NCBI GenBank assembly: GCA_903927345.1
Contig: CAIYMO010000042.1
Span: forward strand, 1-64,000
Reading direction: 5' to 3'
Source of the DNA: an uncultured Armatimonadota bacterium
GTDB taxonomy: Bacteria; Armatimonadota; Fimbriimonadia; Fimbriimonadales; Fimbriimonadaceae
Length of the DNA: 64,000 nt
Made by a program: the position numbers and the translations under genes. Below the pieces are notes generated by a model. The model was not told the DNA's origin and did no database searches. It was given only the letters and a program-made list of their open reading frames with translations. Positions 1-64,000 of the stretch are shown one piece after another (within the stretch, counting starts at the first letter, position 1; the number at the start of each line of letters is the position of its first letter).

Positions 1-321
1 GGGAAGTACTACTTCATGTGGTCGGAGGGTGGCTGGGGAGACTCGAGCTACGCAGTGGCCTATGGGGTTTCAGATCATCCGTTGGGACCGTTCGAGCGAC
101 GGGCAAAGATTCTTGAAAGTGATTACTCGGTCGGAAAGGGCGCAGGGCACCATTCGGTTCTTCAACTGCCGGGAACGCAGGAGTATGTGATTTGCTATCA
201 CCGACGGCCGCTTGAAGAAGAGCACCACAATCACCGGGTGACGTGCATTGACCGGATGGAGTTTGACGGAGACGGGAATATCTTGCCCGTCAAACTCACT
301 TTTGAGGGTGTCCGGGCTTAG
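1..321 (+). CDS. GH43-like glycoside hydrolase, C-terminal fragment
   Basis: The reading frame is open from base 1, so this is the last 106 codons of a gene that begins outside the window. The visible part has the tail of a five-bladed propeller glycosidase: a [11 protein letters not shown] strand, then [10 protein letters not shown] followed by PLGPF, the usual GH43 pattern in which substrate-like residues precede a 'GPFE' turn. GH43 enzymes cut arabinans, xylans or similar side chains; the substrate cannot be told from this fragment. Its TAG stop shares bases with the TAA stop of the convergent esterase gene (318-321). The family call is from motif memory, and the N-terminal catalytic Asp and Glu lie outside the window. 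Confidence 0.72.
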
Positions 322-1316
322 TGGTCTAACCCTGGTGTTCGGAGGCTTCGCTCGATCATGTCGTCCGGATCAGTAATGTCCTTTTGGGCATCTCGCCAGA
401 GCCATCGCATCATATCCGGCAGGATTTGACCGCCGAAACTGCCACCGTGGTTGTTCATCCCCCAGGTGTAGTTCAGGTCGTAACCCTTCTTGGTCAGGGC
501 GTCTTTCATGCGGACGTTCTGGAGATACCAGTCCCAGGTTGCGTCGTACTTGCCGTTTCGGACTCCTCGCAGGTCGTTTCGACCGTCGCAGAGGAAGACT
601 CGAATGGGCTTCTTCTTGGCTTTTTCGATGATGTCGGGATATTGGTGGCCGCCTCTGATGTTGGTGAATGACCCAACGATGCTGAGTACTTTTCGGAATG
701 AGTTGGGACGCTCCCAGGCGACGGTGAACGCAGCGATTGCGCCGGAACTGGTTCCGCCGATTCCTCTCTGCTCGGGGTCCTTGCTGATGTTGTATGACTT
801 TTCAACTTCGGGGACGATTTCCTCGGTCACGACACGAGCATATTTGTCGTCGAGAGCGTTGTATTCTTGGCCGCGATTGGTGAAGCCGTCACCCCAGCCG
901 CGCTGTGCGGAGGGCTCGTCCTGCTGTGGAGTTCGACCTGGATTGATAAAGATGCCGAGCATGACAGGGATTTCGCGGCGGAAAATGAGATTGTCCATGA
1001 CAACGCTGGCCTTGAAGCCGCCGTCAGGGCCGATGTGGGCATGTCCATCTTGGAACACCATTAGCGAAGCCGCTTTCTTGGCGTCGTATTGAGCGGGCAC
1101 GTAGACCCAGTAGGTGTGCTGGGTACCTGGGTAGGCGGTGCTTGGCAACATGAAGGGACCTTTGATCTCCCCTTTAGGCACACCCTCTTTAACTTGAGAA
1201 TCGGGTCCTAGCTTGTAGAAGGTATCCGGATTCGGCTTTTGAGCCTGATTTTGTGCGACGACAAGGGTGGTGCCGACACCGGCAAGGAACGCGAGGGCGA
1301 CGATACCGCTCTTCAT
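318..1316 (-). CDS. Secreted alpha/beta-hydrolase esterase (enterochelin esterase-like)
   Basis: This 332-residue protein starts with a cleavable signal peptide (hydrophobic residues 4-20, AQ at 21-22). A nucleophile elbow G-T-S-S-G spans residues 188-192, with Ser190 as predicted nucleophile, Asp at 244 or 248 and His290 in an NNHGG context as the other triad members. This fits the putative esterase family PF00756 (Fes/IroE-like, also feruloyl and acetyl xylan esterases). With GH43 converging on it, a role in removing acyl groups from plant polysaccharide is plausible but inferred. The start has no Shine-Dalgarno; a TAACGT hexamer lies 7 bases upstream, suggesting a leaderless transcript. 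Confidence 0.85.
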
Positions 1317-1401
1317 GGAGCGTACGTTACCCGGAATCTCGATAAATCTCGAGGTGGAGGCGCGACAATCCCCGGTGTGGCGAAGTAGAACAAGGGTCCT
1401 T

Positions 1402-2451
1402 ATGAGTTTTCCTACCCGTGCTTATGCCGCCCAATCCTCCACCTCACCGCTCGCACAGTGGGAATTGGACCGACGAGCGCTCAATGCAGATGATGTCCTC
1501 ATTGACATTCTGTTCTGCGGAGTGTGCCACAGCGACCTTCACCAGGCGCGCGACGAGTGGGGCGGATCGATCTTCCCGATGGTTCCTGGGCATGAGATTG
1601 TCGGAAAGGTGATCTCGGTTGGTTCGGAGGTTTCTAAGTGGAAGGTCGGCGACACAGTTGGTGTTGGCGTCTTTGTGGATTCCTGTCGAACGTGTCCCCA
1701 GTGTCTCGCGGGTGAGGAGCAGTACTGCGACGCGGGAATGACGGGGACCTACAACTCTCCGGCGCGAGATGGGTCGGGCCCGACTTACGGCGGATATTCA
1801 ACTCAGATTGTGATTCAGCAAGACTACATTGTTTCGATTCCTGAAGGACTGCCTTTGGACGCGGCGGCTCCGTTGCTCTGCGCCGGAATCACCACCTATT
1901 CACCACTCCGCTATTTCGGCGTTAAGCCGGGCGACTCGGTTGCGGTTGTTGGGCTTGGGGGACTTGGGCACATGGGAGTTAAATTCGCTAAAGCCTTTGG
2001 TGCCCACGTTACCGTGTTGAGCCATTCACCATCCAAGCGGGAAGCGGCAATGGCGCTCGGCGCAGATGACTTCCTGGCAACTGGCGATGAGGCAGTTTTT
2101 GCGGAGAATCGGAAGAAGTTCGATTTGATTTTGGATACGGTTTCCGCTGACCATGATCTCAACTCTTACCTGGGGCTATTGAAGCTTAACGGCACTATGG
2201 TTTTGGTTGGGCTTCCAAACCCATCCCCGGTGAGCGCGTTTTCGCTGATTGGTGGAAGACGGTCATTGGCGGGTTCGATGATCGGTGGAATTCGAGAAAC
2301 TCAGGAGATGCTCAACTTCTGCGCGGAGAAGGGTATCGCCAGCGATATCGAAGTGATCTCGATGGACTACATCAATACCGCTTACGAGCGGATGTTGAAG
2401 AGCGATATTCGTTATCGGTTTGTTATCGACCTGGCATCTCTAAAGGCGTAA
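1402..2451 (+). CDS. Zinc-dependent NAD(P) alcohol dehydrogenase (YahK/CAD-like)
   Basis: A 349-residue medium-chain dehydrogenase/reductase. Catalytic zinc ligands are Cys39 (CGVCHSD) and His64 (PGHEIVG); the structural zinc site is Cys95, Cys98, Cys101 and Cys109; the Rossmann motif GLGGLG is at 184-189. The pattern matches the cinnamyl-alcohol/YahK-type aldehyde reductase group, which reduces broad aldehydes with NADPH. The frame is open further upstream to 1267, but ATG 1402 with an AAGG purine run 7 bases upstream gives the normal family N-terminus, and the extension would overlap the divergent esterase gene. It appears monocistronic. Confidence 0.88.
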
Positions 2452-3219
2452 TTAGCGCTTGACGAAGTACCGTGCGGAGTGGCTTTGGAGGGCGATTGCG
2501 ATCTTCTGAGCCGTTCCGCTAAGGGTCAATTTCGAGCGAAAACTTGCCCCGAATTCTAGTTGGATCGCGTCGATTCCTCGTTTGGAAGTGGCGCCGTAGG
2601 TCTGGGTGATGAATCCACCATTAAAACTCTTGTTTTCTTTGTCGCGGAACTGGGCTCGCGGCGGGTAGATGGTGATTCCCTGCGACTCTAATTTCCCAAG
2701 AAATGACTCTGGGCCGTTTATGGATTCATCTCCGAAATGGTCCAAAGTCGTCTTCACGCTGGCGAGGTTGTTTGTTCCCCTAAAGACGGTTTTTGAGTCT
2801 GCGCCCTGGGCGTGGAAGTCGAGGAGCAGGCCGTGTTGGAATTGCTTCCGGACTTCGCCAACTGCTTCTTCGAGAGCTTGGTGATACCGGCGGTAGACGG
2901 CGCGTCCCGCATCTGACTCGGTGCCATTTTGCTCTGAGCGGTTCGCGTCGACGTACTTTCGTGAGAACCGAGCGATGATCAACCACGGCTTCTTCCCAAG
3001 TGCCTTTTCAACTTCTCGGGCGGTTTCCTCGGCAAGCTGATCTGAGCTCGTGTCGAGCACCGTCACAAATTGGGGACGCGAGGTGTCAATCCGCAACGGG
3101 CAGTCAGGGATTGCGCGTCGCCCCCCATGGGGAGCGGAGATCACGATGGGAAGCTCACCTTTCTGAATCGTGATGAGTTCATCATCGACCAGGAGGGTGA
3201 GCAACGCCAGCGTGATCAT
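2452..3219 (-). CDS. N-formylglutamate amidohydrolase-family protein
   Basis: A 255-residue protein with the N-formylglutamate amidohydrolase (PF05013) signature: SAPHGG at 28-33, a RKYVDANR stretch near 97-104 and DFHAQG at 134-139, with His and Asp expected to bind metal. In histidine catabolism HutG releases glutamate from N-formylglutamate, but no other hut gene is nearby, so the real substrate is uncertain. Its ATG follows the mannosidase TAA stop with no intervening base, which suggests translational coupling. The first 12 residues are hydrophobic but I cannot tell whether they act as a signal. It ends one base after the convergent alcohol dehydrogenase stop. Confidence 0.75.
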   Translation of the reverse strand: MITLALLTLLVDDELITIQKGELPIVISAPHGGRRAIPDCPLRIDTSRPQFVTVLDTSSDQLAEETAREVEKALGKKPWLIIARFSRKYVDANRSEQNGTESDAGRAVYRRYHQALEEAVGEVRKQFQHGLLLDFHAQGADSKTVFRGTNNLASVKTTLDHFGDESINGPESFLGKLESQGITIYPPRAQFRDKENKSFNGGFITQTYGATSKRGIDAIQLEFGASFRSKLTLSGTAQKIAIALQSHSARYFVKR

Positions 3220-6200
3220 TTAGACTCGCAGTTTGAGGGTCACAATCTCGAACGGTTTGTAGTCGAACTGGACTGCGCCGTCTTCGATTTCCAGTTCTCC
3301 CATTTCGGTTTCTTCGAGGTTGCAGACCCACGCAGCCTGGATCGGGCGGAGCGACCGAAGTTCAGCCGTACCGCGCGTATTGTGGCACTCGTAAACGCGC
3401 ACGATCAGATCGTTTGAGTCTTCAGCCTTTTTGACAGTTTCGATGACAACGTTGGGATTGTCGCAACTGACGAGCTGTGGAAGAACAGCCGCCGCTCCGG
3501 CGGTTGGCTCAAGAGCCGCTGATCGCATCGGGGCGTTAAGGGCGTAAGCCGACCGGACGACATCCGCGTATTGGTGAGGTCCGAAGTGGGGCATGAGGAC
3601 GTAGGTGAACCGGTGGACACCCATGTCGCAGTCGGGGTCCGGAGCCTTTGGAGCCCGGAGAAGTGACATTCGCATCACGTTTTGATGGACGTCGTGCCCA
3701 TATTTTCCGTCGTTGAGAAGCGCGACACCGAGGTCACCTTCGCTAACGTCGATCCACTTTTGGGCACAGACCTCGAAGCGAGCCATATCCCACGTTGTGT
3801 TGTAGTGGGTTGGTCGCTCAACGCTTCCGAATTGAATTTCGTAGGTTGCTCGTGCGGCGTTGACGTTGATCGGGAACGCGACTTTGAGAAGCTTATCGTC
3901 CTCGTGCCAGTCGATCTCGGTGTCAAAGCGGATTCCGGGGGTGGGACCGAGGCTGATCCGTTGCTTGATCGTTGACTTGCCAAACTTCTTCACAATTTCG
4001 GCGGCGACACGGACGGGACCACGCTCGACGATTTCGAAGCTCTCGCTCTTCAGTAGATCTTGCGCGGTTTCGTAGGCGAAGACATCGACGTCCCACGCAC
4101 TCCAGAACAGCGGCTGGTCGTCGAAGAGCTGGAAGACGTTGGCGAGTTTGCCTGGCTCGACAAACTCGGTGCCATCTTCGATGCTTTGGATCGAGCTGAT
4201 GTTGCCGTTAACATCGAATCTCACGCTCCATTGATCGTTTTCCAGCCGGCGATTGCTCGCCTTGAGGCGGTACTTACTTGTTGGCGAGAGGTTTGCGAAG
4301 TCGGCTGCCGCGACGGTGCCCTGGGCGGCCATCGGCGTTGGGAAGATCAGCTCATCTTCCACGCGTTGGACGGGCAGAATTTCGTCTCCGCAGACGACGC
4401 TGCTCGGAGTTACCTCTGAGGTCCAAGGAATCGAGGCCTGGGTCTGCAAGGTTGTGTTCTGGAAGATCGCGTAGGGCTGGCTCAGTTCTGAGGTTGCCAA
4501 TTTTCCGCCGATCTCTTTGAGAGCGGAGGCGATGATCGTATGGCCTGCCTCACTGACTCGCTGGTAGTCAACCTTGGAGTCCCTATAGACTTCCTGGACT
4601 GACGATCCGGGAATTATGTCGTGGAACTGGTTCAGGAGAACCAGCTTCCACGCGGCCTCAAGTTCCTTTGACGGATACTTCTTGGGGAAGCTGGCGGTGA
4701 AGGAGCTCAGCCACTCCGCGTCGCGCAGAAGGAATTCTGACTCACGGTTCGATTTCTTGTTCGCGGCCTGCGAGGTATAGGTGCCTCGGTGCAGCTCTAG
4801 GTAGAGCTCTCCGACCCAAGTCATTAGGTCCTTCGACTTCGCCTTCGCTTCCTTGAAGAAGTCGATTGCGCGTTTACCGGACATGACTTCTGGATAGTTC
4901 GGGGCCATCCGACCGCGTCGAATGAACTCGAGATGCCTCTCGGTTGGACCGCCACCGCCGTCGCCGTGACCGAAGACGTAGAGAGACTGATCTGCTCGAG
5001 CATGATCCTTATAGTTTTTGACCGAGTAGACAACTTCTTTGGGTTCGGCAGAGGCGTTGTAGGTGTCGGCGGGCGGGAAGTGAGACCAGACTTTGGTACC
5101 ATCGATTCCTTGCCACCAGAAGGTGTGGTGCGGGAACTTGTTGAACTGGTTCCAGCTGATTTTTTGCGTGAGGAAGTAGTCGATATTGAACTTGCTCAGG
5201 ATTTGGGGAAGTGCGGCGGAATAGCCGAAAACATCGGGAAGCCACATGTCCTTTGTGGTGTAGCCGAAGTGTTTGCGGAAGTACCGTTTGCCATAGAGGA
5301 ATTGTCGGACGAGGGACTCGGCACCGGTGAGGTTACAGTCGGCCTCGACCCACATTGAGCCGACGGGCTCCCACTGGCCACGAGCGACGGCCTCTTTTAC
5401 ACGTTTGAACAGCTTCGGATATTCGAGCTCCAGCCATTCATACTGGCTTGCTTGGCTGTGTACGAAGACGTACTCCGGATAGCGCTCCATGAGACTCAAC
5501 TGGGTTGAGGTTGTGTGCGCCATCTTCTTTTTGGTGATGTCGATGGGCCAGAGCCAGGCGGTATCGAGGTGCGCGTGACCGACAGGATAAATCGCGTGTT
5601 TGAACTCGCCGTTCAGGCTTCCCAGTGCATCCTTGATGATCTTTCGCGCCTTCGGGATCGCTTCCATTTCCTCTTTGACCCAGAGGTTGATCACGTCGTT
5701 CAAGGCTCGGAGGATGGTTGCGTAGCCTGGATCCTCGGTCTGGTAGGTTTCGAGCAAATTGAGGCAGAAGTCGACATCAAAGTGGAGCCCCTTTACTTCT
5801 GGGCGAACTATTTTGAGATAGGCAAACTCGACCTTTTCGACGTGTTCTTCGCGGGGCAGTTCTTTGAGGTGGACTCGGCACTGCGGGTTCTTGGTGTAGG
5901 CCTCGAGGATGTACTCGACGGACTCTCCGCCCTTGACTGGACCGTCGGTGGGGAGAGTGCCTCCTGTTAGGAATCCGAAGTCTGTGTGCTTGTAATCGAT
6001 GCCGCGATAGGGACTGTTGTCCTTCCAAAGTGTCCGCTCGCTACCGATTTCTGCATGGACGACGACGTTTTGGCCAGCCCATGTTTTCGGGACTTTTCCG
6101 GTAAGGCGGAACCAGAATGTTGTATATGCCGGACCGTAGCCGAAGCCTGGTCCGACTTCTTCCCAGTCACCTGAAAGTGCTTCTTTTTGGTCCTTAGCGG

Positions 6201-6315
6201 GATGGCGGTTGATTTCAATTTTCAGGTCAACCTGCTCCCCGTAAATCAGGGGCTCGAGAGTGTTGACAAGGAACTGTGAAACACGGCGGCGGGTGAGATC
6301 GGCATGTTTGAGCAT
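3220..6315 (-). CDS. GH38 alpha-mannosidase
   Basis: 1031 residues, the usual length of class II alpha-mannosidases. The metal-binding GHAHLDTAWLWP motif sits at 246-257 and the catalytic nucleophile is predicted as Asp361 in WLPDVFGYSAALPQI. There is an N-terminal beta domain (about 1-230), the catalytic (beta/alpha)7 part (240-520), a helical bundle and a C-terminal beta-sandwich. There is no signal peptide, so it is a cytosolic enzyme that trims imported mannosides. The first gene of a two-gene unit with the amidohydrolase-like gene. TAGACT lies 13 bases upstream of the ATG as a possible -10. Confidence 0.93.
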   Translation of the reverse strand: MLKHADLTRRRVSQFLVNTLEPLIYGEQVDLKIEINRHPAKDQKEALSGDWEEVGPGFGYGPAYTTFWFRLTGKVPKTWAGQNVVVHAEIGSERTLWKDNSPYRGIDYKHTDFGFLTGGTLPTDGPVKGGESVEYILEAYTKNPQCRVHLKELPREEHVEKVEFAYLKIVRPEVKGLHFDVDFCLNLLETYQTEDPGYATILRALNDVINLWVKEEMEAIPKARKIIKDALGSLNGEFKHAIYPVGHAHLDTAWLWPIDITKKKMAHTTSTQLSLMERYPEYVFVHSQASQYEWLELEYPKLFKRVKEAVARGQWEPVGSMWVEADCNLTGAESLVRQFLYGKRYFRKHFGYTTKDMWLPDVFGYSAALPQILSKFNIDYFLTQKISWNQFNKFPHHTFWWQGIDGTKVWSHFPPADTYNASAEPKEVVYSVKNYKDHARADQSLYVFGHGDGGGGPTERHLEFIRRGRMAPNYPEVMSGKRAIDFFKEAKAKSKDLMTWVGELYLELHRGTYTSQAANKKSNRESEFLLRDAEWLSSFTASFPKKYPSKELEAAWKLVLLNQFHDIIPGSSVQEVYRDSKVDYQRVSEAGHTIIASALKEIGGKLATSELSQPYAIFQNTTLQTQASIPWTSEVTPSSVVCGDEILPVQRVEDELIFPTPMAAQGTVAAADFANLSPTSKYRLKASNRRLENDQWSVRFDVNGNISSIQSIEDGTEFVEPGKLANVFQLFDDQPLFWSAWDVDVFAYETAQDLLKSESFEIVERGPVRVAAEIVKKFGKSTIKQRISLGPTPGIRFDTEIDWHEDDKLLKVAFPINVNAARATYEIQFGSVERPTHYNTTWDMARFEVCAQKWIDVSEGDLGVALLNDGKYGHDVHQNVMRMSLLRAPKAPDPDCDMGVHRFTYVLMPHFGPHQYADVVRSAYALNAPMRSAALEPTAGAAAVLPQLVSCDNPNVVIETVKKAEDSNDLIVRVYECHNTRGTAELRSLRPIQAAWVCNLEETEMGELEIEDGAVQFDYKPFEIVTLKLRV

Positions 6316-6481
6316 CGGTACTTGTTTGAGTCTACTTTGACTGAATGCTCAAGAGGTTGATGAGCGTCAAAATCCAAGACCATGGATGTGATTGCGTAGA
6401 ATTTGTGATGTTTCGCGCAAAATCTCCGTGATGCCCTAAGAAGACGAGCTCGAAATCACGATATACTCAGTACGAGGAGTT
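6316..6481. promoter_or_regulatory. Divergent intergenic region, mannosidase / DprA-like
   Basis: 166 bases between divergent genes. On the plus strand a good -10 (TATACT, 6462-6467) is followed by GAGGAG before ATG 6482; on the minus strand a TAGACT lies 13 bases before the mannosidase ATG. No clear -35 or operator palindrome was seen. Confidence 0.4.
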
Positions 6482-7477
6482 ATGCGAGTTTTAAGTACTG
6501 TTATTGCGGCACTTTACGGAGACGGCGAAGGACGTGGGCCGGCGCGTAATTCTCGTCACACTCAAATACTCTCATGCCTCAGGCGAGGGATTGAAGGGGA
6601 GACGGAACCTTCCTGGAACTGGATATTGACGACTCTGCGCCGCGAAGGATTTGTCACCGAAGCCGTCCAGCTGATGGATACACGTCGAATAACACAGGCG
6701 GAAGTCATGGTTGATCACCACGAGATCATTACTTCAGCTTGCCCAAGCTATCCGCAGCTTTTACTGAACAATATGGGCCGATCAGCTCCGCCCGTACTCT
6801 GGGTCAGCGATCCCTCTATGGCGGTGACGCCACCTTGGAAGGATGAGAACGGATTAGATCGATTTACAGTGGGTGGGGTCGGCTGCCGACAGCCGTTGAC
6901 GGTTGGTATCGCCATGGCGCGGGCCGCAGGCTCTTGGTCGGCAGATCGAGGCTATCTTGGAGTTTCTGGTGCAGCCACAGGCTGCGACACAGCCTTTGGA
7001 GACGGTGTTCTGGCGGGAAGAGGAGATGTACTTCACTTTCTTCCTTGTGGGATCAATCATGGTCGCTGGCTTGGTTATGCAGTCTCCGTCTGCCCTCCCC
7101 ATGAGACATTTAGCGCGGGTCGGGCGATGGAGCGAAATTCGTTGATTTATGCGATGGCGCACTTCACGCTTGTCTGTTCGGCGCGGTTCCGAATGGGCGG
7201 ATCTTGGCAAGGAGCGGCGGCGGCGATCAAGGGTCATCAGGCAGTCGCAGTGGCAGATTGGACGTCGACTGGTCATGCGGCTTCGCTGATCGAACACAAC
7301 CAAGGAACCTATGGCGTCGCTCAGCGCGCACTTGCGAATCTTGGGGCGTATCGTGTCGCGGTCGATCTGGCCTCGTACCGTGAGGAGCTACCATTGGCGC
7401 TTGATGATGCGATGGCGTGGGCCTACGACTTCCGATCCGGCGCAGCAAACTGTGGACTCTTCGCTAACGCTGGCTAG
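6482..7477 (+). CDS. Divergent DprA/Smf-like Rossmann-fold protein
   Basis: 331 residues that follow the order of DprA motifs but with changed residues: ITSACPSYPQLL (80s, like the 'YP..L' entry strand), VGGVGCR (130-136, cf. GSR), a helix VGIAMARAAG, SGAATGCD (162-169, cf. VSGgAxGID), a FLPCGI strand (186-191) and MERN (216-219, cf. PxRN), then an MGGSW turn where DprA has SGS. DprA loads RecA onto incoming single strands during transformation; SLOG-fold relatives sense nucleotides. No SAM or winged-helix domain is evident, and residues 1-75 are unrecognised. A TATACT -10 (6462-6467) and a GAGGAG ribosome site (6474-6479) precede the ATG. It may be a second DprA paralogue with its own job. 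Confidence 0.62.
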   Translation: MRVLSTVIAALYGDGEGRGPARNSRHTQILSCLRRGIEGETEPSWNWILTTLRREGFVTEAVQLMDTRRITQAEVMVDHHEIITSACPSYPQLLLNNMGRSAPPVLWVSDPSMAVTPPWKDENGLDRFTVGGVGCRQPLTVGIAMARAAGSWSADRGYLGVSGAATGCDTAFGDGVLAGRGDVLHFLPCGINHGRWLGYAVSVCPPHETFSAGRAMERNSLIYAMAHFTLVCSARFRMGGSWQGAAAAIKGHQAVAVADWTSTGHAASLIEHNQGTYGVAQRALANLGAYRVAVDLASYREELPLALDDAMAWAYDFRSGAANCGLFANAG

Positions 7478-7485
7478 AGTGGCTA

Positions 7486-8523
7486 TCAGTTAAACGTAAA
7501 GACGACCTTGCCCGCCTTGCCTGCTTTCATCAGCTCCATGGCGGCTTGGAATTCGGTGTAGTGCATCACGTGCGTTACGATTGGGTCCAGGTTCAGCTTT
7601 CCGGAGCTGAGTAGGGTTCCCATCTGATCCCAGGTGTCCCAGAGCTTTCTTCCGACAATGCCCTGAAGATCGATGCCTTTGAATATGACGTCGTTCAATC
7701 GGATCGATTGCTCAGCTTTGCCGTAGACACCGAGCAGCGAGACCCGACCACCGGGCCTGACTGCCGAGATGGCGAGAGCGAGCTGGGATGGGTGACCAGA
7801 CATCTCAAGGACGACATCAACACCACCAGGGCAACGCTTCAGGACCTCAGCCAAGGCATCCTGTGCGACTGGGTTGAAGACTGCATCGGCACCGACCTTT
7901 AGCGCGGATTCGGTTCGAAACTCGCTGACTTCGGTCGCGAACACGGCGGATGCGCCAGCGGCTTTGCAGACGGTTACTGCCATCTGCCCGATCGGGCCCA
8001 TGCCGGTGATCAAAACTGTTCTTCCCTCGAGTGGGCCCGCCATGGCGGTATGTACGGCGTTCCCCAAGGCATCTTGGAACGCGGCGATCATCGGCGAGAC
8101 ATCGCGGGGGGTTGGGCGTGCGTTCTCCCAGGGGATCACGGCGTATTCGGCAAAGCCACCGTCGACATCAACTCCCAAAATCACGGTGTCGGCGCAAACA
8201 TGGGCCTGGCCGTGGAGGCACTGGACGCACTTGCCACACACGATGTGTGATTCACTCGCGACGAAATCCCCAACCGCTCGTTCGGTGACGCCGTCGCCAA
8301 GTTCCACGATTGTGCCGCAAAACTCGTGTCCGATAATTCTTGGCGGCTTTATGCGGCCCGCGGACCATTCGTCCCAGTTATAGATGTGCAAATCGGTGCC
8401 ACAGACCGATGCGGCTTCTAATTTGAGCTTGACGCAACCGGGTCGTACCGATGGTTCGGGAACTTTGACGATCTCTACGCCGGGTTCTGGTCGCGTCTTT
8501 GCGATTGCTTGCACGGCGATCAT
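7486..8523 (-). CDS. tdh: L-threonine 3-dehydrogenase
   Basis: 345 residues, close to the E. coli enzyme (341). The CGTDLHIYNWDEW segment and PPRIIGHEFCG are hallmarks of Tdh; a structural-zinc Cys cluster follows (CGKCVQCLHGQAHVC) and the Rossmann motif is TGMGPIGQMA. It oxidises L-threonine to 2-amino-3-ketobutyrate using NAD, a zinc-dependent cytosolic reaction usually followed by Kbl, which is not next to it here. ATG at 8523 matches the family N-terminus; an in-frame TTG 12 bases upstream is an alternative. The start is only 38 bases from the divergent TPR gene, so its promoter must overlap that gene. Confidence 0.93.
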   Translation of the reverse strand: MIAVQAIAKTRPEPGVEIVKVPEPSVRPGCVKLKLEAASVCGTDLHIYNWDEWSAGRIKPPRIIGHEFCGTIVELGDGVTERAVGDFVASESHIVCGKCVQCLHGQAHVCADTVILGVDVDGGFAEYAVIPWENARPTPRDVSPMIAAFQDALGNAVHTAMAGPLEGRTVLITGMGPIGQMAVTVCKAAGASAVFATEVSEFRTESALKVGADAVFNPVAQDALAEVLKRCPGGVDVVLEMSGHPSQLALAISAVRPGGRVSLLGVYGKAEQSIRLNDVIFKGIDLQGIVGRKLWDTWDQMGTLLSSGKLNLDPIVTHVMHYTEFQAAMELMKAGKAGKVVFTFN

Positions 8524-8548
8524 TGTACTTGCCAACTGCCCTGCCCGG

Positions 8549-8554
8549 TAAACT
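8549..8554 (+). promoter_or_regulatory. TAAACT -10 hexamer, probable leaderless start of TPR gene
   Basis: TAAACT is separated by 7 bases from GTG 8562. Transcription starting about 7 bases after the hexamer would begin on the start codon itself. The same hexamer at the same offset precedes the genes at 17566, 19270, 51602 and 60493. Confidence 0.55.
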
Positions 8555-8561
8555 GGTGATT

Positions 8562-10409
8562 GTGTTGAAAGTTGCAGTTTTGCCCTTGAATGCCGGAGAG
8601 GGCGCTAAGCCCCAGCTCGGGCGCCAAATTTCCGCTTTCGTGGCAGACCAACTTCGAAGCCACGCTGGTGCAGATGTTCAGTCCGTAAGCTTCCTGACTC
8701 AAGTCGAGCAGGGTGGCGTCGCCCGAACCGCCTTCGTCAATATCGGCGACGGTCTTTTGGAAGCCGAGCAGCTCGGAGATTTGTTTAATCAATCTGGCGT
8801 CGATGTTTCGATGGATGGCAGCATCGCCGTTGTTGATGGTGGTCACGAAATTACCGTTCGCTATACCAAGAAGGATGACCTTGCGGCTGGCGTAACCGAA
8901 GTTCACAAGTTTGCTGACGATGCCATCTTCACCGTCCTCCATAAATTGGTGAAGCGACTCGCGGACGAAGCTCAGATTGGCTTGCCAGAATTTTTGGCTG
9001 GAGAGACGATGGAGTTCGGCACCGACAGCGCTGCTTGCTTCCTTAAGTTCCTTGAAGGTTACGATGCGCTGAACTACATTCAGCAAGCGAACGGATTGGT
9101 CGCTCAGGAGTTTTCGCCGGAAGGAGCTATGGGATGTCTGCTTGAGGCGATTGAGCTTGATCCAGAGTTCGAGGGCGCTTATCAGGTTCTCGTGGGCCTG
9201 TGCCGAGCCTGCACCCAGTACCAGATCGGCACGTTCGAGATGGTCGAGGCTTCGCTCACAAAGGCAACTCAATTGGTTGCTGACGATTTCGGTGCTTACT
9301 TCGCACTTGGCGAGCTGCACCAGGCAGCTAACAATGCGGCACAGGCCGTTGACTTCTTCGAGAAGTCTGCTCAGTTGAAAGCCGACGATCCAGGAATTTT
9401 GAATCGCCTCGGAAATGCACAAGCGTCGATGAACATGTTCGTTAACGCAGAGCGCAACTTTAAGCGAGCGATTGAGCTTGAAGACGAAACGAAACCTTCG
9501 ATGGACTTCTTGGTCGGCGTGCTCAACGCAACCGGGCGAGGACACGAAGTGCCCGCTCTCTGGAAGGAACTGGTTGATGCAAACCCTCAGAATCCTGAGT
9601 TCCACGCAAAGTACGCGATCTCGTTGATTCAGAACGGTCGTCAGGCCGACGGTGAAAAGGCGTTCGAGAACGCGATCGAGACCGTGGAAGAGAACGTGCT
9701 CGTGAAGCGGTTCTATGCTCCTTACCTGGCACAGAACGAGGATCTCGACCGCGCAATGGACTTCTACGAGGACGTCATCGACGTTGCTCCTGCTGATGTC
9801 CCATTGTTGCTTGAATACGCTCAAACCCTCCAAGCTGCGGACCGTGAGTTTGAAATCCCGGCCGTCCTTCAAAACGTTTTGAAGGCAAATCCAGATCCGA
9901 ACACCAAGGCTCAAGCCACTGCATGGCTGATCGAGTTGGAGCAGCCAAAGAGAATTGAAAGCGTTCAGGCGGCAGGTGAGAAGCTTGCGGCTGGCGACGC
10001 AGAGGGTGCCATTCGTGACCTCAAGCCACTGCGCAACTGGCTTGCTGACTATTGGAAGCTCTGGGCCATGCTTGCTTCGGCATACAACCGAGTTGGTGAC
10101 CACGTGGAGGCAGAAGACTCTGCTCGGCGGCTTCTTGAGATGTATCCAGGTTGCGAACCAGCATACGGCGAGTACCGAGAGGCTCTCAACGGTCAGGGTA
10201 AGCACGAGGACGCTTGGCAGTTCATGCAGTTCGCGTTCTCTCAGAATCAGCAGAGTTTTGGCGTCTTCATCAACCTTGGACTTGCGGCTAAACGAGCCGG
10301 TCATTCGGAAGAGGCTAAGCAAATCGCTGAGCAAGTTCGAGCCGTTGTCAATGAAAACCCGGACATGATGGGTGAACTAAAGGACGTTCTCGCTGAGCTT
10401 GAGGCGTAA
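8562..10409 (+). CDS. Cytoplasmic TPR-repeat protein with TolB/FlgO-like N-terminal domain
   Basis: About 615 residues. The N-terminus (KVAVLPLNAGEG, then about 120 residues of alternating strands and helices) resembles the N-terminal domain of TolB/FlgO-like and adenylate-cyclase-associated proteins. From about residue 150 to the end it is a series of degenerate tetratricopeptide repeats (e.g. AYFALGELHQAANN..AVDFFEKSAQL, GILNRLGNAQASMNMFVNAERNFKRAIEL). There is no signal peptide or TM segment, so I expect a cytosolic scaffold. Start chosen at GTG 8562 because a TAAACT hexamer sits 7 bases upstream; TTG 8565 would give MKVAVLPL and cannot be excluded. A complete antisense reading frame covers this gene and is a codon-bias shadow. 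Specific partner unknown. Confidence 0.8.
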   Translation: MLKVAVLPLNAGEGAKPQLGRQISAFVADQLRSHAGADVQSVSFLTQVEQGGVARTAFVNIGDGLLEAEQLGDLFNQSGVDVSMDGSIAVVDGGHEITVRYTKKDDLAAGVTEVHKFADDAIFTVLHKLVKRLADEAQIGLPEFLAGETMEFGTDSAACFLKFLEGYDALNYIQQANGLVAQEFSPEGAMGCLLEAIELDPEFEGAYQVLVGLCRACTQYQIGTFEMVEASLTKATQLVADDFGAYFALGELHQAANNAAQAVDFFEKSAQLKADDPGILNRLGNAQASMNMFVNAERNFKRAIELEDETKPSMDFLVGVLNATGRGHEVPALWKELVDANPQNPEFHAKYAISLIQNGRQADGEKAFENAIETVEENVLVKRFYAPYLAQNEDLDRAMDFYEDVIDVAPADVPLLLEYAQTLQAADREFEIPAVLQNVLKANPDPNTKAQATAWLIELEQPKRIESVQAAGEKLAAGDAEGAIRDLKPLRNWLADYWKLWAMLASAYNRVGDHVEAEDSARRLLEMYPGCEPAYGEYREALNGQGKHEDAWQFMQFAFSQNQQSFGVFINLGLAAKRAGHSEEAKQIAEQVRAVVNENPDMMGELKDVLAELEA

Positions 10410-10415
10410 AATGAA

Positions 10416-11075
10416 ATGGTGCAGGTAACCGCACCAACTGAAGACAAACGCGTGCACCCATTGGTGTGCGCGTTTGTCATTTTCACGGTGCTGATGGTGA
10501 CGATCTACGCATTGCCAAAGCCATCGCCTGCCGTCGTTAACAACGAGGTTGAACCTCGCGGAACCGACATCTTCCTTAAGTGGAACGACGCCAAGCTCAA
10601 GCCGAACCCGGTTGTTGAAAACTATCTGTACCCAACTGGGCTTTGGCAGTACTGGGACATGTTTGCACCTAACCCAGCCCAAACCGACTTTTGGTGCGAC
10701 GCCGAGGTCGTTTTCTTTGATGGTTCGAAGGCTAGATATCAATATCCGCGAATGAAAGAGCTTCCGATCGCTCAGAAGTATGTGATGGAGCGGTATCGCA
10801 AGTTCTACGAGCGTGTCAACATGAGCGACCCTGCCCATGGGAATGACAATGGCTGGATGTGGCCGGTCTTTGCTCAGCACATCGCGCTGATCAATGCAAA
10901 CGATCCCACTAATCCCCCAGTCAAAATTGGGCTCACTCGGCACTGGCAAGACGTTGCCCGGCACGATGCTAAGCCGGGACCCGAGCCTGGCTATCAACAG
11001 TACACGTTTTACTGGCATATTGTCGACCAGACGCAGCTGGCGAAAGATATGAGGTGGGCCATTGGAAACCGCTAA
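10416..11075 (+). CDS. Single-TM protein paired with HTTM protein
   Basis: 219 residues: a short cytoplasmic N-terminus, one TM helix (about residues 16-33), then an extracytoplasmic part with the motif YLYPTGLWQYWDMFAPNP. I do not recognise a named family, but a W-x-MFAPNP motif protein next to an HTTM gene is a pairing I associate with bacterial HTTM loci. It begins 7 bases after the TPR stop and overlaps the HTTM gene by 14 bases, so the two are probably translated together and act in one membrane complex. Oddly, codons 10-21 contain a 16-bp hairpin followed by TTTT (10443-10483) that looks like an intrinsic terminator. A shorter product from ATG 10494 would lose half the TM helix. Confidence 0.72.
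   Translation: MVQVTAPTEDKRVHPLVCAFVIFTVLMVTIYALPKPSPAVVNNEVEPRGTDIFLKWNDAKLKPNPVVENYLYPTGLWQYWDMFAPNPAQTDFWCDAEVVFFDGSKARYQYPRMKELPIAQKYVMERYRKFYERVNMSDPAHGNDNGWMWPVFAQHIALINANDPTNPPVKIGLTRHWQDVARHDAKPGPEPGYQQYTFYWHIVDQTQLAKDMRWAIGNR
10443..10483 (+). terminator. Strong hairpin plus T-run inside the 5' coding region
   Basis: Arms 10443-10458 and 10463-10478 pair over 16 positions (14 Watson-Crick, 2 G-T) around a CATT loop, followed by ATTTT (10479-10483). It lies 34 bases after the TPR stop, where a terminator for that gene would be expected, yet it is inside the next gene's coding sequence. It could be an attenuator limiting read-through into HTTM-recN. Confidence 0.5.
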
Positions 11076-12003
11076 GCAGTTGTACCGATACTGGTTTGGA
11101 TTCGGAAGCCCCGTCACAATGGGTGTCTTTCGCATCGTCTTTAGCTTGCTTCTTTTCATCAACTTTGCGATGATTGGGATGTTCTGGAACGACTGGTTTG
11201 GTCAGACCGGATACGTTCCGGCTGAGATCGCGGGGCGGTGGCTTGATTCGCACTATTTGAACGGGGGGACGGCAGACCTTTGGTTCAACCGTATTGATCC
11301 GCTTTTCGGGGTCAGCAATGACACCGTTGTGAAGGTCGTTTATTGGATGACGGCGGGCTTTGCCATGCTTTCAGCACTTGGGCTGTGGTCACGATTTAGC
11401 ACCTTCTGCTTGGCAGTTGGCGTAGTCACCCTTCACCACCGTAATCCGATCATTCTTCATGGTGGTGATACCTGGATGCGGGTTGCTTCGATTTATCTCG
11501 CTCTTGCTCCTTCTGGGGCAGCCGTCTCCCTCGACCGATGGATCGCGCTCCGCAGGGGTAAGGCACCCGCACAGCCCGAGCTCGTTTCGATGTGGCCCCA
11601 GCGGCTCATTGCGTACAACCTTGCGCTATTGTATTTCACGACGACCTGGTCGAAATGGTTTGGTGGTCTTTGGAAGTCGGGAGATGCCACTTGGTATCCG
11701 GCTCGGCTCCATGAGTTCGACCGCTTCCCTGTCCCTGATTTTGTTAACCAGTACCCCATGGTGAAGGTGACGACCTGGGGAACCTTGGCGGTCGAGTTTG
11801 CGCTTGGAACTCTGGTGTTCTTCAAGCCACTTCGCAAGTGGGTTTTGCTATCAGGAATTGCCCTGCACATGTGGATCGAGTACTCGATGAACATCCCGCT
11901 GTTCGCGTTTTTGATGACGTCTTCGTACATCGTTTTTTATGATGGTGAAGAGACTGCGGCGTGGTGGGATAGACTCAAAGCGCGGTTTGCGCGTTCCCAA
12001 TGA
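11062..12003 (+). CDS. HTTM-domain membrane protein (vitamin K gamma-carboxylase-like fold)
   Basis: 313 residues with about 6-8 membrane helices. It has the HTTM features: GVFRIVFSLLLFINF helix 1, the HHRNPIILHGGDTWMR loop (a charged loop after TM3 typical of the family), and an ALLYFTTTWSKWFG helix. HTTM proteins are membrane proteins related to gamma-glutamyl carboxylase, mostly of unknown activity. The start is TTG 11062, preceded by GAGGTGGG, overlapping the previous gene by 14 bases; its own stop overlaps recN by 4 bases (ATGA). The coupling ties a membrane redox-type domain to a DNA repair gene by co-expression; functional linkage is not shown. Confidence 0.82.
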   Translation: METAKQLYRYWFGFGSPVTMGVFRIVFSLLLFINFAMIGMFWNDWFGQTGYVPAEIAGRWLDSHYLNGGTADLWFNRIDPLFGVSNDTVVKVVYWMTAGFAMLSALGLWSRFSTFCLAVGVVTLHHRNPIILHGGDTWMRVASIYLALAPSGAAVSLDRWIALRRGKAPAQPELVSMWPQRLIAYNLALLYFTTTWSKWFGGLWKSGDATWYPARLHEFDRFPVPDFVNQYPMVKVTTWGTLAVEFALGTLVFFKPLRKWVLLSGIALHMWIEYSMNIPLFAFLMTSSYIVFYDGEETAAWWDRLKARFARSQ

Positions 12004-13661
12004 TCTCAGAGCTCAGAGTCGAGAACCTAGCGATTATTCATCACGTTGAACTCAGTTTCAACGGAGGATTTTCTGTGCTTACTGGCGAGACTGGTGCGGG
12101 AAAGTCGTTGATGATCGACGCCCTTGAGCTTGCGTTGGGAGAGCGCGCAGATACCGATCTCGTGCGCACTGGTGCCCCAAAGGCGTCCGTGCAGCTTGTA
12201 CTTGATCTTTCGGCTCGTCCCGATCTGTTGAACCCGCTGAGCGAGCTCGGCTTGGAGCTGGAGAACGGGCAGCTGTTCCTGCTTCGAGAGGTTTTCGCGG
12301 AGGGACGGTCGGTGGCAAGAGTCAACGGGCGAACGGTGCCCGTTTCCACACTAAAGGCGCTTGGGAAGATGATCGTCGATTTGCACGGTCAGCATCAGCA
12401 CCAAGCATTGCTGGATCCCTTGACTCACGTTGGGTATCTGGATCAATGGATTGGGGAAGAGGCTGAAGTGGCGTTGTCGCTCGTCGATTCGACTTACTCG
12501 GCTTACGCCCAAGTGCGCGAGCGGATGAACGCGCTCAAGCGTGGATTGCGAGAGCGTGAACAACGCTTGGACATTCTGCGATTCCAAGTCAGTGAGATTC
12601 GTTCGTTCTCGCCGGTAGAAGGAGAGGAGGAAGAGCTGACTGCGACGCTTTCTCGTTTAAAAAACCTTGAGCGCATCACGCAATCCGTTCGGACGGCACT
12701 GGCGGCACTGAGCGAGGGTGAGGTTAATGCTCGCGATATGCTTGGGAGTGGCTCTTCGGCGGTATCAGATGCGCTTCGGTTTGACCCGTCGCTGGAAGCG
12801 ATTAGTGCGGGGATTGAGTCGGCGGTTGTGAATCTCGACGAATCCGTGCATGCGCTCTCAGACTACGTTGAACGCTTGGATGCCGACCCGACGCTATTGG
12901 ACATCACTACTGAGCGACTCGATGGGCTACGCCGGCTCAAGAGGAAGTACGGAGAGACCGAGGCAGCAGTTCTGGCGTTTTGTTTGACTGCCGAATCTGA
13001 ACTCGCGACTCTCGAAGACGCGGAAGCGAGTGAAGAATCGCTTGGTCAGCAGCTTTCTGCGGCAGAGGAAGCACTGACGGGTGCTTGTGCAAAGCTAACG
13101 CAGGTTCGGCGGTCGAAGGCTGATGCGTTTGTTACATCCGTCCGACAGCACCTTGACGATCTGTCGATGGGCAAGGCTCGGTTGGAGGTTTCGATCAAGC
13201 CGAGTGAGCCGACTTCTGTGGGCGCGGATAACGTTGAATTTCTGTTCTCCGCCAATGCCGGGGAGCCACCTAAACCGTTGGCAAAGATTGCTTCCGGAGG
13301 AGAGGTTTCTCGAGTCATGCTCGCGCTTAAGAGCGCTCTCGCTGGTCGCGCAGGAGTGCCGACATTATTGTTCGACGAAGTGGACACTGGGCTTGGCGGA
13401 AAGGCGGCGGCGGCTGTGGGTCGAAAGCTTGCCAACCTTGGGGCATTCTATCAAGTGATCGCCATTAGCCACCTGCCGCAGGTCGCGGCTTGCGCGGCGC
13501 ACCAGTACCGCATCGAAAAGCGGGAAGAAGCGGGTCGCTCGCAGACCTCGGTCGTTCCCCTATCTCAGGATGATCGGGTTGAAGAGATTGCCCGGATGCT
13601 GGCGGGTGATCAGGTGACGGAGATCGCTATGGCGAATGCTCGAGAGCTTTTGGGATGCTGA
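12000..13661 (+). CDS. recN: DNA repair protein RecN
   Basis: 553 residues, an SMC-like ATPase for double-strand-break repair. Walker A GETGAGKS is at 29-36; N-terminal RVENLAIIHHVEL is the family opening; HGQHQHQALLDP is the Q-loop-side motif; a coiled-coil pair covers about 150-360; the signature ASGGEVSRVMLALK and Walker B TLLFDEVDTGLGG lie near the C-terminus, followed by ISHLPQVAACA. ATP-driven tethering of DNA ends in the cytosol is the known role. ATG is within the ATGA overlap with the HTTM gene. No LexA-like site was recognised upstream. Confidence 0.96.
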   Translation: MISELRVENLAIIHHVELSFNGGFSVLTGETGAGKSLMIDALELALGERADTDLVRTGAPKASVQLVLDLSARPDLLNPLSELGLELENGQLFLLREVFAEGRSVARVNGRTVPVSTLKALGKMIVDLHGQHQHQALLDPLTHVGYLDQWIGEEAEVALSLVDSTYSAYAQVRERMNALKRGLREREQRLDILRFQVSEIRSFSPVEGEEEELTATLSRLKNLERITQSVRTALAALSEGEVNARDMLGSGSSAVSDALRFDPSLEAISAGIESAVVNLDESVHALSDYVERLDADPTLLDITTERLDGLRRLKRKYGETEAAVLAFCLTAESELATLEDAEASEESLGQQLSAAEEALTGACAKLTQVRRSKADAFVTSVRQHLDDLSMGKARLEVSIKPSEPTSVGADNVEFLFSANAGEPPKPLAKIASGGEVSRVMLALKSALAGRAGVPTLLFDEVDTGLGGKAAAAVGRKLANLGAFYQVIAISHLPQVAACAAHQYRIEKREEAGRSQTSVVPLSQDDRVEEIARMLAGDQVTEIAMANARELLGC

Positions 13662-13897
13662 TTGACCTGTGTGTAACCCTTAGCATTGGGCTGATTCTTC
13701 TCATCATTTTTCGCGCGTTGGGATACCTAAAGGCCACTCCTGGATCCTTGCCGGAGCACTTGAAGTCAATCGAATTGACGGACCAGGAGAAGGCAAAAGC
13801 ACAAGACCAACCTCTTCAGGTGATCAAAGCCGTCAGAGAACGAACAGGTCTCGGATTACGCGATGCCAAAGCGCTCGTTGACCAGCATCGGCACTAA
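13655..13897 (+). CDS. Small membrane protein with ribosomal L7/L12 C-terminal-like domain
   Basis: 80 residues: an N-terminal membrane helix (about 4-22), a linker, and a C-terminal segment VIKAVRERTGLGLRDAKALV that closely resembles the L7/L12 C-terminal domain (VIKxVRxITGLGLKEAKxLV). In L7/L12 this helix pair docks translation GTPases. Anchored to the membrane it is probably an adaptor, but nothing more can be said. The ATG overlaps the last 7 bases of recN, so it is translated with it. Similar short 'L7/L12 CTD' proteins occur in many bacteria without known function. Confidence 0.7.
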   Translation: MLIDLCVTLSIGLILLIIFRALGYLKATPGSLPEHLKSIELTDQEKAKAQDQPLQVIKAVRERTGLGLRDAKALVDQHRH

Positions 13898-13906
13898 ATT
13901 GAGTTC

Positions 13907-14323
13907 CTACTCGATTACGATTTCGGTGGAAATCGTCGGGTTTTGCCGCAGTGTTGCAGCCACTGAACAGTACTTCTCATCGCTTAACGAAACAGCTCTT
14001 TCAACAGCTGCTGGGTCAAGATCCTTACCTTTCACGATATGGCGGACAGTCAGCGCTGTAAATGGTCGAGGGTAAGTTCCGGGCTCGGGGCGCTCACCAA
14101 CGACTTCAATTCGGTAGTTTTCGATGACCTGGCGTTTCTTTGCAAGAATTCCAACCACGTCCACAGCTGAGCAAGCGGCGAGCGATCCGACCATGACTTC
14201 GAGAGGGGTTGGACCCTTGGGGGCGGAATCTTCATCATGGCTGGCGTCCATGACAAAAGGGACCCCGCTTGGGGCGGTTGCCTCAAACGTGAGATCCCCT
14301 TTCCATTCCACTGATACTTTCAT
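13907..14323 (-). CDS. OsmC/Ohr-family protein (YhfA-like)
   Basis: 138 residues. Two conserved cysteines, Cys51 in SLAACSAVDV and Cys119 in DEKYCSVAA, are placed as in OsmC-family thiol peroxidases, with the family's PTPLE and GPTPLEVMVGSLAAC helix. OsmC/Ohr proteins reduce organic hydroperoxides in the cytosol; the shorter YhfA-like group, which this resembles in length, is less well defined. It converges on the L7/L12-like gene with a 9-base gap. The start is followed by a normal MKVSVEWKGD strand. No partner gene is evident. Confidence 0.85.
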   Translation of the reverse strand: MKVSVEWKGDLTFEATAPSGVPFVMDASHDEDSAPKGPTPLEVMVGSLAACSAVDVVGILAKKRQVIENYRIEVVGERPEPGTYPRPFTALTVRHIVKGKDLDPAAVERAVSLSDEKYCSVAATLRQNPTISTEIVIE

Positions 14324-14356
14324 GGTTGTTTCTACGCCGAAACGGGCGCGCTCAGA

Positions 14357-15484
14357 TCAGCCCATCAGTTCGCGCTCGGCGGGAAACTCTGCGTCTCCGA
14401 TGAGCGATGGCTGGTCTGGCTTGGTTTCGAGGTTGATGAATCGATCTTGCTCCGAGGACTCGATGGACGCGAGCATAGCGTCTAGGACGTGGAACGCCAA
14501 GTCGCCGCTTGCTCGGTTGGGCCGTCCCTCGGCGATTGCATGGACCGTATCGAGGACGCCTAGACCGCGTGAGTTAGTCTTGAACGGCTCGGTAGCTCGG
14601 ATAATCTGCGATTCTCCGCCTTTGCGGACGATGATGTTGCCGGTTTCGGGCCGTCCGTCCCAGCCATCGAAGGAGTTTGGATCAGGAACGATCATGGTTC
14701 CATCGCCACCGTAAACGACGATGCAAGGCTGACCTTCGAAGCCGTGAGTGTCGAACGACATAGTGAGCTGGCCGACAACTCCGCTGTGGAATTGAACGGT
14801 GGTGCCGAAGTGGGTCGGGGTTTCGACCTTAATGACGGTTCCCTTCTTTGGTTCGCTGGTGACCGTTCGCTCAGGGTAGGTGATGTTCGTGATCGAAGCA
14901 ACTCGGCGGATTGGACCGAACATGTTGACCATCGCGGTCAGGTAGTAAGGACCCATGTCGAGCATTGGACCAGCGCCAGGCTTGTAGAAGAATTCTGGAT
15001 TGGGGTGCCAGGACTCAACGCCTCGGGAAGTCATGTAGCCGTGGACTCCCACGACCGGACCGATGATTCCACTTTCGATGAGTTTTCGGACCTGCTGGTG
15101 GGCGGCTCCGAGGAAGGTGTCGGGCGCACAGCCGATGGTCAAACCCTTTTCTTTTGCCATGCGAAGCATCTCACGAGCTTCTTCGCGGTTTGGTGCCAGG
15201 GGCTTTTCGTTGTGAACGTGCTTGCCAGCGTTGAGAATTTGGATAGCAACCTGACCGTGGACAGCAGGAATCGTCAAGTTGACGACGAGATCGATCTCTG
15301 TGGAAGAGATGAGCTCTTCAACGGTGAACGCCTTGATCTCGTACTTTTCGGCTTGAGCTTGCGCTGCGGCGGGGACGATGTCCGCGATCGCTACCAGCTC
15401 AGTCGAGGGGAATTTCTTGAGATTTTCGCAGTAGATCGAGCTAATGTTGCCGGCTCCAATGATGCCGACGCGCATGGGATTCAT
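14357..15484 (-). CDS. Gfo/Idh/MocA-family NAD(P)-dependent oxidoreductase
   Basis: 375 residues. The N-terminal Rossmann domain has GIIGAGNIS (8-16) and the conserved catalytic-site EKPLA (93-97); the C-terminal alpha/beta domain includes GAGPMLDMGPYYLTAMVNMFG, where the family His is replaced by Tyr-rich residues. These enzymes oxidise or epimerise sugars and cyclitols in the cytosol; the substrate is unknown. TAAAAT lies 7 bases before the ATG with no Shine-Dalgarno, and a perfect 8-bp inverted repeat overlaps that hexamer, so a repressor may control it. Confidence 0.87.
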   Translation of the reverse strand: MNPMRVGIIGAGNISSIYCENLKKFPSTELVAIADIVPAAAQAQAEKYEIKAFTVEELISSTEIDLVVNLTIPAVHGQVAIQILNAGKHVHNEKPLAPNREEAREMLRMAKEKGLTIGCAPDTFLGAAHQQVRKLIESGIIGPVVGVHGYMTSRGVESWHPNPEFFYKPGAGPMLDMGPYYLTAMVNMFGPIRRVASITNITYPERTVTSEPKKGTVIKVETPTHFGTTVQFHSGVVGQLTMSFDTHGFEGQPCIVVYGGDGTMIVPDPNSFDGWDGRPETGNIIVRKGGESQIIRATEPFKTNSRGLGVLDTVHAIAEGRPNRASGDLAFHVLDAMLASIESSEQDRFINLETKPDQPSLIGDAEFPAERELMG

Positions 15485-15506
15485 TGGGTCAATTTTACTT
15501 GACCCA
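15485..15506 (-). promoter_or_regulatory. Operator-like palindrome over the -10 of the Gfo/Idh gene
   Basis: TGGGTCAA (15485-15492) and TTGACCCA (15499-15506) form a perfect inverted repeat with a 6-base spacer. The minus-strand TAAAAT hexamer (15492-15497) lies inside it and the ATG is at its edge. There is no T-run, so a repressor site is more likely than a terminator for the upstream E1 gene. Confidence 0.5.
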
Positions 15507-15513
15507 ACAACCG

Positions 15514-17472
15514 CTATTCCATGACTATGTTGATTGCGTTAACCACTTGATCAACATCTGGCAATGCCGCGTACTCGTAGATGGGGTTGTAGCCAATGTG
15601 GACGTCGTCTCGGCAGACCAATTGTGGCGGCGATAGGAACAGATCAAATCGCTCGGGGACGCTGACCATTTCGCTGATAATCGACTGTCCGAATCCGCAC
15701 GTTTTCGTATCTTCGTGAACAACGACGAGGCGACCGGTCTTAGCAACGGATTCTGTGATTGTCTCGTAATCGCACGGGACGATGGATCGGAGGTCGATGA
15801 TTTCGCAACTGACTCCACTCTTGGTGGCAGCTTCATGGACGAGTTCCATCGTGTTGCCGTAGCTCACGATGGTCACATCAGAACCTTCTTTGACGACGTT
15901 GGCAACACCAAATGGAACTGGCTCGACCGAGTCCACTTCGATTTGCATTCGGAAGATGTGCTTCGGCACCAAGACGAAGGTTGGATCGTCACCGTGGATC
16001 GCACTCCAAAGGAGACCTGCAGCGTCCTGAGGAGTGCTCGGGACCGCGACTCGCAGACCTGGAACGTGGGCGAGTGCGCCTTCGTTGCTTTGGCTGTGCC
16101 ACAGCGAACCGCCTGGCAGATACGCGCCGTAAGGGGCATAGATCACAAGCGGGCACTTCCATTCGCCGTAGCTGCGCCAGCGCAGCGTCGACATTTGGCC
16201 GGTGATTTGGTTCCAACCGGGCGCGATGAAGTCGATGAACTGGAGTTCAAAGACTGGTCGCCAACCATAAGCGGAGAGACCAACCGCGACGCCCATAATC
16301 GTCGCTTCAGCGAGCGGTGAGTTGAAGACTTGCTTTGGGAACGCCTCGCTGAGGCCCTTGGTGACACCAAAGACGCCGCCTTTCGGGTCCTCAATGTCTT
16401 CGCCAAAGAAGACGATTTTGGGGTCGTTTTCGAGGGCTTTGCGGAAGGTGGTGTTGATCGCGGAGACCATCGTTTGGCGACCGCTACCGATGGGCGGCGC
16501 TTCGGCGTCAACCTCAGTTCCCCAGCAGTCGCGCGTTGTTTCTTCGGCGATTGGGTCCTCGGCCTTTTCGGCGGCGATGTAGTCTTCATCGACGATTTTG
16601 AAGACGTCGTCTTGCATCGCCTGGAATGCGGCCTCATCGAGCTCACCGGAGCTTAGAAGCTCCTCGGAGAGGAGTCGAATAGGATCTCGAAGTTGCATCT
16701 CTTCGATATCTTTGAGATCGCGGTAGACACGGTGATCATCACTTGAAGTGTGGGAGGAGAGTCGGTCGATATCCAACCAGATCATCGTGGGACCGTTGCC
16801 ACTTCGCGCCTTCTCAATCGCGGTTCGACCCGCTTCTAGGATGTTGTCTGGGTGCCTTCCGTCGACCTTGACAACCGCGTCCTTATCGAAGAGCGGCAAG
16901 TGGAAGGGCATGAACTTCTCGGTTGGAGTGGAGATGCCGTACTTGTTATCTTCCAGGATGAAGACGACAGGAAGGTTCTCTTGAACTGCGAACGCCCATG
17001 CTTCGTAAAACTCGCCTTGGCGAGCAGCTGCGTCGCCGATGGTTGCGATGGTGACGGAGTCTTTGCCGTCCATCTTCATTCCCCAGGCAGCACCGCATGC
17101 GGGAAGGCAGTTGCCACCGGTGAGGGTGCAAACGCTAAAAACGTTGTGCTTTCGGCTACTGTAGTGGCCAGGCATTTGGCGGCCGCCACTGCTTCCTTCG
17201 CGCTTCGCGAAATAGGCTAACGCTAATTCACGATTGGTGAGCCCGCGGGCAAGCATAAGTCCGCGATCTCGGTAATACGGGAAGATGTAGTCGTCTTCGC
17301 GGAGGAGGTAGGCCAGGGCTCCGAGTGCCTCGTGCCCCATTCCTGAAACCTGGAACCAACCTTTGCTTTGCCGAAGCAGAATCCCCTCTCGCCGGTCGCC
17401 CTCTCGCGAGAGCATCATGAGCTTAAGAAATTCGAGCTTGTTGAAAGTGCTTTTTGAGGTCTTGGTTGACAT
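15514..17472 (-). CDS. Fused E1 alpha-beta 2-oxoacid dehydrogenase (BCKDH/PDH-type)
   Basis: 652 residues joining both E1 subunits. The alpha half (about 1-310) contains the thiamine-diphosphate motif starting GDAAARQGEFYEAW at 146 and ending near DNKYGIS, and a phospholoop-like SSHTSSDDHRVYR; the beta half (about 325-652) begins RQTMVSAINTTFRKAL and has the GVFGVTKGL and LAEATIMGVAVGLSAYG segments. E1 decarboxylates branched-chain 2-oxoacids or pyruvate and passes the acyl group to lipoyl-E2. Neither E2 nor E3 is nearby. Such fusions occur in several phyla (e.g. Bacteroidetes). The ATG has an AAGG site 5 bases upstream. Confidence 0.88.
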   Translation of the reverse strand: MSTKTSKSTFNKLEFLKLMMLSREGDRREGILLRQSKGWFQVSGMGHEALGALAYLLREDDYIFPYYRDRGLMLARGLTNRELALAYFAKREGSSGGRQMPGHYSSRKHNVFSVCTLTGGNCLPACGAAWGMKMDGKDSVTIATIGDAAARQGEFYEAWAFAVQENLPVVFILEDNKYGISTPTEKFMPFHLPLFDKDAVVKVDGRHPDNILEAGRTAIEKARSGNGPTMIWLDIDRLSSHTSSDDHRVYRDLKDIEEMQLRDPIRLLSEELLSSGELDEAAFQAMQDDVFKIVDEDYIAAEKAEDPIAEETTRDCWGTEVDAEAPPIGSGRQTMVSAINTTFRKALENDPKIVFFGEDIEDPKGGVFGVTKGLSEAFPKQVFNSPLAEATIMGVAVGLSAYGWRPVFELQFIDFIAPGWNQITGQMSTLRWRSYGEWKCPLVIYAPYGAYLPGGSLWHSQSNEGALAHVPGLRVAVPSTPQDAAGLLWSAIHGDDPTFVLVPKHIFRMQIEVDSVEPVPFGVANVVKEGSDVTIVSYGNTMELVHEAATKSGVSCEIIDLRSIVPCDYETITESVAKTGRLVVVHEDTKTCGFGQSIISEMVSVPERFDLFLSPPQLVCRDDVHIGYNPIYEYAALPDVDQVVNAINIVME

Positions 17473-17552
17473 GGTTGCCTTAGTTCTTTCTACGTTGAAA
17501 GATCACGGTCGACTGACACACTATTTTACCGCCGGGCGAATCGCTGCCTTAG

Positions 17553-17558
17553 TAAACT
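17553..17558 (+). promoter_or_regulatory. TAAACT -10 hexamer, asparaginase gene
   Basis: TAAACT lies 7 bases before ATG 17566. The 7-base gap and absence of an upstream ribosome site suggest the transcript begins at the start codon. Confidence 0.55.
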
Positions 17559-17565
17559 TTAAGAG

Positions 17566-18048
17566 ATGATAAGGATTCTGACCACAGGCGGAACGATTGA
17601 CAAGATCTACTTCGATTCGCTCAGCGAATATGAGGTTGGGAACCCAGTGGTCGATGGAATCCTTCGGGAAGGCGGGGTGACGGTGCCCTATATCATCGAA
17701 AGTGTGCTCAAAAAGGACAGTCTTGAGATCACCGATGAAGACCGGGCGATGATCCTCGAGAAGGTAAATGAGTGCATCGAAGAGCGAATTCTGATTACTC
17801 ATGGCACCGATACGTTGGCGCTGACTGGCCAGTTCCTTCAAGGAAAAACTCGCAAAACTGTTGTGCTGACTGGATCGCTGCAACCTGCCAATTTCCGGTT
17901 TACCGATGCGGTTTTCAATGTCGCTTTCGCTATGGGCGCGTTGCAAAGCGTTTCTCAAGGCGTGTATCTGGCGATGAATGGACAGGTCTTTGATCCAAGC
18001 CGGGTCAGAAAAAATCGGGATATGAACCGATTTGAGCCCGCGACCTAG
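17566..18048 (+). CDS. Single-domain asparaginase/glutaminase-like protein
   Basis: 160 residues covering only the N-terminal catalytic domain of type I/II L-asparaginases. The first Thr motif TGGTIDK is at 7-13 and the second, HGTDT, at 79-83; both Thr nucleophile/relay residues and the Asp are retained. Full-length enzymes are about 330 residues and need the C-terminal domain to complete the tetrameric active site. Stand-alone versions of this length are known in databases as 'asparaginase domain' proteins, so this need not be a truncation; the stop is not followed by recognisable C-terminal-domain sequence. Deamidation activity is uncertain. Confidence 0.78.
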   Translation: MIRILTTGGTIDKIYFDSLSEYEVGNPVVDGILREGGVTVPYIIESVLKKDSLEITDEDRAMILEKVNECIEERILITHGTDTLALTGQFLQGKTRKTVVLTGSLQPANFRFTDAVFNVAFAMGALQSVSQGVYLAMNGQVFDPSRVRKNRDMNRFEPAT

Positions 18049-18127
18049 TCCATGCGACCCATAAACTCAACCAACGGGTACAACACTAACGTATCGTTCT
18101 CATAGCCACAAGGTTTTGGATTCTTCC

Positions 18128-18685
18128 ATGAGTGATCTCGCCACTTGGTATTACGTTGGTTCGTTCGGGCAGCTTGGCCCGTTGACCAAGGAACAGCTCG
18201 AAGAGCTGATTGAAGGTGGCGTTATTGAGAAGCAGACTTACGTTTGGCGACCTGGGATGAGCGATTGGTTGCCGGCATCATCGATTCCTGAGCTGTTTGC
18301 CGCATTCCGAGAGATGGAGCCGTTTGCGGCACCACCCCCGTCTCCGGCGCCGATGCAGACAATGCCTTCAATGCCTGCTGGAAACAATCCTTCGGTCGCA
18401 TTCCCTGGCCCGGCAAATGCTCAGTACCCTCGCCCGGCATACGGTTATCAAATGCCAGCGAACATCGCCCGAAGCGATAAGAGTCGAACGCTTAGCGGAG
18501 TTCTGCAGCTTTTGGTCCCGGGTGTTGGTCGCATTTACATGGGATATTCCGCGCTTGGAGTGATTCAGCTCGTCGCTGCTCTCATGACTTGCGGTGCGCT
18601 TCACGTCTGGTCGATTATCGACGGCGTCCTGATTCTTTCCGGCCAAGTTCGGCTTGACGGATACGGCCGAGCACTTGAAGACTGA
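18128..18685 (+). CDS. GYF_2 / TM2 domain protein
   Basis: About 185 residues. Residues 4-55 form a GYF_2-type domain (WYYVGSFGQLGPLTKEQL, then YVWRPGMSDWLPA); a Pro/Met-rich linker follows (about 65-115, repeated P-S-P-A-P and MP); the C-terminal TM2 domain has VLQLLVPGVGRIYMG, two membrane helices and a WSIIDGVLIL ending with the DG signature. GYF_2-TM2 proteins are membrane-anchored adaptors of unknown role. ATG 18128 is chosen; an in-frame TTG 12 bases upstream directly follows an AAGG and is the alternative. Confidence 0.78.
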   Translation: MSDLATWYYVGSFGQLGPLTKEQLEELIEGGVIEKQTYVWRPGMSDWLPASSIPELFAAFREMEPFAAPPPSPAPMQTMPSMPAGNNPSVAFPGPANAQYPRPAYGYQMPANIARSDKSRTLSGVLQLLVPGVGRIYMGYSALGVIQLVAALMTCGALHVWSIIDGVLILSGQVRLDGYGRALED

Positions 18686-18728
18686 AACCCCGAACCGGGA
18701 TATACGTCACAATAAGTAGTTGAAGCTC

Positions 18729-19250
18729 ATGCGTTCACTTCTGATTTGTCTGGCTTTTGTTCTCGTTTCCGCCTTCGGGGCGGCTCAGGACAAACTTGTC
18801 TTCACGATTGAAGGCCGGGGAGAATTCACCATGACGCTGGATCAGAAGGCAGCGCCTAAGACTTGTGCTCAGATCATCGGACTTGCCTCACGAGGGTTCT
18901 ACGATGGTCAGAAATTCCACCGGGCGATCCAGAAGCCGAAGCCATTTTTGGTTCAAGTTGGAGACCCTGCTTCCAAGAACGGAAGTTTGGAAGAAGACAT
19001 GAACGGCGGGTCCGGTAAAAAGGTTCCGTTTGAAGATGGTGGGCTCCCTTGCGAGCTGGGTGCCGTTGGTTTGGCGCGAAACCCTGACGATAAAGACTCG
19101 GGTGACAGTCAGTTCTTCATCCTGCTGGCAGCGAGCCGGTTTATGAACGGCAAGTACACGATCTTTGCCCGAATCACCGCAGGTATGGATGTTGTCCAGA
19201 AGATCACAGTCGGCGACAAGATCAGCTCCGTTCGTGTAGTTAAGGGCTAA
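18729..19250 (+). CDS. Secreted peptidyl-prolyl cis-trans isomerase (cyclophilin type)
   Basis: About 173 residues with a signal peptide (MRSLLICLAFVLVSAFGAAQ). The cyclophilin core shows GFYDGQKFHRAI (catalytic Arg and substrate-contact Phe/His), FLVQVGDP and the SQFFILL strand, followed by GKYTIFARI. It accelerates proline isomerisation during folding of exported proteins in the periplasm. A TTG at 18720 is an alternative start that would add three residues; a CACAAT hexamer 6 bases before that TTG makes it possible. The downstream permease gene begins 19 bases after the stop with its own TAAACT. Confidence 0.86.
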   Translation: MRSLLICLAFVLVSAFGAAQDKLVFTIEGRGEFTMTLDQKAAPKTCAQIIGLASRGFYDGQKFHRAIQKPKPFLVQVGDPASKNGSLEEDMNGGSGKKVPFEDGGLPCELGAVGLARNPDDKDSGDSQFFILLAASRFMNGKYTIFARITAGMDVVQKITVGDKISSVRVVKG

Positions 19251-19257
19251 GGTCTGC

Positions 19258-19263
19258 TAAACT
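19258..19263 (+). promoter_or_regulatory. TAAACT -10 hexamer, ABC permease operon
   Basis: TG-C-TAAACT (an extended -10) ends 6 bases before GTG 19270. It supports GTG 19270 over the later TTG 19291 as start. Confidence 0.5.
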
Positions 19264-19269
19264 TTCTGG

Positions 19270-20235
19270 GTGCGAAGTGGTGGGGGGCAGTTGGTCAGGG
19301 CGCTTCTATCTCGATTTGCTTTTGGCATCGTCAGCCTCCTGTTCATTTCGATCATCACCTTTGTCGCTTCGGACCTTGCTCCCGGTGACCCCGCAACCTA
19401 CATTGCCGGTGAAAAAGCTTCTCCCGAGACGATCCAACGCATCCGCGAATCCCTCGGACTCGACAAGCCGCTCCCTGTTCGTTATGTGAACTACATTGGC
19501 GGCATCGTGAAGGGAGACTGGGGTGAAAGCTACTCAGGAACCCACGAAAAGGTGTCTGCAATCCTTGGGCGCACTATGCCGATGACGTTGCGGCTCGCAT
19601 TGCTTGCGATCATGCTCGCGTCGGTGGTGGGCATCTCCATGGGCACGATTGCGGCAATCCGAGAGACGAAGCTCCTCGACCGGGGAATCTTATCGGCTTC
19701 GACATTCGGGGTTACGCTCCCGAACTTCGTTCTTGCGCCGATTTTGACGTTCATTTTTTGTATCAAGTTCGACATTCTTCCGACGACTTGGGAGACCCAG
19801 CTGCGAGGCCCTCTTTGGATGTATCTCGCACTTCCCGTAACCGTTTTGTCCTTGCGTCCAATGTCGCTTTTGACGCGTCTGACGCGGGCTTCGATGATTG
19901 AGACTCTGCGCCAAGAGTTCATTCGGACTGCGACCGCACAGGGCGTTCCGTCGTTCCGACTGATGACGAAATATGCGCTGCGGAACGCCATTCTGCCCGT
20001 CGTCACTGCGATCGGGACGACATTCGGATTTCTCCTTACAGGTTCGTTCGTTGTCGAGCGCTACTTCAGCTATCCGGGCATTGGGAGCACGACCATTGAG
20101 GCGATCCTTTCGAACAACGTCCCGGTGATTCAGGCGTGCGTTCTGGTGACCGGCTTCATCTTTATCGTTGTGAACCTGATTGTGGACATCCTCTTACCAA
20201 TCCTCGATCCACGCATTCGGGAGGGGCAGGTATGA
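19270..20235 (+). CDS. Peptide/nickel-type ABC transporter permease (DppB-like)
   Basis: 321 residues, six predicted TM helices. The N-terminal DLAPGDPATYIAGEKAS and ESLGLDKPLPVRYVNYI segments are typical of DppB/OppB; the cytoplasmic EAA loop is EFIRTATAQGVPSFRLMTKYALRNAILPV. It forms one half of the inner-membrane channel for oligopeptides or related solutes. The next gene (DppC type) overlaps by 4 bases (ATGA). No ATPase or binding protein follows, so the complete transporter is split; the family-5 lipoprotein at 51602 is a candidate partner. GTG start supported by a TAAACT 6 bases upstream; TTG 19291 preceded by a G-run is the alternative. Confidence 0.9.
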   Translation: MRSGGGQLVRALLSRFAFGIVSLLFISIITFVASDLAPGDPATYIAGEKASPETIQRIRESLGLDKPLPVRYVNYIGGIVKGDWGESYSGTHEKVSAILGRTMPMTLRLALLAIMLASVVGISMGTIAAIRETKLLDRGILSASTFGVTLPNFVLAPILTFIFCIKFDILPTTWETQLRGPLWMYLALPVTVLSLRPMSLLTRLTRASMIETLRQEFIRTATAQGVPSFRLMTKYALRNAILPVVTAIGTTFGFLLTGSFVVERYFSYPGIGSTTIEAILSNNVPVIQACVLVTGFIFIVVNLIVDILLPILDPRIREGQV

Positions 20236-21080
20236 AGGGCAAAAAGCTTCGCGATCCGCTGTTCTGGATCGGAGTCACCTACATGGCGCTGCTCCTGCTG
20301 TTCGCCATTTTTGGTCCGCTCATTCCTTTGCCAGATGCTTCGCTCAATCCCGTTATGGATAATGCGGGGCGCCCTCACCTGCCCCCCGGCACTCCGGGCG
20401 CGCTGTTGGGAACGGATGAAATTGGTCGGTCCTTCTTGCAGCGATTGGCGTACGGCGCACGCATCAGTTTGTTCATTGGGTTTGCGGTTCAGACGATCAA
20501 CCTGATCGTTGGAATCACGGTTGGCGTGATTGCCACGTTCTCGAAGAAGTGGGTGTCAAACGCAGTTATGCGGTTCACAGATGGCATGTTTGCCTTCCCA
20601 GACATTCTGTTTGCGATCCTGATAGTTGGGATTGTCGGAGCCTCCAAAGTCGGCCCGTTGGCGGTCATTTTCGCGCTTTCGATTTCGGGTTGGCCGAGCA
20701 TTGCTCGCTTAACCAAGACTCAGCTGGCGACGCTCAAGGAGCGGGAATATGTGGTTGCGGCAAAGGCTTCCGGCGCTTCCACCGCTTATCTGGTCTTTAA
20801 GCACTTGTTGCCGCAGATGTCCGGCATCTTCCTTGCCGTCTCGACGGTTGAACTAGCAGGAACAATTATTTCAGAGTCAACTCTTGGCTTCTTGGGTATC
20901 GGCGTTCAGCCTCCTACACCGACATGGGGTGGCATGATCAACAGCGCTCGAGTGAACTTTAACTCGTATCCGGTTGAACTCCTTTGGCCGTGTCTGATCC
21001 TCAGCGGAACAGTGTTCTCGCTGAACTTCATCGGTGACGGGCTTCGGAATTACTTTGACCCCAAATCGAATAACTCGTAG
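20232..21080 (+). CDS. Peptide/nickel-type ABC transporter permease (DppC-like)
   Basis: 282 residues. The N-terminal FWIGVTYMALLLLFAIFGPL helix, the LGTDEIGRSFLQRLAYGARISL segment (the 'GTDxxGRD'-type signature) and the EAA loop EYVVAAKASGASTAYLVFKHLLP identify a DppC/OppC permease. ATG lies in an ATGA overlap with the upstream permease gene; an upstream extension to 20136 would overlap that gene by 100 bases and is rejected. It pairs with the DppB-like protein in the inner membrane. Confidence 0.92.
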   Translation: MKGKKLRDPLFWIGVTYMALLLLFAIFGPLIPLPDASLNPVMDNAGRPHLPPGTPGALLGTDEIGRSFLQRLAYGARISLFIGFAVQTINLIVGITVGVIATFSKKWVSNAVMRFTDGMFAFPDILFAILIVGIVGASKVGPLAVIFALSISGWPSIARLTKTQLATLKEREYVVAAKASGASTAYLVFKHLLPQMSGIFLAVSTVELAGTIISESTLGFLGIGVQPPTPTWGGMINSARVNFNSYPVELLWPCLILSGTVFSLNFIGDGLRNYFDPKSNNS

Positions 21081-21091
21081 GGGTCAAACGT

Positions 21092-22339
21092 TTAGCCGCG
21101 CTTGGTGATGGCTTCGATCGCTTTCGCTAGCTGATTATCTTTAGCCGGGTTACCAGATTCAAACTCTTGGTCTGGATCAGGAGCCACGGTGATATCGGGC
21201 TTCAAGCCGCCACTGATATAGATTCCATCGTCGTCAACCTTTCGCGAAAGCGCGCCTTGCTTGGGCAAGTAGTACTTGGCGATGGTGAGCTTGATCCCTG
21301 CGCCGTCAGATTGCTGGAAGACGGTCTGGACGGAGAATTTGCCATAAGAGGTCTCACCAACGAGGATGGCCTTCTTGTAGTCTTGAAGTACTCCTGCCAT
21401 GATCTCGGCGGCGCTTGCCGAATCCTCATCGATCAGGACTGCAACGTTGTAGCCAATCTGGCGAACGCGGCCTGGAGGGGTATTCGCCTTCTCTTCTCCG
21501 CCTTCTTTGTCCTTCAGGGTTACCGCGAGTCGATCATCCACGAAACTACCGAGCATGTCGATGACGGCATCCAAGGCTCCACCGGGGTTCCCGCGCAGGT
21601 CAATCACAAGGCCGTTGAGGTTCCCTTTGTCAATGGCATCCCACTCTCGAATGAATTGCTCAGGAACCTCTTGGGAGAAGCTCTGAATCTTGAGATATCC
21701 GACCTTTGACGCCTCGAGAAGTTTGCCTTCCACAAGCGGTGGCACTACCTTTTCGCGGCGCAGATTGAACATGAGTGGCTCAGGCTGACCGGGGCGCATG
21801 ATCTTCAGCTTGACGTAGGTGTTCTCCTTGCCTTTGATCATCAAGACGATGTCGTCGGAGTTCATGCCGGCGACACGTTTGCCGTCAACTTCGATGATGA
21901 CGTCTTCGCCCTTGATTCCACCCTTGATTGCCGGACCATCTTTGAAGACCGAAACAACTTTGACGCCCAACGGATCTGGGAAGAGGCGAGCGCCGATTCC
22001 GTAGAACTTGCCGCTGGTTTCATCGCGGAACGATGTGTTGATTTTCGGGACGAAGAAGTTGCTGTGCGGATCGCCAAGGGATGCGACGAGGCCTTCCATT
22101 GCCGCATACTTCAGCTCTTTTCGATCTTGGTCGCTCTTGTAGGAGCTCAGAATTCGGGTGAAGGACTGCTTAAAGAGGGCTTCTGCGCTTGCGGTCTTAG
22201 CAGGCGTCTTGATACCCAGCAATAAGTCTTTGGGAGCTGAGCCAACCTGCCCGTTGCGGATGTCCTTCCAGAGGAATCCGAACCCAAAGCTAGCGCTGAG
22301 GCCGAGAGTAAGCGCGAGTGCGCGGGTCATGGTTTTCAT
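21092..22339 (-). CDS. S41 C-terminal processing peptidase (active type)
   Basis: 415 residues: N-terminal signal/anchor (7-24), a helical region, a PDZ domain (about 112-180) and the protease core. The catalytic dyad is intact: Ser309 in DSASAAEI and Lys334 in SYGKFSVQ, spaced exactly 25 residues as in Tsp, with Asp320 also kept. It cleaves C-terminal tails of envelope proteins in the periplasm. Its ATG overlaps the stop of the upstream S41-like gene by 4 bases, so both are made together, and the partner lacks the dyad. Confidence 0.92.
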   Translation of the reverse strand: MKTMTRALALTLGLSASFGFGFLWKDIRNGQVGSAPKDLLLGIKTPAKTASAEALFKQSFTRILSSYKSDQDRKELKYAAMEGLVASLGDPHSNFFVPKINTSFRDETSGKFYGIGARLFPDPLGVKVVSVFKDGPAIKGGIKGEDVIIEVDGKRVAGMNSDDIVLMIKGKENTYVKLKIMRPGQPEPLMFNLRREKVVPPLVEGKLLEASKVGYLKIQSFSQEVPEQFIREWDAIDKGNLNGLVIDLRGNPGGALDAVIDMLGSFVDDRLAVTLKDKEGGEEKANTPPGRVRQIGYNVAVLIDEDSASAAEIMAGVLQDYKKAILVGETSYGKFSVQTVFQQSDGAGIKLTIAKYYLPKQGALSRKVDDDGIYISGGLKPDITVAPDPDQEFESGNPAKDNQLAKAIEAITKRG

Positions 22340-23598
22340 ACTTGTGCCTCCTCTTTTGCCTTAGCAACCTTGGTTACCGGAGGCTTTCCAGGTGTAAAGG
22401 TTCCGAGGTTTAGGGTGTAACCGCTTCCGTCTGGCAGTTGGACAACTTCTTTCAGCTTTCGACTATTTCCCATTCCGGCCCCGCTCAGCGTCGCGATTCC
22501 TTTCGATTGGAGAGCCAGCGCAAAAATCTCCGCAGCATCTCGAGTGCTTTGATCTACGATCAGCTTGATCTTTGGCGGCGTCTGGTTGCCTTTGCTCAGG
22601 GTGAGCTGTACAGGAGCGGCTGCTTTGCGCTCGTTTTTAAAATAGCCGTAAGTTCCACTTGGGGCGAGGATTCCGAGGCATTGACGCATCGTCTCCATGT
22701 CTCCAAGAACGTTGTTCCGCAGGTCAAGCGTAATTGAGGACTTGCCTTTCATCAAGTTCGCTAGATCAGATGCGGCTCCACTGGTGAAGGTAAGCGCCAT
22801 CGAACCGTCGGCCCCGACTTTGCGAGCAACATCGGTTTCGGCTTTTGTGATCTTCGTTTGAATCTGTTTTCCAGCGCGCTCCCAGACGATCGCGAACTCT
22901 CCGGTGCTGCCCGTGATGAGTTTCTCACGCGCTCTGGCTGGCATGATGCTCTTGTCCATGCGTGCCTTTAGGGATTTGCGCATATCGTTGATTGTCTTGA
23001 AATCGATCTTCTTGGCGAGAAAGTCTGCTTGCGCCGCCTGGTACTTGATGATTGCCTCGGTGTTCATAACCCAGTGGCCATCAACGGAATCAAGGAGGTC
23101 ACCGGCCTGCACTCCCGCCTTCGCTGCGGGGGAACCCGGGGCGACCGATACGACTGTGAGTCGGGGCATATCTTGCTCTTGGTCGACTCCGCCCAGCTTG
23201 AGGCTCACCTTTTGCGGCTTGTAGTCCATCCAAACGCCGATTCCGGGATAGCGGCCGGCGCGAATGCTCTTGAACGCGGTGAACTCTTCTGGCTTGTAGA
23301 ACTGGCTGTCGATGTCTCGAAGCCCGACGATCATGCCGCGAACAGCTCCGCTTAAGAGCTTATCGTCGGTTGGAACCTGATCGACGAATCGTCCCTTGAG
23401 GAGTTCGATGATGCCAGTGAAGTAGTCGGTCTCCGCAATCTCAAGTTCTTTGCCCGAAGAAGCAAACATTGAACTCAAGTTCGTCTCTTGGGAGTTCGGC
23501 AGATCCCTAAGCGATCGGAACTTCATTCCCGCGATGCCGGCGATAAGCAGGCTTGAGATCACCAGTGCGGTGCTAAGACTTTTGCGCTCCAGGCTCAT
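22336..23598 (-). CDS. S41-like protein lacking the catalytic Ser-Lys dyad (pseudoprotease)
   Basis: 420 residues with the layout of the downstream S41 peptidase: membrane anchor (8-25), helical N-terminus (EAETDYFTGIIELLKGRF-like), PDZ domain (about 118-185, with SVAPGSPAAKAGVQAGDLLDSVDG) and a core with SSITLDLRNNVLGDMETM. In the DxSAS(A)EI position it reads STRDAAEIF (351-359), placing Asp354 where the Ser should be, and Ser379 lies at the Lys position 25 residues later. It is therefore predicted to be inactive and probably regulates or scaffolds its partner. TAGAAT sits 8 bases before the ATG. Confidence 0.8.
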   Translation of the reverse strand: MSLERKSLSTALVISSLLIAGIAGMKFRSLRDLPNSQETNLSSMFASSGKELEIAETDYFTGIIELLKGRFVDQVPTDDKLLSGAVRGMIVGLRDIDSQFYKPEEFTAFKSIRAGRYPGIGVWMDYKPQKVSLKLGGVDQEQDMPRLTVVSVAPGSPAAKAGVQAGDLLDSVDGHWVMNTEAIIKYQAAQADFLAKKIDFKTINDMRKSLKARMDKSIMPARAREKLITGSTGEFAIVWERAGKQIQTKITKAETDVARKVGADGSMALTFTSGAASDLANLMKGKSSITLDLRNNVLGDMETMRQCLGILAPSGTYGYFKNERKAAAPVQLTLSKGNQTPPKIKLIVDQSTRDAAEIFALALQSKGIATLSGAGMGNSRKLKEVVQLPDGSGYTLNLGTFTPGKPPVTKVAKAKEEAQV

Positions 23599-23614
23599 GT
23601 AGCTCTATTCTACG

Positions 23615-24046
23615 TCAGATTGGTCGACCCAGCTTCTCAACTCTAGCGATATGGCGGGGGACTTCGCTTGATTTGCCCACCAAAAACGCCTTTGTGATCG
23701 CCCAAGCCTGCTCAGTTCCAACTACCCTTGCTCCAAGCGCCAGAACGTTCGCGTCATTGTGCTCTCTTGCCATTTCAGCCATGTACTCGGTGGTGCAGAG
23801 GGCAGCCCGAATTTGGGGATAGCGGTTGGCGCGGATGCTGATTCCAATCCCAGTCCCGCAGATGACGATGCCAAAATCATGGTTTGGGAGGGCATTGGCG
23901 AGTTCGTCAGCGGCATCGGGATAGTCGTAGGCATCGGTGCTTAATGCCCCGACCTCAGTGGTATCGTGGCCCGCCATCACGAGTTTTTCGACGAGATACG
24001 CTCGGAGATCAAGCGCGGCATGGTCGGAGGCAAGGACGATCTTCAT
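23615..24046 (-). CDS. rpiB: Ribose-5-phosphate isomerase B
   Basis: 143 residues. MKIVLASDHAALDLR opens with the substrate-binding Asp8-His9; the catalytic Cys63 is in VICGTGIGIS with the anion-hole loop; ALCTTEYMAEMAREHNDANVLALGAR is the conserved closing segment. It interconverts ribose 5-phosphate and ribulose 5-phosphate (possibly allose 6-phosphate) in the cytosol. The start is ATG 24046 because a longer frame would run into the upstream gene; the ATG overlaps that gene's stop by 4 bases. Confidence 0.96.
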   Translation of the reverse strand: MKIVLASDHAALDLRAYLVEKLVMAGHDTTEVGALSTDAYDYPDAADELANALPNHDFGIVICGTGIGISIRANRYPQIRAALCTTEYMAEMAREHNDANVLALGARVVGTEQAWAITKAFLVGKSSEVPRHIARVEKLGRPI

Positions 24047-26283
24047 TTGGTCTCCAGCTTCTGGACGGCCTGCTTCACAAGCGTGCTTTGGCTTCGCTTG
24101 GCGGTTTCGATGACCGGGGCAGGTAGTTTCCACTTCTCTTTCCCGGCTCCCTCGACCAAGGCGAGCAGAACCGCAGGGTGTTCTTCAGTGAAGGTGTTTT
24201 GAATCTCACCTGGCTGAGTCGGCTCGGCAAGCTTTGCAAAGCCCTGGAGGGCCGCCACACGAACGTACGTGTCGCGATCGATGACCATACGCTGAAGTGC
24301 TTCGCGCTTCAGTGCCAATGGGAGTTGTTCGGCGACGTGTTCTCGAACGTAAGGGCTATCGTCTGCCAGCGCTCCGAATAGAATCTCCTTCGGCATGTTT
24401 GCGGCAGCGAGTTGATTCAGGCATTGGAGTCGGACTTGCTCGGAAGGATCGTTCACCAAGCTGTATTCGAGTTGCTTTCGCTCGGCTTCAACTTCTGGTT
24501 TCATGGCGGAAAGTGCCACAGAACGAATGATCGCCATGTCTTGTCCACAAGCAGTGAGGAGCAACTGCCGAGCGGCAGGTTTCGCCTTTTGGTCGGTCTT
24601 ATCGAGCGCGGCGAGCGCCTTCACTGTAGCGATTCGAGTTCTCCAGCTGCGACGAACGATGTTCGGGGCGATTGCCTCGAAGCTGGTCTGCTCGGGATGT
24701 TCAGCAAAGTAGAGCAGGGCGGCCTCGCGGGCATACTCGTTCGGTGCAGTACTGACGAGGCGGTTCATAAACGCCTTGCCGATGAGGTCGTCGTTCGCGA
24801 TTCCGATTTTGCCGTAGGCTTGGACGGCGGCAAACGCGATAGCTGGCTCTAGCTCCGTTGACATTTCGAGGAGCTTGGGTTGTAAAGACTTGAACTTTGA
24901 TGGCGAAGACGCAATCTCACTCAGCGCCATTCTCCTGATCTCCGTCGGACCGGACGAAAGCCCTTCAGCGATTCCCTCCAAACTTTCTAGGGGCCAGGAC
25001 GTGGACGGCTGTATCGGAGTCGGGGCTTCGGTCACGATGCGAAACTCTTTAAACTCGTACCGGACGACCTCATGGGGATTTCGAGTGACGCCGTTGTAGT
25101 CAGCCGGCACACCAAATGTGAAGTGTTGCGATTTGCCGTCTGGACGTCCGATGCGAACGGTCTGCCAGGTGCCATCTGGAGTGATCGGGATAGAGGCTCC
25201 CGCGCCGAGAGTCAGATCTGTGTAGTCGGGTCTTTGACCGACGGTTTCAGATGGACTTCCATACCTAAATGAAATCGGGTTCAGTGACTTTGTCCGCACT
25301 TTGAATTCCAATATCCCGGTTGGCCATCCAGGTATGGAAACCCTTCCATTTCTGATAATGGCGGATTCCGTGTAGACCAAGGCGCCGTCGGAATCTGAAA
25401 CATTTACGGAGCCTGACACGCGGGATGGAACGTCGTTCGATCGGAGCGCTTCCTGGGGCCCGAAAACCGAGGTTCCTCGGAGAATTGACTCGGTATCAGA
25501 GCGGAATGTGGGGTCGAACAGGCGATGATCCACCGAGGACCGAATGCTTGGCCATTCATTCGGGTATGTGAATGGAGATATCGCTGATGTCACTTCCCTG
25601 GGGGTTGAGGGCTCTTGGAATCGGCGAATGGCGGTTTCTCTGAGGGACCAGCAGATTGAGAGAATCAGATTTTGCTCGAGAAGTGAACTCTCGGCGTTGC
25701 CGGAAGTCGAAGAATAGTCACTGGCAAAAGGGATGTTCCCTTTCGAACTTGAGATCGTAACGACAGCAGCAAAGGGACCTCTCTCCTCACGATCATCGGC
25801 ATCGAACTTGAATTGATTGAATTCCTTCTCAAGAATGGCCTGTGCCTCAGACCCCAAGAAGATTGGTTCGGGGATAAATCTAGGAATCACCTCGACATCC
25901 AATTTTCCGCCCGACATCGAGGAGAAAAACGCCCTGAGCCGAGACATTGACTGCATCAACCGAGATTTATCGGAAAGCTCCAATGTGTTGCTGTACTTCG
26001 GATTTGTAAAGTCTCGCTCGAAGACGAGCATCAGCACGCGCAGTTTTGTCGCATCCGGAAGCGGGGCGACCAGCTTTAGAGCAGACCAATCTCTCTCGAG
26101 TTCAATCGAACCGGGAGCATCTTTGCCGGAATTAGCCAGGTACTGAAAGATTGTCCGATTCTTGAGAACGTCCGGATTCCGTGCCTCCGGAGCCGGAAAA
26201 ATGCTCGCCCCTTGCCCTCCGCTTGCCACTCCCGAGGCCTGGGCTAAAGTCAGCGACGAGAGGGCGATGAGGGTCGAGAGCAT
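24043..26283 (-). CDS. Secreted HEAT-repeat protein
   Basis: 746 residues with a short signal peptide (1-14, ending LAQAS). Residues about 60-420 form an unrecognised part with mixed strands, including a segment of mixed charged residues. The C-terminal third (about 450-746) is made of HEAT/PBS-lyase-like repeats (e.g. EIRRMALSEIASSP, EYAREAALLYFAEHPE, TYVRVAALQGFAKLAE). HEAT solenoids bind proteins; the partner is unknown. It lies in a minus-strand run between mtnP (3-base gap) and rpiB (4-base overlap), so its expression seems tied to small-metabolite enzymes, which gives no clear functional hint. Confidence 0.78.
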   Translation of the reverse strand: MLSTLIALSSLTLAQASGVASGGQGASIFPAPEARNPDVLKNRTIFQYLANSGKDAPGSIELERDWSALKLVAPLPDATKLRVLMLVFERDFTNPKYSNTLELSDKSRLMQSMSRLRAFFSSMSGGKLDVEVIPRFIPEPIFLGSEAQAILEKEFNQFKFDADDREERGPFAAVVTISSSKGNIPFASDYSSTSGNAESSLLEQNLILSICWSLRETAIRRFQEPSTPREVTSAISPFTYPNEWPSIRSSVDHRLFDPTFRSDTESILRGTSVFGPQEALRSNDVPSRVSGSVNVSDSDGALVYTESAIIRNGRVSIPGWPTGILEFKVRTKSLNPISFRYGSPSETVGQRPDYTDLTLGAGASIPITPDGTWQTVRIGRPDGKSQHFTFGVPADYNGVTRNPHEVVRYEFKEFRIVTEAPTPIQPSTSWPLESLEGIAEGLSSGPTEIRRMALSEIASSPSKFKSLQPKLLEMSTELEPAIAFAAVQAYGKIGIANDDLIGKAFMNRLVSTAPNEYAREAALLYFAEHPEQTSFEAIAPNIVRRSWRTRIATVKALAALDKTDQKAKPAARQLLLTACGQDMAIIRSVALSAMKPEVEAERKQLEYSLVNDPSEQVRLQCLNQLAAANMPKEILFGALADDSPYVREHVAEQLPLALKREALQRMVIDRDTYVRVAALQGFAKLAEPTQPGEIQNTFTEEHPAVLLALVEGAGKEKWKLPAPVIETAKRSQSTLVKQAVQKLETK

Positions 26284-26286
26284 AGG

Positions 26287-27135
26287 TTAGTCCAGCAATT
26301 CAAATAGACGAATATCGTTCGGAGAAGTTGCGTGTCCATCGCCTCGGGTGTAAGCGAGGGATGCGCGGTGTCCGAGACCGCTCAGATCAGCTGGCATCTT
26401 TCCGATCATGTCGAGCACGACCTTCTTGATCTTCTCTGAGTTCTCCTTGAATACGCTCAAAACGTCGTGGGCGTTCACAGCTTCGGCTCCAGCGTGGACG
26501 CCGCTGTCGTAGTCGGTGATGAGCGAGATGTTGACGACTGCCATTCCCATTTCGTGGCAGAGATATGCCTCGGGGTACTGGGTCATGTTGATGACTTCCC
26601 AGCCTTGGTCATGGAACCACTTGGATTCGCTCTTGGTGCTGAAGCGAGGACCCTGGATGACGACAACAGTTCCGCCATCGTGGCAGGTGATCCCGTTTTC
26701 GCGGATCGTCTCAACCGCAAGCTTGCGAAGAGTTGCGTCGTACATGTCAGCCGGGGAAACGTGGGTGACGATGGGACCATCGTAGAACGTATCAGCTCGG
26801 CCGTTGGTGCGGTCGACGAACTGGTCGCAGACCACGAAGTGGGTCGGCGCGACGTGCGCCTGCAAAGATCCGGCAGCGCAAGGCGAGATGATCGCTTGGA
26901 CGCCAAGAGATCGCATGGCCCAGACGTTTGCCCGGTAGTTGATCTTGTGTGGAGGAAGCGTGTGGTGTCGACCGTGTCGGGGCAAGAATGCCACCTTTCG
27001 ACCGGCTACGGTTGCGAGGAAAACGGCGTCGCTTGGCGCGCCGTATGGCGTGTCAATTTTGACTTCCTCAACATCCTTCAGGAGGCTGTAAAAGCCTGAT
27101 CCACCAAAAACTCCGATTTCTGCGCGTTGATTCAT
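26287..27135 (-). CDS. mtnP: S-methyl-5'-thioadenosine phosphorylase
   Basis: 282 residues, the normal length. Motifs: IGVFGGSGFYSLL near the start, PRHGRHHTLPPHKINYRAN, NMTQYPEAYLCHEMG and the D-Y-D-SG motif in the C-terminal part. It phosphorolyses methylthioadenosine to adenine and 5-methylthioribose-1-phosphate in the methionine-salvage pathway. Similar purine phosphorylases with related sequence exist, so substrate breadth is not certain. It starts immediately after the stop of the upstream BtuF-like gene with no gap. Confidence 0.93.
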   Translation of the reverse strand: MNQRAEIGVFGGSGFYSLLKDVEEVKIDTPYGAPSDAVFLATVAGRKVAFLPRHGRHHTLPPHKINYRANVWAMRSLGVQAIISPCAAGSLQAHVAPTHFVVCDQFVDRTNGRADTFYDGPIVTHVSPADMYDATLRKLAVETIRENGITCHDGGTVVVIQGPRFSTKSESKWFHDQGWEVINMTQYPEAYLCHEMGMAVVNISLITDYDSGVHAGAEAVNAHDVLSVFKENSEKIKKVVLDMIGKMPADLSGLGHRASLAYTRGDGHATSPNDIRLFELLD

Positions 27136-27987
27136 TTATTTCTTTATAACGAGCATCAGGGCTTTGTGAGCTTGCTCGATTAGGTTGTCGATTCGTCCGC
27201 CTCGGCGGACCCACATGTCTTGGTTGTTACCGAAAATTCTCAGGTTCTTGACTGCGTCAAGATTAGCAAATCGCGTGTCGGCGAGGAAGGACTTCGCTTC
27301 GCCGGCGACAATGATAACGTCTGGATTTGCCTGGAAGAGAAACTCTGGTGAAAGGGTTTCAAACTTCGCTGTGTCTGGTCCGACTGGGTCGGCACCAATA
27401 ACGCGCATGACTTCGGCTTGGAACGACTTGGTTCCAGCGATCATGTGCGTTCCTCCACTTCCTGGCAGTACAAGCACTGCTTTTGGACGTGGGGATGGAG
27501 CATCTCCCTCGGCGACCCGCTTTTCGCGTCGGATTCGGTCGACGTAAACTTGGATATTGGTTTCGTTTCCGACGAGGCTGCCCAAGGTGAGCATTTCCTT
27601 TTCGAGGTCCCCGATGGTCGTGGCTTTGAACTCAAACAGCTTGGCGCCGGTTGCCGCTAGCTTGGTTTTGTCTTCAGCGGAGTACAGATCGGAATCCATA
27701 ACGATCAGCTGAATCTTGTCTTTCGTCAGCTTCTCGAAATCGGGCTTCAGGTCACCGTAGACGGTCTTCGCGAGCACCATGTCCGGGAAGTTGCACGCCT
27801 TTGTTCGACCTTCAAAGTTGATCGCACAGGTCGAAAGAATCTCCGTTGTGCTCGGGCTAAGGCTGACGATGTGTTGAATCCGTTCGGGCCTCATCGGAAC
27901 CGAAATGGTCGTTGCTTTTTCACATCCAAAAAGCGCGAGCGCAGAAAGCGCCATTAGTCCAAGCAAGTGCTTGCGCATAACATTCAT
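27136..27987 (-). CDS. BtuF/FecB-like periplasmic binding lipoprotein
   Basis: About 283 residues. A lipoprotein signal ends LALFGC (lipobox, Cys22). The mature part follows the class III periplasmic-binding layout: RIQHIVSLSPSTTEIL in the N-lobe, a long bridging helix, and a C-lobe with LSPEFLFQANPDVIIV. Such proteins bind corrinoids or ferric siderophores and feed an ABC importer; no permease or ATPase is nearby. The frame is open to 28026, but the extension gives residues with no signal character, so ATG 27987 (or 27978) is preferred. It abuts mtnP. Confidence 0.82.
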   Translation of the reverse strand: MNVMRKHLLGLMALSALALFGCEKATTISVPMRPERIQHIVSLSPSTTEILSTCAINFEGRTKACNFPDMVLAKTVYGDLKPDFEKLTKDKIQLIVMDSDLYSAEDKTKLAATGAKLFEFKATTIGDLEKEMLTLGSLVGNETNIQVYVDRIRREKRVAEGDAPSPRPKAVLVLPGSGGTHMIAGTKSFQAEVMRVIGADPVGPDTAKFETLSPEFLFQANPDVIIVAGEAKSFLADTRFANLDAVKNLRIFGNNQDMWVRRGGRIDNLIEQAHKALMLVIKK

Positions 27988-28031
27988 TGTGGCTTGTATT
28001 CCCCTCTGAATACCAGAACAAGGCACGGAGA

Positions 28032-28871
28032 TTATTGGTTTCCAGGCTTTGCGACGGCACGGCGCTCTACGGTGAATCGGCGACCCGTGCTAAATCGGGT
28101 GAGAACGCCCTTCTTACTGAAGGCGATGATGCTCACCTGATACTCACCTGAGACCACATCGTCCGAATAGATCCACTCGAAGCTCGTTCCTTTTGCAGTG
28201 AAGGACCGCAGGAAACGGGTGGGGACGGTCTTTGAGTTATTGGTGACGAGGACGATTTCGACTCCGTAGGCGACTGCATCCTTTACGGCGTCCCATTTTA
28301 CGGTCAGTTTGTCCTTCGTCTTTTCGCCGTTCTCTGGAGCGGTCATATTAACGCGCGCCATTCCGGTTGTGTCAGCTGCCGGCTTTGGTGGGTTCTCGAT
28401 TTGCTTCTGAGCCAACGAGGAGAACGAGGCATCCCCTAGCGCGGAGTAGCCATCGAAGACAAGCTTGATGGACTTCGCTCCCTTGAGAGGGATTTCGAGC
28501 TTGACGGGCTTGGCATCTGCGGCCGCTCGGAAGTCCTTGATCAGATCGCCATCGACGTAGACGTACAACGTGGCGTCGACCCATGCGGAGGGAAATCCAT
28601 CAGGAATGCCGAATTGCCCCTTAAATGAAGTCGAACTCGGTGGGATAGCATAAACCAAGGTTGCCCGTCGTTCGTTGGTCGGCTTTTCGACATCGCGCGG
28701 AGTGAATAGCATGCCCTCGGAGCAGACAATCCCTCCGATAGAAAATGCCTCATTCCGCTCCAGTTGTCCGTTACCCGCAGCCTGAGTGACTGGCTTGAGC
28801 TCAGAGATGCGCGTCTCCAGTTTTTGTTGAAGATTCGCGAGAATGAAAGAGGCGACGCCAATTGCTACCAT
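28032..28871 (-). CDS. Membrane-anchored NPCBM/FnIII-like protein
   Basis: 279 residues. Residues 1-15 are hydrophobic (membrane or signal anchor). Residues 40-135 resemble an NPCBM carbohydrate-binding module: FSIGGIVCSEGMLF, then a WVDATLYVYVDGDLIKDF strand pair. Residues 165-270 resemble a fibronectin-III-like fold (VKWDAVKDAVAYGVEIV). It could bind cell-surface or dietary glycans outside the cell, but the function is inferred. It lies 18 bases from the upstream gene 28890-29522 in the same direction and near-abuts the BtuF-like gene. Confidence 0.6.
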   Translation of the reverse strand: MVAIGVASFILANLQQKLETRISELKPVTQAAGNGQLERNEAFSIGGIVCSEGMLFTPRDVEKPTNERRATLVYAIPPSSTSFKGQFGIPDGFPSAWVDATLYVYVDGDLIKDFRAAADAKPVKLEIPLKGAKSIKLVFDGYSALGDASFSSLAQKQIENPPKPAADTTGMARVNMTAPENGEKTKDKLTVKWDAVKDAVAYGVEIVLVTNNSKTVPTRFLRSFTAKGTSFEWIYSDDVVSGEYQVSIIAFSKKGVLTRFSTGRRFTVERRAVAKPGNQ

Positions 28872-28889
28872 GCTGATTTCCTGTGAATA

Positions 28890-29522
28890 TTACCGAGATT
28901 CGTCCCCGTCGCCTCGGAGGTCGATCGGGTCACTGCCTTTGCGAGGCTCTGGTTCGGCCTTAACTTCGGGCTTTGGTTCAGATTTCGGGGGCTCTCCGGC
29001 TGGATCCTGCGCAGGTGGTTCCTCGTCGCGAAGGTCAATTCGGGGGCGCTCGCGATCACCGGGAAGGGTCTCATCCTCTTGGCGCGGAACTGGGCTGTCC
29101 AAATCCTGGGGACCAGGAACCTGTTCGAGATTGTCTCGTTCTGGAGCGGTAGGCACCTGGACTGGCTCTCGATAAACCGCGGTGTTAAACCGGTCGGCTG
29201 CAGAATCTGATCGGTACGAGTTGAGAATGAACAGGGCCGCCAACGCTGCGACGACGAACGAGGCAATGCCGATCGTTGTGATTGTACCAGGCGGATACGT
29301 TCCGCCTGGTGGTTCTGCTGCGACAGGAGCCGGCTTTGGCGTATTCGTTGGGTTGTTCGGTTTTGCGTCTGCGGAAAGTGGAACAGGCTCGCCCACGATC
29401 ATTGACCCATCCTCTGATCGCTCAACCCGAGAGGCAGAAATGGCCACTCCTTCGGCATTGTAGTGAACCATTCGTTCATTGCCCAGGAAGTCCCTTTCCA
29501 GCTTGCTATACTCGCCGTCCAT
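28890..29522 (-). CDS. Hypothetical single-TM protein with Pro/Glu-rich C-terminus
   Basis: 210 residues. Residues 1-75 are polar; one membrane helix runs about 78-99 (TITTIGIASFVVAALAALFIL); the C-terminal half is rich in Pro, Glu and Asp with repeated E/D-PxP units and no clear fold. I recognise no domain. TATACT lies 8 bases before the ATG with no Shine-Dalgarno. The next gene downstream is the NPCBM/FnIII-like protein, so the two may form one envelope unit. Confidence 0.65.
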   Translation of the reverse strand: MDGEYSKLERDFLGNERMVHYNAEGVAISASRVERSEDGSMIVGEPVPLSADAKPNNPTNTPKPAPVAAEPPGGTYPPGTITTIGIASFVVAALAALFILNSYRSDSAADRFNTAVYREPVQVPTAPERDNLEQVPGPQDLDSPVPRQEDETLPGDRERPRIDLRDEEPPAQDPAGEPPKSEPKPEVKAEPEPRKGSDPIDLRGDGDESR

Positions 29523-29581
29523 ACGTGCTTAGTATAAACGCATTTCTGCTGGGATAGGTTTCTGGAGAATTCCGCAGAAAA

Positions 29582-29657
29582 TGGCAGGGGCAACAGGACT
29601 TGAACCCGCGACCTACGGTTTTGGAGACCGACGCTCTACCAACTGAGCTATACCCCT
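29582..29657 (-). tRNA. tRNA-Trp (anticodon CCA)
   Basis: 76 bases including an encoded 3' CCA. The acceptor AGGGGTA pairs with TGCCCCT (one G-T), the D arm is GCTC/GAGC, the anticodon arm has CTCCAAA as loop (CCA anticodon), and the T arm is GCGGG-TTCAAGT-CCTGT. A TAAAAT hexamer on the minus strand (29673-29678), 15 bases before the first base, is a likely -10. The usual neighbours secE/nusG are not present. Confidence 0.95.
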
Positions 29658-29686
29658 GCGCGGAACTTTCCTATTTTACCGCAAAA

Positions 29687-32600
29687 TCAAAGCGCTCCTC
29701 TACCAAACAGAGCAGAGTAGGTTGCCAAAGGCGAGGATCCCGAAACTCCAGCAAACTTCACGAGGATCGTTGCTTCCTGCTTTGGAGCCAAGCTCGTCTT
29801 CCGCGCCAGACAATACGGCTTCGGCGTTCCGTAAAGCGTATCACCTTGCTTGTTGACCACGGTTGCATTGGTTTTGGCACCGACCGTGACCACAACCCAG
29901 ACGGGGCCATTCAGCGTCGTGGAGCCGTTGTTGCGGATTCCAACTAACTGGGTTTGTGTCATGGGATCGTAAGCAGTTGTCCGAATTGCAACGTTAGCCC
30001 CTGCGACTGCTCGCATTGGCTGGTAGGTCAGATAGCTTGGCAAGGAAGTCGCACCAGTACCGGGATCGTTTTGAACGTTGGATTGCGTTGGAAGCAGCTG
30101 GTTGGAAATCCAGCTGACGGATTCTGGGCGTCCACCCAAAGTTCCCCGCAGTGGGTCCGTCGAAAGCAGGGTCGAACCGGCCTCTCCCGTCGTTCCCAGG
30201 TACGCCAAGAAGCCCATCGCCTGGCCATTCTGAGCTCCGTTGGGGAATATTGACCGGAGTGGGATCGCGGCTTCCAAACCGGTTAGGGATCCAGTTGGAG
30301 ACACTCGAGGTTGCATCGCGATACTGCTCGGAACTCCGATCATCGCTGACAGTTTGTTCGGATCAATTCTCCAGGTCCCTGCTTCGGCTCCGATTGTCTT
30401 GGGGAGCGTCGGTAATCCCGTCAATGCCGATTCGGGAGAGGTGCTCAGAACGCTATGCCTAAAGCTCGATAGGGCCATCTTCGCCGCGAATCCTGAGGGC
30501 AGAGACAGCCTCGTGTTTGACAAGAGCCTTGTAGCTGGACCGCTGTCATCGTTGAGGAGAGCGAGATTGCTCACGCCCCCGCTTGACCCGATCGCGGGAT
30601 CGATGAGTAAGGACATTCCGTTGATCAAACCTTCAGCCGGATCGACTCGACCCGCTAGGCCAATGTAGAGATACTGATCATCATTCGAGAGGAAGATCCC
30701 GTCGAGTCTGTTTGAGGACGAGGATGGCGTGCGCTGTTGCCACCAGTTAGCCTGGGTGCCAAATTCGCTCAAGTTTCCATCGATGGTCCAGCCGGTTCCG
30801 AGGCCACGGCGGACATCAAACCAGTAGTAGAAATCTGAGAAGACACCGGGGCGGGACCCCGTATCTGCAAACACTCGAATTTTGAAAACATGGAGTCCAT
30901 CTTCCAACTTGGAGATATCGAAGTTTGTCAGTCGGAAGCTCCCCGGGGCAAGCTTGCTGGTGGCGATGTAGCCATCAGTCAAGCCTTCAGGAGTGTTCGA
31001 GAGACCTGAGTACCACGTTCCCGGCTTGCCGTTATCCAACATCACGAAGGCAGAGTTTCCGTCCGTTGTCGTATTGATGCTGACCGTCACTCGGTTGCCC
31101 GAGATCGTAGCTCGTTTCGCTTGCGTGCCGTTGGTTTGGGCGAAGGAGCCAGTCGGCTGGTTAAAGGTGGTTTCTGTGTAAACCGAACCAGAGTCAGCAT
31201 CGCTGACTACAACCGGAGTTCCGTTCGGCTTCGGCGCAAGTGGGGCGTACAGGACGTACCCTCGAGCGTTGTTGTTGTTAATAGACGTGCTGTTTGACGG
31301 AACCGTAATGGTGACCTGCCCAGAGCCATTTACAGTGACATTTGGTTGCTGTCCGCTTAGATCTTCGAGAACGGTTCCCGGCGCGAAAGCGGTTGCGACG
31401 GTTTGGGTGAGAGCTGTCAGATCTCCTCGGATGTTGAGTCCGACGAGCATCGTAGCCTGACCGTTAACATGCCGCTCGTAGACATAGAGCTTATCGGAGA
31501 CCCAACGGTTGAATAAGGTGCCTCGTCCAAATCGGTTTCGGGCTTCGACCATTTTGAGTGTGTAGTCGCTACCGTTTCCGAGCGAGTCGTACCGGCCGGG
31601 CCTTGGGAACTGACCATAGTCGGACGGATTGAGGTTGTTTCCGTCGTAGTAGACGACCGCGCCACCGGGACGGGTTAATGCGAATGCCGAAGCTAAGTTG
31701 TTCGATACTGGGGCAGTGTCGTCGTGACTTTGGATGAAGTTGACACCGAGTGTCGCATCAAGGCCGCCATTTTGGAAGCCGACTCCGGTGGTTGAATCGA
31801 TGCCAAATCCGTTTGAAAGTTCGGAAAGGTCCCCGAAGCCGCTGGAATTGAAAAGGCTGCTCAGCTTCTGTTTCAGGTTGAAATCCAGAAGCTGAGTCCC
31901 GGTCTTGGCGTATTCGCGAAGCTCGTACGTGTTGGTTGAGAAGACTTCGCTGAAGACGTACGCGTTTGGATTTGCGGCGTAGATTGAGGGAAGCAAATCG
32001 GAGTTGTTTGAATCGTAGCCTGCCTGCCCTTGGGTCTTCATCATAAACCGAGGGTTGACATGCTTTAATGCGTCAACGCGGAAGCCATCGAAACCGACAA
32101 CGGTGCTGAGCCACCAGCACCAGCGTCGGAGATATTCTCGGACGTCTTCTTTGACCGGAACTCCGCCGGGATAATACTGCGGCGTGGTGGGCTGACGCAC
32201 GAACCAGGGTTTGCCCCACATATTCCATTCGGCGAACGGAGGCAGGTTGAACGCGCCGGTTTGGGTGAGGTTGCCATTTTCGTGAGCGATGTCGACTAAC
32301 CCGACGAGCTCGTGGTTGAGCATCGCAAAACTGAGAGCGGTGGCGTTGTTGAAGTCAATCTCGTTGTTTCCGGTATCGGCGCTGCTGCGAATGTGGAAGT
32401 CTTCGGGAATCATGTCGGGGTAGCGATTGATTGCCCAGCTGCCTCGGTTGTCGTTGTGATTGATGATCAGGTCGCAATAGACTTCGAGGCCGTAGCGTTT
32501 GGCGGCTCGAATCAGGTCTTGAAGTTCTTCGGTGCTGCCGAAACGGGTTTTGACGGTGCCGCTAAGAAGTCGGTCGCCGAGGTCAAAGCGATCGATTGGG

Positions 32601-33172
32601 TTGTAACCTGCACTGAATCCTCCCCCGCCGGATTTTGAGGGAGGGGGAAGGTAGATTGAGCCGTAGCCGGCTTGAACGACTTCGGGGAGTCGCTTCAGCA
32701 TTGTTTTGTAGTCGGTGGCGAACCACTGGAGGATTGCTCCTCGGCGGGCGGCGGGACTGTAGCGCCAGGTGTATTGGAAGTTTTGGCCGCCGTTGTTATC
32801 GTACTGGACGGTGTTTCCGGTGCCGTTGGCGCGGAGATAGAACTGGACGTTTGTGCCTTGGGGGTAGGGGCCGATAATGCCGTACCACTTGGTGTTGTTG
32901 CCGGCGTTACCGTCGAAGTTGAGGGTGATTTCTCGTTGGGTTTGCCAGTTGTCGGTGGTGACGACGGCGACGACACTTTGACCCGCGGCGATTGGAAACG
33001 TTTGGGTCGAGACGGTGACGCTCGACATCGGTTGCATGAAGGCACCGACTGTTGGGATTTGCGATCCCATATTGTAGGTCGCGGTTCCACCGAGCCAAGA
33101 GAGTTGGGCGGTGGCGACTTTTACCAATAAGCCAAGCGCTAGAACACCGAAAAAGCGAGCCTTCAACAACAT
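29687..33172 (-). CDS. Secreted GH13 alpha-amylase with carbohydrate-binding/DOMON-like domains
   Basis: 1161 residues with a signal peptide (4-23, ending ATAQ). An N-terminal CBM25/26-like part (about 30-138, TTDNWQTQREITLNF) precedes the GH13 barrel: nucleophile Asp367 in GFRVDALKHV, acid Glu409 in YVFSEVF and Asp484 in IQSHDD. After it come immunoglobulin-like parts and a DOMON/CBM9-like domain (near GTGWTIDGNLSEF, NDDQYLYIGLAG). It hydrolyses alpha-1,4-glucans outside the cell. Start ATG 33172 has AAGAAGG 8 bases upstream; an earlier in-frame start would cut the signal off. Unlike neighbours it has a real leader with a hairpin and operator palindromes. Confidence 0.92.
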   Translation of the reverse strand: MLLKARFFGVLALGLLVKVATAQLSWLGGTATYNMGSQIPTVGAFMQPMSSVTVSTQTFPIAAGQSVVAVVTTDNWQTQREITLNFDGNAGNNTKWYGIIGPYPQGTNVQFYLRANGTGNTVQYDNNGGQNFQYTWRYSPAARRGAILQWFATDYKTMLKRLPEVVQAGYGSIYLPPPSKSGGGGFSAGYNPIDRFDLGDRLLSGTVKTRFGSTEELQDLIRAAKRYGLEVYCDLIINHNDNRGSWAINRYPDMIPEDFHIRSSADTGNNEIDFNNATALSFAMLNHELVGLVDIAHENGNLTQTGAFNLPPFAEWNMWGKPWFVRQPTTPQYYPGGVPVKEDVREYLRRWCWWLSTVVGFDGFRVDALKHVNPRFMMKTQGQAGYDSNNSDLLPSIYAANPNAYVFSEVFSTNTYELREYAKTGTQLLDFNLKQKLSSLFNSSGFGDLSELSNGFGIDSTTGVGFQNGGLDATLGVNFIQSHDDTAPVSNNLASAFALTRPGGAVVYYDGNNLNPSDYGQFPRPGRYDSLGNGSDYTLKMVEARNRFGRGTLFNRWVSDKLYVYERHVNGQATMLVGLNIRGDLTALTQTVATAFAPGTVLEDLSGQQPNVTVNGSGQVTITVPSNSTSINNNNARGYVLYAPLAPKPNGTPVVVSDADSGSVYTETTFNQPTGSFAQTNGTQAKRATISGNRVTVSINTTTDGNSAFVMLDNGKPGTWYSGLSNTPEGLTDGYIATSKLAPGSFRLTNFDISKLEDGLHVFKIRVFADTGSRPGVFSDFYYWFDVRRGLGTGWTIDGNLSEFGTQANWWQQRTPSSSSNRLDGIFLSNDDQYLYIGLAGRVDPAEGLINGMSLLIDPAIGSSGGVSNLALLNDDSGPATRLLSNTRLSLPSGFAAKMALSSFRHSVLSTSPESALTGLPTLPKTIGAEAGTWRIDPNKLSAMIGVPSSIAMQPRVSPTGSLTGLEAAIPLRSIFPNGAQNGQAMGFLAYLGTTGEAGSTLLSTDPLRGTLGGRPESVSWISNQLLPTQSNVQNDPGTGATSLPSYLTYQPMRAVAGANVAIRTTAYDPMTQTQLVGIRNNGSTTLNGPVWVVVTVGAKTNATVVNKQGDTLYGTPKPYCLARKTSLAPKQEATILVKFAGVSGSSPLATYSALFGRGAL

Positions 33173-33189
33173 CGTCAAAACCTTCTTAC

Positions 33190-33207
33190 TGGGGTGAAAC
33201 CACCCCA
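33190..33207 (-). promoter_or_regulatory. 5'-leader hairpin of the amylase gene
   Basis: TGGGGTG (33190-33196) pairs with CACCCCA (33201-33207) around a 4-base loop. It lies between the operator palindrome and the AAGAAGG ribosome site, and may shield or stabilise the leader. Confidence 0.4.
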
Positions 33208-33213
33208 AGAAAC

Positions 33214-33235
33214 GTTGAGAATTCGTATTCTCAAC
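33214..33235 (-). promoter_or_regulatory. Operator-like palindrome, amylase promoter
   Basis: GTTGAGAAT (33214-33222) and ATTCTCAAC (33227-33235) form a perfect 9-bp inverted repeat with a 4-base spacer, just downstream of a TAGATT hexamer (33239-33244, minus strand). The site would cover the transcription start, as expected for a sugar-responsive repressor. Confidence 0.6.
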
Positions 33236-33242
33236 AATAATC

Positions 33243-33257
33243 TAACACATTGTGTCA
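33243..33257. promoter_or_regulatory. Second imperfect palindrome upstream of the amylase -10
   Basis: TAACACA-T-TGTGTCA, arms of 7 with one mismatch, overlapping and extending upstream of the -10 hexamer. Could be a second regulator site; evidence is weak. Confidence 0.3.
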
Positions 33258-33285
33258 GGTTTTGAGCTTGGTTAGGGCTTTTTGA

Positions 33286-34017
33286 TTACCGGGTTCCGGG
33301 AAAGTTCTTATCCGCGGCTCGCATCAGTTCTTCTTGGGTTCTTTGGCCGAGCATGACGACGGACTGACCGTTGACCTCGAAGGCGATTGCGTTCTGTTTG
33401 GACAGAGTTTCTCCGGCTGAGTAGCGGGTTCCGGCGACTTGCTCGAGGTTCTCGAACTTGGCGACGGTTGGGAAAATCAGCATTTGGATCGGACCGGTGG
33501 CGTCTTTGACGAGAAGCGATGCGGCGAGTTGACCCTCGACAACGACTTCTCTACCGCTGAGGATTTGGAGGCGAGAGAGGTTGGCATCGACGCGACTGAG
33601 GACATCGGAGGAAATTGCTTCGGAGAGGGCTTTTTCGGGTGAGACGTGGCTGCTCTTTCCGACGAATCCGGCGAGGGCGCCGGTGGAGATTGACGACTGT
33701 TGCACTTGTCGCGAAAGGGTTCCGCCGACGATGACGATCATGGCGACGCCGAGGGCGAAGGCCCAGGAGTGCTTGGAGATAAAGTTACCGCTTCGCTCGA
33801 CGCGCTCGATTTCTTTGAGTCGCGCTTGGCAGGCAGCCCACGTTTTGTCGCAGGTTTGGGCGTCGAGTCGTCCTTTGAGAACGGTTTTGACGGACTGGAT
33901 TGCGGCAAGCTCTTCACGGCTTGATTGGCAGGTGGCTAGCGTCGCTTCGACTTCTTTTCTCTCTCTGTCGCTCAGCTCTCCGTCTAGATATGAATGCAAG
34001 TTTAATGGGTCGATCAC
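33286..34017 (-). CDS. Membrane anti-sigma factor (degenerate zinc-finger type)
   Basis: 243 residues. The cytoplasmic N-terminus shows the anti-sigma opening LHSYLDGELSDRERKEVEATLATC but has only one Cys of the H-x3-C-x2-C motif (the second is Ser), so zinc binding is doubtful. A single TM helix lies near 84-103, followed by about 140 residues outside that resemble a MucB/RseB-like or lipoprotein-sorting beta half-barrel (LKxGREVVVEGQLAASLLV). Its ATG overlaps the upstream sigma-factor gene's stop by 4 bases, the usual arrangement for a cognate pair. Confidence 0.8.
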   Translation of the reverse strand: MIDPLNLHSYLDGELSDRERKEVEATLATCQSSREELAAIQSVKTVLKGRLDAQTCDKTWAACQARLKEIERVERSGNFISKHSWAFALGVAMIVIVGGTLSRQVQQSSISTGALAGFVGKSSHVSPEKALSEAISSDVLSRVDANLSRLQILSGREVVVEGQLAASLLVKDATGPIQMLIFPTVAKFENLEQVAGTRYSAGETLSKQNAIAFEVNGQSVVMLGQRTQEELMRAADKNFPGTR

Positions 34018-34658
34018 AGATCTTCGCCTTCCTTAATAAATCCCTCTTTGAGGGCATAGCTTTCGAGCGAGCGGCGGAGCATAGCTCGCCCTCGCGCAAT
34101 TCGAGATCGTACCGTGCCGATCGGCACTCCTGTCGCTTCGGCAATCTCTTGGTAGCTCATTTCTTCGACATCGCTGAGGATGACGGCGAGGCGGAATTCG
34201 TCGGGCACTCTTTTGAGGGCTTGTTCGACTTCGGCTCCGACGAGGCCGTCGAAGAGTTGGCGATCAGGGATTTGCGATTCGGTTGACATTGGCTCGGCGA
34301 CGTTTTCGTCTTCGAGCGATGCCATCATCGGTCCGCGTTGGCGGGAACGGTACTTGTTGATGTAGAGATTCGTGGTGATCCTGAGGATCCACGCTTTGAA
34401 ATTGGTTCCGTCGAAGCGGTCGTAGGCTTCGTAGGCTCTGACGATGGCTTCTTGGGCGAGGTCTTCGGCTTCTTCGCGGCTTCGGGTGAGGCGGAGGGCA
34501 GTTCCGAAGACGGAGCTGAACACTCGCTCGGCTTGCTGCTCAAACGAGTCCTTTTTGTAGTCTCGGCGCCCGAAGAGCATGGCTCGTCCGATTCTACCTT
34601 TCCCTTCCGCATCCTCTCGGATGGGAGCCTTGATCGACAAACTAATTCCCAGAGCCAT
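34014..34658 (-). CDS. ECF RNA polymerase sigma factor
   Basis: 214 residues. Region 2 covers FGTALRLTRSREEAEDLAQEAIVRAYEAYDRF-type sequence (about 52-82) and region 4 the YQEIAEATGVPIGTVRSRIARGRAML helix-turn-helix (about 168-193). ECF sigma factors redirect RNA polymerase to stress genes. It is directly coupled to the membrane anti-sigma gene. The N-terminal 26 residues have no matching family motif and an internal ATG at 34580 is an alternative start. Confidence 0.9.
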   Translation of the reverse strand: MALGISLSIKAPIREDAEGKGRIGRAMLFGRRDYKKDSFEQQAERVFSSVFGTALRLTRSREEAEDLAQEAIVRAYEAYDRFDGTNFKAWILRITTNLYINKYRSRQRGPMMASLEDENVAEPMSTESQIPDRQLFDGLVGAEVEQALKRVPDEFRLAVILSDVEEMSYQEIAEATGVPIGTVRSRIARGRAMLRRSLESYALKEGFIKEGEDL

Positions 34659-34759
34659 CCCTTATGAACCTCTGTGCGGTTTCAACAGCCCTTAGCTTGG
34701 GTTGGTTCCTGGTTTGTTGCTGGGTTTTGTTGGGCAGTGGGGGGCAGTGGGTCGTGGAG

Positions 34760-34776
34760 TGGGCGTAATGGGCGCG
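34760..34776 (+). repeat. TGGGCG-pair repeat copy 1
   Basis: TGGGCGTAATGGGCGCG. The same pattern TGGGCG-N3-TGGGCG occurs at 34811-34830 and 40605-40622, each time in intergenic sequence. Confidence 0.35.
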
Positions 34777-34810
34777 TTAGGTTCAAATGGTTTTGGAATT
34801 TGGTCACAAG

Positions 34811-34830
34811 TGGGCGCGAATGGGCGCGGG
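34811..34830 (+). repeat. TGGGCG-pair repeat copy 2
   Basis: TGGGCGCG-A-ATGGGCGCGGG; matches copy 1 except in the N3 spacer. Role unknown. Confidence 0.35.
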
Positions 34831-34990
34831 GTTTGCTGTTGGGTACGTGAGGGTTTCGGCATCACTTACTAGGCTACGTTTTGGGGTGTTTGTCAACCTT
34901 GGTGTCGCAGCATTTCCCGCCAGCCCATCGCCACACACAACCCAAAGTCTCGCCTAGGACAGTGGCTTGCAGCTAAGAGTAAGTTTTTTT

Positions 34991-35021
34991 GATGCCTCGG
35001 GATTCTCAATCCCGCAGGCTA
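34991..35021 (+). repeat. REP palindrome R1, left of transposase
   Basis: Starts GATGCCTCGGGATT and ends CCCGCAGGCTA: hairpin arms GCCT-CGGGATT and AATCCCG-C-AGGC with one bulged base, 3-base loop. Its near-identical inverse is R2 at 35636-35666; a T-run outside it matches an A-run outside R2. Confidence 0.8.
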
Positions 35022-35027
35022 AGACGA

Positions 35028-35033
35028 TAGACT
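35028..35033 (+). promoter_or_regulatory. TAGACT -10 hexamer, RAYT gene
   Basis: TAGACT lies 7 bases before ATG 35041, a probable leaderless start, placed just inside REP R1. Confidence 0.45.
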
Positions 35034-35040
35034 TTCGGTC

Positions 35041-35604
35041 ATGACACCAGAGCCGCGGTACCGGCATTGGAAGAACACTCAAAATAAAGGGGCAACTTGT
35101 TTTGTGACGACGACCTGCCTCGACTTTGCACATCTTTTCAAGCGCGAAGAACTGCGGAGCGTGGTCGTGGAGAGCCTCGTTGCAGATGCGGTCTTCTACC
35201 GAGCGCACCTCCATGCGTTCGTGGTGATGACTCACCACTTCCACGCCTTGGTCACTCCTCACGAGGACTCGACGATCTCCGAGCTGATGAAAAGTTGGAA
35301 GCGTAACATCACCAAGAAGGTGAAACCCTTGCTAACCGAGTTCGAGTTTTCACAGCTTAAACAACAAGCGGGTCTGAACCGCTCCACGATTTGGAAAGGG
35401 TCGTTTAGGGGATTGGAGATTCGGACGGAAGATGTGTTCTGGCAGAAGGTTGAGTACATCCACATGAATCCGGTTCGAGGTGAACTGGCGGAGTGGCCGA
35501 GTTCTTACCTTTGGAGTTCGGCCTATTGGTATGAGCAAGAGATGCAGTTGGAAGGATTTGAGTTGGACTGCACTAGGATTTTAGCCTCGCTTCGCTCGGG
35601 CTAG
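35041..35604 (+). CDS. REP-associated tyrosine transposase (RAYT, Y1 HUH family)
   Basis: 187 residues. HUH motif is H66-F67-H68 in VVMTHHFHALV; the catalytic tyrosine is Tyr139 in QKVEYIHMNPVRGEL; the downstream SSYLWSSAYWY segment is typical of RAYT/IS200-like Transposase_17 proteins. RAYTs cut and join single-strand REP hairpins. The gene is flanked by REP palindromes whose inward TAG tetranucleotide resembles the recognised guide sequence. No TnpB or left-end/right-end IS605 structure was seen, so RAYT rather than IS605 is the call. It looks intact. Confidence 0.88.
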   Translation: MTPEPRYRHWKNTQNKGATCFVTTTCLDFAHLFKREELRSVVVESLVADAVFYRAHLHAFVVMTHHFHALVTPHEDSTISELMKSWKRNITKKVKPLLTEFEFSQLKQQAGLNRSTIWKGSFRGLEIRTEDVFWQKVEYIHMNPVRGELAEWPSSYLWSSAYWYEQEMQLEGFELDCTRILASLRSG

Positions 35605-35635
35605 TGATTTCGGCTTGTTCGTAAGGCTGGAGTTT

Positions 35636-35666
35636 TAGCCTGCGGGATCAAGGATCCCGAGGCATC
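35636..35666 (-). repeat. REP palindrome R2, right of transposase
   Basis: Reads TAGCCTGCGGGAT... on the plus strand; its reverse complement matches R1 in 27 or so of 31 positions. Ends in GAGGCATC followed by an A-run. The inner flank AGTTTTAGCCT is shared with R4. Confidence 0.8.
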
Positions 35667-35741
35667 AAAAAAGGATCTACTCTGGTGCTAAGAAGCGCGC
35701 TTTCCATAATCTAATTAGGATCTTGGGATGGGGCTGAAGTC

Positions 35742-36284
35742 ATGACTAGAGTCAGGGTCAAGAAGGGTGATGTTTATGAGTGCAACACCGGAGGGAAGAA
35801 GTTCTGGATTCAATTTCTGGGCACTATCGACGAGGTTCTCCCGGGGGTACGAGTTTTCAGTTCTCCAGATCTATGGGAGGAGTCGATCATAAGGAAGATG
35901 TCTTTTGTCGGCATCTTGGCGGGTGTGAAAGACGGGAAGTGGGAGCGAGTTGCAACTGACTCTGACATCCTTGATCTCCCGGACGACCACTTGCAGACAA
36001 GAAGTTCTCAAGATGAAGGGGGACCATTCACTACTAACTGGATTCTGCGCAAGAACGGACAAAGCTTTGATCTTGGCGCCACTCTTCCTGAGGAGTACCT
36101 TGACTATCCTCTTGCGAGCGTTGTAACTTGGCAAACGCTCGAAGAGGATCTCGCGAACGGGACCGACCGAACCATCGCCCGAAACGTGATTGCTACGATT
36201 GAGCGAACGCGCGCGAACTGGGCGGAGATTTCGGCGGGGTTTAAGGCAGAGGCGGAGAAGCACGCCGGACGTAAGGGGAATTAG
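35742..36284 (+). CDS. Hypothetical protein
   Basis: 180 residues, no signal peptide and no TM segment. The sequence is mixed alpha/beta; I recognise no domain. N-terminal KKGDVYECNTGGKKFWIQFLGTI suggests a small beta-barrel (SH3-like), then an Asp/Gln-rich part and a C-terminal helix (ARNVIATIERTRANWAEI). It abuts the next gene (stop directly followed by its ATG), so the two form a unit, probably part of the accessory segment between the two REP pairs. No toxin-like or antitoxin-like motif is seen. Confidence 0.6.
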   Translation: MTRVRVKKGDVYECNTGGKKFWIQFLGTIDEVLPGVRVFSSPDLWEESIIRKMSFVGILAGVKDGKWERVATDSDILDLPDDHLQTRSSQDEGGPFTTNWILRKNGQSFDLGATLPEEYLDYPLASVVTWQTLEEDLANGTDRTIARNVIATIERTRANWAEISAGFKAEAEKHAGRKGN

Positions 36285-36914
36285 ATGGACCGCGAATTCG
36301 ATATGCGAAAGAGATCAGTGAAGATCCTCAAGTCATTGCGCATTCCAGACTTCACTACAAACGTGCCTCTCGCACCTGTTGAAGCACTGCGTACACGGCA
36401 CGAGGTCGCCCAGAGGCTGTTAGCCCTAAACGTTTGCGGTGCTCTTGGGCATGGATGTCCTAACGCTTTAGCGACAAAGTGGATAGAGTCAGAGGGGGGC
36501 TGGAATTGGTTTTCTCGCGAAGAGAGAGCATTTCTCGAGCGAGGGGTCGCGCCGCTCGACTTTACCTATTGCGTCCACGCGGCTTGGGCGATTGCATGGA
36601 TGCTGGAGTTGGTCGATGAGTTTCGTCCTGGGAAGTTGCCACCACAGACCCTCATTCGAGCGATGCCTGATATCGAAAAAGCTGGATCAAGCAAGTCATT
36701 CTTGAGCGCTCCAAAGCTCGCTGAGCGGCTGGAAATTTATCAGAAACTTGATGAGGTGCGATGTCTTCACGAATCCTTGAGGCATTGGCGAACAACTCCC
36801 GGACATCCAGGCGACATCACACGGCGGCTGATTACGGCGAAGTATCAGCGGCTACCATTCGAGTGGATCTGCTCCGGAATCGAGTGGGATGATCTCTCAG
36901 TTGCCATAACATAG
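36285..36914 (+). CDS. DUF4272-family protein
   Basis: 209 residues resembling DUF4272: an opening R-S-V-K-I-L-K-S-L-x-I-P, then RTRHEVAQRLLALNVCGALG and later FTYCVHAAWAIAWMLEL. Function of the family is unknown; it is often found near proteins of stress or polymorphic-toxin contexts. It starts immediately after the previous stop (no gap). Codon use and GC look similar to the neighbours. About 256 bases follow before the nuclease-like gene with no obvious site. Confidence 0.6.
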   Translation: MDREFDMRKRSVKILKSLRIPDFTTNVPLAPVEALRTRHEVAQRLLALNVCGALGHGCPNALATKWIESEGGWNWFSREERAFLERGVAPLDFTYCVHAAWAIAWMLELVDEFRPGKLPPQTLIRAMPDIEKAGSSKSFLSAPKLAERLEIYQKLDEVRCLHESLRHWRTTPGHPGDITRRLITAKYQRLPFEWICSGIEWDDLSVAIT

Positions 36915-37170
36915 TATGAGATTCCAGCCGAGAAGCAGTAGCTGCGCCCGGAGGGATTTCCACCTGCCCGGAGGAAGATGGGCGGGAGTTGGGGGCATTA
37001 ACGGGAGGCTGCTCACTGACAAGCTCGTTATCTAGTGGTCGGCAGTTCTCGGTGGTTGGTCGCTTGACCGTGCCACCCCGGATACTTCTCCATACCCCGC
37101 CCCAAGCAATAGGCTCGTCGCAACCATCTGGCATCCCATACCAGGTAGCTTTGTACGCAAGCCGGATCCG

Positions 37171-38130
37171 ATGAGTCGACCTAACCTTTTTAGATTTGCA
37201 ACTTCCGAGCTCTCTCAAGACGCGTTCTTCTGCTACCTTGCTAGTTGTGCAGAAGATTCCGTTTCCGACCTGACACTACGGAAAGAGGGACGAGAGTTTT
37301 TGCAACTGCTACTGAGCGGATCAAGAGTTGAGCTTCCTGACAGTATTCGATCTCTTCAAATCCGGAGGCAACTGAAGAACACCGACGTCGTTATCGAGAT
37401 TAACGACGATCTTGTTATTCTCATTGAGGATAAAGCGGGTTCGGCAGATCATTCAAATCAGTTGTTTCGATATCTAGAGGACATACGAACTTGCTACCCA
37501 GACCGCATGGTTGTTCCTGTCTATATCCAAACCTACCTGCAGTCAAACTTTGAATCGGTATCATCTGCCGGCTACGAGATTGTCGGACGATCCGAACTGT
37601 TAAAAACCCTGCGCAGAGACTCTGTTGACACGATCGTACGGCAGTTTTGGGAACACCTAGATCGGCTCAACCAGGATTACGAGTCTTATCGCTCCGGCAG
37701 TAATTGGTCTATTCGAGGTTGGGCTCAATACATTTCACGCGTAGCTGGGTCCCTAGAAGGTTGTCGCTGGCATCGGGTTTCTAATCCTCAAGGGGGATTC
37801 TTCGCCGCTTATTGGGGATGGACAGAAATCAGCTTTGGGAGCCTCTATCTTCAGCTTGGGGAAACAAGGCTTTCGCTTAGAATCGTCGCCAATGAAACAA
37901 CTACTCCAGACGACATTTGGGGGCTTTACCAGGACGCTCTTAGTTTCTCAGAGTGGGAAGTCCCAAAGCGCATGAAGCCTAAGAGCGGGAAAACGCAAAA
38001 CTTGATTAATCTGGAAATGGATCATCGCAGGTTTGATGCCGTGGGAAATATTCAAGTGGATGAGACCGTTTCTCTGTTACAGGAGTACACGCACAAGATG
38101 AAGAGATTCGCTGAATCCCTTGGTGGCTAG
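37171..38130 (+). CDS. PD-(D/E)XK nuclease-superfamily protein
   Basis: 319 residues. The N-terminus NLFRFATSELSQDAFFCYLASCAED is typical of the PDDEXK_4 family, with the core Asp72 (NTDVVIEI) and Glu86-Asp87-Lys88 in ILIEDKAGS, a full D...E-x-K-like site with the Lys present. Such proteins are often orphan nucleases in accessory or defence regions. No methylase or restriction-specificity gene is next to it. A perfect 8-bp hairpin follows at 38191-38211. The start ATG 37171 has no ribosome site; its promoter is not visible. Confidence 0.72.
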   Translation: MSRPNLFRFATSELSQDAFFCYLASCAEDSVSDLTLRKEGREFLQLLLSGSRVELPDSIRSLQIRRQLKNTDVVIEINDDLVILIEDKAGSADHSNQLFRYLEDIRTCYPDRMVVPVYIQTYLQSNFESVSSAGYEIVGRSELLKTLRRDSVDTIVRQFWEHLDRLNQDYESYRSGSNWSIRGWAQYISRVAGSLEGCRWHRVSNPQGGFFAAYWGWTEISFGSLYLQLGETRLSLRIVANETTTPDDIWGLYQDALSFSEWEVPKRMKPKSGKTQNLINLEMDHRRFDAVGNIQVDETVSLLQEYTHKMKRFAESLGG

Positions 38131-38190
38131 GCAGGGGCGGGGCGCACTAACAAGCAACACAGCCCCACCGGTTCGACCGAAGTCTCACCG

Positions 38191-38211
38191 ACTCCCCGAC
38201 GAGCGGGGAGT
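38191..38211 (+). terminator. Hairpin after the nuclease-like gene
   Basis: ACTCCCCG (38191-38198) pairs with CGGGGAGT (38204-38211) around a 5-base loop, followed by TTATATTG. It lies 61 bases after the nuclease stop and could end its transcript; the short T tract makes this uncertain. Confidence 0.35.
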
Positions 38212-38253
38212 TATATTGTGCCTCTGGATGCTCTGTCTGGGATTGGCGCTTGG

Positions 38254-39282
38254 TTACCACACCCAGACAGGGAATGCGTCTCCAAACGTGTTGTTCGTTA
38301 ATCTAGTCTGACTGGTGCCATCAGCGTTCATGATGTAGATTTGGTCGATTAATGTCGGTCGGCCACAATACACGATCTTTGTTCCATCAGACGACCAAGA
38401 GGGGCACTGGTCTGAGATCGCATTGTTCGTCAACCTCGTCTGTCCCGTGCCGTTGGCACTCATGGTGTAAATCTCCCAGTTGCCATCTCGATCGGACATG
38501 AAAGCGACTTTTGTGCCGTCGGGCGACATTTCACCGAGCTGATCATTTGTAGATGTATTCGAAAGGTTGACTTGATTAGAACCGTCAGCATTCATTGAAA
38601 AGACTTGCCACGTGCCCGTACGATTACTCGAAAAGATGATCTTGGAACCGTCTGTGGACCACTTTGGCCGATAGTTGAAAGATGCGTTATCGGTCAGTTT
38701 CACTTGGCCAGTGCCATCTGCGTTCATAACCATAATCTTGTTTCCACCATCACGTCCAGTTGTGAAGGCGATCTTTGTTCCGTCTGGAGACCACGCTGGG
38801 TTTCCGTCAAAGAGTAGATTATTCGTTAGCCTGGTTAATGCTGATCCATCTCGGTTCATCGAGTAAATCTCGGTGTCTCCGCTATCCCGATCAGTTTGAA
38901 ACGCAATTTTTTGTGCGGAGTGCGACCATTTAGGGTCCATATCCATCGCCGAATTGTTGGTTAGATTGACAGGAGTGGTTCCATCAGTGGACATTGAGTA
39001 GATTTCCCAATTCCCGTCTCGAACAGATTCAAAGCTGATTTGAGGCTGCGCGCCCCCGGTCGAAGTTGTTCCCGTCGAGGCCGTCGTCCCGGTTGTAGCA
39101 GTGGTGGAAGTTGATCCACCAGTTGCTGTTGTGCCTGTCGAAGCAGTTGCTCCAGTCGTGGCAGACGTCGTAGCACTCCCAGCCCCACCACTCCCACCGC
39201 AACCGATAATGACAAGCAGGAACAGCACCCAACCGATCCCGGACGATTGTCTGTGTCGAAAAAACTGTGTTGAGCGCTTCAT
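38254..39282 (-). CDS. TolB-like beta-propeller lipoprotein
   Basis: 342 residues. A lipoprotein signal ends VIIGC (Cys28). Residues about 35-76 are a low-complexity Thr/Gly/Ser/Ala linker. Then come six PD40/TolB-like blades, each with a core such as DGNWEIYSMSTDG and a WSxDGTKIAF strand (e.g. PAWSPDGTKIAFTTGRDGG). TolB-like propellers bind proteins or glycans at the outer membrane; the partner is unknown. TAAGGT lies 6 bases before the ATG. No gene is directly coupled to it. Confidence 0.82.
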   Translation of the reverse strand: MKRSTQFFRHRQSSGIGWVLFLLVIIGCGGSGGAGSATTSATTGATASTGTTATGGSTSTTATTGTTASTGTTSTGGAQPQISFESVRDGNWEIYSMSTDGTTPVNLTNNSAMDMDPKWSHSAQKIAFQTDRDSGDTEIYSMNRDGSALTRLTNNLLFDGNPAWSPDGTKIAFTTGRDGGNKIMVMNADGTGQVKLTDNASFNYRPKWSTDGSKIIFSSNRTGTWQVFSMNADGSNQVNLSNTSTNDQLGEMSPDGTKVAFMSDRDGNWEIYTMSANGTGQTRLTNNAISDQCPSWSSDGTKIVYCGRPTLIDQIYIMNADGTSQTRLTNNTFGDAFPVWVW

Positions 39283-39343
39283 TCGTTCACCTTACCTATT
39301 GTTGGTAACTTAAGGGACGCCATTCGGCATGCTGCATGGGGCT

Positions 39344-39442
39344 TTAGTTGACTCCAAACTCTTCGCACAGCGCATCTTCTAGGGCATCCTTCTGGGGATC
39401 GACTACGCCTTTGACTCCGGGGGCGGTGTAGTGGGCGACGAT
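39344..39442 (-). pseudogene. Remnant 3' end of an epimerase paralogue
   Basis: The last 32 codons and stop of a second copy of the neighbouring epimerase gene survive: IVAHYTAPGVKGVVDPQ and onwards match the intact gene in 29 of 32 residues. The rest of the copy is gone. The break lies at REP R3: the shared GCCTCGG occurs both at 39450-39456 and in the intact gene at 39710-39716. The remnant is not translated as a sensible protein. Confidence 0.7.
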
Positions 39443-39446
39443 TTTG

Positions 39447-39476
39447 GATGCCTCGGGATTCGCAATCCCGAGGCTA
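39447..39476 (+). repeat. REP palindrome R3
   Basis: GATGCCTCGGGATT... ending AGGCTA: perfect 11-bp arms (GCCTCGGGATT / AATCCCGAGGC) with a CGC loop. Same orientation as R1; it starts 4 bases after the epimerase remnant. Confidence 0.8.
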
Positions 39477-39561
39477 CATTCTTGACCTTGCGATCGCGCC
39501 CCCGATACGTTGTGCTCGCGAAGCAAGCAAGCTAGGCGGCATGTCTACAAGGTGTTAGTTT

Positions 39562-39591
39562 TAGCCTCGGGATCACGGATCCCGAGGCATC
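39562..39591 (-). repeat. REP palindrome R4
   Basis: TAGCCTCGGGAT-CACGG-ATCCCGAGGCATC: perfect 10-bp arms, inverted relative to R3. Confidence 0.8.
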
Positions 39592-39601
39592 GGGCATCTG
39601 G

Positions 39602-40582
39602 CTAATTGATTCCAAACTCCGCGCAGAGGGAGTCTTCTAGGGCGTCCTTTTGGGGGTCGACTACTCCTTTGACTCCGGGGGCGGTGTAGTGGGCTACGAT
39701 TTCTTGGGCGCCTCGGCTGAACGGGGTGGTGCAGACGAAGGCGGGGACGAGGGACTTGATCTTTGAGTTATCGAGGATGAAGCTGTTGGATTTGTCGCCG
39801 AGGAGGCCGGGGCCTCGGTTGGGGTCGCGGACGGCGAGGATGTCGGAGGGGACGTGGACTTTTTTGGCCTCGACTCCGGCGGCTTGGGCGACAATGTCGT
39901 AGATCTGGTTCCAGGTGAGCCATTCATCGCTGGTGATGTGGAACGCCTCGCCGATGGCGGCGGAGTGGCCCATGAGTCCGACGAAGCCTTTGGCGAAATC
40001 GGTGTGGTGGGTGAGGGTCCAGAGGCTAGTTCCGTCGCCGTGGACGACGACCGGCTTGCCTTTGATCATTCGGTCGAGGATGGTGTATCCGTAGTCGAAC
40101 GGGAGGAGGGTTTTGTCGTAGGTGTGCGACGGGCGCACGATGGTCATGGGGAATTTTTCGTCGCGGTACGCCCGGAGAAGGACCTCTTCGCAGGCGATTT
40201 TGTTGCGCGAGTATTCCCAGTAGGGGTTATCGAGCGGGGTGGATTCTCTTACCGGTAGCGAGGCTGGGGGGGTTTGGTAGGCGCTGGCGCTACTGATGAA
40301 GATGTATTGGTTGGTTTTGCCCCGGAAGAGTTCGATGTCGCGCTCGATTTGGCTGGGGACAAAGTTGATCCAGTTGACCACGACATCCCACTTGCGGTCG
40401 CCGAGGACCTTCTTGGCTTCTTCGGGGTTGTTGATGTCGCCATGGATGACTTCGACGCCGGGCGGAGTTGGGCGTGCGGATTTGCCCCGGTTTAGCAGCG
40501 TAAGCTCGATGCCCTGGTTCACGGCGAGCGGTGAGCACGCCGAGCTAATGATTCCAGTTCCGCCGATAAAGAGGGCTTTCAT
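39602..40582 (-). CDS. NAD-dependent epimerase/dehydratase (extended SDR)
   Basis: 326 residues. The cofactor motif GGTGIIS is at 7-13 and the catalytic Y124-x3-K128 (YSRNK) follows Ser98 in FISSASAY. It resembles the extended short-chain group of nucleotide-sugar or mRNA-binding-like epimerases, with a HHTDFAKGFVGLM segment. The substrate is unknown. It is the intact copy; a truncated paralogue sits past the REPIN. TAACGT lies 6 bases before the ATG. A TGGGCG-pair repeat lies just upstream at 40605. Confidence 0.85.
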   Translation of the reverse strand: MKALFIGGTGIISSACSPLAVNQGIELTLLNRGKSARPTPPGVEVIHGDINNPEEAKKVLGDRKWDVVVNWINFVPSQIERDIELFRGKTNQYIFISSASAYQTPPASLPVRESTPLDNPYWEYSRNKIACEEVLLRAYRDEKFPMTIVRPSHTYDKTLLPFDYGYTILDRMIKGKPVVVHGDGTSLWTLTHHTDFAKGFVGLMGHSAAIGEAFHITSDEWLTWNQIYDIVAQAAGVEAKKVHVPSDILAVRDPNRGPGLLGDKSNSFILDNSKIKSLVPAFVCTTPFSRGAQEIVAHYTAPGVKGVVDPQKDALEDSLCAEFGIN

Positions 40583-40604
40583 TCCCTTACGTTACCCTCT
40601 TCTT

Positions 40605-40622
40605 TGGGCGCGGATGGGCGGG
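40605..40622 (+). repeat. TGGGCG-pair repeat copy 3
   Basis: TGGGCGCGGATGGGCGGG, in the gap between the epimerase start and the convergent-free upstream gene. Matches copies 1 and 2. Confidence 0.35.
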
Positions 40623-40625
40623 TGA

Positions 40626-41081
40626 CTAGCCGCCGTTAGCGGACAGTTTTTGCATCAGCGGATCGTACTTCTTGGTGAGAGCTTCGACGCTGGATTTCTT
40701 GCGCTCGGCCTTCCACCAGGTGGCGGAATCGAGCTTGCCAAACTTGGCGGAAATGATTCGGTCGATGGTCTCGCGTCCGCCGGCTTCGGGGATGTAGGTG
40801 CTGACGGTTTGGTATTTGATGGTCAGCATCTTTTTGGCGTGGATTGCGAGGAAGTAGTCGACGCCTTCGCCGTCGATCCACATGGAGTGCTCCTTCCCTT
40901 TCGCGTCTTTGAGGATGGCGTGGACGTAGTCGCCCACTTCGAAGCTCATCAGCTTTGCGGTGATGGTTTTGGTTGCCTTGACGATGTCTTTCTTGTCGTC
41001 AACCTTTTTGGTGGCTTGGGCATAAACCGAGCTCATGCAGACTACTGATGCCAAAACGACGGCGCACTTGAGAGTTTTCAT
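40626..41081 (-). CDS. Hypothetical secreted protein
   Basis: 151 residues with a signal peptide (MKTLKCAVVLASVVCMSSVYAQ). The mature part is about half charged residues (KKVDDKKDIVKATKTITAKL, then IDGEGVDYFLAIHAKKML), with a central beta-rich segment. I recognise no domain. It stands alone between the epimerase and the next minus-strand block. No Shine-Dalgarno; the CAAAAT near the start is a weak hexamer. Confidence 0.65.
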   Translation of the reverse strand: MKTLKCAVVLASVVCMSSVYAQATKKVDDKKDIVKATKTITAKLMSFEVGDYVHAILKDAKGKEHSMWIDGEGVDYFLAIHAKKMLTIKYQTVSTYIPEAGGRETIDRIISAKFGKLDSATWWKAERKKSSVEALTKKYDPLMQKLSANGG

Positions 41082-41118
41082 AAGGGATTTTGGGGTGTTC
41101 AGGAAGTTTTTGCGGAGT

Positions 41119-41673
41119 CTACCATCGCCATGCGGACTTCTCGGAGAGGCGCTTGATGACGGGTTTTCCGAGTTGGATCTTGGTGCCTTTTAGGGAGACG
41201 GCGTAGGTGAGGGAGCCGTAGAGCAAGGCCGAGGTTTCGTCTTTGGGGATGCTGCCGATAACGGAGACGCTGAGGGTGGTGGCGCTGAGCTTGGAGCCCA
41301 GGACGTCGAAGACGAACGACTTGTTGTTCTTCTTGGTGAACGCCAGGGTGGCGTCGGCTTGGACCTTTTTGAGGAGGTCGAGCTGAGTGCCGGACTTGGT
41401 GGCGATTACGGCGAGGGCGCGCGGCTCCCATTTGCCGGCTTGCATGGCGACGACAAAGGATTCGTCTTTGGAATAGGCGGCGTTCATTCCGCCGTGGTTT
41501 TCGCCTTCGAATCCGCTGAAACCTTTGAGGGTGCAGACGATCTTTTCGGTTTTGAGGTTTGCGAGCTGGTTGATGTCGTTCTCGCCGGACATTGCGTGGA
41601 CGATTCCCCAGGTTTTGGATGGCGAAATCGTCTGCGGGAAGGCTTGGAGGGCGAGTAAGGTGGCGATGATCAT
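41119..41673 (-). CDS. Hypothetical secreted protein
   Basis: 184 residues; a short hydrophobic N-terminus (MIIATLLALQAF) looks like a signal. The rest is mixed strands and helices, with no recognised domain. Its start overlaps the upstream cyanophycinase-like gene's stop by 4 bases, and that gene overlaps accB by 4 bases, so the three are translated as a unit. Its cellular role is unknown; co-expression with accB is the only hint. Confidence 0.65.
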   Translation of the reverse strand: MIIATLLALQAFPQTISPSKTWGIVHAMSGENDINQLANLKTEKIVCTLKGFSGFEGENHGGMNAAYSKDESFVVAMQAGKWEPRALAVIATKSGTQLDLLKKVQADATLAFTKKNNKSFVFDVLGSKLSATTLSVSVIGSIPKDETSALLYGSLTYAVSLKGTKIQLGKPVIKRLSEKSAWRW

Positions 41674-42371
41674 TGATTTAGTCTAGCTGGTTGACGGTTG
41701 GGGCTGGGGGTGGTTACGCGGAATTGGCTTTGCTCGCGCATCATGAAGCGCGGCTTGCCGTGGGTCTCTTCGATGAGTTGGTCTCGGAGGATGACCCACT
41801 CGCCTTCGTCGAGGCCGATGCTGTGGGCGGCGGTTCCTCGGAGGAACGCTCGTTTCATGCGCATTTCGCGGTTTCGTTTGACGAAGTGGGTGTCGATGAG
41901 GATATCGATGAGGCCGAATCCGGGTTCGACTGTGTCGTCGCGGAGCATGGGGTCTGAGACACACATTGCTCCTGCGCTTGTTCCGAACCAGTTGACTCCG
42001 CTTTGGATGGCGCGACTGAAGATCGAGTGTCCCCATTCGGCACCGAGGCGGGTGACGATGAGACGTTGGTCGCCGCCGGGGACCCAGATGCCTTTTGAGT
42101 TGAGGATTGCGGTCGAGAGAGCCTGTTTACGCTCGGCGGAGAGGTCGGAGTCGGCGAAGAGCTGGACGTTTGAGAATCCCTCTTTGATGAGGAAGTCTCG
42201 GCTCTTGGAGGCGTCGGCGGGGTCCTTGTGGGTTTGTCCGAGGACGACGATGGGGGCGTTCCAGCCACCACACAGGTCGGCGAACTTCTTGACCATTTCG
42301 CGAGTCGTCGGGCCTCCGCCGACGAGCATGAGGGCTCCGGCTTTTGCGGCGAGCAGCGACGCGAGGATCAT
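41670..42371 (-). CDS. Cyanophycinase-like / S51 peptidase
   Basis: 233 residues with the S51 nucleophile elbow GTSAGA (Ser132) and the downstream IDTHFVKRNREMR stretch (His162, RNR) of cyanophycinase/dipeptidase E-like serine hydrolases. S51 enzymes cut Asp-containing peptides; cyanophycinases degrade the cyanophycin polymer. No cyanophycin synthetase is near, so a peptide substrate is as likely. The start residues may be a signal peptide, which would fit extracellular cyanophycinases. Coupled by 4-base overlaps to accB upstream and to the next hypothetical gene. Confidence 0.83.
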   Translation of the reverse strand: MILASLLAAKAGALMLVGGGPTTREMVKKFADLCGGWNAPIVVLGQTHKDPADASKSRDFLIKEGFSNVQLFADSDLSAERKQALSTAILNSKGIWVPGGDQRLIVTRLGAEWGHSIFSRAIQSGVNWFGTSAGAMCVSDPMLRDDTVEPGFGLIDILIDTHFVKRNREMRMKRAFLRGTAAHSIGLDEGEWVILRDQLIEETHGKPRFMMREQSQFRVTTPSPNRQPARLNQ

Positions 42372-42826
42372 CCGATGTACATGAGGGGATCACCGGGGTT
42401 GACCAGCGAGCCACCTTCGGCGACGACTTTTTTGACGGTTCCGCTGACACTGGCGTGGATCTCGTTAAAGACCTTCATTGCCTCGATGAGGCCGATGACT
42501 TGGCCGGCGGTGACGGTGTCACCTTCTTTGACATAGGGGTCAGCCGATGGGCTGGAGGATGCGTAGAAGATTCCCATCATCGGGCTACTGATTGGGGTGC
42601 CCGCTTGGACTGGGGCGGCTACAGGAGCGGGGGCGGAGACGGTTTCTTCAACACCTTGCTCGAGGACCATTTGGGGAGCGGTAGCGGCGGCAACGAATTG
42701 GGGGCGCTGGCGTCGGAGAACAATCTTGAAGTCGTCAACTTCTAGCGTAGCCTCGGACAAGTTGTATTCCGAGATTAGCTTCGCTACCTCGTCAATGTGT
42801 CCCTGAAACTTCTTATGATCGCCCAT
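42368..42826 (-). CDS. accB: Biotin carboxyl carrier protein of acetyl-CoA carboxylase
   Basis: 152 residues. The biotinyl lysine is Lys118 in IEAMKVF; the N-terminus (KKFQGHIDEVAKLISEYNLSEATLEV) is the AccB helix and the Ala/Pro-rich linker spans about 45-75. It carries CO2-biotin between AccC and the transferase in fatty-acid synthesis. AccC normally follows accB directly but here the next gene is a cyanophycinase-like peptidase, so accC lies elsewhere. A CATAAT hexamer and AAGG precede the ATG. Confidence 0.94.
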   Translation of the reverse strand: MGDHKKFQGHIDEVAKLISEYNLSEATLEVDDFKIVLRRQRPQFVAAATAPQMVLEQGVEETVSAPAPVAAPVQAGTPISSPMMGIFYASSSPSADPYVKEGDTVTAGQVIGLIEAMKVFNEIHASVSGTVKKVVAEGGSLVNPGDPLMYIG

Positions 42827-42838
42827 GCTATGCCCTTA

Positions 42839-43279
42839 TTATGACTTAACGGCGACAAAGACGCCTGTAAAGAGTGCGGCTTCCTCGCCTTGACAGAGGA
42901 CGTCGACTTTTAGTTCGATGCGGGCGGAGCCTCGGCGATCGAAGGAATCGATGAAGGATCTGATCTGAGCGTCGGAGGGGGGACGGAGTTCAGCGCTAAA
43001 GGAAGCTTGCACGGGATGGGTGTATTCGATGCTGCTTTTGGAGATTACGATGTTGGGGGGAACGGTGCGTTCGCGCATCATGACCCAGATCCATGCCCAG
43101 CCGGCGAGGGTGGCGATGCTGGCGATGGAGCCACCGAACCCGGTTCCTCGGTGGTTGCGGTTTGGTTCGAGGGGGCATTCGAGGAGAACCCGCGCGGGAG
43201 AGGCGATGACAACTTTGATCCCCATCGCGGTTGTGATGGGGATGTTTTCGGCGAGATATGTCTGTAACGCGGTCTCCAA
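42839..43279 (-). CDS. YiiD C-terminal-like thioesterase
   Basis: 146 residues from TTG 43279 (GTAGG 6 bases upstream). The sequence LLECPLEPNRNHRGTGFGGSIAS matches the YiiD_C thioesterase group, a hot-dog fold with the substrate loop and a conserved NH-x-GTxFGGS. It probably hydrolyses acyl-thioesters in the cytosol. The longer frame to 43375 would overlap the anti-sigma gene by 56 bases and gives no family match, so the TTG is preferred. Next to accB in the same direction, with a 12-base gap. Confidence 0.75.
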   Translation of the reverse strand: METALQTYLAENIPITTAMGIKVVIASPARVLLECPLEPNRNHRGTGFGGSIASIATLAGWAWIWVMMRERTVPPNIVISKSSIEYTHPVQASFSAELRPPSDAQIRSFIDSFDRRGSARIELKVDVLCQGEEAALFTGVFVAVKS

Positions 43280-43319
43280 GCTTGGCCTACTTTTCTCTCT
43301 ATGACCGTACCCGAAGCTG

Positions 43320-43595
43320 TTACTGGGCCGGGTTTGAGAGAGAGTCGAGAAGATTAGATAAGTCTTGCTCGCCAAAAGGTTTCTCGCCGTTGCGAATTGT
43401 TTCGGAATAGGCTTCTCGGACGGCGGCTTGATAGCATTCCAGAGCTTCGAGAGCTTCGGCGCAGTGCGAGCATTTCTCGACGTGCTTGCGCACGTATTTC
43501 ATGAACAAGCCGTTGGAGTCGCTTCCTTCGGCGATCTTCTCGATGCTCGAGATCACGTGAGGGCAGGGGCGGAGTTTGGGTTCTGTGTTTGTCAC
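43320..43595 (-). CDS. Zinc-finger (ZAS) anti-sigma factor, soluble
   Basis: 91 residues. The zinc motif H38-x3-C42-x2-C45 (KHVEKCSHC) is complete. There is no TM segment, so it is a cytosolic anti-sigma factor of the small ZAS type. Its ATG overlaps the sigma-factor stop by 4 bases. In such pairs the zinc site often senses redox state. The downstream thioesterase starts 40 bases away. Confidence 0.8.
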   Translation of the reverse strand: MTNTEPKLRPCPHVISSIEKIAEGSDSNGLFMKYVRKHVEKCSHCAEALEALECYQAAVREAYSETIRNGEKPFGEQDLSNLLDSLSNPAQ

Positions 43596-44170
43596 GCTGG
43601 GTTCACCATAAAGTGGAGTTTTGCGGCTAGCTTGAGCCTTGCTCGAGAGAGTCTCGAGCGGACGGTGCCGACGGGGATACCGAGGATGTCGGCGGCTTCT
43701 TCGTAGTCAAATTGGTTCATGTCGACGAGTTCGACAACTTCGCGTTGCTCTTCGGGGAGTTCGGCGAGGGCTTGGTTGAGGATCTCGCGGGTGTCGGAGT
43801 TGTCGGCGTCACGCTGACCGTCGTGGGGTGGGATGTGGGCTTCGTAGCCGCCGTCTTCTTCGGAGAAGTCGACGATACGGCGATCTTTGCGCTTCATCAT
43901 GAGGAACTCGTTTCGGGCGACGGTAGCGAGCCATGAGATTGTTCGGTTGCTCAGTTCGAGCTTGCCGGCCATGTAGCTTTGGAAGCCTTTGATGATTGCT
44001 TCTTGGGCGATGTCTCGGGCGAGCTCTGAGTTGGAGCCGGCGAGTTGCCTGGCGAAGGCATTCAGCCTCGGAAGCAGGGGCGCCAAGAACCGTTCGAAGT
44101 CTTCCCTTCTTGGTTCTTGCTTAATGCGGGGGATTTCCATTGTTAACGAGACCACGGCTAGAGAGAGCAT
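43592..44170 (-). CDS. ECF RNA polymerase sigma factor
   Basis: About 192 residues. Region 2 (NSELARDIAQEAIIKGFQSY) and region 4 (YEEAADILGIPVGTVRSRLSRARLKL) are both clear; the residues between include a linker of Asp and Glu. Coupled to the soluble ZAS anti-sigma gene by a 4-base overlap. The start could be ATG 44170, ATG 44140 or TTG 44185; 44170 is preceded by GAGAAG. A strong intrinsic terminator (44221-44262) separates it from the upstream barrel/lipoprotein unit. Confidence 0.88.
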   Translation of the reverse strand: MLSLAVVSLTMEIPRIKQEPRREDFERFLAPLLPRLNAFARQLAGSNSELARDIAQEAIIKGFQSYMAGKLELSNRTISWLATVARNEFLMMKRKDRRIVDFSEEDGGYEAHIPPHDGQRDADNSDTREILNQALAELPEEQREVVELVDMNQFDYEEAADILGIPVGTVRSRLSRARLKLAAKLHFMVNPA

Positions 44171-44220
44171 GTTTGTGCTTCTCAATTCGTTCCGAATATG
44201 TCGGTTTTTGATCGGGAATC

Positions 44221-44262
44221 ATAAAAAAGAGAGCCGAGTCCCGTTTGGGATCGGCTCTCTTT
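44221..44262 (-). terminator. Rho-independent terminator of the barrel/lipoprotein unit
   Basis: 12-bp perfect outer stem (44226-44237 with 44251-44262) plus an inner TCCC/GGGA stem, followed on the minus strand by a run of Ts (44221-44228). It lies 44 bases after the 44306 stop and before the sigma gene. Confidence 0.85.
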
Positions 44263-44305
44263 ATAGTTACTCACGGTCAGAGACAGCGAGTTGTTGAGTT
44301 CAGGC

Positions 44306-44440
44306 TTACTTAGAAGCGTCGGTGCCGTAGCCTGTATCGCTGCTTGCACCAGCAACGCCAGGAACTGCGCCGCCGCAACCGATGAAGATCAGAGCCATGA
44401 TAGCGAACAAGACGAGAGCGAGCGCTTTGAGGTTTTTCAT
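44306..44440 (-). CDS. 44-residue small lipoprotein
   Basis: The protein begins MKNLKALALVLF and its signal ends IFIGC, giving a lipidated Cys at about residue 22; the mature tail is Gly/Ala/Ser-rich and short (about 23 residues), ending near GYGTDASK. The ATG overlaps the stop of the upstream barrel gene by one base (TAATG), so it is translated with it. I know no named family. As a tiny lipoprotein tied to an outer-membrane barrel it may tether or plug the barrel; this is inferred. It is shorter than the usual annotation cut-off. Confidence 0.72.
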   Translation of the reverse strand: MKNLKALALVLFAIMALIFIGCGGAVPGVAGASSDTGYGTDASK

Positions 44441-45129
44441 TAGAACTTGCCTCCGATTCCGAAGGTGAATGCGTACTTGTTGCCGACCGAGCTGTTGAGC
44501 GAGAATCGGGTGGTGTCGCCGAGGGTGTTGGTGACTCCGATGAAACCATCAACGCCGTCGAAGAGCTGGTGGCTCAGTCGAGCGTTGACGAGGATGTTTC
44601 GCTTTGGAGCTCCGGTGGTTTCGTCAACGGTCGAGTAACCGGAAACGATGCCGCCGAGTTCGACGCTGAGATCATTTGCACCGAAGATGGTGAAGGTCTT
44701 GGTCAGGAAGAGAGCGTTTGCAGAGGTCGCTCCGGAGTAACCCTTGAACGAAAGGTTAATCGAATCGGTGAGAGCTCGGCTGTATCCGTAAACGAACGAG
44801 GTGGAGCTGTCAGCGGTGGTGGAAGGGAATGCGAAACCGAGTGAGTAGGTTGCGCCGGTTCCTCCGACCTGTGAAGAGAAGCCGAATTCGAAGTCGTTTC
44901 CGCCAGTGGTGACGGTGCCGATGGTTCGGTCGCTTTGGACGGCCTTGAGGTGGAACGCACTGCCGTCCTCGTTAGCTGCCTTGTAGCTGTAGCTTCGGTA
45001 GGTGGTTTCGGTTCCGCCGAAGGTCTGTGCTCGAAGTTGGAGCGATTGGCTGCCGCCCGTTGAATCTGCCATTGCAACCTGGCCGACCATAGCAACCAGA
45101 GTTCCAAGAATAATGTTTGTGGTTTTCAT
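44440..45129 (-). CDS. Outer-membrane beta-barrel-like protein
   Basis: 229 residues with a signal peptide (MKTTNIILGTLVAMVGQVAMA). The mature part is rich in Gly, Ser, Thr and aromatic residues with alternating polar/hydrophobic strands, and ends FTFGIGGKF, the C-terminal Phe used by barrel insertion. No family assigned. A TATATT hexamer and a GGGGAA site precede the ATG; the 45201 extension is rejected because it lacks signal character. It is followed directly by the small lipoprotein gene and a strong terminator. Confidence 0.75.
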   Translation of the reverse strand: MKTTNIILGTLVAMVGQVAMADSTGGSQSLQLRAQTFGGTETTYRSYSYKAANEDGSAFHLKAVQSDRTIGTVTTGGNDFEFGFSSQVGGTGATYSLGFAFPSTTADSSTSFVYGYSRALTDSINLSFKGYSGATSANALFLTKTFTIFGANDLSVELGGIVSGYSTVDETTGAPKRNILVNARLSHQLFDGVDGFIGVTNTLGDTTRFSLNSSVGNKYAFTFGIGGKF

Positions 45130-45233
45130 AATTCCCCACGAACAATATACCAAGAACCCGGCAATTATTCTATGCGCTTGAGGTTCATTCGACGGACGCA
45201 ACTTAGGTGTGATTCGCGCTCAGGGCTTCTTAC

Positions 45234-46100
45234 CTATATCTTCGTCAAAGTTATGACTTTGCCATTCACCTGAACTTTGTAGCGGGCGGCGGCGGCGATG
45301 TCAGCCAAGAAGCCCCAGGGGCTTCCCTTTTCGTCGATCTGGGCGACGTTGATCACTTTCACGTTGCCCGTGCTGGTGTTCCAGGTCACCTTTGTTTTGG
45401 AGGTGTTTAGGGCGTAGGATCCGCCGGGACGGATCAACGTGAGAAGTTCTTTGATTCGGCAGGTGGGACGACCGCCGACCATATGGACGAGGCGAATTTC
45501 GAGGCCGGTGCTGAGGAAAACCTTCCAGGGAGTCGCGTTGCTGACCATGTCCGGTGGTGGTGACTGATTCATCCCACTTGCAATGCGAGCGACCATGTCA
45601 GCTTTTTGGACGCGCATTCCGGGGCACGTTTTGTTGGTCTGAGGGTCGTCTCGGTGGAACTTGAGGGATTCGGGAGTGGCGTTGATCCGTTTATTCAGTA
45701 GGGCGATTGCCCGTACCGCATTATCGCGGACGAGGTCTCCGCGACCGGTGTTGAACTCCTCGCTGTCGTACTCTCCGAGCATCTCGACGCCCCAGCTGTT
45801 TCGGTTGAAGCTGACCGCATGGACGCCGCGTTTGTCGAGCCTTTGGAAGACGATGATGCCATCGGTGCGGTCATCGATGAACAGGTGCGGTGCGCCATTC
45901 CAGCCCAGTTCATCTTGGTAGTAGGCGAGAAGGTTGCGGAGGTGCTGATCCGTAAGACCGTCAGGACGGGAGGCTAAGGTGGGAGCACCGGTGTGGTGCA
46001 AGGTGACGAATTCGGGTTGAAAGTCGGAAAAGCTAATCGACCCCAGATAAGCATCGAATTCGTCCGGGCGGAAACGGCGACCGACAAAGGAAATTGGCAT
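45234..46100 (-). CDS. Peptidoglycan amidase (Amidase_2 / PGRP fold)
   Basis: 288 residues. Zinc ligands and the catalytic site match amidase_2: VTLHHTGAP near the N-terminus, GWNGAPHLFIDD, SWGVEMLGEYD and FHRDDPQTNKTCPG with the Cys ligand. It cleaves the amide bond between MurNAc and L-Ala. No signal peptide is visible, so the protein may act in the cytosol, be exported by another route, or serve as a recycling or phage-type enzyme. The C-terminal 100 residues (about 190-288) contain copper-amine-oxidase-N-like beta segments with VKVINVAQID. A TTGACA -35 (46132-46137) and TCTTAG -10 at 17-base spacing support ATG 46100. Confidence 0.85.
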   Translation of the reverse strand: MPISFVGRRFRPDEFDAYLGSISFSDFQPEFVTLHHTGAPTLASRPDGLTDQHLRNLLAYYQDELGWNGAPHLFIDDRTDGIIVFQRLDKRGVHAVSFNRNSWGVEMLGEYDSEEFNTGRGDLVRDNAVRAIALLNKRINATPESLKFHRDDPQTNKTCPGMRVQKADMVARIASGMNQSPPPDMVSNATPWKVFLSTGLEIRLVHMVGGRPTCRIKELLTLIRPGGSYALNTSKTKVTWNTSTGNVKVINVAQIDEKGSPWGFLADIAAAARYKVQVNGKVITLTKI

Positions 46101-46243
46101 GAACATCTCTAAGACGGTTTGCGGACCGGTTTGTCAACCAGATATTCCATGCGGCGTGTTGGCGTAAGCAAACCACTTTTGCTGACCAATAATATTCCGG
46201 ACGACCGAAGGCGCGTGCCGAACGTCTGGGTAAGTGCCAACCG

Positions 46244-47116
46244 ATGGAACAAGACGCTCAGAAAACAAGAGATGACGCCAATATCTGGCTGGCACGTCTG
46301 TCTCCGTTGCTCACTCCGAAACCGGGGTTGAGCCAGGACGAGGTCGAAAAGAATATCAACACGTTGCGCTCGCTCCAAGAGGAAGCATCTGAGTTGCAGT
46401 ATCGCCTTGGTTCGCTCTGGGAGCCAGGGGACTTGGAACTCTCAAATACGTTTGGTAACGCTGTCACTCAGTTGCCTTCGTTGGAAGCTGATTTTCGAAC
46501 CCGACTCGCGAATCAGAGATTCCCAGGACCTCCGGTGGACTTGGAATCGATTCAGGAACGCTTGGCAGAGCGGGAAGCGCAGCAGGAACTCGGGATTCCT
46601 ACATCGGTGCACAACGCACTGTCGCTGAGCATGCAGACCTCGCCTCGGAATCTGGCCGCCGCCGGGGGACTTTCGATTTTTGCGCTGGGTTGGAATTCGT
46701 TTACGTTGATGCACGCCGTCCTCATGATCGGAGGGATGTGGAAGGCGATGGGACCAGTAGCGCTCTTCCTTTTGCTGTTTTACGCGATCTTCTTTGGGGC
46801 GGGATTTGCGATGATTTGGGGAGTTATTGAAGCTCTTTCGATTGAGGAAATTGAGCTAACAGGACGGTCTCTTGTGATCAAGAAGTCCATTGGGAAATGG
46901 GTTCGAACGAAAGTGATTGACCTTGATCCTGAGTCGCGGGCGGTAGTTGGAATTGCTCTGACGGGAATTCGGTCGAGTAACAAGAACGTGCCTCAGCGCG
47001 CAGTTTTGATGACGGACGCAAAAGGGAAAGAGGTTGCGTTTGGTGCAGGCTCAACCCAAGAGATGAAGACCCGGATTGCTCGGCAGATTAACGAGTATTT
47101 AGGCGTGCGGGTTTAG
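46244..47116 (+). CDS. Two-TM membrane protein, unrecognised
   Basis: 290 residues. Residues 1-110 are a charged coiled-coil-like N-terminus (EVEKNINTLRSLQEEASELQYRLG); two TM helices lie near 150-170 and 175-197; the C-terminus (about 210-290) looks like a PH-like beta domain (IELTGRSLVIKKSIGKW). No family name can be given. It is monocistronic and divergent from the amidase gene. A TAAGTG hexamer 7 bases before ATG 46244 is a possible -10. The neighbours give no functional hint. Confidence 0.55.
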   Translation: MEQDAQKTRDDANIWLARLSPLLTPKPGLSQDEVEKNINTLRSLQEEASELQYRLGSLWEPGDLELSNTFGNAVTQLPSLEADFRTRLANQRFPGPPVDLESIQERLAEREAQQELGIPTSVHNALSLSMQTSPRNLAAAGGLSIFALGWNSFTLMHAVLMIGGMWKAMGPVALFLLLFYAIFFGAGFAMIWGVIEALSIEEIELTGRSLVIKKSIGKWVRTKVIDLDPESRAVVGIALTGIRSSNKNVPQRAVLMTDAKGKEVAFGAGSTQEMKTRIARQINEYLGVRV

Positions 47117-47146
47117 TCCCGCACCGGAGCCCGCTCCAGATCTTCG

Positions 47147-48103
47147 TCAAACTCGGGCAACGACTACGTCTTCGACAAGTCCCGCAGGAAGGGTGAGCCA
47201 GTCGTCCGTTGTTGACAAGAATCTGACTCTTTCGACGCCTTGGGAGTGAGCCGTTCGGAAGACTTTCAGTTGAAGCTGGGCGAGTCCCGATCCACCACCA
47301 ACGAGTACGGCGAGCAGGTCTTGGGTTTGGATAAAGGCCTGAGCGGCGACCACTTGAGCATCCTGTTCGAGCCAGGCAACGAATCCGTCACCTTCTTCTG
47401 CGAGAAGAGTCAATTGTTTTGCGAAGCTCGGTTGGAGGTTCGGGATGAAACGCCGGAGGAGCTCGATGGCATCGCCAAGATCATCGAACGAGGAGTGCTT
47501 GAGTTCGGCTTGTTCGAAGGTAGGCATCCATGCGGCGGCCTTGGGGGTTACCATCATTTCAATGGTCTCAGTCAGCGGCATTAATGCTCCCATTGGGCGC
47601 ACTTTGCGAAGTTGCTTGGTCATCGGGAAGTCCGTGACGTAGGCGCCGGGGCCGAGATAGGCGGAGGGTCTTCGAAGGACAATCGCTTCGAAATTGGTTT
47701 TGAGGATGTGCTCGCGCAGTTGGAGTTCGACGGCATCCCACGTTGCTTTGGGATCGGACGCAACGATATGCATTCCGAACTCAGTGGAATCGTAGCCGAG
47801 CATTTTGATGTTCTTTTTGGGCTTGAAGAGTTTGCGCTTTGGCTCGAGGAGTGGAACGATGGCGCATAGCTCGCCGCCATCAAACACCGTTACCGTGAGC
47901 GGAATGTAGTCGCGGCGATACTTCGAGTATTCGTGCTGAACGAGTGGCCATACTGCTTGGGGGTCAGCTCCTCGCGTCTTTTCAAAGAGTCTTCGCCAGT
48001 GTGGCTCGGTTGCCTCGTACCCATCCCAACCCCGAACAATGCGAGTTGTGAGTTTGAGAACCTTTGGTTCAGTTCCGGTTTGCGATGGTGTGAGCACAGA
48101 CAT
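47147..48103 (-). CDS. GNAT/BioF2-like acyltransferase
   Basis: 318 residues. The C-terminal part (about 215-318), with a beta strand then GFVAWLEQDAQVVAAQAF and GGGSGLAQLQL, resembles the acetyl-CoA-binding half of GNAT/FemAB-BioF2-like proteins; the N-terminal half is not recognised. Such proteins transfer acyl groups, sometimes in cellulose-like or capsule export loci. No neighbour helps to identify the substrate. TAATTT lies 8 bases before the ATG and there is no ribosome site. It converges on the two-TM membrane-protein gene. Confidence 0.5.
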   Translation of the reverse strand: MSVLTPSQTGTEPKVLKLTTRIVRGWDGYEATEPHWRRLFEKTRGADPQAVWPLVQHEYSKYRRDYIPLTVTVFDGGELCAIVPLLEPKRKLFKPKKNIKMLGYDSTEFGMHIVASDPKATWDAVELQLREHILKTNFEAIVLRRPSAYLGPGAYVTDFPMTKQLRKVRPMGALMPLTETIEMMVTPKAAAWMPTFEQAELKHSSFDDLGDAIELLRRFIPNLQPSFAKQLTLLAEEGDGFVAWLEQDAQVVAAQAFIQTQDLLAVLVGGGSGLAQLQLKVFRTAHSQGVERVRFLSTTDDWLTLPAGLVEDVVVARV

Positions 48104-48147
48104 TTAGCTTCAAATTAAGGGTGCAAAATTCATGCCAGCCGCCCCGG

Positions 48148-48176
48148 TTGACGGACGAAAAAACGTAGGGTATTAT
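48148..48176 (+). promoter_or_regulatory. tRNA-Ile promoter
   Basis: TTGACG (48148-48153), a 17-base spacer and TATTAT (48171-48176) precede the tRNA by 11 bases. This is the clearest full sigma-70 promoter in the window, and it shows that the organism uses a normal -10/-35 consensus when a -35 is present. Confidence 0.75.
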
Positions 48177-48187
48177 CTATGGGTTCC

Positions 48188-48264
48188 GGGCTAATAGCTC
48201 AGTTGGTTAGAGCACACCCCTGATAAGGGTGAGGTCGCAGGTTCGAGTCCCGCTTGGCCCACCA
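48188..48264 (+). tRNA. tRNA-Ile (anticodon GAT)
   Basis: 77 bases with an encoded CCA. Acceptor GGGCTAA/TTGGCCC, D arm GCTC/GAGC, anticodon loop CTGATAA (GAT), T loop TTCGAGT. It is not in an rRNA operon here, since no 16S or 23S flanks it. A hairpin (GGAACTT...AAGTTCC, 48273-48304) follows but lacks a T-run. Confidence 0.95.
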
Positions 48265-48322
48265 TTCCCCCCGGAACTTCCACCCTTTGCGTTTCGCAAG
48301 TTCCGCTCCAATTCGTTGATTC

Positions 48323-48336
48323 GGCAATCGATTGCC
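48323..48336. promoter_or_regulatory. 14-bp palindrome upstream of the GH109-like gene
   Basis: GGCAATCGATTGCC is perfectly self-complementary and lies about 45 bases upstream of the expected transcription start (TAAGAT -10 at 48363-48368). A regulator half-site is possible. Confidence 0.35.
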
Positions 48337-48378
48337 TAACGGATTCCTCTATTTTCAAGCGGTAAGATCGTCTCTAAC

Positions 48379-49746
48379 ATGCACGAGATGCCACGACGAG
48401 ACTTTCTTGCCGCCGCCGGAGCTGCGGGTATCGCCGCCACCGGATTAGCCGGCCAGTCCACCCCACGCCGCAAGCAGGGTGCTAAATCGGTTGCAAACCT
48501 TGTTGTTCCGAAGATGGAACGGGTTCGCGCCGCTTTCATTGGCGTCGGTGCTCGAGGATCTGGGCACGTTAGCCAAATGTGTTTGATCGACGGTGTGGAC
48601 GTCGTCGCGATCTGTGACAACCACCTTCCGACTTTGGAGCGCGCGATTAACAATGTCGTCAATCGGCACAAGCGCCCGGCTCCGGCAGCCTACGGTCGAG
48701 GCGATCAAGATTATTTGCGCATGCTCGAGCGCAAGGACATTGACATCGTGATTATTGCGACTCCTTGGGAGCTTCACGCTCCTATGGCAATCGCTGCGAT
48801 GGAAGCTGGCAAGCATGCATTTGTTGAAGTTCCAGTGGCGACCACCTTGGAGCATATGTGGAAGCTGGTTGATACTTCAGAGCGAACCCAGAAGATCTGC
48901 ATGATGATGGAGAACGTCTGCTACGGACGCGAAGAGTTGCTGGTGCTCAACATGGCACGCAACGGCGTATTTGGTGACCTGATTCACGGCGAGGCTTCGT
49001 ACATTCACGACCTTCGTGGTCAGATGTTTGAAGTTGAGCACGGCACCGGATCTTGGCGAACTTACGCTTACGCTCAGCACAATGGCAACTTGTATCCCAC
49101 CCACGGACTTGGCCCCGTTGCCCAGTACATGGACATCAACCGTGGAGACGCGTTTGACTACATGGTGTCGATCAGCTCTCCTTCGATGATGCGCACGAAC
49201 TACGCGAAGGACAAGTTCCCTGCCGATCACAAGTGGAACAGCACGAAGTTCATTTGCGGAGACATCAACACTTCGATCATTAAGACCAAGTTGGGACGGA
49301 CGATCATGCTTCAGTGGGATGAGCAGCTTCCTCGCCCTTACACCCGCCACAACTTCTTGCAGGGCACGAAGGGTGCTTGGGCAGGATTCCCTGACCGAAT
49401 GTCGCACGAGAGCCACGAGGGTGGTCCTGACGAGTGGAAGGAAGGAAAAGACCTTCAGAAGTGGTACGACAAGTACGAGCACCCGCTGTTTAAGCGCATG
49501 GGTGAGGAGTCAAAGAAGAACGGCGGACACGGCGGCATGGACTTCATGATGCTGTGGCGCATCGTTTATTGCCTCCGAAACGGCCTTCCGGTTGACCAGG
49601 ACGTTTATGATGCGGTGGCTTGGTCAGCCCCGTTCCCGCTGAGCGAAATCTCGGTCGCGAATCGCGGAAAAACAATGGACTTCCCCGACTTCACTCGCGG
49701 AGAGTGGAAGACGAGGAAGCCCCTCGATAACATGTCGAACGCTTAG
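48379..49746 (+). CDS. GH109-like Gfo/Idh/MocA protein with Tat signal
   Basis: 455 residues. A twin-arginine signal is visible at MPRRDFLAAAG (R6 R7) followed by a hydrophobic run, so the folded protein is exported. The Rossmann motif FIGVGARGSGH follows, with EVPVA in the Gfo/Idh position and HNFLQGTKGAWAGFPDR and YEHPL typical of GH109 glycosidases. GH109 enzymes use bound NAD+ to hydrolyse alpha-N-acetylgalactosaminides by an oxidation/elimination route. Substrate is inferred. TAAGAT lies 10 bases before ATG 48379; an internal ATG 48388 is an alternative. Its stop overlaps the convergent gene by 4 bases. Confidence 0.83.
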   Translation: MHEMPRRDFLAAAGAAGIAATGLAGQSTPRRKQGAKSVANLVVPKMERVRAAFIGVGARGSGHVSQMCLIDGVDVVAICDNHLPTLERAINNVVNRHKRPAPAAYGRGDQDYLRMLERKDIDIVIIATPWELHAPMAIAAMEAGKHAFVEVPVATTLEHMWKLVDTSERTQKICMMMENVCYGREELLVLNMARNGVFGDLIHGEASYIHDLRGQMFEVEHGTGSWRTYAYAQHNGNLYPTHGLGPVAQYMDINRGDAFDYMVSISSPSMMRTNYAKDKFPADHKWNSTKFICGDINTSIIKTKLGRTIMLQWDEQLPRPYTRHNFLQGTKGAWAGFPDRMSHESHEGGPDEWKEGKDLQKWYDKYEHPLFKRMGEESKKNGGHGGMDFMMLWRIVYCLRNGLPVDQDVYDAVAWSAPFPLSEISVANRGKTMDFPDFTRGEWKTRKPLDNMSNA

Positions 49747-50252
49747 TTCTTGGTGAAGACGATGGTCAGCGGAGGAACCTTAGTGTCCTTCGCTGCACCG
49801 CTCTTAGCGGCTTGAGCCTTGGCTTCCTTGGTGAGGTCGACGGTGATCGTCTTACCGTTGGAGCTTAGAGTTCCGACGACAGTTCGAGGACCCTTTCCGG
49901 ACTTGCTTCCGGTCATCGAAACTTGGTTACCCTTGATCGTCCAGGTACCGGTTTCGGATTCGGCCTTTTGGCTTCCTGGGGTTCCGGTGGTGGTCATGGT
50001 GTACTTTCCACCCTTTTGGAAATCGACGTTCATGCGCATTGCAGCGAGCATGGTCGAAGCCATTGCCATCTGTTGCTCAACCATTTTCTTCTGCTCTGGC
50101 TTGAGTTTGCCAGCTTGAGCTGCGAACTGGGCTTTGAGGGCACTCATGTCCATGCTCATCTTTCCGGTCCACTTTCCGGTGATGTCGGCGGCATACGCAC
50201 TTAGGCTGAGCGCAAGTGCGCTGACGGCGAGGACGGTTCGAGTGAATTTCAT
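49743..50252 (-). CDS. Secreted protein, GKWTG-type (paralogue of 51060 gene)
   Basis: 169 residues with a signal peptide (MKFTRTVLAVSALALSLSAYAA). The mature N-terminus DITGKWTGKMSM leads to an Ala/Met/Gln-rich helix (about 36-72), then a strand-rich half ending LTIVFTKN. It looks like a lipocalin- or lipid-binding-like module, but no family is sure. Its paralogue lies at 51060-51560, with the YqjF-like gene between them. The ribosome site AGGAAG precedes the ATG, so it is leadered, in contrast to many neighbours. Its stop shares bases with the convergent GH109 stop. Confidence 0.7.
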   Translation of the reverse strand: MKFTRTVLAVSALALSLSAYAADITGKWTGKMSMDMSALKAQFAAQAGKLKPEQKKMVEQQMAMASTMLAAMRMNVDFQKGGKYTMTTTGTPGSQKAESETGTWTIKGNQVSMTGSKSGKGPRTVVGTLSSNGKTITVDLTKEAKAQAAKSGAAKDTKVPPLTIVFTKN

Positions 50253-50311
50253 AACTTCCTGTGTTCCTTACGGCAAGAACTACGAGTATTGTGAACGATA
50301 GGTTACGATTG

Positions 50312-51079
50312 ATGGTTCCCATCCGCCCAAATCCCCTTTTTGAAGAGCTGGTCAAGCTCCAGGCTCGGCCTGACGGGAAGTCGGTGATGCGGCAGTCTTG
50401 GGAGCAGCTTTTGTTCGCTCACGCGCGATGCGATGCCGATGTTCTCGCCGCCCATCTTCCGGCGGGGCTGGAATTACAGACATTCGATGGCAACGCTTGG
50501 GTGGGATTTGTGCCGTTTGCGATGAGGGAGATCCGGTTGAATGGCGTTCCTTGGCCCAGTTTTTTTGAGACGAATCTGCGGACATACGTGAACCATCCCA
50601 AGCACGGGCCGGGCGTGTGGTTCTTTTCGCTGGACGCGAACGCTTTTCAAGCTTGCTTAGGCGCGCGGACTGGGTTTAAGCTTCCGTATTGCTACGCAGG
50701 GCTCGACATTAATGGCCACGGCGAGTCTGTCGGCTACTACGGAACTCGGGCGGATCGACAGCGACTTCCGGGGGTGTTTGAACGGCCGTGTCTTGAGTTT
50801 CGGTACACCGCCGAAATCTCTTGCTCGGGTTCCCCTGCGCCAGCTGAACCTGAGTCATTTGATTTTTGGCTTTTGGAGCGGTATCGACTTTATGCGGCGG
50901 GTCGAAATGGAAGGCTTCTGACGGCTAGGGTGTGGCATGAGCCTTATCAGGTTGTTGAGCCCGAGGTGCGAACGCTATCGGTGGAACTAAACGATCCGCG
51001 ATTGGCGGGATTGGAGTACACGCACTTCCGCTACTGTCGCGGCGTGAAGGTCGAATGCTTTAAACCCGAGTGGGTTTAG
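50312..51079 (+). CDS. DUF2071 (YqjF-like) protein
   Basis: 255 residues with the YqjF pattern: WEQLLFAHARCDADVLAAHLPAGLELQTFDG, then VGFVPFAMREIRLNG and a FETNLRTYV motif. Such proteins form a beta-sandwich of unknown activity, possibly acetoacetate-decarboxylase-like. ATG 50312 is chosen because TAGGTT lies 7 bases upstream; the 50261 start would have to read through the divergent secreted gene promoter. Its 3' end overlaps the convergent gene by 20 bases. Confidence 0.78.
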   Translation: MVPIRPNPLFEELVKLQARPDGKSVMRQSWEQLLFAHARCDADVLAAHLPAGLELQTFDGNAWVGFVPFAMREIRLNGVPWPSFFETNLRTYVNHPKHGPGVWFFSLDANAFQACLGARTGFKLPYCYAGLDINGHGESVGYYGTRADRQRLPGVFERPCLEFRYTAEISCSGSPAPAEPESFDFWLLERYRLYAAGRNGRLLTARVWHEPYQVVEPEVRTLSVELNDPRLAGLEYTHFRYCRGVKVECFKPEWV

Positions 51080-51560
51080 CGGTTCCGGGCTTCTTGGTTG
51101 TTCCGGCTGGGACTACAGGAGTTGTGGCGGGGGGAACGTATTTGGAAAAGACCAGTTTGGTGACGGGAAGACCTGGCTTACTCGGAACGACAACCATCCA
51201 TTTCTTACCTTTGGGGTCGAGCTTTGCGGTCATTCTTCGGGTCAGCTTGACGCCATTATCGTTCGTCGTCGTGAGTGTAAGGACTCCGGACTTCTCCTTC
51301 CAGATACCCGAGCTTTTGCGGCGCTCGATGTCGGCACCATTGACGATCGCGACGAAGGTTCCGTCTCGTTTAAGTTCGACTTCGTAGCGGAGGCTCTTGA
51401 GGAATGCCTTGCTCATTTGGAGTTTGAGCAGGGCGTCGGAATCCATGGTCTGGGCGATCTTGCTGGGACCGAGGCCGGCGATGCCGATCCACTTTCCAGA
51501 CGCATCTGCCCACGCCGCCGAGGCGGTGAGAAACAGAACCAGTCCGAACAGATGGCGCAT
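51060..51560 (-). CDS. Secreted protein, GKWIG-type
   Basis: 166 residues with a signal peptide (MRHLFGLVLFLTASAAWA) and the mature start DASGKWIGIAG, paralogous to the 49743 gene (GKW-G near the N-terminus, a helix, a strand-rich half with SGIWKEKSGVLTLT). The C-terminus is Pro/Thr/Lys-rich. Function unknown, probably an envelope protein. The 3' end overlaps the YqjF-like gene by 20 bases, which are coding on both strands. The ATG is near a CATAAT hexamer. Confidence 0.68.
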   Translation of the reverse strand: MRHLFGLVLFLTASAAWADASGKWIGIAGLGPSKIAQTMDSDALLKLQMSKAFLKSLRYEVELKRDGTFVAIVNGADIERRKSSGIWKEKSGVLTLTTTNDNGVKLTRRMTAKLDPKGKKWMVVVPSKPGLPVTKLVFSKYVPPATTPVVPAGTTKKPGTAKPTRV

Positions 51561-51588
51561 AACCCATCATTATTATGGGTCAAACCGC

Positions 51589-51594
51589 TAAACT
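51589..51594 (+). promoter_or_regulatory. TAAACT -10 hexamer, solute-binding lipoprotein
   Basis: TAAACT ends 7 bases before GTG 51602, which makes ATG 51575 an unlikely start because it lies upstream of the hexamer. Confidence 0.55.
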
Positions 51595-51601
51595 AGTCAC
51601 C

Positions 51602-53194
51602 GTGAAAGCGCAGTTGCTTTTGTTGGTCGCCCTTTTGCTGATTGGGTGTGGAAGCGGTTCGTCGGGGGGAAGCGGCGGTTTTTCGTCGCGTAAGAACGCC
51701 GGATCGGAATCGACATTCCGGTACGCGCTGGCGAACAATCCGACGACGCTTGACCCGGCTAAGGTCCAGGATGTGGACACGATGGACCTTTTGGGGAACA
51801 TCTACGAGCCGCTGGTTCGGTATGGCGAGGATAACAAGGTTGAAGGGGTTCTGGCGGAATCTTGGACGGTCTCGCCGGACGGCATGACCTACACCTTTAA
51901 GCTTAGAGATGCGAAGTTTCACGATGGTTCGGCGGTTTCCGCTTCAGATGTGAAGGCTTCCTTGGAGCGGGCGCTGAACAAGAATATGGCCTCGCCAACC
52001 GCTGAAACCTATTTGGGCGACATTCGAGGAGCTAAGGAGTTGCTGGCCGGAACATCGGCATCGTTGAGCGGCGTGAAGGTTGTGAACGCCAAGACGATCG
52101 AGATTATGATCGACAAGCCTCGGCCCTACTTCCTTGGAAAGCTGAGCTATGCGTGTGGCTGCGTTGTTCCTGCCAAGCAGGGCGCGGCAGAGATTCGTGA
52201 CGTTAAAGCCGCAGCGGGAACTGGGCCATTCGCGTTGGAGACGTTTTCGCCAGAACAGCAGGTGACGCTGAAGGCGTTTGCTGACTATCACGGCGGCAAA
52301 CCTCAGATCGCGACGATTGAGCGACGGATTATCAAGGATGCTTCGACAAGGCTTTCGCTGTTTAAGAGCGGCGAGACCGACATGACAACGTTGGAGAAGC
52401 AAGATTGGGCAGCTGCGAAGGGAGACGCGCAGCTGAAGGATCAGTTGAAGTTCATTAACCGTCCCGCAGTGTTTTACTTGTTGCTCTCGGCCAAGGCTCA
52501 GCCGGCGTTTAAAGACGTGTATCTGCGCCGGGCGATGATGATGGCGATTGACCGGGACCGAATTACGCAGCAGATTCTGGCGGGAGTCCCGACCGCGAAT
52601 CGCTGGCTTCCCGAGGGGATTAACTCCGTTGCACCGGAAGCGCAGGCGCTGGCGTTTGACCCGGCAAAGGCGAAGGCCGAGCTGGCGCTATCGCAGTTCA
52701 AGAGTGGCGACAAGGTGCCACCGATCGAGATCACGTTCCGTGCCGAGAATTCGGACGCTAAGGCGGCGATTGAGGCGATTGCGGGCGACTTGCGACGCAA
52801 TCTTGGGTTAACGATTCAGCCTCGTTCGCTTGAATGGGGTGCGATCCTGAAGGCGCGCAATCGGGGTGAGTTGCCCTGTGCGTTCCTGAGCTGGTACGGC
52901 GATTACATTGACCCTCAGAACTTCCTTTCGATGCTGTTGACAACCGACGCATCGGCGAATTTTGACAAGTGGTCGAACCGGAGCTTTGACGCTCTTTGCG
53001 CCACCGCCGATGTGGAACCCGATGCGAGCAAGCGAGCGCAGCTTTACGCTCAAGCCGAGAATATTGTGTTGACCGAAGTGCCCCGCATTCCGCTTTACCA
53101 TCAGATTGATGGCGTGCTCGTGAACCCGAGGGTGAGCGGATTACGTTACAACTTGCTTGGTTCACTTCCGCATGATAAAGTGGTGCTTAAGTGA
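51602..53194 (+). CDS. Family-5 (peptide/nickel) solute-binding lipoprotein
   Basis: 530 residues. The lipobox is LLIGC (Cys16), followed by a Gly/Ser linker and a family-5 binding fold: NPTTLDPAKV..D near the start, YEPLVRYG, PDGMTYTFKLRDAKFHDG (the SBP_5 signature region), and MAIDRDRITQQ. It delivers peptides or similar solutes to a DppBC-type permease; the permease pair at 19270 is an obvious candidate. The GTG at 51602 starts right after a leaderless-type hexamer. coaD begins within its stop (GTGA overlap). Confidence 0.88.
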   Translation: MKAQLLLLVALLLIGCGSGSSGGSGGFSSRKNAGSESTFRYALANNPTTLDPAKVQDVDTMDLLGNIYEPLVRYGEDNKVEGVLAESWTVSPDGMTYTFKLRDAKFHDGSAVSASDVKASLERALNKNMASPTAETYLGDIRGAKELLAGTSASLSGVKVVNAKTIEIMIDKPRPYFLGKLSYACGCVVPAKQGAAEIRDVKAAAGTGPFALETFSPEQQVTLKAFADYHGGKPQIATIERRIIKDASTRLSLFKSGETDMTTLEKQDWAAAKGDAQLKDQLKFINRPAVFYLLLSAKAQPAFKDVYLRRAMMMAIDRDRITQQILAGVPTANRWLPEGINSVAPEAQALAFDPAKAKAELALSQFKSGDKVPPIEITFRAENSDAKAAIEAIAGDLRRNLGLTIQPRSLEWGAILKARNRGELPCAFLSWYGDYIDPQNFLSMLLTTDASANFDKWSNRSFDALCATADVEPDASKRAQLYAQAENIVLTEVPRIPLYHQIDGVLVNPRVSGLRYNLLGSLPHDKVVLK

Positions 53195-53685
53195 GAGTCG
53201 TTGCGATTTATCCCGGCACGTTTGATCCGCCCACAAAGGGACATGCGGACATTATCGAGCGGGCATCGAAACTGTTTGACAACGTGATTGTTGCGGTTGG
53301 AAAGAACTCCAATAAGGCTCCATTGTTGACCGTTGATGAGCGGCTTCAGGCACTTTCGAGTATCTCATCGCCTTACGACAACGTAACGGTCGAATCGTTC
53401 GATGGGCTCTTGGTCGAGTACGCCAAATCCAAGGGTGCGAAGTCGATTGTTCGTGGTTTGCGCGCAGTGGCGGACTTTGATTACGAGTTTCAGATCGCGA
53501 TGGTGAACCGAAAGCTTGAGCCCGAGGTTGACAGCGTATTCCTAATGACGAGCTGGGAGTACAGCTTCCTCAGTTCTTCGGTAGTCCGCGAGATTGCGCT
53601 GCTTAAGGGCGACGTGAGCACCATGGTTCCAGACCAGGTGCTCACGATTCTCGAAGGGGCGGTTGCCCGTCGCCTTAAGGGTTAA
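53191..53685 (+). CDS. coaD: Phosphopantetheine adenylyltransferase
   Basis: 164 residues. The nucleotidyltransferase site TFDPPTKGH (10-18), the KSKGAKSIVRGLRAVADFDYE segment and the SSSVVREI motif are all conserved. It adenylates 4'-phosphopantetheine in CoA synthesis. The GTG start lies in a GTGA overlap with the binding-protein gene, so it is probably translated from the same message. Its end overlaps the convergent M16 peptidase gene by 11 bases. Confidence 0.97.
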   Translation: MRVVAIYPGTFDPPTKGHADIIERASKLFDNVIVAVGKNSNKAPLLTVDERLQALSSISSPYDNVTVESFDGLLVEYAKSKGAKSIVRGLRAVADFDYEFQIAMVNRKLEPEVDSVFLMTSWEYSFLSSSVVREIALLKGDVSTMVPDQVLTILEGAVARRLKG

Positions 53686-56332
53686 CGAACTCAGGAGTTG
53701 GTAGGTCGAGGCCCTTGATTTGCTCAAGGATCGCCTTCTTATCGCCGACGAGCACTATCAGACTTTGGCGTCGATCATACATCTTCTGAGCGATCTCGTT
53801 GAGGGCGTCTGCGCTTAGCTTTGATAGACCGGCAAGAAGTGCATCTTGCTTGGCCTGGCTGCTTCCCTGAGCCTGCAGCCCGAGTACGGTGCCAACGATT
53901 TCGGAGAGCGAACCGTATCCGGTAACGTTGCTCGTTCGGACTTGTTGTTGCGCCTTCCCCGCTTCAGCAACCGTGATGTCTCGGTTTTGAATTCGGTCCA
54001 TTTCCTTGGCGAACTCGGCGAGCGAGGCACCGGTGACGTCTGCTCGGACCGAGGAGCTTAGCCGGAGGAATCCGAAGCTCTCGTTGGCGGTCATGGTTGC
54101 TCCTGCCCCGTAGGTATAGCCTTTGTCCTCGCGGAGGTTTTGGTTGAGTCGGCTTGTGAACGACCCACCCAGAATCACCGTTGCAGCATTGAGCGCTGGG
54201 GTGGCAGGATTGCTCTCTTTGAGTCCAGGGAAGTAGTAGCTGATGACAGTTTGCACCGCGTTTGGTCGGTCAACGATCACCAAACGAGGCTTATCCACCT
54301 TCGGGGCGGCGAACGTTTGGTAGGTCACTCCCTTAGCGCTCTTCAGCTTTGCCAGCTTGGGAACGAGGAGTGTCTTCGCCTGCAATGAGGAGATTCCGCC
54401 AGCGGCGAGGATTGTGTTCCCACTTCCGAGTACTTGGCTGATTGCGGCTTTTACGTCTTTGATGGTGATTACTTTGAGGCTGGACTCAGTTCCGCTAGCT
54501 GGTCTGGCATAAGGATGGGCAGCGCCAAAGAACTCGCGCATTGCGACCTTTCGGGCGACTGCGTTGGGGTTGTCGTTCTCTTGCTTGACCTGTGCGGTGA
54601 CTTCGTCTTTCAAGTCGGCAAAGTCCGACGCCGAGAGCGTTGGACTCAGGATTGAATCGACCAGGATATCCAGCGCTTTGGCGGCGTTGGAGATTGGCGC
54701 AGTCAGACTGAACGTGGTTCCGGAAGTTCCGGTGTTCACGGAAAGGTCGGCTCCGAGGGCGTCAAGTGCAGCCGAGGTGTCGCTCGCGGACTTGCCTTTC
54801 GCTCCTCGAACCATCATTTCGGTTGCGAGGTTGAGAAGGCCTTCCTTCCCTTTAGGATCGGCGAAGGTTCCTTGCGAGTAATGGACGCTCACGGTGAGCT
54901 GAGGAACGCCTGCTCGACTCCAATATCGGATTCCGCCGATGTCGGTGGGCTTAGGCGAGACGAATGCTCCAGCGGGCTCTGCGGCAGGCTGAGCATCGCG
55001 CGGGTTTTGATCCGATGGTGCTGACTCAGGAAGGACTCGCAGAGTCAGACGAGGCGTACCGACGAGGAATTGGGCGACTACTTGCTTGACCACGGCAGGG
55101 GTCATTGCCTTGTAGGCATTGATCTCTTTTTGGAAGTAGTCCGGGGTTCCGTAGTAGAACTCGTACTCGTTCATCTTGTCGGCCTTCTGGTCGAGGCTTT
55201 GGAGGGCGCGAGCGGTGGCGCTCTCTTGGCTGGCGACGACTCGCTTGAGCTCGTCTGCGGTTGGGCCGGACTTGGCGAGGCCAGCAACGACGCGGTCGAT
55301 GGCGCGCTCCATTTGTACTTGGGACTGCCCTTCGGCGACGGTGGCGTCGATGTAGAAGACTGATCCTAAGTAGCTTGAATCTTGGTATGCCGAGATCTCG
55401 GACGCGAGTCCGAGCTTGCTGACGACTTCTTGCTGAAGTCGGCTTGCCAACCCGCCGCTCAGGACGGTTCCGGCGGCTTTGAGGGCGAGGTCGCCGTTCT
55501 TTCCGTAGCCTGGCGTGTGGTAGCAAAGAATCGACTTGGGCGCGGAGACGGCGTCGACCATCGTTACGTTTCGGCTTTCGAACTTGAACGGCTGGACTAG
55601 CTTCCTTCCGACGTCGTTCTTGCGAGGCAGGGTCCCGAAGAGCTTGGAGACCAGCGGCTTGATCTTCGCCGGATCGAAGTCTCCGGCAACGATCAGAGAT
55701 GCGTTGTTCGGGACATAGAACTGGTTAAAGAAGTCTTTGACATCTTGGACGGACGCCGCGGATAGGTCTTCGTGAGATCCGATGACCGACGTGCTGTACG
55801 GATGCCCCTTGGGGAACAGAAGTCCGGGGAGCGCCTCGTAGGCCTTACCGTACGGGGTGTTTTCAGTGTTCTGACGTCGCTCGTTTTTAACGACGTCGCG
55901 CTGGAGATCGACCTTCTTTTCGGTCATGTTCTCGGCAAGGGCTTCGAGCCGGTCGGCATCGAGCCAGAGCAGGGTGGGAAGTATGTTTGATGGTCCGAAC
56001 GAGAAGTAGTTCGTGCGATCGGTTGAGGTCGAGGCGTTGTTATATCCGCCTGCCTTTTCCATCGTCTGGTCGAACTCCCCGTTGGGAACTCGCTTGGTAC
56101 CCATGAACATAAGGTGCTCGAACAGGTGGGCGAAGCCACTTCGCTTTTCGGGTTCATCCTTGGACGCAACGTAGAACCAGGTGTTGATTGTTGCGACGGG
56201 CAAAGTCTTATCAACGTGAAGGATGACCTTCATTCCGTTCGGGAGCGTGTACTTTTCAAACGGAACCTTGATCCCGTTTGCCGATTGAGCCGCAAGAACT
56301 GTCGACAGGGCGACTGTAGCAAGAAATGGCAT
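53675..56332 (-). CDS. M16-family zinc peptidase, two tandem units
   Basis: 885 residues with a signal peptide (about 1-18). The first half has the inverted zinc motif H69-L-F-E-H73 in FAHLFEHLMFMGT and a NTENTPYGKAYEAL third-ligand region. The second half (about 470 on) keeps the fold but lacks HxxEH, as in two-domain pitrilysin/PqqL-like peptidases where only one half is active. It cuts peptides in the periplasm or outside. TAGACT lies 7 bases before ATG. Its 3' end overlaps coaD. Confidence 0.93.
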   Translation of the reverse strand: MPFLATVALSTVLAAQSANGIKVPFEKYTLPNGMKVILHVDKTLPVATINTWFYVASKDEPEKRSGFAHLFEHLMFMGTKRVPNGEFDQTMEKAGGYNNASTSTDRTNYFSFGPSNILPTLLWLDADRLEALAENMTEKKVDLQRDVVKNERRQNTENTPYGKAYEALPGLLFPKGHPYSTSVIGSHEDLSAASVQDVKDFFNQFYVPNNASLIVAGDFDPAKIKPLVSKLFGTLPRKNDVGRKLVQPFKFESRNVTMVDAVSAPKSILCYHTPGYGKNGDLALKAAGTVLSGGLASRLQQEVVSKLGLASEISAYQDSSYLGSVFYIDATVAEGQSQVQMERAIDRVVAGLAKSGPTADELKRVVASQESATARALQSLDQKADKMNEYEFYYGTPDYFQKEINAYKAMTPAVVKQVVAQFLVGTPRLTLRVLPESAPSDQNPRDAQPAAEPAGAFVSPKPTDIGGIRYWSRAGVPQLTVSVHYSQGTFADPKGKEGLLNLATEMMVRGAKGKSASDTSAALDALGADLSVNTGTSGTTFSLTAPISNAAKALDILVDSILSPTLSASDFADLKDEVTAQVKQENDNPNAVARKVAMREFFGAAHPYARPASGTESSLKVITIKDVKAAISQVLGSGNTILAAGGISSLQAKTLLVPKLAKLKSAKGVTYQTFAAPKVDKPRLVIVDRPNAVQTVISYYFPGLKESNPATPALNAATVILGGSFTSRLNQNLREDKGYTYGAGATMTANESFGFLRLSSSVRADVTGASLAEFAKEMDRIQNRDITVAEAGKAQQQVRTSNVTGYGSLSEIVGTVLGLQAQGSSQAKQDALLAGLSKLSADALNEIAQKMYDRRQSLIVLVGDKKAILEQIKGLDLPTPEFVNP

Positions 56333-56373
56333 ACCGGATAGTCTATCGCCTTTGGGAGCCCGTTGGTTCCGGC

Positions 56374-56379
56374 TAAACT
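56374..56379 (+). promoter_or_regulatory. TAAACT -10 of trpG/pabA
   Basis: TAAACT with TTGGGA (56352-56357) 16 bases upstream as a weak -35, ending 11 bases before ATG 56391. Gives a 4-base leader at most. Confidence 0.5.
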
Positions 56380-56390
56380 ATTCACACGCT

Positions 56391-56987
56391 ATGATCCTGG
56401 TCATTGATAACTACGACTCTTTCACTTACAACTTGGTCCAATACCTGGGCCAGTGCGGTGCCGAAGTCGTTGTGTATCGTAACGATCAGATCACCCTCGA
56501 CGAGATCGTCGCTCTGAAGCCGGCGGGCATCCTTCTGAGCCCCGGGCCCTGCACTCCGAACGAGTCGGGAATCTGCGTTGACATCTTGAAGCATGCGCTC
56601 TCGAAGACTCCTGGTTTTGATGTTCCGATCTTCGGCGTGTGCTTGGGACACCAAGCGATCGGATTTGTAACCGGTGCGACGGTTAACCGAGCAGCGAAGA
56701 CCATGCACGGCAAGGCCTCGATGGTTTCTCACGACGGGAAGGGCTTATTCGAAGGAATGCCGAATCCGTTTTCTGCGATCCGCTACCACTCACTTGTCGT
56801 TGATCGCGGAACAATTCCTGAAGGGTTTGAGGTTACGGCGCGGTCGGACGATGACAACGAGATTATGGGGCTCCGACATACGAGCTTGCCGATCGAGGGC
56901 GTCCAATTCCACCCTGAATCCGTCCTTACGGAGCAGGGGTTCAAGATGGTCGAGAACTTTGCCCGTAAGGTAAGTCAGCGCACCTGA
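56391..56987 (+). CDS. trpG: Anthranilate/aminodeoxychorismate synthase glutamine amidotransferase
   Basis: 198 residues, the amidotransferase subunit. MILVIDNYDSFTYNLVQYLG opens; the catalytic Cys84 is in GVCLGHQAI; the His/Glu dyad is in GVQFHPES. It supplies ammonia to TrpE or PabB. It cannot be told whether it acts in tryptophan, folate or both, because the large subunit is not adjacent. The frame is open to 56352 but ATG 56391 follows the TAAACT promoter. It overlaps the convergent gene by 13 bases. Confidence 0.94.
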   Translation: MILVIDNYDSFTYNLVQYLGQCGAEVVVYRNDQITLDEIVALKPAGILLSPGPCTPNESGICVDILKHALSKTPGFDVPIFGVCLGHQAIGFVTGATVNRAAKTMHGKASMVSHDGKGLFEGMPNPFSAIRYHSLVVDRGTIPEGFEVTARSDDDNEIMGLRHTSLPIEGVQFHPESVLTEQGFKMVENFARKVSQRT

Positions 56988-57430
56988 TCCATGATCGCCT
57001 GACGGACTCGTTTTCGCTTCATGTGTCCGGGCTCTGAGGTCACGCTCAGTAGCTTAGGGGTATCGGTTTCATTGCTGATCCGGACGAAGTAGGTTCCTTC
57101 TCCTTTTTCGAAGTCGCAGTAGGCGTAGTACGAGTATTCGGCTTTTCCGCTAGTGACGTCGGCGACGCTTGCATGGCCCATGATGTTTGAGATGGACTCG
57201 AACTTGCCGAGTTTGGACTCAAGCTTGGAGGCGTGCTCGGCGAGCATTGTGTCCTTCTTCTTGTCGTTGTGAACAGCGAGGATTTCCGCGCGGATGAAGT
57301 CCTTGTCTCTCCCCACGAGTGCCATGAATCCGCGTCCGTAGGTTGCCCCGATGAGGGCGACAAGGAAGATAACGACTCCGAGTACGGAGAGGATAATCGG
57401 GAGGAGTCGACGCTTGGAAGATCTTGCCAT
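56975..57430 (-). CDS. Membrane-anchored protein, paralogue of 57453 gene
   Basis: 151 residues. One TM helix (about 8-27) and an exposed part of two helices and strands (FISIxNE-type, DFEKGEGTYFVRISN). It shares a pattern with the next gene's product: ...SKLGKFESI...VADVTSGKAEYSYY...DFEKGxGxYFxxI. A cystatin- or DUF4864-like fold is a guess. ATG 57430 (or TTG 57436) is the start. Convergent on trpG with a 13-base overlap. Confidence 0.58.
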   Translation of the reverse strand: MARSSKRRLLPIILSVLGVVIFLVALIGATYGRGFMALVGRDKDFIRAEILAVHNDKKKDTMLAEHASKLESKLGKFESISNIMGHASVADVTSGKAEYSYYAYCDFEKGEGTYFVRISNETDTPKLLSVTSEPGHMKRKRVRQAIMDQVR

Positions 57431-57452
57431 CGGCAAGATTCAACCTAAATCG

Positions 57453-57995
57453 TTACTTCTTTGTTCCCTCGGTAACCTTTTTTAGCCGATCTGTAGCGTC
57501 GTTAAGCCCAGAATCTGACATTTCCATCAGTTCGTTCGACTTCAGCGCGATTGAGAAGATCTTCGGTTTGGGTCCGTCGTTTCGGACGGTTACTTCAAAC
57601 TTGCCTTTGCCTTTCTCGAACTCAGCGTCGACGGTGAACGAGAGGTAGAAACCTCGGTCCTTTTCGCCGCTCTTGGTCACGATGCTCTGGGGGACGTCGG
57701 TGACCTTGCCCAGGCTCTTGAGGGTGCCCAGCTTTTGCTTAAAGATTGCAAATCGCTTCTTGGTGCCGTCTCGGCCCTCGGGAGTAAGGAACGCAACGTC
57801 GGCGAACTCGGCGAATACCGCCTCGTCCCAGGTCTTGCCCGTCTTCTCCAGGGAGGTTGCGACGAAGTCGCGGTTCATTTGGAAGGTTTCTTTGACTCGC
57901 TCAATGGTTGAGCGAGTCATAAAGAACACACCACCGCAGCACAACAACAAGACGCTGATTACGACCGCAAAGATGATGCCTGTCTTCTTGCTCAT
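57453..57995 (-). CDS. Membrane-anchored protein
   Basis: 180 residues. One TM helix (6-27, Cys-rich) and an exposed part with a helix (KRFAIFKQKLGTLKSLGKVTDV) and strands ending FSIALKSNELMEM. It is a distant paralogue of the 56975-57430 product. It ends 22 bases from that gene and starts 24 bases from the histidine kinase, in the same direction, so the three could be one transcript; a signalling-membrane role is possible but not shown. Confidence 0.58.
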   Translation of the reverse strand: MSKKTGIIFAVVISVLLLCCGGVFFMTRSTIERVKETFQMNRDFVATSLEKTGKTWDEAVFAEFADVAFLTPEGRDGTKKRFAIFKQKLGTLKSLGKVTDVPQSIVTKSGEKDRGFYLSFTVDAEFEKGKGKFEVTVRNDGPKPKIFSIALKSNELMEMSDSGLNDATDRLKKVTEGTKK

Positions 57996-58019
57996 GTTGT
58001 TGCTCTGTTTTTCGAAGCC

Positions 58020-59726
58020 TTATTGGTTGGCTTGCTTTGCTGCTTCAATGTCGATGTCGGTTGGGATTCGGAACATGAAGTCCGATCCAACGCCTACTTC
58101 TGACTCGCACCAGATCTTGCCCATGTGAACTTGCTCGACAAGGTGCTTGACCAAGAAGAGTCCAAGTCCGGTTCCGTAGATCTTTCGGTTGTCTTCGTTG
58201 TTGACGCGGTGGAACTTCTCGAAGACCTTTCCAAGGTGATCCTTTGGAATTCCGAGGCCCTGGTCCTTGACACCGAGCAGAAGGGTTTTGCCTTCGTTTC
58301 GAGCGTGGATGATGACATCTCCGCCGTTTGGTGCGTACTTGATCGCGTTGTTCATCAAGTTGGTCAGAATCTGATCCAGCTTGTCTTGGTCGCCAACGAT
58401 GAGCTTTGGAAGCTCGTTTTCGATTTCGACCTTGATGGTGTGCTTGGTCGTCGCTTGCTTCTGGACCATTGCAACCTTGTGAATGAGGTCGGTGACATCG
58501 ACTTGGCCGTAGTTCGGGCTGAGCGATTCTCCAGCCTCGATTCGGCTGGTGTTCAAGAGGTCGTCGATCAACCGGCGAAGTCGGTCGCACTCGCCAACAA
58601 CAATGCCAAGGAATTCCTTTTGGTCGTCCTTGCCATAGATGTCGTCGTCGAGACCCTCAAGCAGGGTGGACGAGAAGCCTTTGATCGCGGTGAGCGGGGT
58701 TCGAAGCTCGTGCGATGCCATTGCAACGAACGATGACTTCATTCGGTCAATGCTTCGGATTTCGGTGACGTCAGCGAGGATAGCAACGACGCCGATGCTC
58801 TTACCGTCTTGCCCGGTTACGCTTGCGAATTGCGATTCGTAAATGCGCTCGCTGTTACCCAGGACGACGTAGGTTTCAACCTTACCAGGGTCGTTACCAT
58901 CGATCAGCTTCTGGATTGCATCAACGACGGCGGCGTCCTTGATGACATCATGCATGTGCTTGCCAAGTGCATCCTGAGGAGCTTGGAAGACGGCGCGCGC
59001 CGTGGCGTTGATCTGGCTGAGTCGGCCTTCGGTAGAAACAAGGACAAGACCTGAGGTGAGCGATTCGAAGGTTTGAGCGAGTTCTTCTTTCTCTTCGACG
59101 ACCTCTCGGTACATCTGGAGGTTTGCGATGATGGAGCCGACGTTGCGGGCCATTCGCTCAAGGAGTCGGACGTCTTCTTCGTTAAAGTCTTCGCCATGTC
59201 GCTTGTTGAAGGCGTGAAGAACACCGATGGTCGACTTCTCGACAACTCGGTTCTCTTCGTCACGCTTCTCGATGACGAGTGGGACGCAGACGCCGTTGGT
59301 GACGTGGAGGAGGCCGAAGGATTCTTCTCGAGCTTCTGGGCGAGCTTCGATGTCGTGATAGATGAGTGCTTCACCCTCACGGTAGACCTTTCCGGAAATT
59401 CCGTGGGTTGCTCGAACGCGGAAGGTGCTGAGGTGCACTTCGTCGAGACCGAATGCGGGAGGAATTCCCTTCAGTTCGCCGATTTCGCGATCATGGAACA
59501 TGATGACGATCTTTTCGGCTTGCAGGATCATTGCGATGCGCTGAACCAATCGGCGCAGGGTGATGTCCGCCTGATCGATTGGCGTGACTTCGACCGTCTG
59601 ATCCGACCGCTGAGCAGCAGGGAGATTCTTGTCTGTCTCGAGCTCGCTAATGCGGCGATTGAGACGATCAACTTCCGCTTGGAGCTCGTTGATTCGCAGC
59701 TGACCGTTTGACAGTTCTTCAGGCAT
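58020..59726 (-). CDS. Soluble GAF-PAS sensor histidine kinase
   Basis: 568 residues and no TM segment. Order: coiled coil (1-35), GAF domain (about 60-205), PAS (about 225-325), HisKA with SHELRTPLTAIKGF (phospho-accepting His), and HATPase_c with N (NNAIKY), G1 (DQGLGIP) and G2 (GTGLGLF) boxes. It autophosphorylates on His and signals a response regulator, which is not adjacent. GAF/PAS suggest a cytosolic small-molecule or redox signal. A GATATT hexamer lies 7 bases before the ATG. The gene is divergent from the LON gene. Confidence 0.93.
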   Translation of the reverse strand: MPEELSNGQLRINELQAEVDRLNRRISELETDKNLPAAQRSDQTVEVTPIDQADITLRRLVQRIAMILQAEKIVIMFHDREIGELKGIPPAFGLDEVHLSTFRVRATHGISGKVYREGEALIYHDIEARPEAREESFGLLHVTNGVCVPLVIEKRDEENRVVEKSTIGVLHAFNKRHGEDFNEEDVRLLERMARNVGSIIANLQMYREVVEEKEELAQTFESLTSGLVLVSTEGRLSQINATARAVFQAPQDALGKHMHDVIKDAAVVDAIQKLIDGNDPGKVETYVVLGNSERIYESQFASVTGQDGKSIGVVAILADVTEIRSIDRMKSSFVAMASHELRTPLTAIKGFSSTLLEGLDDDIYGKDDQKEFLGIVVGECDRLRRLIDDLLNTSRIEAGESLSPNYGQVDVTDLIHKVAMVQKQATTKHTIKVEIENELPKLIVGDQDKLDQILTNLMNNAIKYAPNGGDVIIHARNEGKTLLLGVKDQGLGIPKDHLGKVFEKFHRVNNEDNRKIYGTGLGLFLVKHLVEQVHMGKIWCESEVGVGSDFMFRIPTDIDIEAAKQANQ

Positions 59727-59822
59727 CTTGCAAAATATCCTTTGTGGGGCGACCGAAAACCGCCGCCACCTAAAATGACACGTCTAGTATGACCGTTTGT
59801 AGCGTATAAAAGGTAGAGAGAA

Positions 59823-60488
59823 ATGAGCGAAGATCATGCGGAAATTCCGATCTTTCCTTTGCACGCGGTGCTCTTCCCTCATTCACGCCTGCAACTTCAC
59901 ATTTTTGAACCCAGATACCGACAAATGGTGTCGAACTGCATCGCTAACGGTGGGTATTTCGGCGTTGCGCTGATCCGGTTTGGTGAGGAGAGCGGAGAGC
60001 CGGCGGAGCCGTATTTGGTCGGAACAATGGTCCGCATCGTTGATGTGCACTCTTACACCGATGGGCGATTCGATATCAACGTGCTGGGAGTCAGTCGTTT
60101 TCGCATCCGTCAGCTGGATGAATCGATGCCATATCTCATGGCCCGAGTCGAGCCGATTGAGGAAATCACGGTGGACAACACCGATGAGGTGGAGTTGCTC
60201 GCAAAGCAGTGCCGCCACCTTTGCGAGGACCTGATTCGACACCAACTTCGCGTTGCCGAGCTGGATGTGGATGTTCGCTTCCCCGATGGTCCTGAAGGGC
60301 TGTCGTATTCGATTGCGAACTTGCTCGATTTCACATTGATCCAGAAGCAGGCGTTTTTGGAGATGACCGATACCAAGGCGCGGCTTGAGGCGATGTATGA
60401 CCACTTGGCCGAGATGGATATTCCTCGAGAGAATGAGCCGAAGCGATTGCGGGCGATCGACCTTCGCGATTGGGTCTCTGTAAACTGA
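59823..60488 (+). CDS. LON N-terminal-domain protein
   Basis: 221 residues with the LON substrate-binding domain only (IPIFPLHAVLFPHSRLQLHIFEPRYRQM; LVGTMVRIVDV; GRFDINVLGVSRFRI), with no ATPase or protease part. Such proteins are found widely, e.g. as a peptidase adaptor; activity unknown. A TATAAA hexamer 12 bases upstream and a GGTAGAGAG purine run before ATG 59823. Its stop overlaps the TAAACT promoter hexamer of the next gene, so the two are separate transcripts. Confidence 0.88.
   Translation: MSEDHAEIPIFPLHAVLFPHSRLQLHIFEPRYRQMVSNCIANGGYFGVALIRFGEESGEPAEPYLVGTMVRIVDVHSYTDGRFDINVLGVSRFRIRQLDESMPYLMARVEPIEEITVDNTDEVELLAKQCRHLCEDLIRHQLRVAELDVDVRFPDGPEGLSYSIANLLDFTLIQKQAFLEMTDTKARLEAMYDHLAEMDIPRENEPKRLRAIDLRDWVSVN
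60481..60486 (+). promoter_or_regulatory. TAAACT -10 hexamer, GH53 gene
   Basis: TAAACT overlaps the end of the LON gene and its stop codon and ends 6 bases before ATG 60493. A promoter nested in coding sequence. Confidence 0.5.
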
Positions 60489-60492
60489 TCCT

Positions 60493-61542
60493 ATGATTTC
60501 AAGTTTTGCGTTTTTGGCGACAGTGGTCACGCCCTACTACCGAGGGGTTGATGCCTCGTTTATTCCGGAGTATCGCGACTTGAAAACGGCGTTTTACGTT
60601 CAGGATAAGCGCACCGAACCACTGGAGGCGTTTGCCAAGTCGGGGGTCAATCTGCTGAGGCTGCGCGTTTGGGTGAACCCGCCGAAGGGTTATTGCGACA
60701 CTGCGCACACGTTGCAGATGGCGAAGGAAGCGAAGGCGGTCGGTATGGACACGCTGATCGACTTCCATTACTCGGATGACTGGGCGGATCCACAGCATCA
60801 AATCACTCCGCTTGCGTGGCAGAAGATGAGCTTGAAGGAGCTGTGTGAGGCGACCCGGAGTCACACGAAACAGGTCTTGGATGCGCTGATCAAACAGGGA
60901 ACGCCGCCGAAGTTGGTCGCGATTGGGAACGAGATTCGCAACGGAATGATGTGGCCGCTCGGGAAGTTGCCTGAAGGCGGATATGACAATCTGGCGTCAC
61001 TGCTCAAGGCTGGACTGCAAGGCGCGGCTCAGGCGGAGGGAAAGAAGAACCTATGGCAGACTCAGATTCACCATGATTCGGGCGGCGACGCCAAGACATG
61101 CAAGGGGTTTTTCGACAATCTTAGAGAGCGTGGTGTTCAGTACGACACGATCGGGCTGAGCTATTACCCTTGGTGGCACGGGACGTTTGATGACCTTCGG
61201 GAAAACCTCGCGATGCTCGCCGAACGGTATCGGAAGCCAGTTTTTGTGGCGGAGACGGCTTATCCGTTTAGCTTCAAATGGGCAGATACGACCGGCAACT
61301 TCGTCTGGGAGAAGACGGATTTGAAGTGTGCGATTCCGGCGACCCCAGAGGGGCAGGCTCAGTTCTTGCGAGAGCTTCACAAGATCGTTCGGGCGACTCC
61401 GCGGGGCCTCGGAGCGGGTGTGATCTACTGGGCGCCCGAGTACGTTGCTCAGCCGGGAATGCAGACTCCTTATGAGAATCTGGCGCTCTTTGACTTTGAG
61501 CACCGACTGCTTCCTGGTGCAGCAGCTCTCGGTGGCAACTAG
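60493..61542 (+). CDS. GH53 endo-beta-1,4-galactanase
   Basis: 349 residues of the GH53 family. The typical sequence DFHYSDDWADPQHQ follows the LLRLRVWVNPP strand; the acid/base Glu147 is in AIGNEIRNGMMWP and the nucleophile Glu254 in VAETAYP. It hydrolyses beta-1,4-galactans such as pectic side chains. Only a short hydrophobic segment begins the protein, so export is possible but a signal peptide is not clear. Convergent on the DUF1003 gene with a 4-base CTAG shared stop. Confidence 0.92.
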   Translation: MISSFAFLATVVTPYYRGVDASFIPEYRDLKTAFYVQDKRTEPLEAFAKSGVNLLRLRVWVNPPKGYCDTAHTLQMAKEAKAVGMDTLIDFHYSDDWADPQHQITPLAWQKMSLKELCEATRSHTKQVLDALIKQGTPPKLVAIGNEIRNGMMWPLGKLPEGGYDNLASLLKAGLQGAAQAEGKKNLWQTQIHHDSGGDAKTCKGFFDNLRERGVQYDTIGLSYYPWWHGTFDDLRENLAMLAERYRKPVFVAETAYPFSFKWADTTGNFVWEKTDLKCAIPATPEGQAQFLRELHKIVRATPRGLGAGVIYWAPEYVAQPGMQTPYENLALFDFEHRLLPGAAALGGN

Positions 61543-62012
61543 CTCTTCGCGTCGAGTCGTTTGAGGATCTGCTCCATCATTTCTTGGTGCCTTTCGAGCC
61601 GGAGGAGGATTTCGGTGATCTCCTTCTCGGCGCGGACGTTGACCTCGAAATCGCTTTCGGCGCGGAGTTCGCTGTGTCGAGACTGCAGGTTCTGGCCGAC
61701 CATGATGAGGGGCATCAGCAGGATCTGGATGACGTTTGAGATCAGAAGATAGGCGACAAAGGCGGGGAACGGATCAAACGCCTTGAGCCCAACGTGAGGA
61801 GCGAGGGCGTTGTAGCCGATCCAGCCGACCGTCCAAGTGAAGATCAGCAGGAAGAAGGCGGGGGAGCCGACTTTGTCGGTGATCTTCAGCGCGAAGATTT
61901 CAAGCGGGCTGAGCTTATCGCAGTGTTCACGGTTTGGGTTTGCCACCGGCTTCGGTGCGGCCAAGACTTGGTCTTTAGTGCGATGCTGCTCTCGGCGTTT
62001 GTAGATGCCCAC
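61539..62012 (-). CDS. DUF1003-family membrane protein
   Basis: 157 residues with two TM helices (about 50-69 and 80-108). The sequence ALKITDKVGSPAFFLL, then PFPAFVAYLLISNVIQ and the following NLQSRHSELRAESDFEVNVRAEKEI is the DUF1003 pattern, of unknown function. The C-terminal third is a coiled coil. Its stop shares bases with the convergent GH53 stop. Confidence 0.85.
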   Translation of the reverse strand: MGIYKRREQHRTKDQVLAAPKPVANPNREHCDKLSPLEIFALKITDKVGSPAFFLLIFTWTVGWIGYNALAPHVGLKAFDPFPAFVAYLLISNVIQILLMPLIMVGQNLQSRHSELRAESDFEVNVRAEKEITEILLRLERHQEMMEQILKRLDAKS

Positions 62013-62122
62013 AAACTTAGCTTAACACTTCACTTGGTCGTACCAGTTCCTTCTGGAATCACCGCGTAGGCCGCTGGCAAAGTCAATTGCATTGAGTCCC
62101 TGCCGGAAAGAAGTTAACCGGT

Positions 62123-62947
62123 TCAGGAAGCAAGTCCTTCTGCACGCGCCTTGATTCTCCGAATTCGTTCACTTGATAGTGACTGAGTAACTCTCTCTGC
62201 GTTTGGAATCGATTTCTCGATGGCGCTGATCAGCAGCTCAGCATCTTCCTTGGTCTCAACAAACTGGGCATCGCGTTGAAAGCTCTGATTACACACGAAA
62301 ACATCGGCACAAAACCGGATCAGCATCCAGCTAGCAACACCAGAGACCATAGCGACGATCTTTGCTAGACTAGTTTCCATTCCGAGTCGAAGAAGCAAGT
62401 CGCTTCCGCAACTCCACGTGCCGGCCGCAAATCCCAATCCGATGAGCGAGGCAATCGCCACTCGCCGCAGTCGCAATTCATAGATCGGGTCCGAAAGCAT
62501 TTTCGTCACCAACTCTAGCTCTTCAAAACTCAACGTCTCGATCAAACCTTGGTAAAGATAGATCCGATGACGCAGGGTTGTCGCATTTCGGCCAGGCTGG
62601 GCCGATACCCAAAATTCATTTTGGGGAAACTCCTTTCGGAGCACAGATAGTTGTTCCGATGGCAATACGTCGGATTGGTTCGCTACCACCGAGTTTGCCG
62701 GCGGCTCTTCGCATATCTGGAGAATACGAATAAAGCCTGCGACTGCTCCCCAGAGGAATGCCAGTCCAGGGAGAAACATTAAGGAACTTTTGGGAGGAAC
62801 CAAGCTGATTGCTATGAAGAAGTAGGCTATCGGTCCGATCCAGAGCCATAGCGCGACTCGCCACTGAAACTTCCGAAGGAGGAGACTCGGCTCATCGGTT
62901 GCTCCTCCCGTCGAATATCGCATGCGTGACTCTAGGATAAAGTTCAT
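62123..62947 (-). CDS. Degenerate M48-like membrane protein
   Basis: 274 residues. Two N-terminal TM helices (about 31-48 and 52-70); then a stretch LRHRIYLYQGLIETLSFEELELV that aligns with the strand-helix before the HExxH motif of M48 peptidases, but the following positions read TKMLSDPIYELRL with no HExxH. A second pair of TM helices and a RDAQFVETKEDAELL helix resemble the M48 tail. It is probably an inactive relative. ATG 62947 is chosen; TACAAT lies 9 bases upstream. The 62986 extension is weak. Confidence 0.42.
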   Translation of the reverse strand: MNFILESRMRYSTGGATDEPSLLLRKFQWRVALWLWIGPIAYFFIAISLVPPKSSLMFLPGLAFLWGAVAGFIRILQICEEPPANSVVANQSDVLPSEQLSVLRKEFPQNEFWVSAQPGRNATTLRHRIYLYQGLIETLSFEELELVTKMLSDPIYELRLRRVAIASLIGLGFAAGTWSCGSDLLLRLGMETSLAKIVAMVSGVASWMLIRFCADVFVCNQSFQRDAQFVETKEDAELLISAIEKSIPNAERVTQSLSSERIRRIKARAEGLAS

Positions 62948-62994
62948 GCGACTACTATTGTAACCCCGCCTTCCCTCACCCAGCAATAACCCGC

Positions 62995-63000
62995 TATAAT
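62995..63000 (+). promoter_or_regulatory. TATAAT -10 of DUF485/symporter pair
   Basis: TATAAT lies 10 bases before ATG 63011 and gives a 3-base leader; no good -35. Confidence 0.5.
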
Positions 63001-63010
63001 CCCCTCACCC

Positions 63011-63289
63011 ATGGACGACGCACAGAAGCGTGAACTGACCAACCGGCTGATTAAGCGGCAGCTGAATCTAAGCCTTCGCATTGCTGCAATCTTCGTTGTG
63101 ATTCTTGTTGGGCTTCCCCTGCTGAACTTGTTCTTGCCGGACCTTGCGGCGACCAACATCGGCGGATTTAGTGCGACTTGGCTGGTTCTGGGCGTTTTGT
63201 TCTATCCGCTGACTTGGGTTCTCAGTAGCTGGTTTGTGAAGGGCTCCGAAAAGCTGGAAGCCGACATCGTTGCGGAGGAGTCAAAGTGA
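63011..63289 (+). CDS. DUF485-like small membrane protein
   Basis: 92 residues with two TM helices (about 22-40 and 52-72). It resembles YjcH/DUF485 proteins, which sit next to ActP-type solute:sodium symporters in operons and may act as the small subunit. Here the symporter gene overlaps its stop by 4 bases (GTGA), which supports the assignment. The sequence is short, so the family call is by context and general pattern. Confidence 0.65.
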   Translation: MDDAQKRELTNRLIKRQLNLSLRIAAIFVVILVGLPLLNLFLPDLAATNIGGFSATWLVLGVLFYPLTWVLSSWFVKGSEKLEADIVAEESK

Positions 63290-64000
63290 AGACCACCGAA
63301 CTGATCCCGCTGCTTTGGGTGGTTTTGGTGACCGTGGCGACGATCATGCTTGGCGTGTGGGCGACGAAGAAGTCGTCATCCGCCAGTGACTTCTTTGTGG
63401 CTGGCCGAAGCGTCAGCGTCTTCTGGAACGCGTCTGCGATTTCGGGCGAGTACCTCAGCGCGGCGAGCTTCATGGGCATCGCCGGGCTCGTGATGAAGAA
63501 CGGGTACGACGCTCTTTGGTATCCCGTTGGTTACGCCGCTGGATATCTGTTCCTGCTTCTGTTTATCGCCGGTCCGCTGAGGCGTTTTGGTGCGTACACC
63601 ATTCCCGATTTTGCCGAGGGACGGTTCCACTCGCCCGCCTTCCGTAAGGTCGCGGTTTCGTTCGTTCTGTTTATCGGCTTCTTCTACACCCTTCCGCAAA
63701 TGAAGGGCGCAGGCGTCACGATGGCAGGAATCATGGGCTGGCCGTACTGGGTCGGAATTCTGGTCGTCGGCACGGTTATCACGTTTAACGTTGCCATCGG
63801 CGGAATGAAGGGAATCACGCTCGTTCAGGCCGCGCAGTATTGGATCAAGGTCTTCGCGATTTCGATTCCGCTATTTGTTGTCATGTCGGTTGTTGGCTTC
63901 TACAACAAGCCGCTCGAAACAGCGCGCGCCGATGCAAAAGGGATCCCTTCGATTCCGGGCGATGTCATCAAGATGAAGGGTCAGGCGGCGGCTCCGAACA
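63286..64000 (+). CDS. Sodium:solute symporter (ActP/SSS-type), N-terminal part
   Basis: Starts at GTG 63286 and is open to the window end (238 codons). N-terminal sequence SASDFFVAGRSVSVFWNASAISGEYLSAAS and the IAGLVMKNGYDALWYPVGYAAGY segment are typical of the solute:sodium symporter family, closest in pattern to acetate permease ActP. It imports carboxylates with Na+. The partner DUF485 gene precedes it. The C-terminus is outside the window. Confidence 0.9.
   Translation, partial: MKTTELIPLLWVVLVTVATIMLGVWATKKSSSASDFFVAGRSVSVFWNASAISGEYLSAASFMGIAGLVMKNGYDALWYPVGYAAGYLFLLLFIAGPLRRFGAYTIPDFAEGRFHSPAFRKVAVSFVLFIGFFYTLPQMKGAGVTMAGIMGWPYWVGILVVGTVITFNVAIGGMKGITLVQAAQYWIKVFAISIPLFVVMSVVGFYNKPLETARADAKGIPSIPGDVIKMKGQAAAPN

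Follow-up and report, generated by a model that had tools for sequence, protein, structure and literature searches.

An accessory-gene hot spot in the genome of an Armatimonadota bacterium appears to hold, beside its flanking epimerase gene, the end of a different version of that same gene. The explanation that we favor, with moderate confidence, is that two cargo haplotypes were joined at this hot spot by recombination in the flanking genes combined with a short-homology joint at a REPIN. The locus lies in a stretch of 64,000 nt (the 'window') on contig C42 of a draft genome (3.1 Mb, 57 contigs).

The right flank of the hot spot is an intact gene of the NAD-dependent epimerase/dehydratase family, resembling sugar-nucleotide epimerases (39602–40582, minus strand; 326 aa; PF01370, E 7e-21). 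The nearest relatives compared, genomes G015 and G018, have epimerases 95% and 94% identical to its product, respectively. The gene is followed by a REPIN (39447–39591, plus strand) and then by a remnant (39344–39444, minus strand), an in-frame tail in which the final 32 codons of a second epimerase allele are preserved together with its stop. This layout had been described correctly in an initial sequence-only reading, and its coordinates hold. We reproduced the identity of 29 of the 32 residues between the remnant and the end of the intact epimerase (IVAHYTAPGVKGVVDPQKDALEDALCEEFGVN-stop versus ...EDSLCAEFGIN-stop, E 3e-14). The nucleotide alignment that had been proposed as a check gave 87% identity of the two tails; the corresponding direct repeat (39345–39444 versus 39603–39702) is by far the longest in the window.

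The remnant is closer to the gene end of G015 (94% nucleotide identity) than to that of G018 (88%). Over 90 comparable bases, it differs from the G015 tail at 6 positions and from the G018 tail at 13, while the intact tail differs from the remnant at 11, from G015 at 13 and from G018 at 11. The intact and remnant tails appear not to be each other's closest relatives: with only five informative sites in all, four group the remnant with G015, one groups it with the intact tail and none supports the third grouping (bootstrap 0.92, 0.08 and 0.00, respectively). Third codon positions hold 11 of the 14 differences between the two tails of the window (p 0.0007), which indicates that both tails accumulated their differences while they belonged to functional genes. 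An old duplicate decaying in situ would show changes at all codon positions and greater divergence; the remnant does not, which argues that it evolved in a working gene. These patterns support the view that the remnant was once part of a complete, functional copy of the epimerase gene. For most of their divergence the two tails most likely belonged to separate lineages, each inside a working gene, and the remnant resembles a discarded end from another version of the gene more than what would be left of a tandem copy.

A tandem duplicate was the origin proposed in the sequence-only reading, with a subsequent microhomology-mediated deletion at a REP. Under this scenario the epimerase gene was duplicated in the lineage, both copies stayed functional for long and a deletion through GCCTCGG then removed most of one copy, from the REP end to codon ∼290; the same junction would be expected, as would coding constraint on both tails and GCCTCGG at both places. 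Yet each of the 14 carriers among the 20 genomes of the genus examined has a single full-length epimerase and none has two. The remnant groups with G015 and not with its intact neighbor, so the two copies are not the mutual closest relatives that tandem duplication predicts. The scenario also requires that a paralogue persisted for long and yet vanished without further trace. We consider it unlikely; a second allele arriving by recombination makes a lost two-copy ancestor unnecessary. What survives of the proposal is the origin of the remnant from a complete functional copy and the 7-bp microhomology at the REP; that this copy was a tandem paralogue within one genome is not supported. Of the two proposed steps, the duplication is probably mistaken and the microhomology probably correct. 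Specific support was lacking for the variant 'REP insertion into a shrinking paralogue'. Every relative examined is devoid of a REPIN at this epimerase gene, so that a tail beside a REP without a second copy was neither encountered nor contradicted.

At the junction between the remnant and REP R3 (39445–39456), the motif GCCTCGG is present at 39450–39456 in R3 and again at 39710–39716 in the intact gene; the break point of the remnant coincides with it. Runs of seven matching bases, at most 3 nt off register, occurred at 122 of 18,000 sampled window positions on both strands (p ∼0.007); the microhomology is suggestive, not overwhelming. Just before the junction the remnant is 2 nt shorter than the gene (GATTT-TGG versus GATTTCTTGG) and the GAT adjoining GCC is REP consensus; therefore, the crossover is bounded to ∼13 nt rather than placed at an exact point. 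A joint of this size bears on the notion of an assembly artefact, i.e. two strain variants of the region fused in the draft contig. Although two alleles side by side in a draft of 57 contigs could be read in this way, an overlap of 7–13 nt is far under usual assembly overlap lengths and the listed contamination is 0.05; we regard an artefact as highly improbable.

The REPIN consists of two inverted REPs, R3 and R4, which make up 30-nt arms (39447–39476 and 39562–39591, 90% complementary) separated by 85 nt. Its 145-nt strand is predicted to fold into one long hairpin (z −7.5 against shuffled sequences). A REP-RAYT-REP unit is located in the cargo at 34991–35666 (plus strand); the ORF of the RAYT (REP-associated tyrosine transposase) at 35041–35604 matches NF047646 above cut-off and has a REP on either side, at 34991 and 35638. 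R3 is similar to the left of these two and R4 to the right, so the REPIN appears to be a miniature version of the unit. The tag in six aligned REPs is GATG, so that, strictly speaking, the element falls outside the GTAG family of REPs; degenerate tags occur in some REP families (PMC3733652). We counted nine REP sites in this genome, eight in G015 and three in G018 (none with reversed-pattern controls); besides the RAYT unit, this genome has one doublet.

With the RAYT unit and its matching REP ends only 4 kb away, one may ask if REPIN transposition split the resident gene at around codon 290, after which a complete foreign gene replaced the 5′ part. Such a history takes two independent events. 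From the biology of IS200/IS605, insertion beside a REP tag would be expected to leave GATG at the break point of the gene, where it is absent, and the duplicated gene end is missing at the other REPs of the genome; we assign this possibility a very small weight. At other REP loci in four genomes (G000, G015, G016 and G018), the search for flanking duplications yielded only dispersed or internal gene repeats; thus REPIN insertion does not generally give rise to this arrangement. Another scenario would have replication slippage or template switching at the hairpin re-copy the gene end in situ, with the intact tail later overwritten by a foreign allele. The REPIN hairpin is indeed very stable, the duplicated end begins at the microhomology, the epimerase gene does recombine and P. 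fluorescens is known to have tandem clusters of REPINs together with flanks (PMC3116915). Still, two events are again needed, a second REPIN copy is absent after the remnant and the remnant has hardly any noncoding decay when compared with G015, though the copies differ by 12%. We find this scenario quite doubtful.

A second dispersed repeat of ∼100–140 bp, with the core GTGGGCGGGGTAAGCAG, is present in all three hot spots (window 36954–37120; L118:8012–8136; L117:12245–12369, 12479–12603 and 13729–13827, L117 being the hot spot locus of G018). At G018:C1:182840–183247 it is inverted around a RAYT, and a different RAYT family probably has it as its long terminal repeat. Locus L139 (G015:C20, ∼235.3–236.4 kb) is a cassette-like array: its ORFs are small and unrelated, and behind each one stand the second repeat and a REP.

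The preferred explanation, a joining of two haplotypes, calls for flanks that recombine. The central ∼170 codons of the epimerase gene are ∼97% identical across the three species, while the surrounding DNA is ∼77% identical. In 36-codon blocks compared with G015, codons 1–144 are 12–18% different, codons 145–288 are 1–5% different and the last 36 codons are 12% different; the G018 pattern is alike, except that codons 109–144 are already 94% identical. Synonymous differences from G015 amount to 6 of 140 in codons 145–288 and to about a third in codons 1–144. The clustering of differing codons was reached in none of 2000 shuffles, either for the window against G015 or for the window against G018. 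Judged by these comparisons, the gene is clearly a mosaic with recombination between species; the near-identical tract shared with G015 and G018 (39668–40168, minus strand, codons ∼139–305) is a recombination tract. Constraint on the central codons was rejected as a cause of the identity, given that about half of the synonymous codons in this part are different in more distant relatives. Relatives of the epimerase with 56–71% identity were found in Chloroflexota, Armatimonadota, Actinomycetota, Bacteroidota and other phyla, and this spread suggests frequent transfer.

The left flank of the hot spot, a sigma-factor gene (34017–34658, minus strand), behaves alike. Over 46 kb of synteny with a mean identity of 0.76–0.77, identity is greatest at two peaks, one in the sigma gene (0.93, at 34.0–34.7 kb) and one in the epimerase gene (0.97). 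Synonymous difference is 0.18–0.20 for the sigma gene and 0.17–0.20 for the epimerase gene; other real genes show mostly 0.4–0.6 (lowest 0.32). Both of these genes border the cargo, and they are the only real genes in the 46 kb near 0.2; other low values came from shadow ORFs on the opposite strand. In more distant relatives, the sigma–epimerase arrangement was not conserved within the flanks examined.

The three species share these flanking core genes, which recombine more than other genes, and carry different cargo between them. The variable region (34730–39343; 4.6 kb, 34.73–39.35 kb) is unrelated in G015 and G018 save for short repeats. In the window it includes the RAYT unit, a DUF4272 protein, a PD-(D/E)XK nuclease-family protein (37171–38130, plus strand; weak similarity to the candidate defence family PDC-S26) and a PD40 beta-propeller lipoprotein-like gene (38254–39282, minus strand), which lies directly downstream of the remnant and has no close relative in the genus. 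The cargo of G015 contains, among others, a protein with an AbiJ N-terminal domain (candidate defence family PDC-S32), and that of G018 contains, again among others, a PDC-M65B-like protein. We also weighed site-specific integration at the end of the gene and rejected it, as the search of cargo ORFs gave no integrase-like family.

Epimerase C termini vary by haplotype (GIN, GVN, GVKVS or AS), which fits tail and cargo travelling together. The hot spot of G018 holds a piece of the sigma gene as well (L117:13625–13735; an N-terminal piece of 37 residues, 51% identical, E 2e-9). Situated 0.6 kb outside the intact sigma gene and in the same direction, it is more decayed than the epimerase remnant, and on the opposite flank it is the mirror image of that remnant.

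We propose that cargo was swapped between related species via homologous recombination in the sigma and epimerase flanks, with the 3′ end of the epimerase gene carried along with the adjoining cargo. One haplotype would have had a complete epimerase gene with the REPIN behind it, and the other the remnant-type tail with the PD40 gene behind it. On one side, the incoming DNA would have used ordinary homology in or near the epimerase gene; on the other side, the REP end would have been joined through GCCTCGG to codon ∼290 of the other allele, leaving the duplicate tail. The recombination tracts in the epimerase gene are clear and may stem from the same event as the REP joint. A single event is what we infer, and the same applies to its direction (which tail is native), its date and the route of DNA entry; among competence genes, DprA was above its family cut-off, while the matches to ComEC were weak and below cut-off. 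A donor haplotype for the remnant with its downstream flank (39282–39446), or for the PD40 gene, was absent from the 101 and 20 genomes searched. No other locus turned up with a remnant-type tail beside the PD40 gene or with an intact-type tail followed by the REPIN; thus the join was not caught in the act. A broader idea, to which we give little credence, is that REP and REPIN ends may be preferred landing points that join incoming DNA without long homology, so that haplotypes would stack at hot-spot borders and stranded gene ends would record each exchange.

The arrangement has counterparts among known systems. The proposed mechanism resembles homology-facilitated illegitimate recombination (HFIR; PMC3240628 and references there), in which one homologous side and one joint with, typically, 3–10 bp of microhomology couple insertion to deletion. 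The present locus has 7 bp (GCCTCGG) at one joint, and the joined DNA seems to come from another lineage, as the tails are not sisters by the five-site bootstrap; unlike HFIR, it was reconstructed from sequence only and its microhomology is at a REP end. HFIR further entails a dependence on RecA and the uptake of linear DNA. The hot spots of Oliveira et al. 2017 (PMC5635113) likewise show cargo turnover between two conserved, more-recombining genes with no integrase found in the cargo, whereas here the turnover extends across three species, not within one, and a duplicate tail is stranded beside a REPIN on one flank. In the sequential displacement arrays of Vibrio cholerae type VI clusters and in orphan 3′ ends of Rhs genes (Kirchberger et al. 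2017, PMC5361080), too, a module enters via a conserved upstream anchor and the old gene end is pushed downstream; the piece displaced here, however, comes from the anchor gene, whose own end it is, and is without evident function. Like described REPINs and RAYTs (PMC3116915, PMC3733652), the element is an inverted REP doublet near a RAYT unit that has these REPs at both ends, though it differs from them in its GATG tag in place of GTAG and in its tiny population.

The scar is real and informative, and its mechanism is of an ordinary, already known kind. Its readable structure distinguishes a foreign allele joined at a repeat from a decayed paralogue. A gene tail found beside a REP should therefore be tested for allele origin before duplication is assumed. 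For the Armatimonadota, a poorly studied phylum, the locus presents a hot spot with partly defence-like cargo, in which no integrase was found, and with flanking genes traded between species ∼23% apart in DNA.
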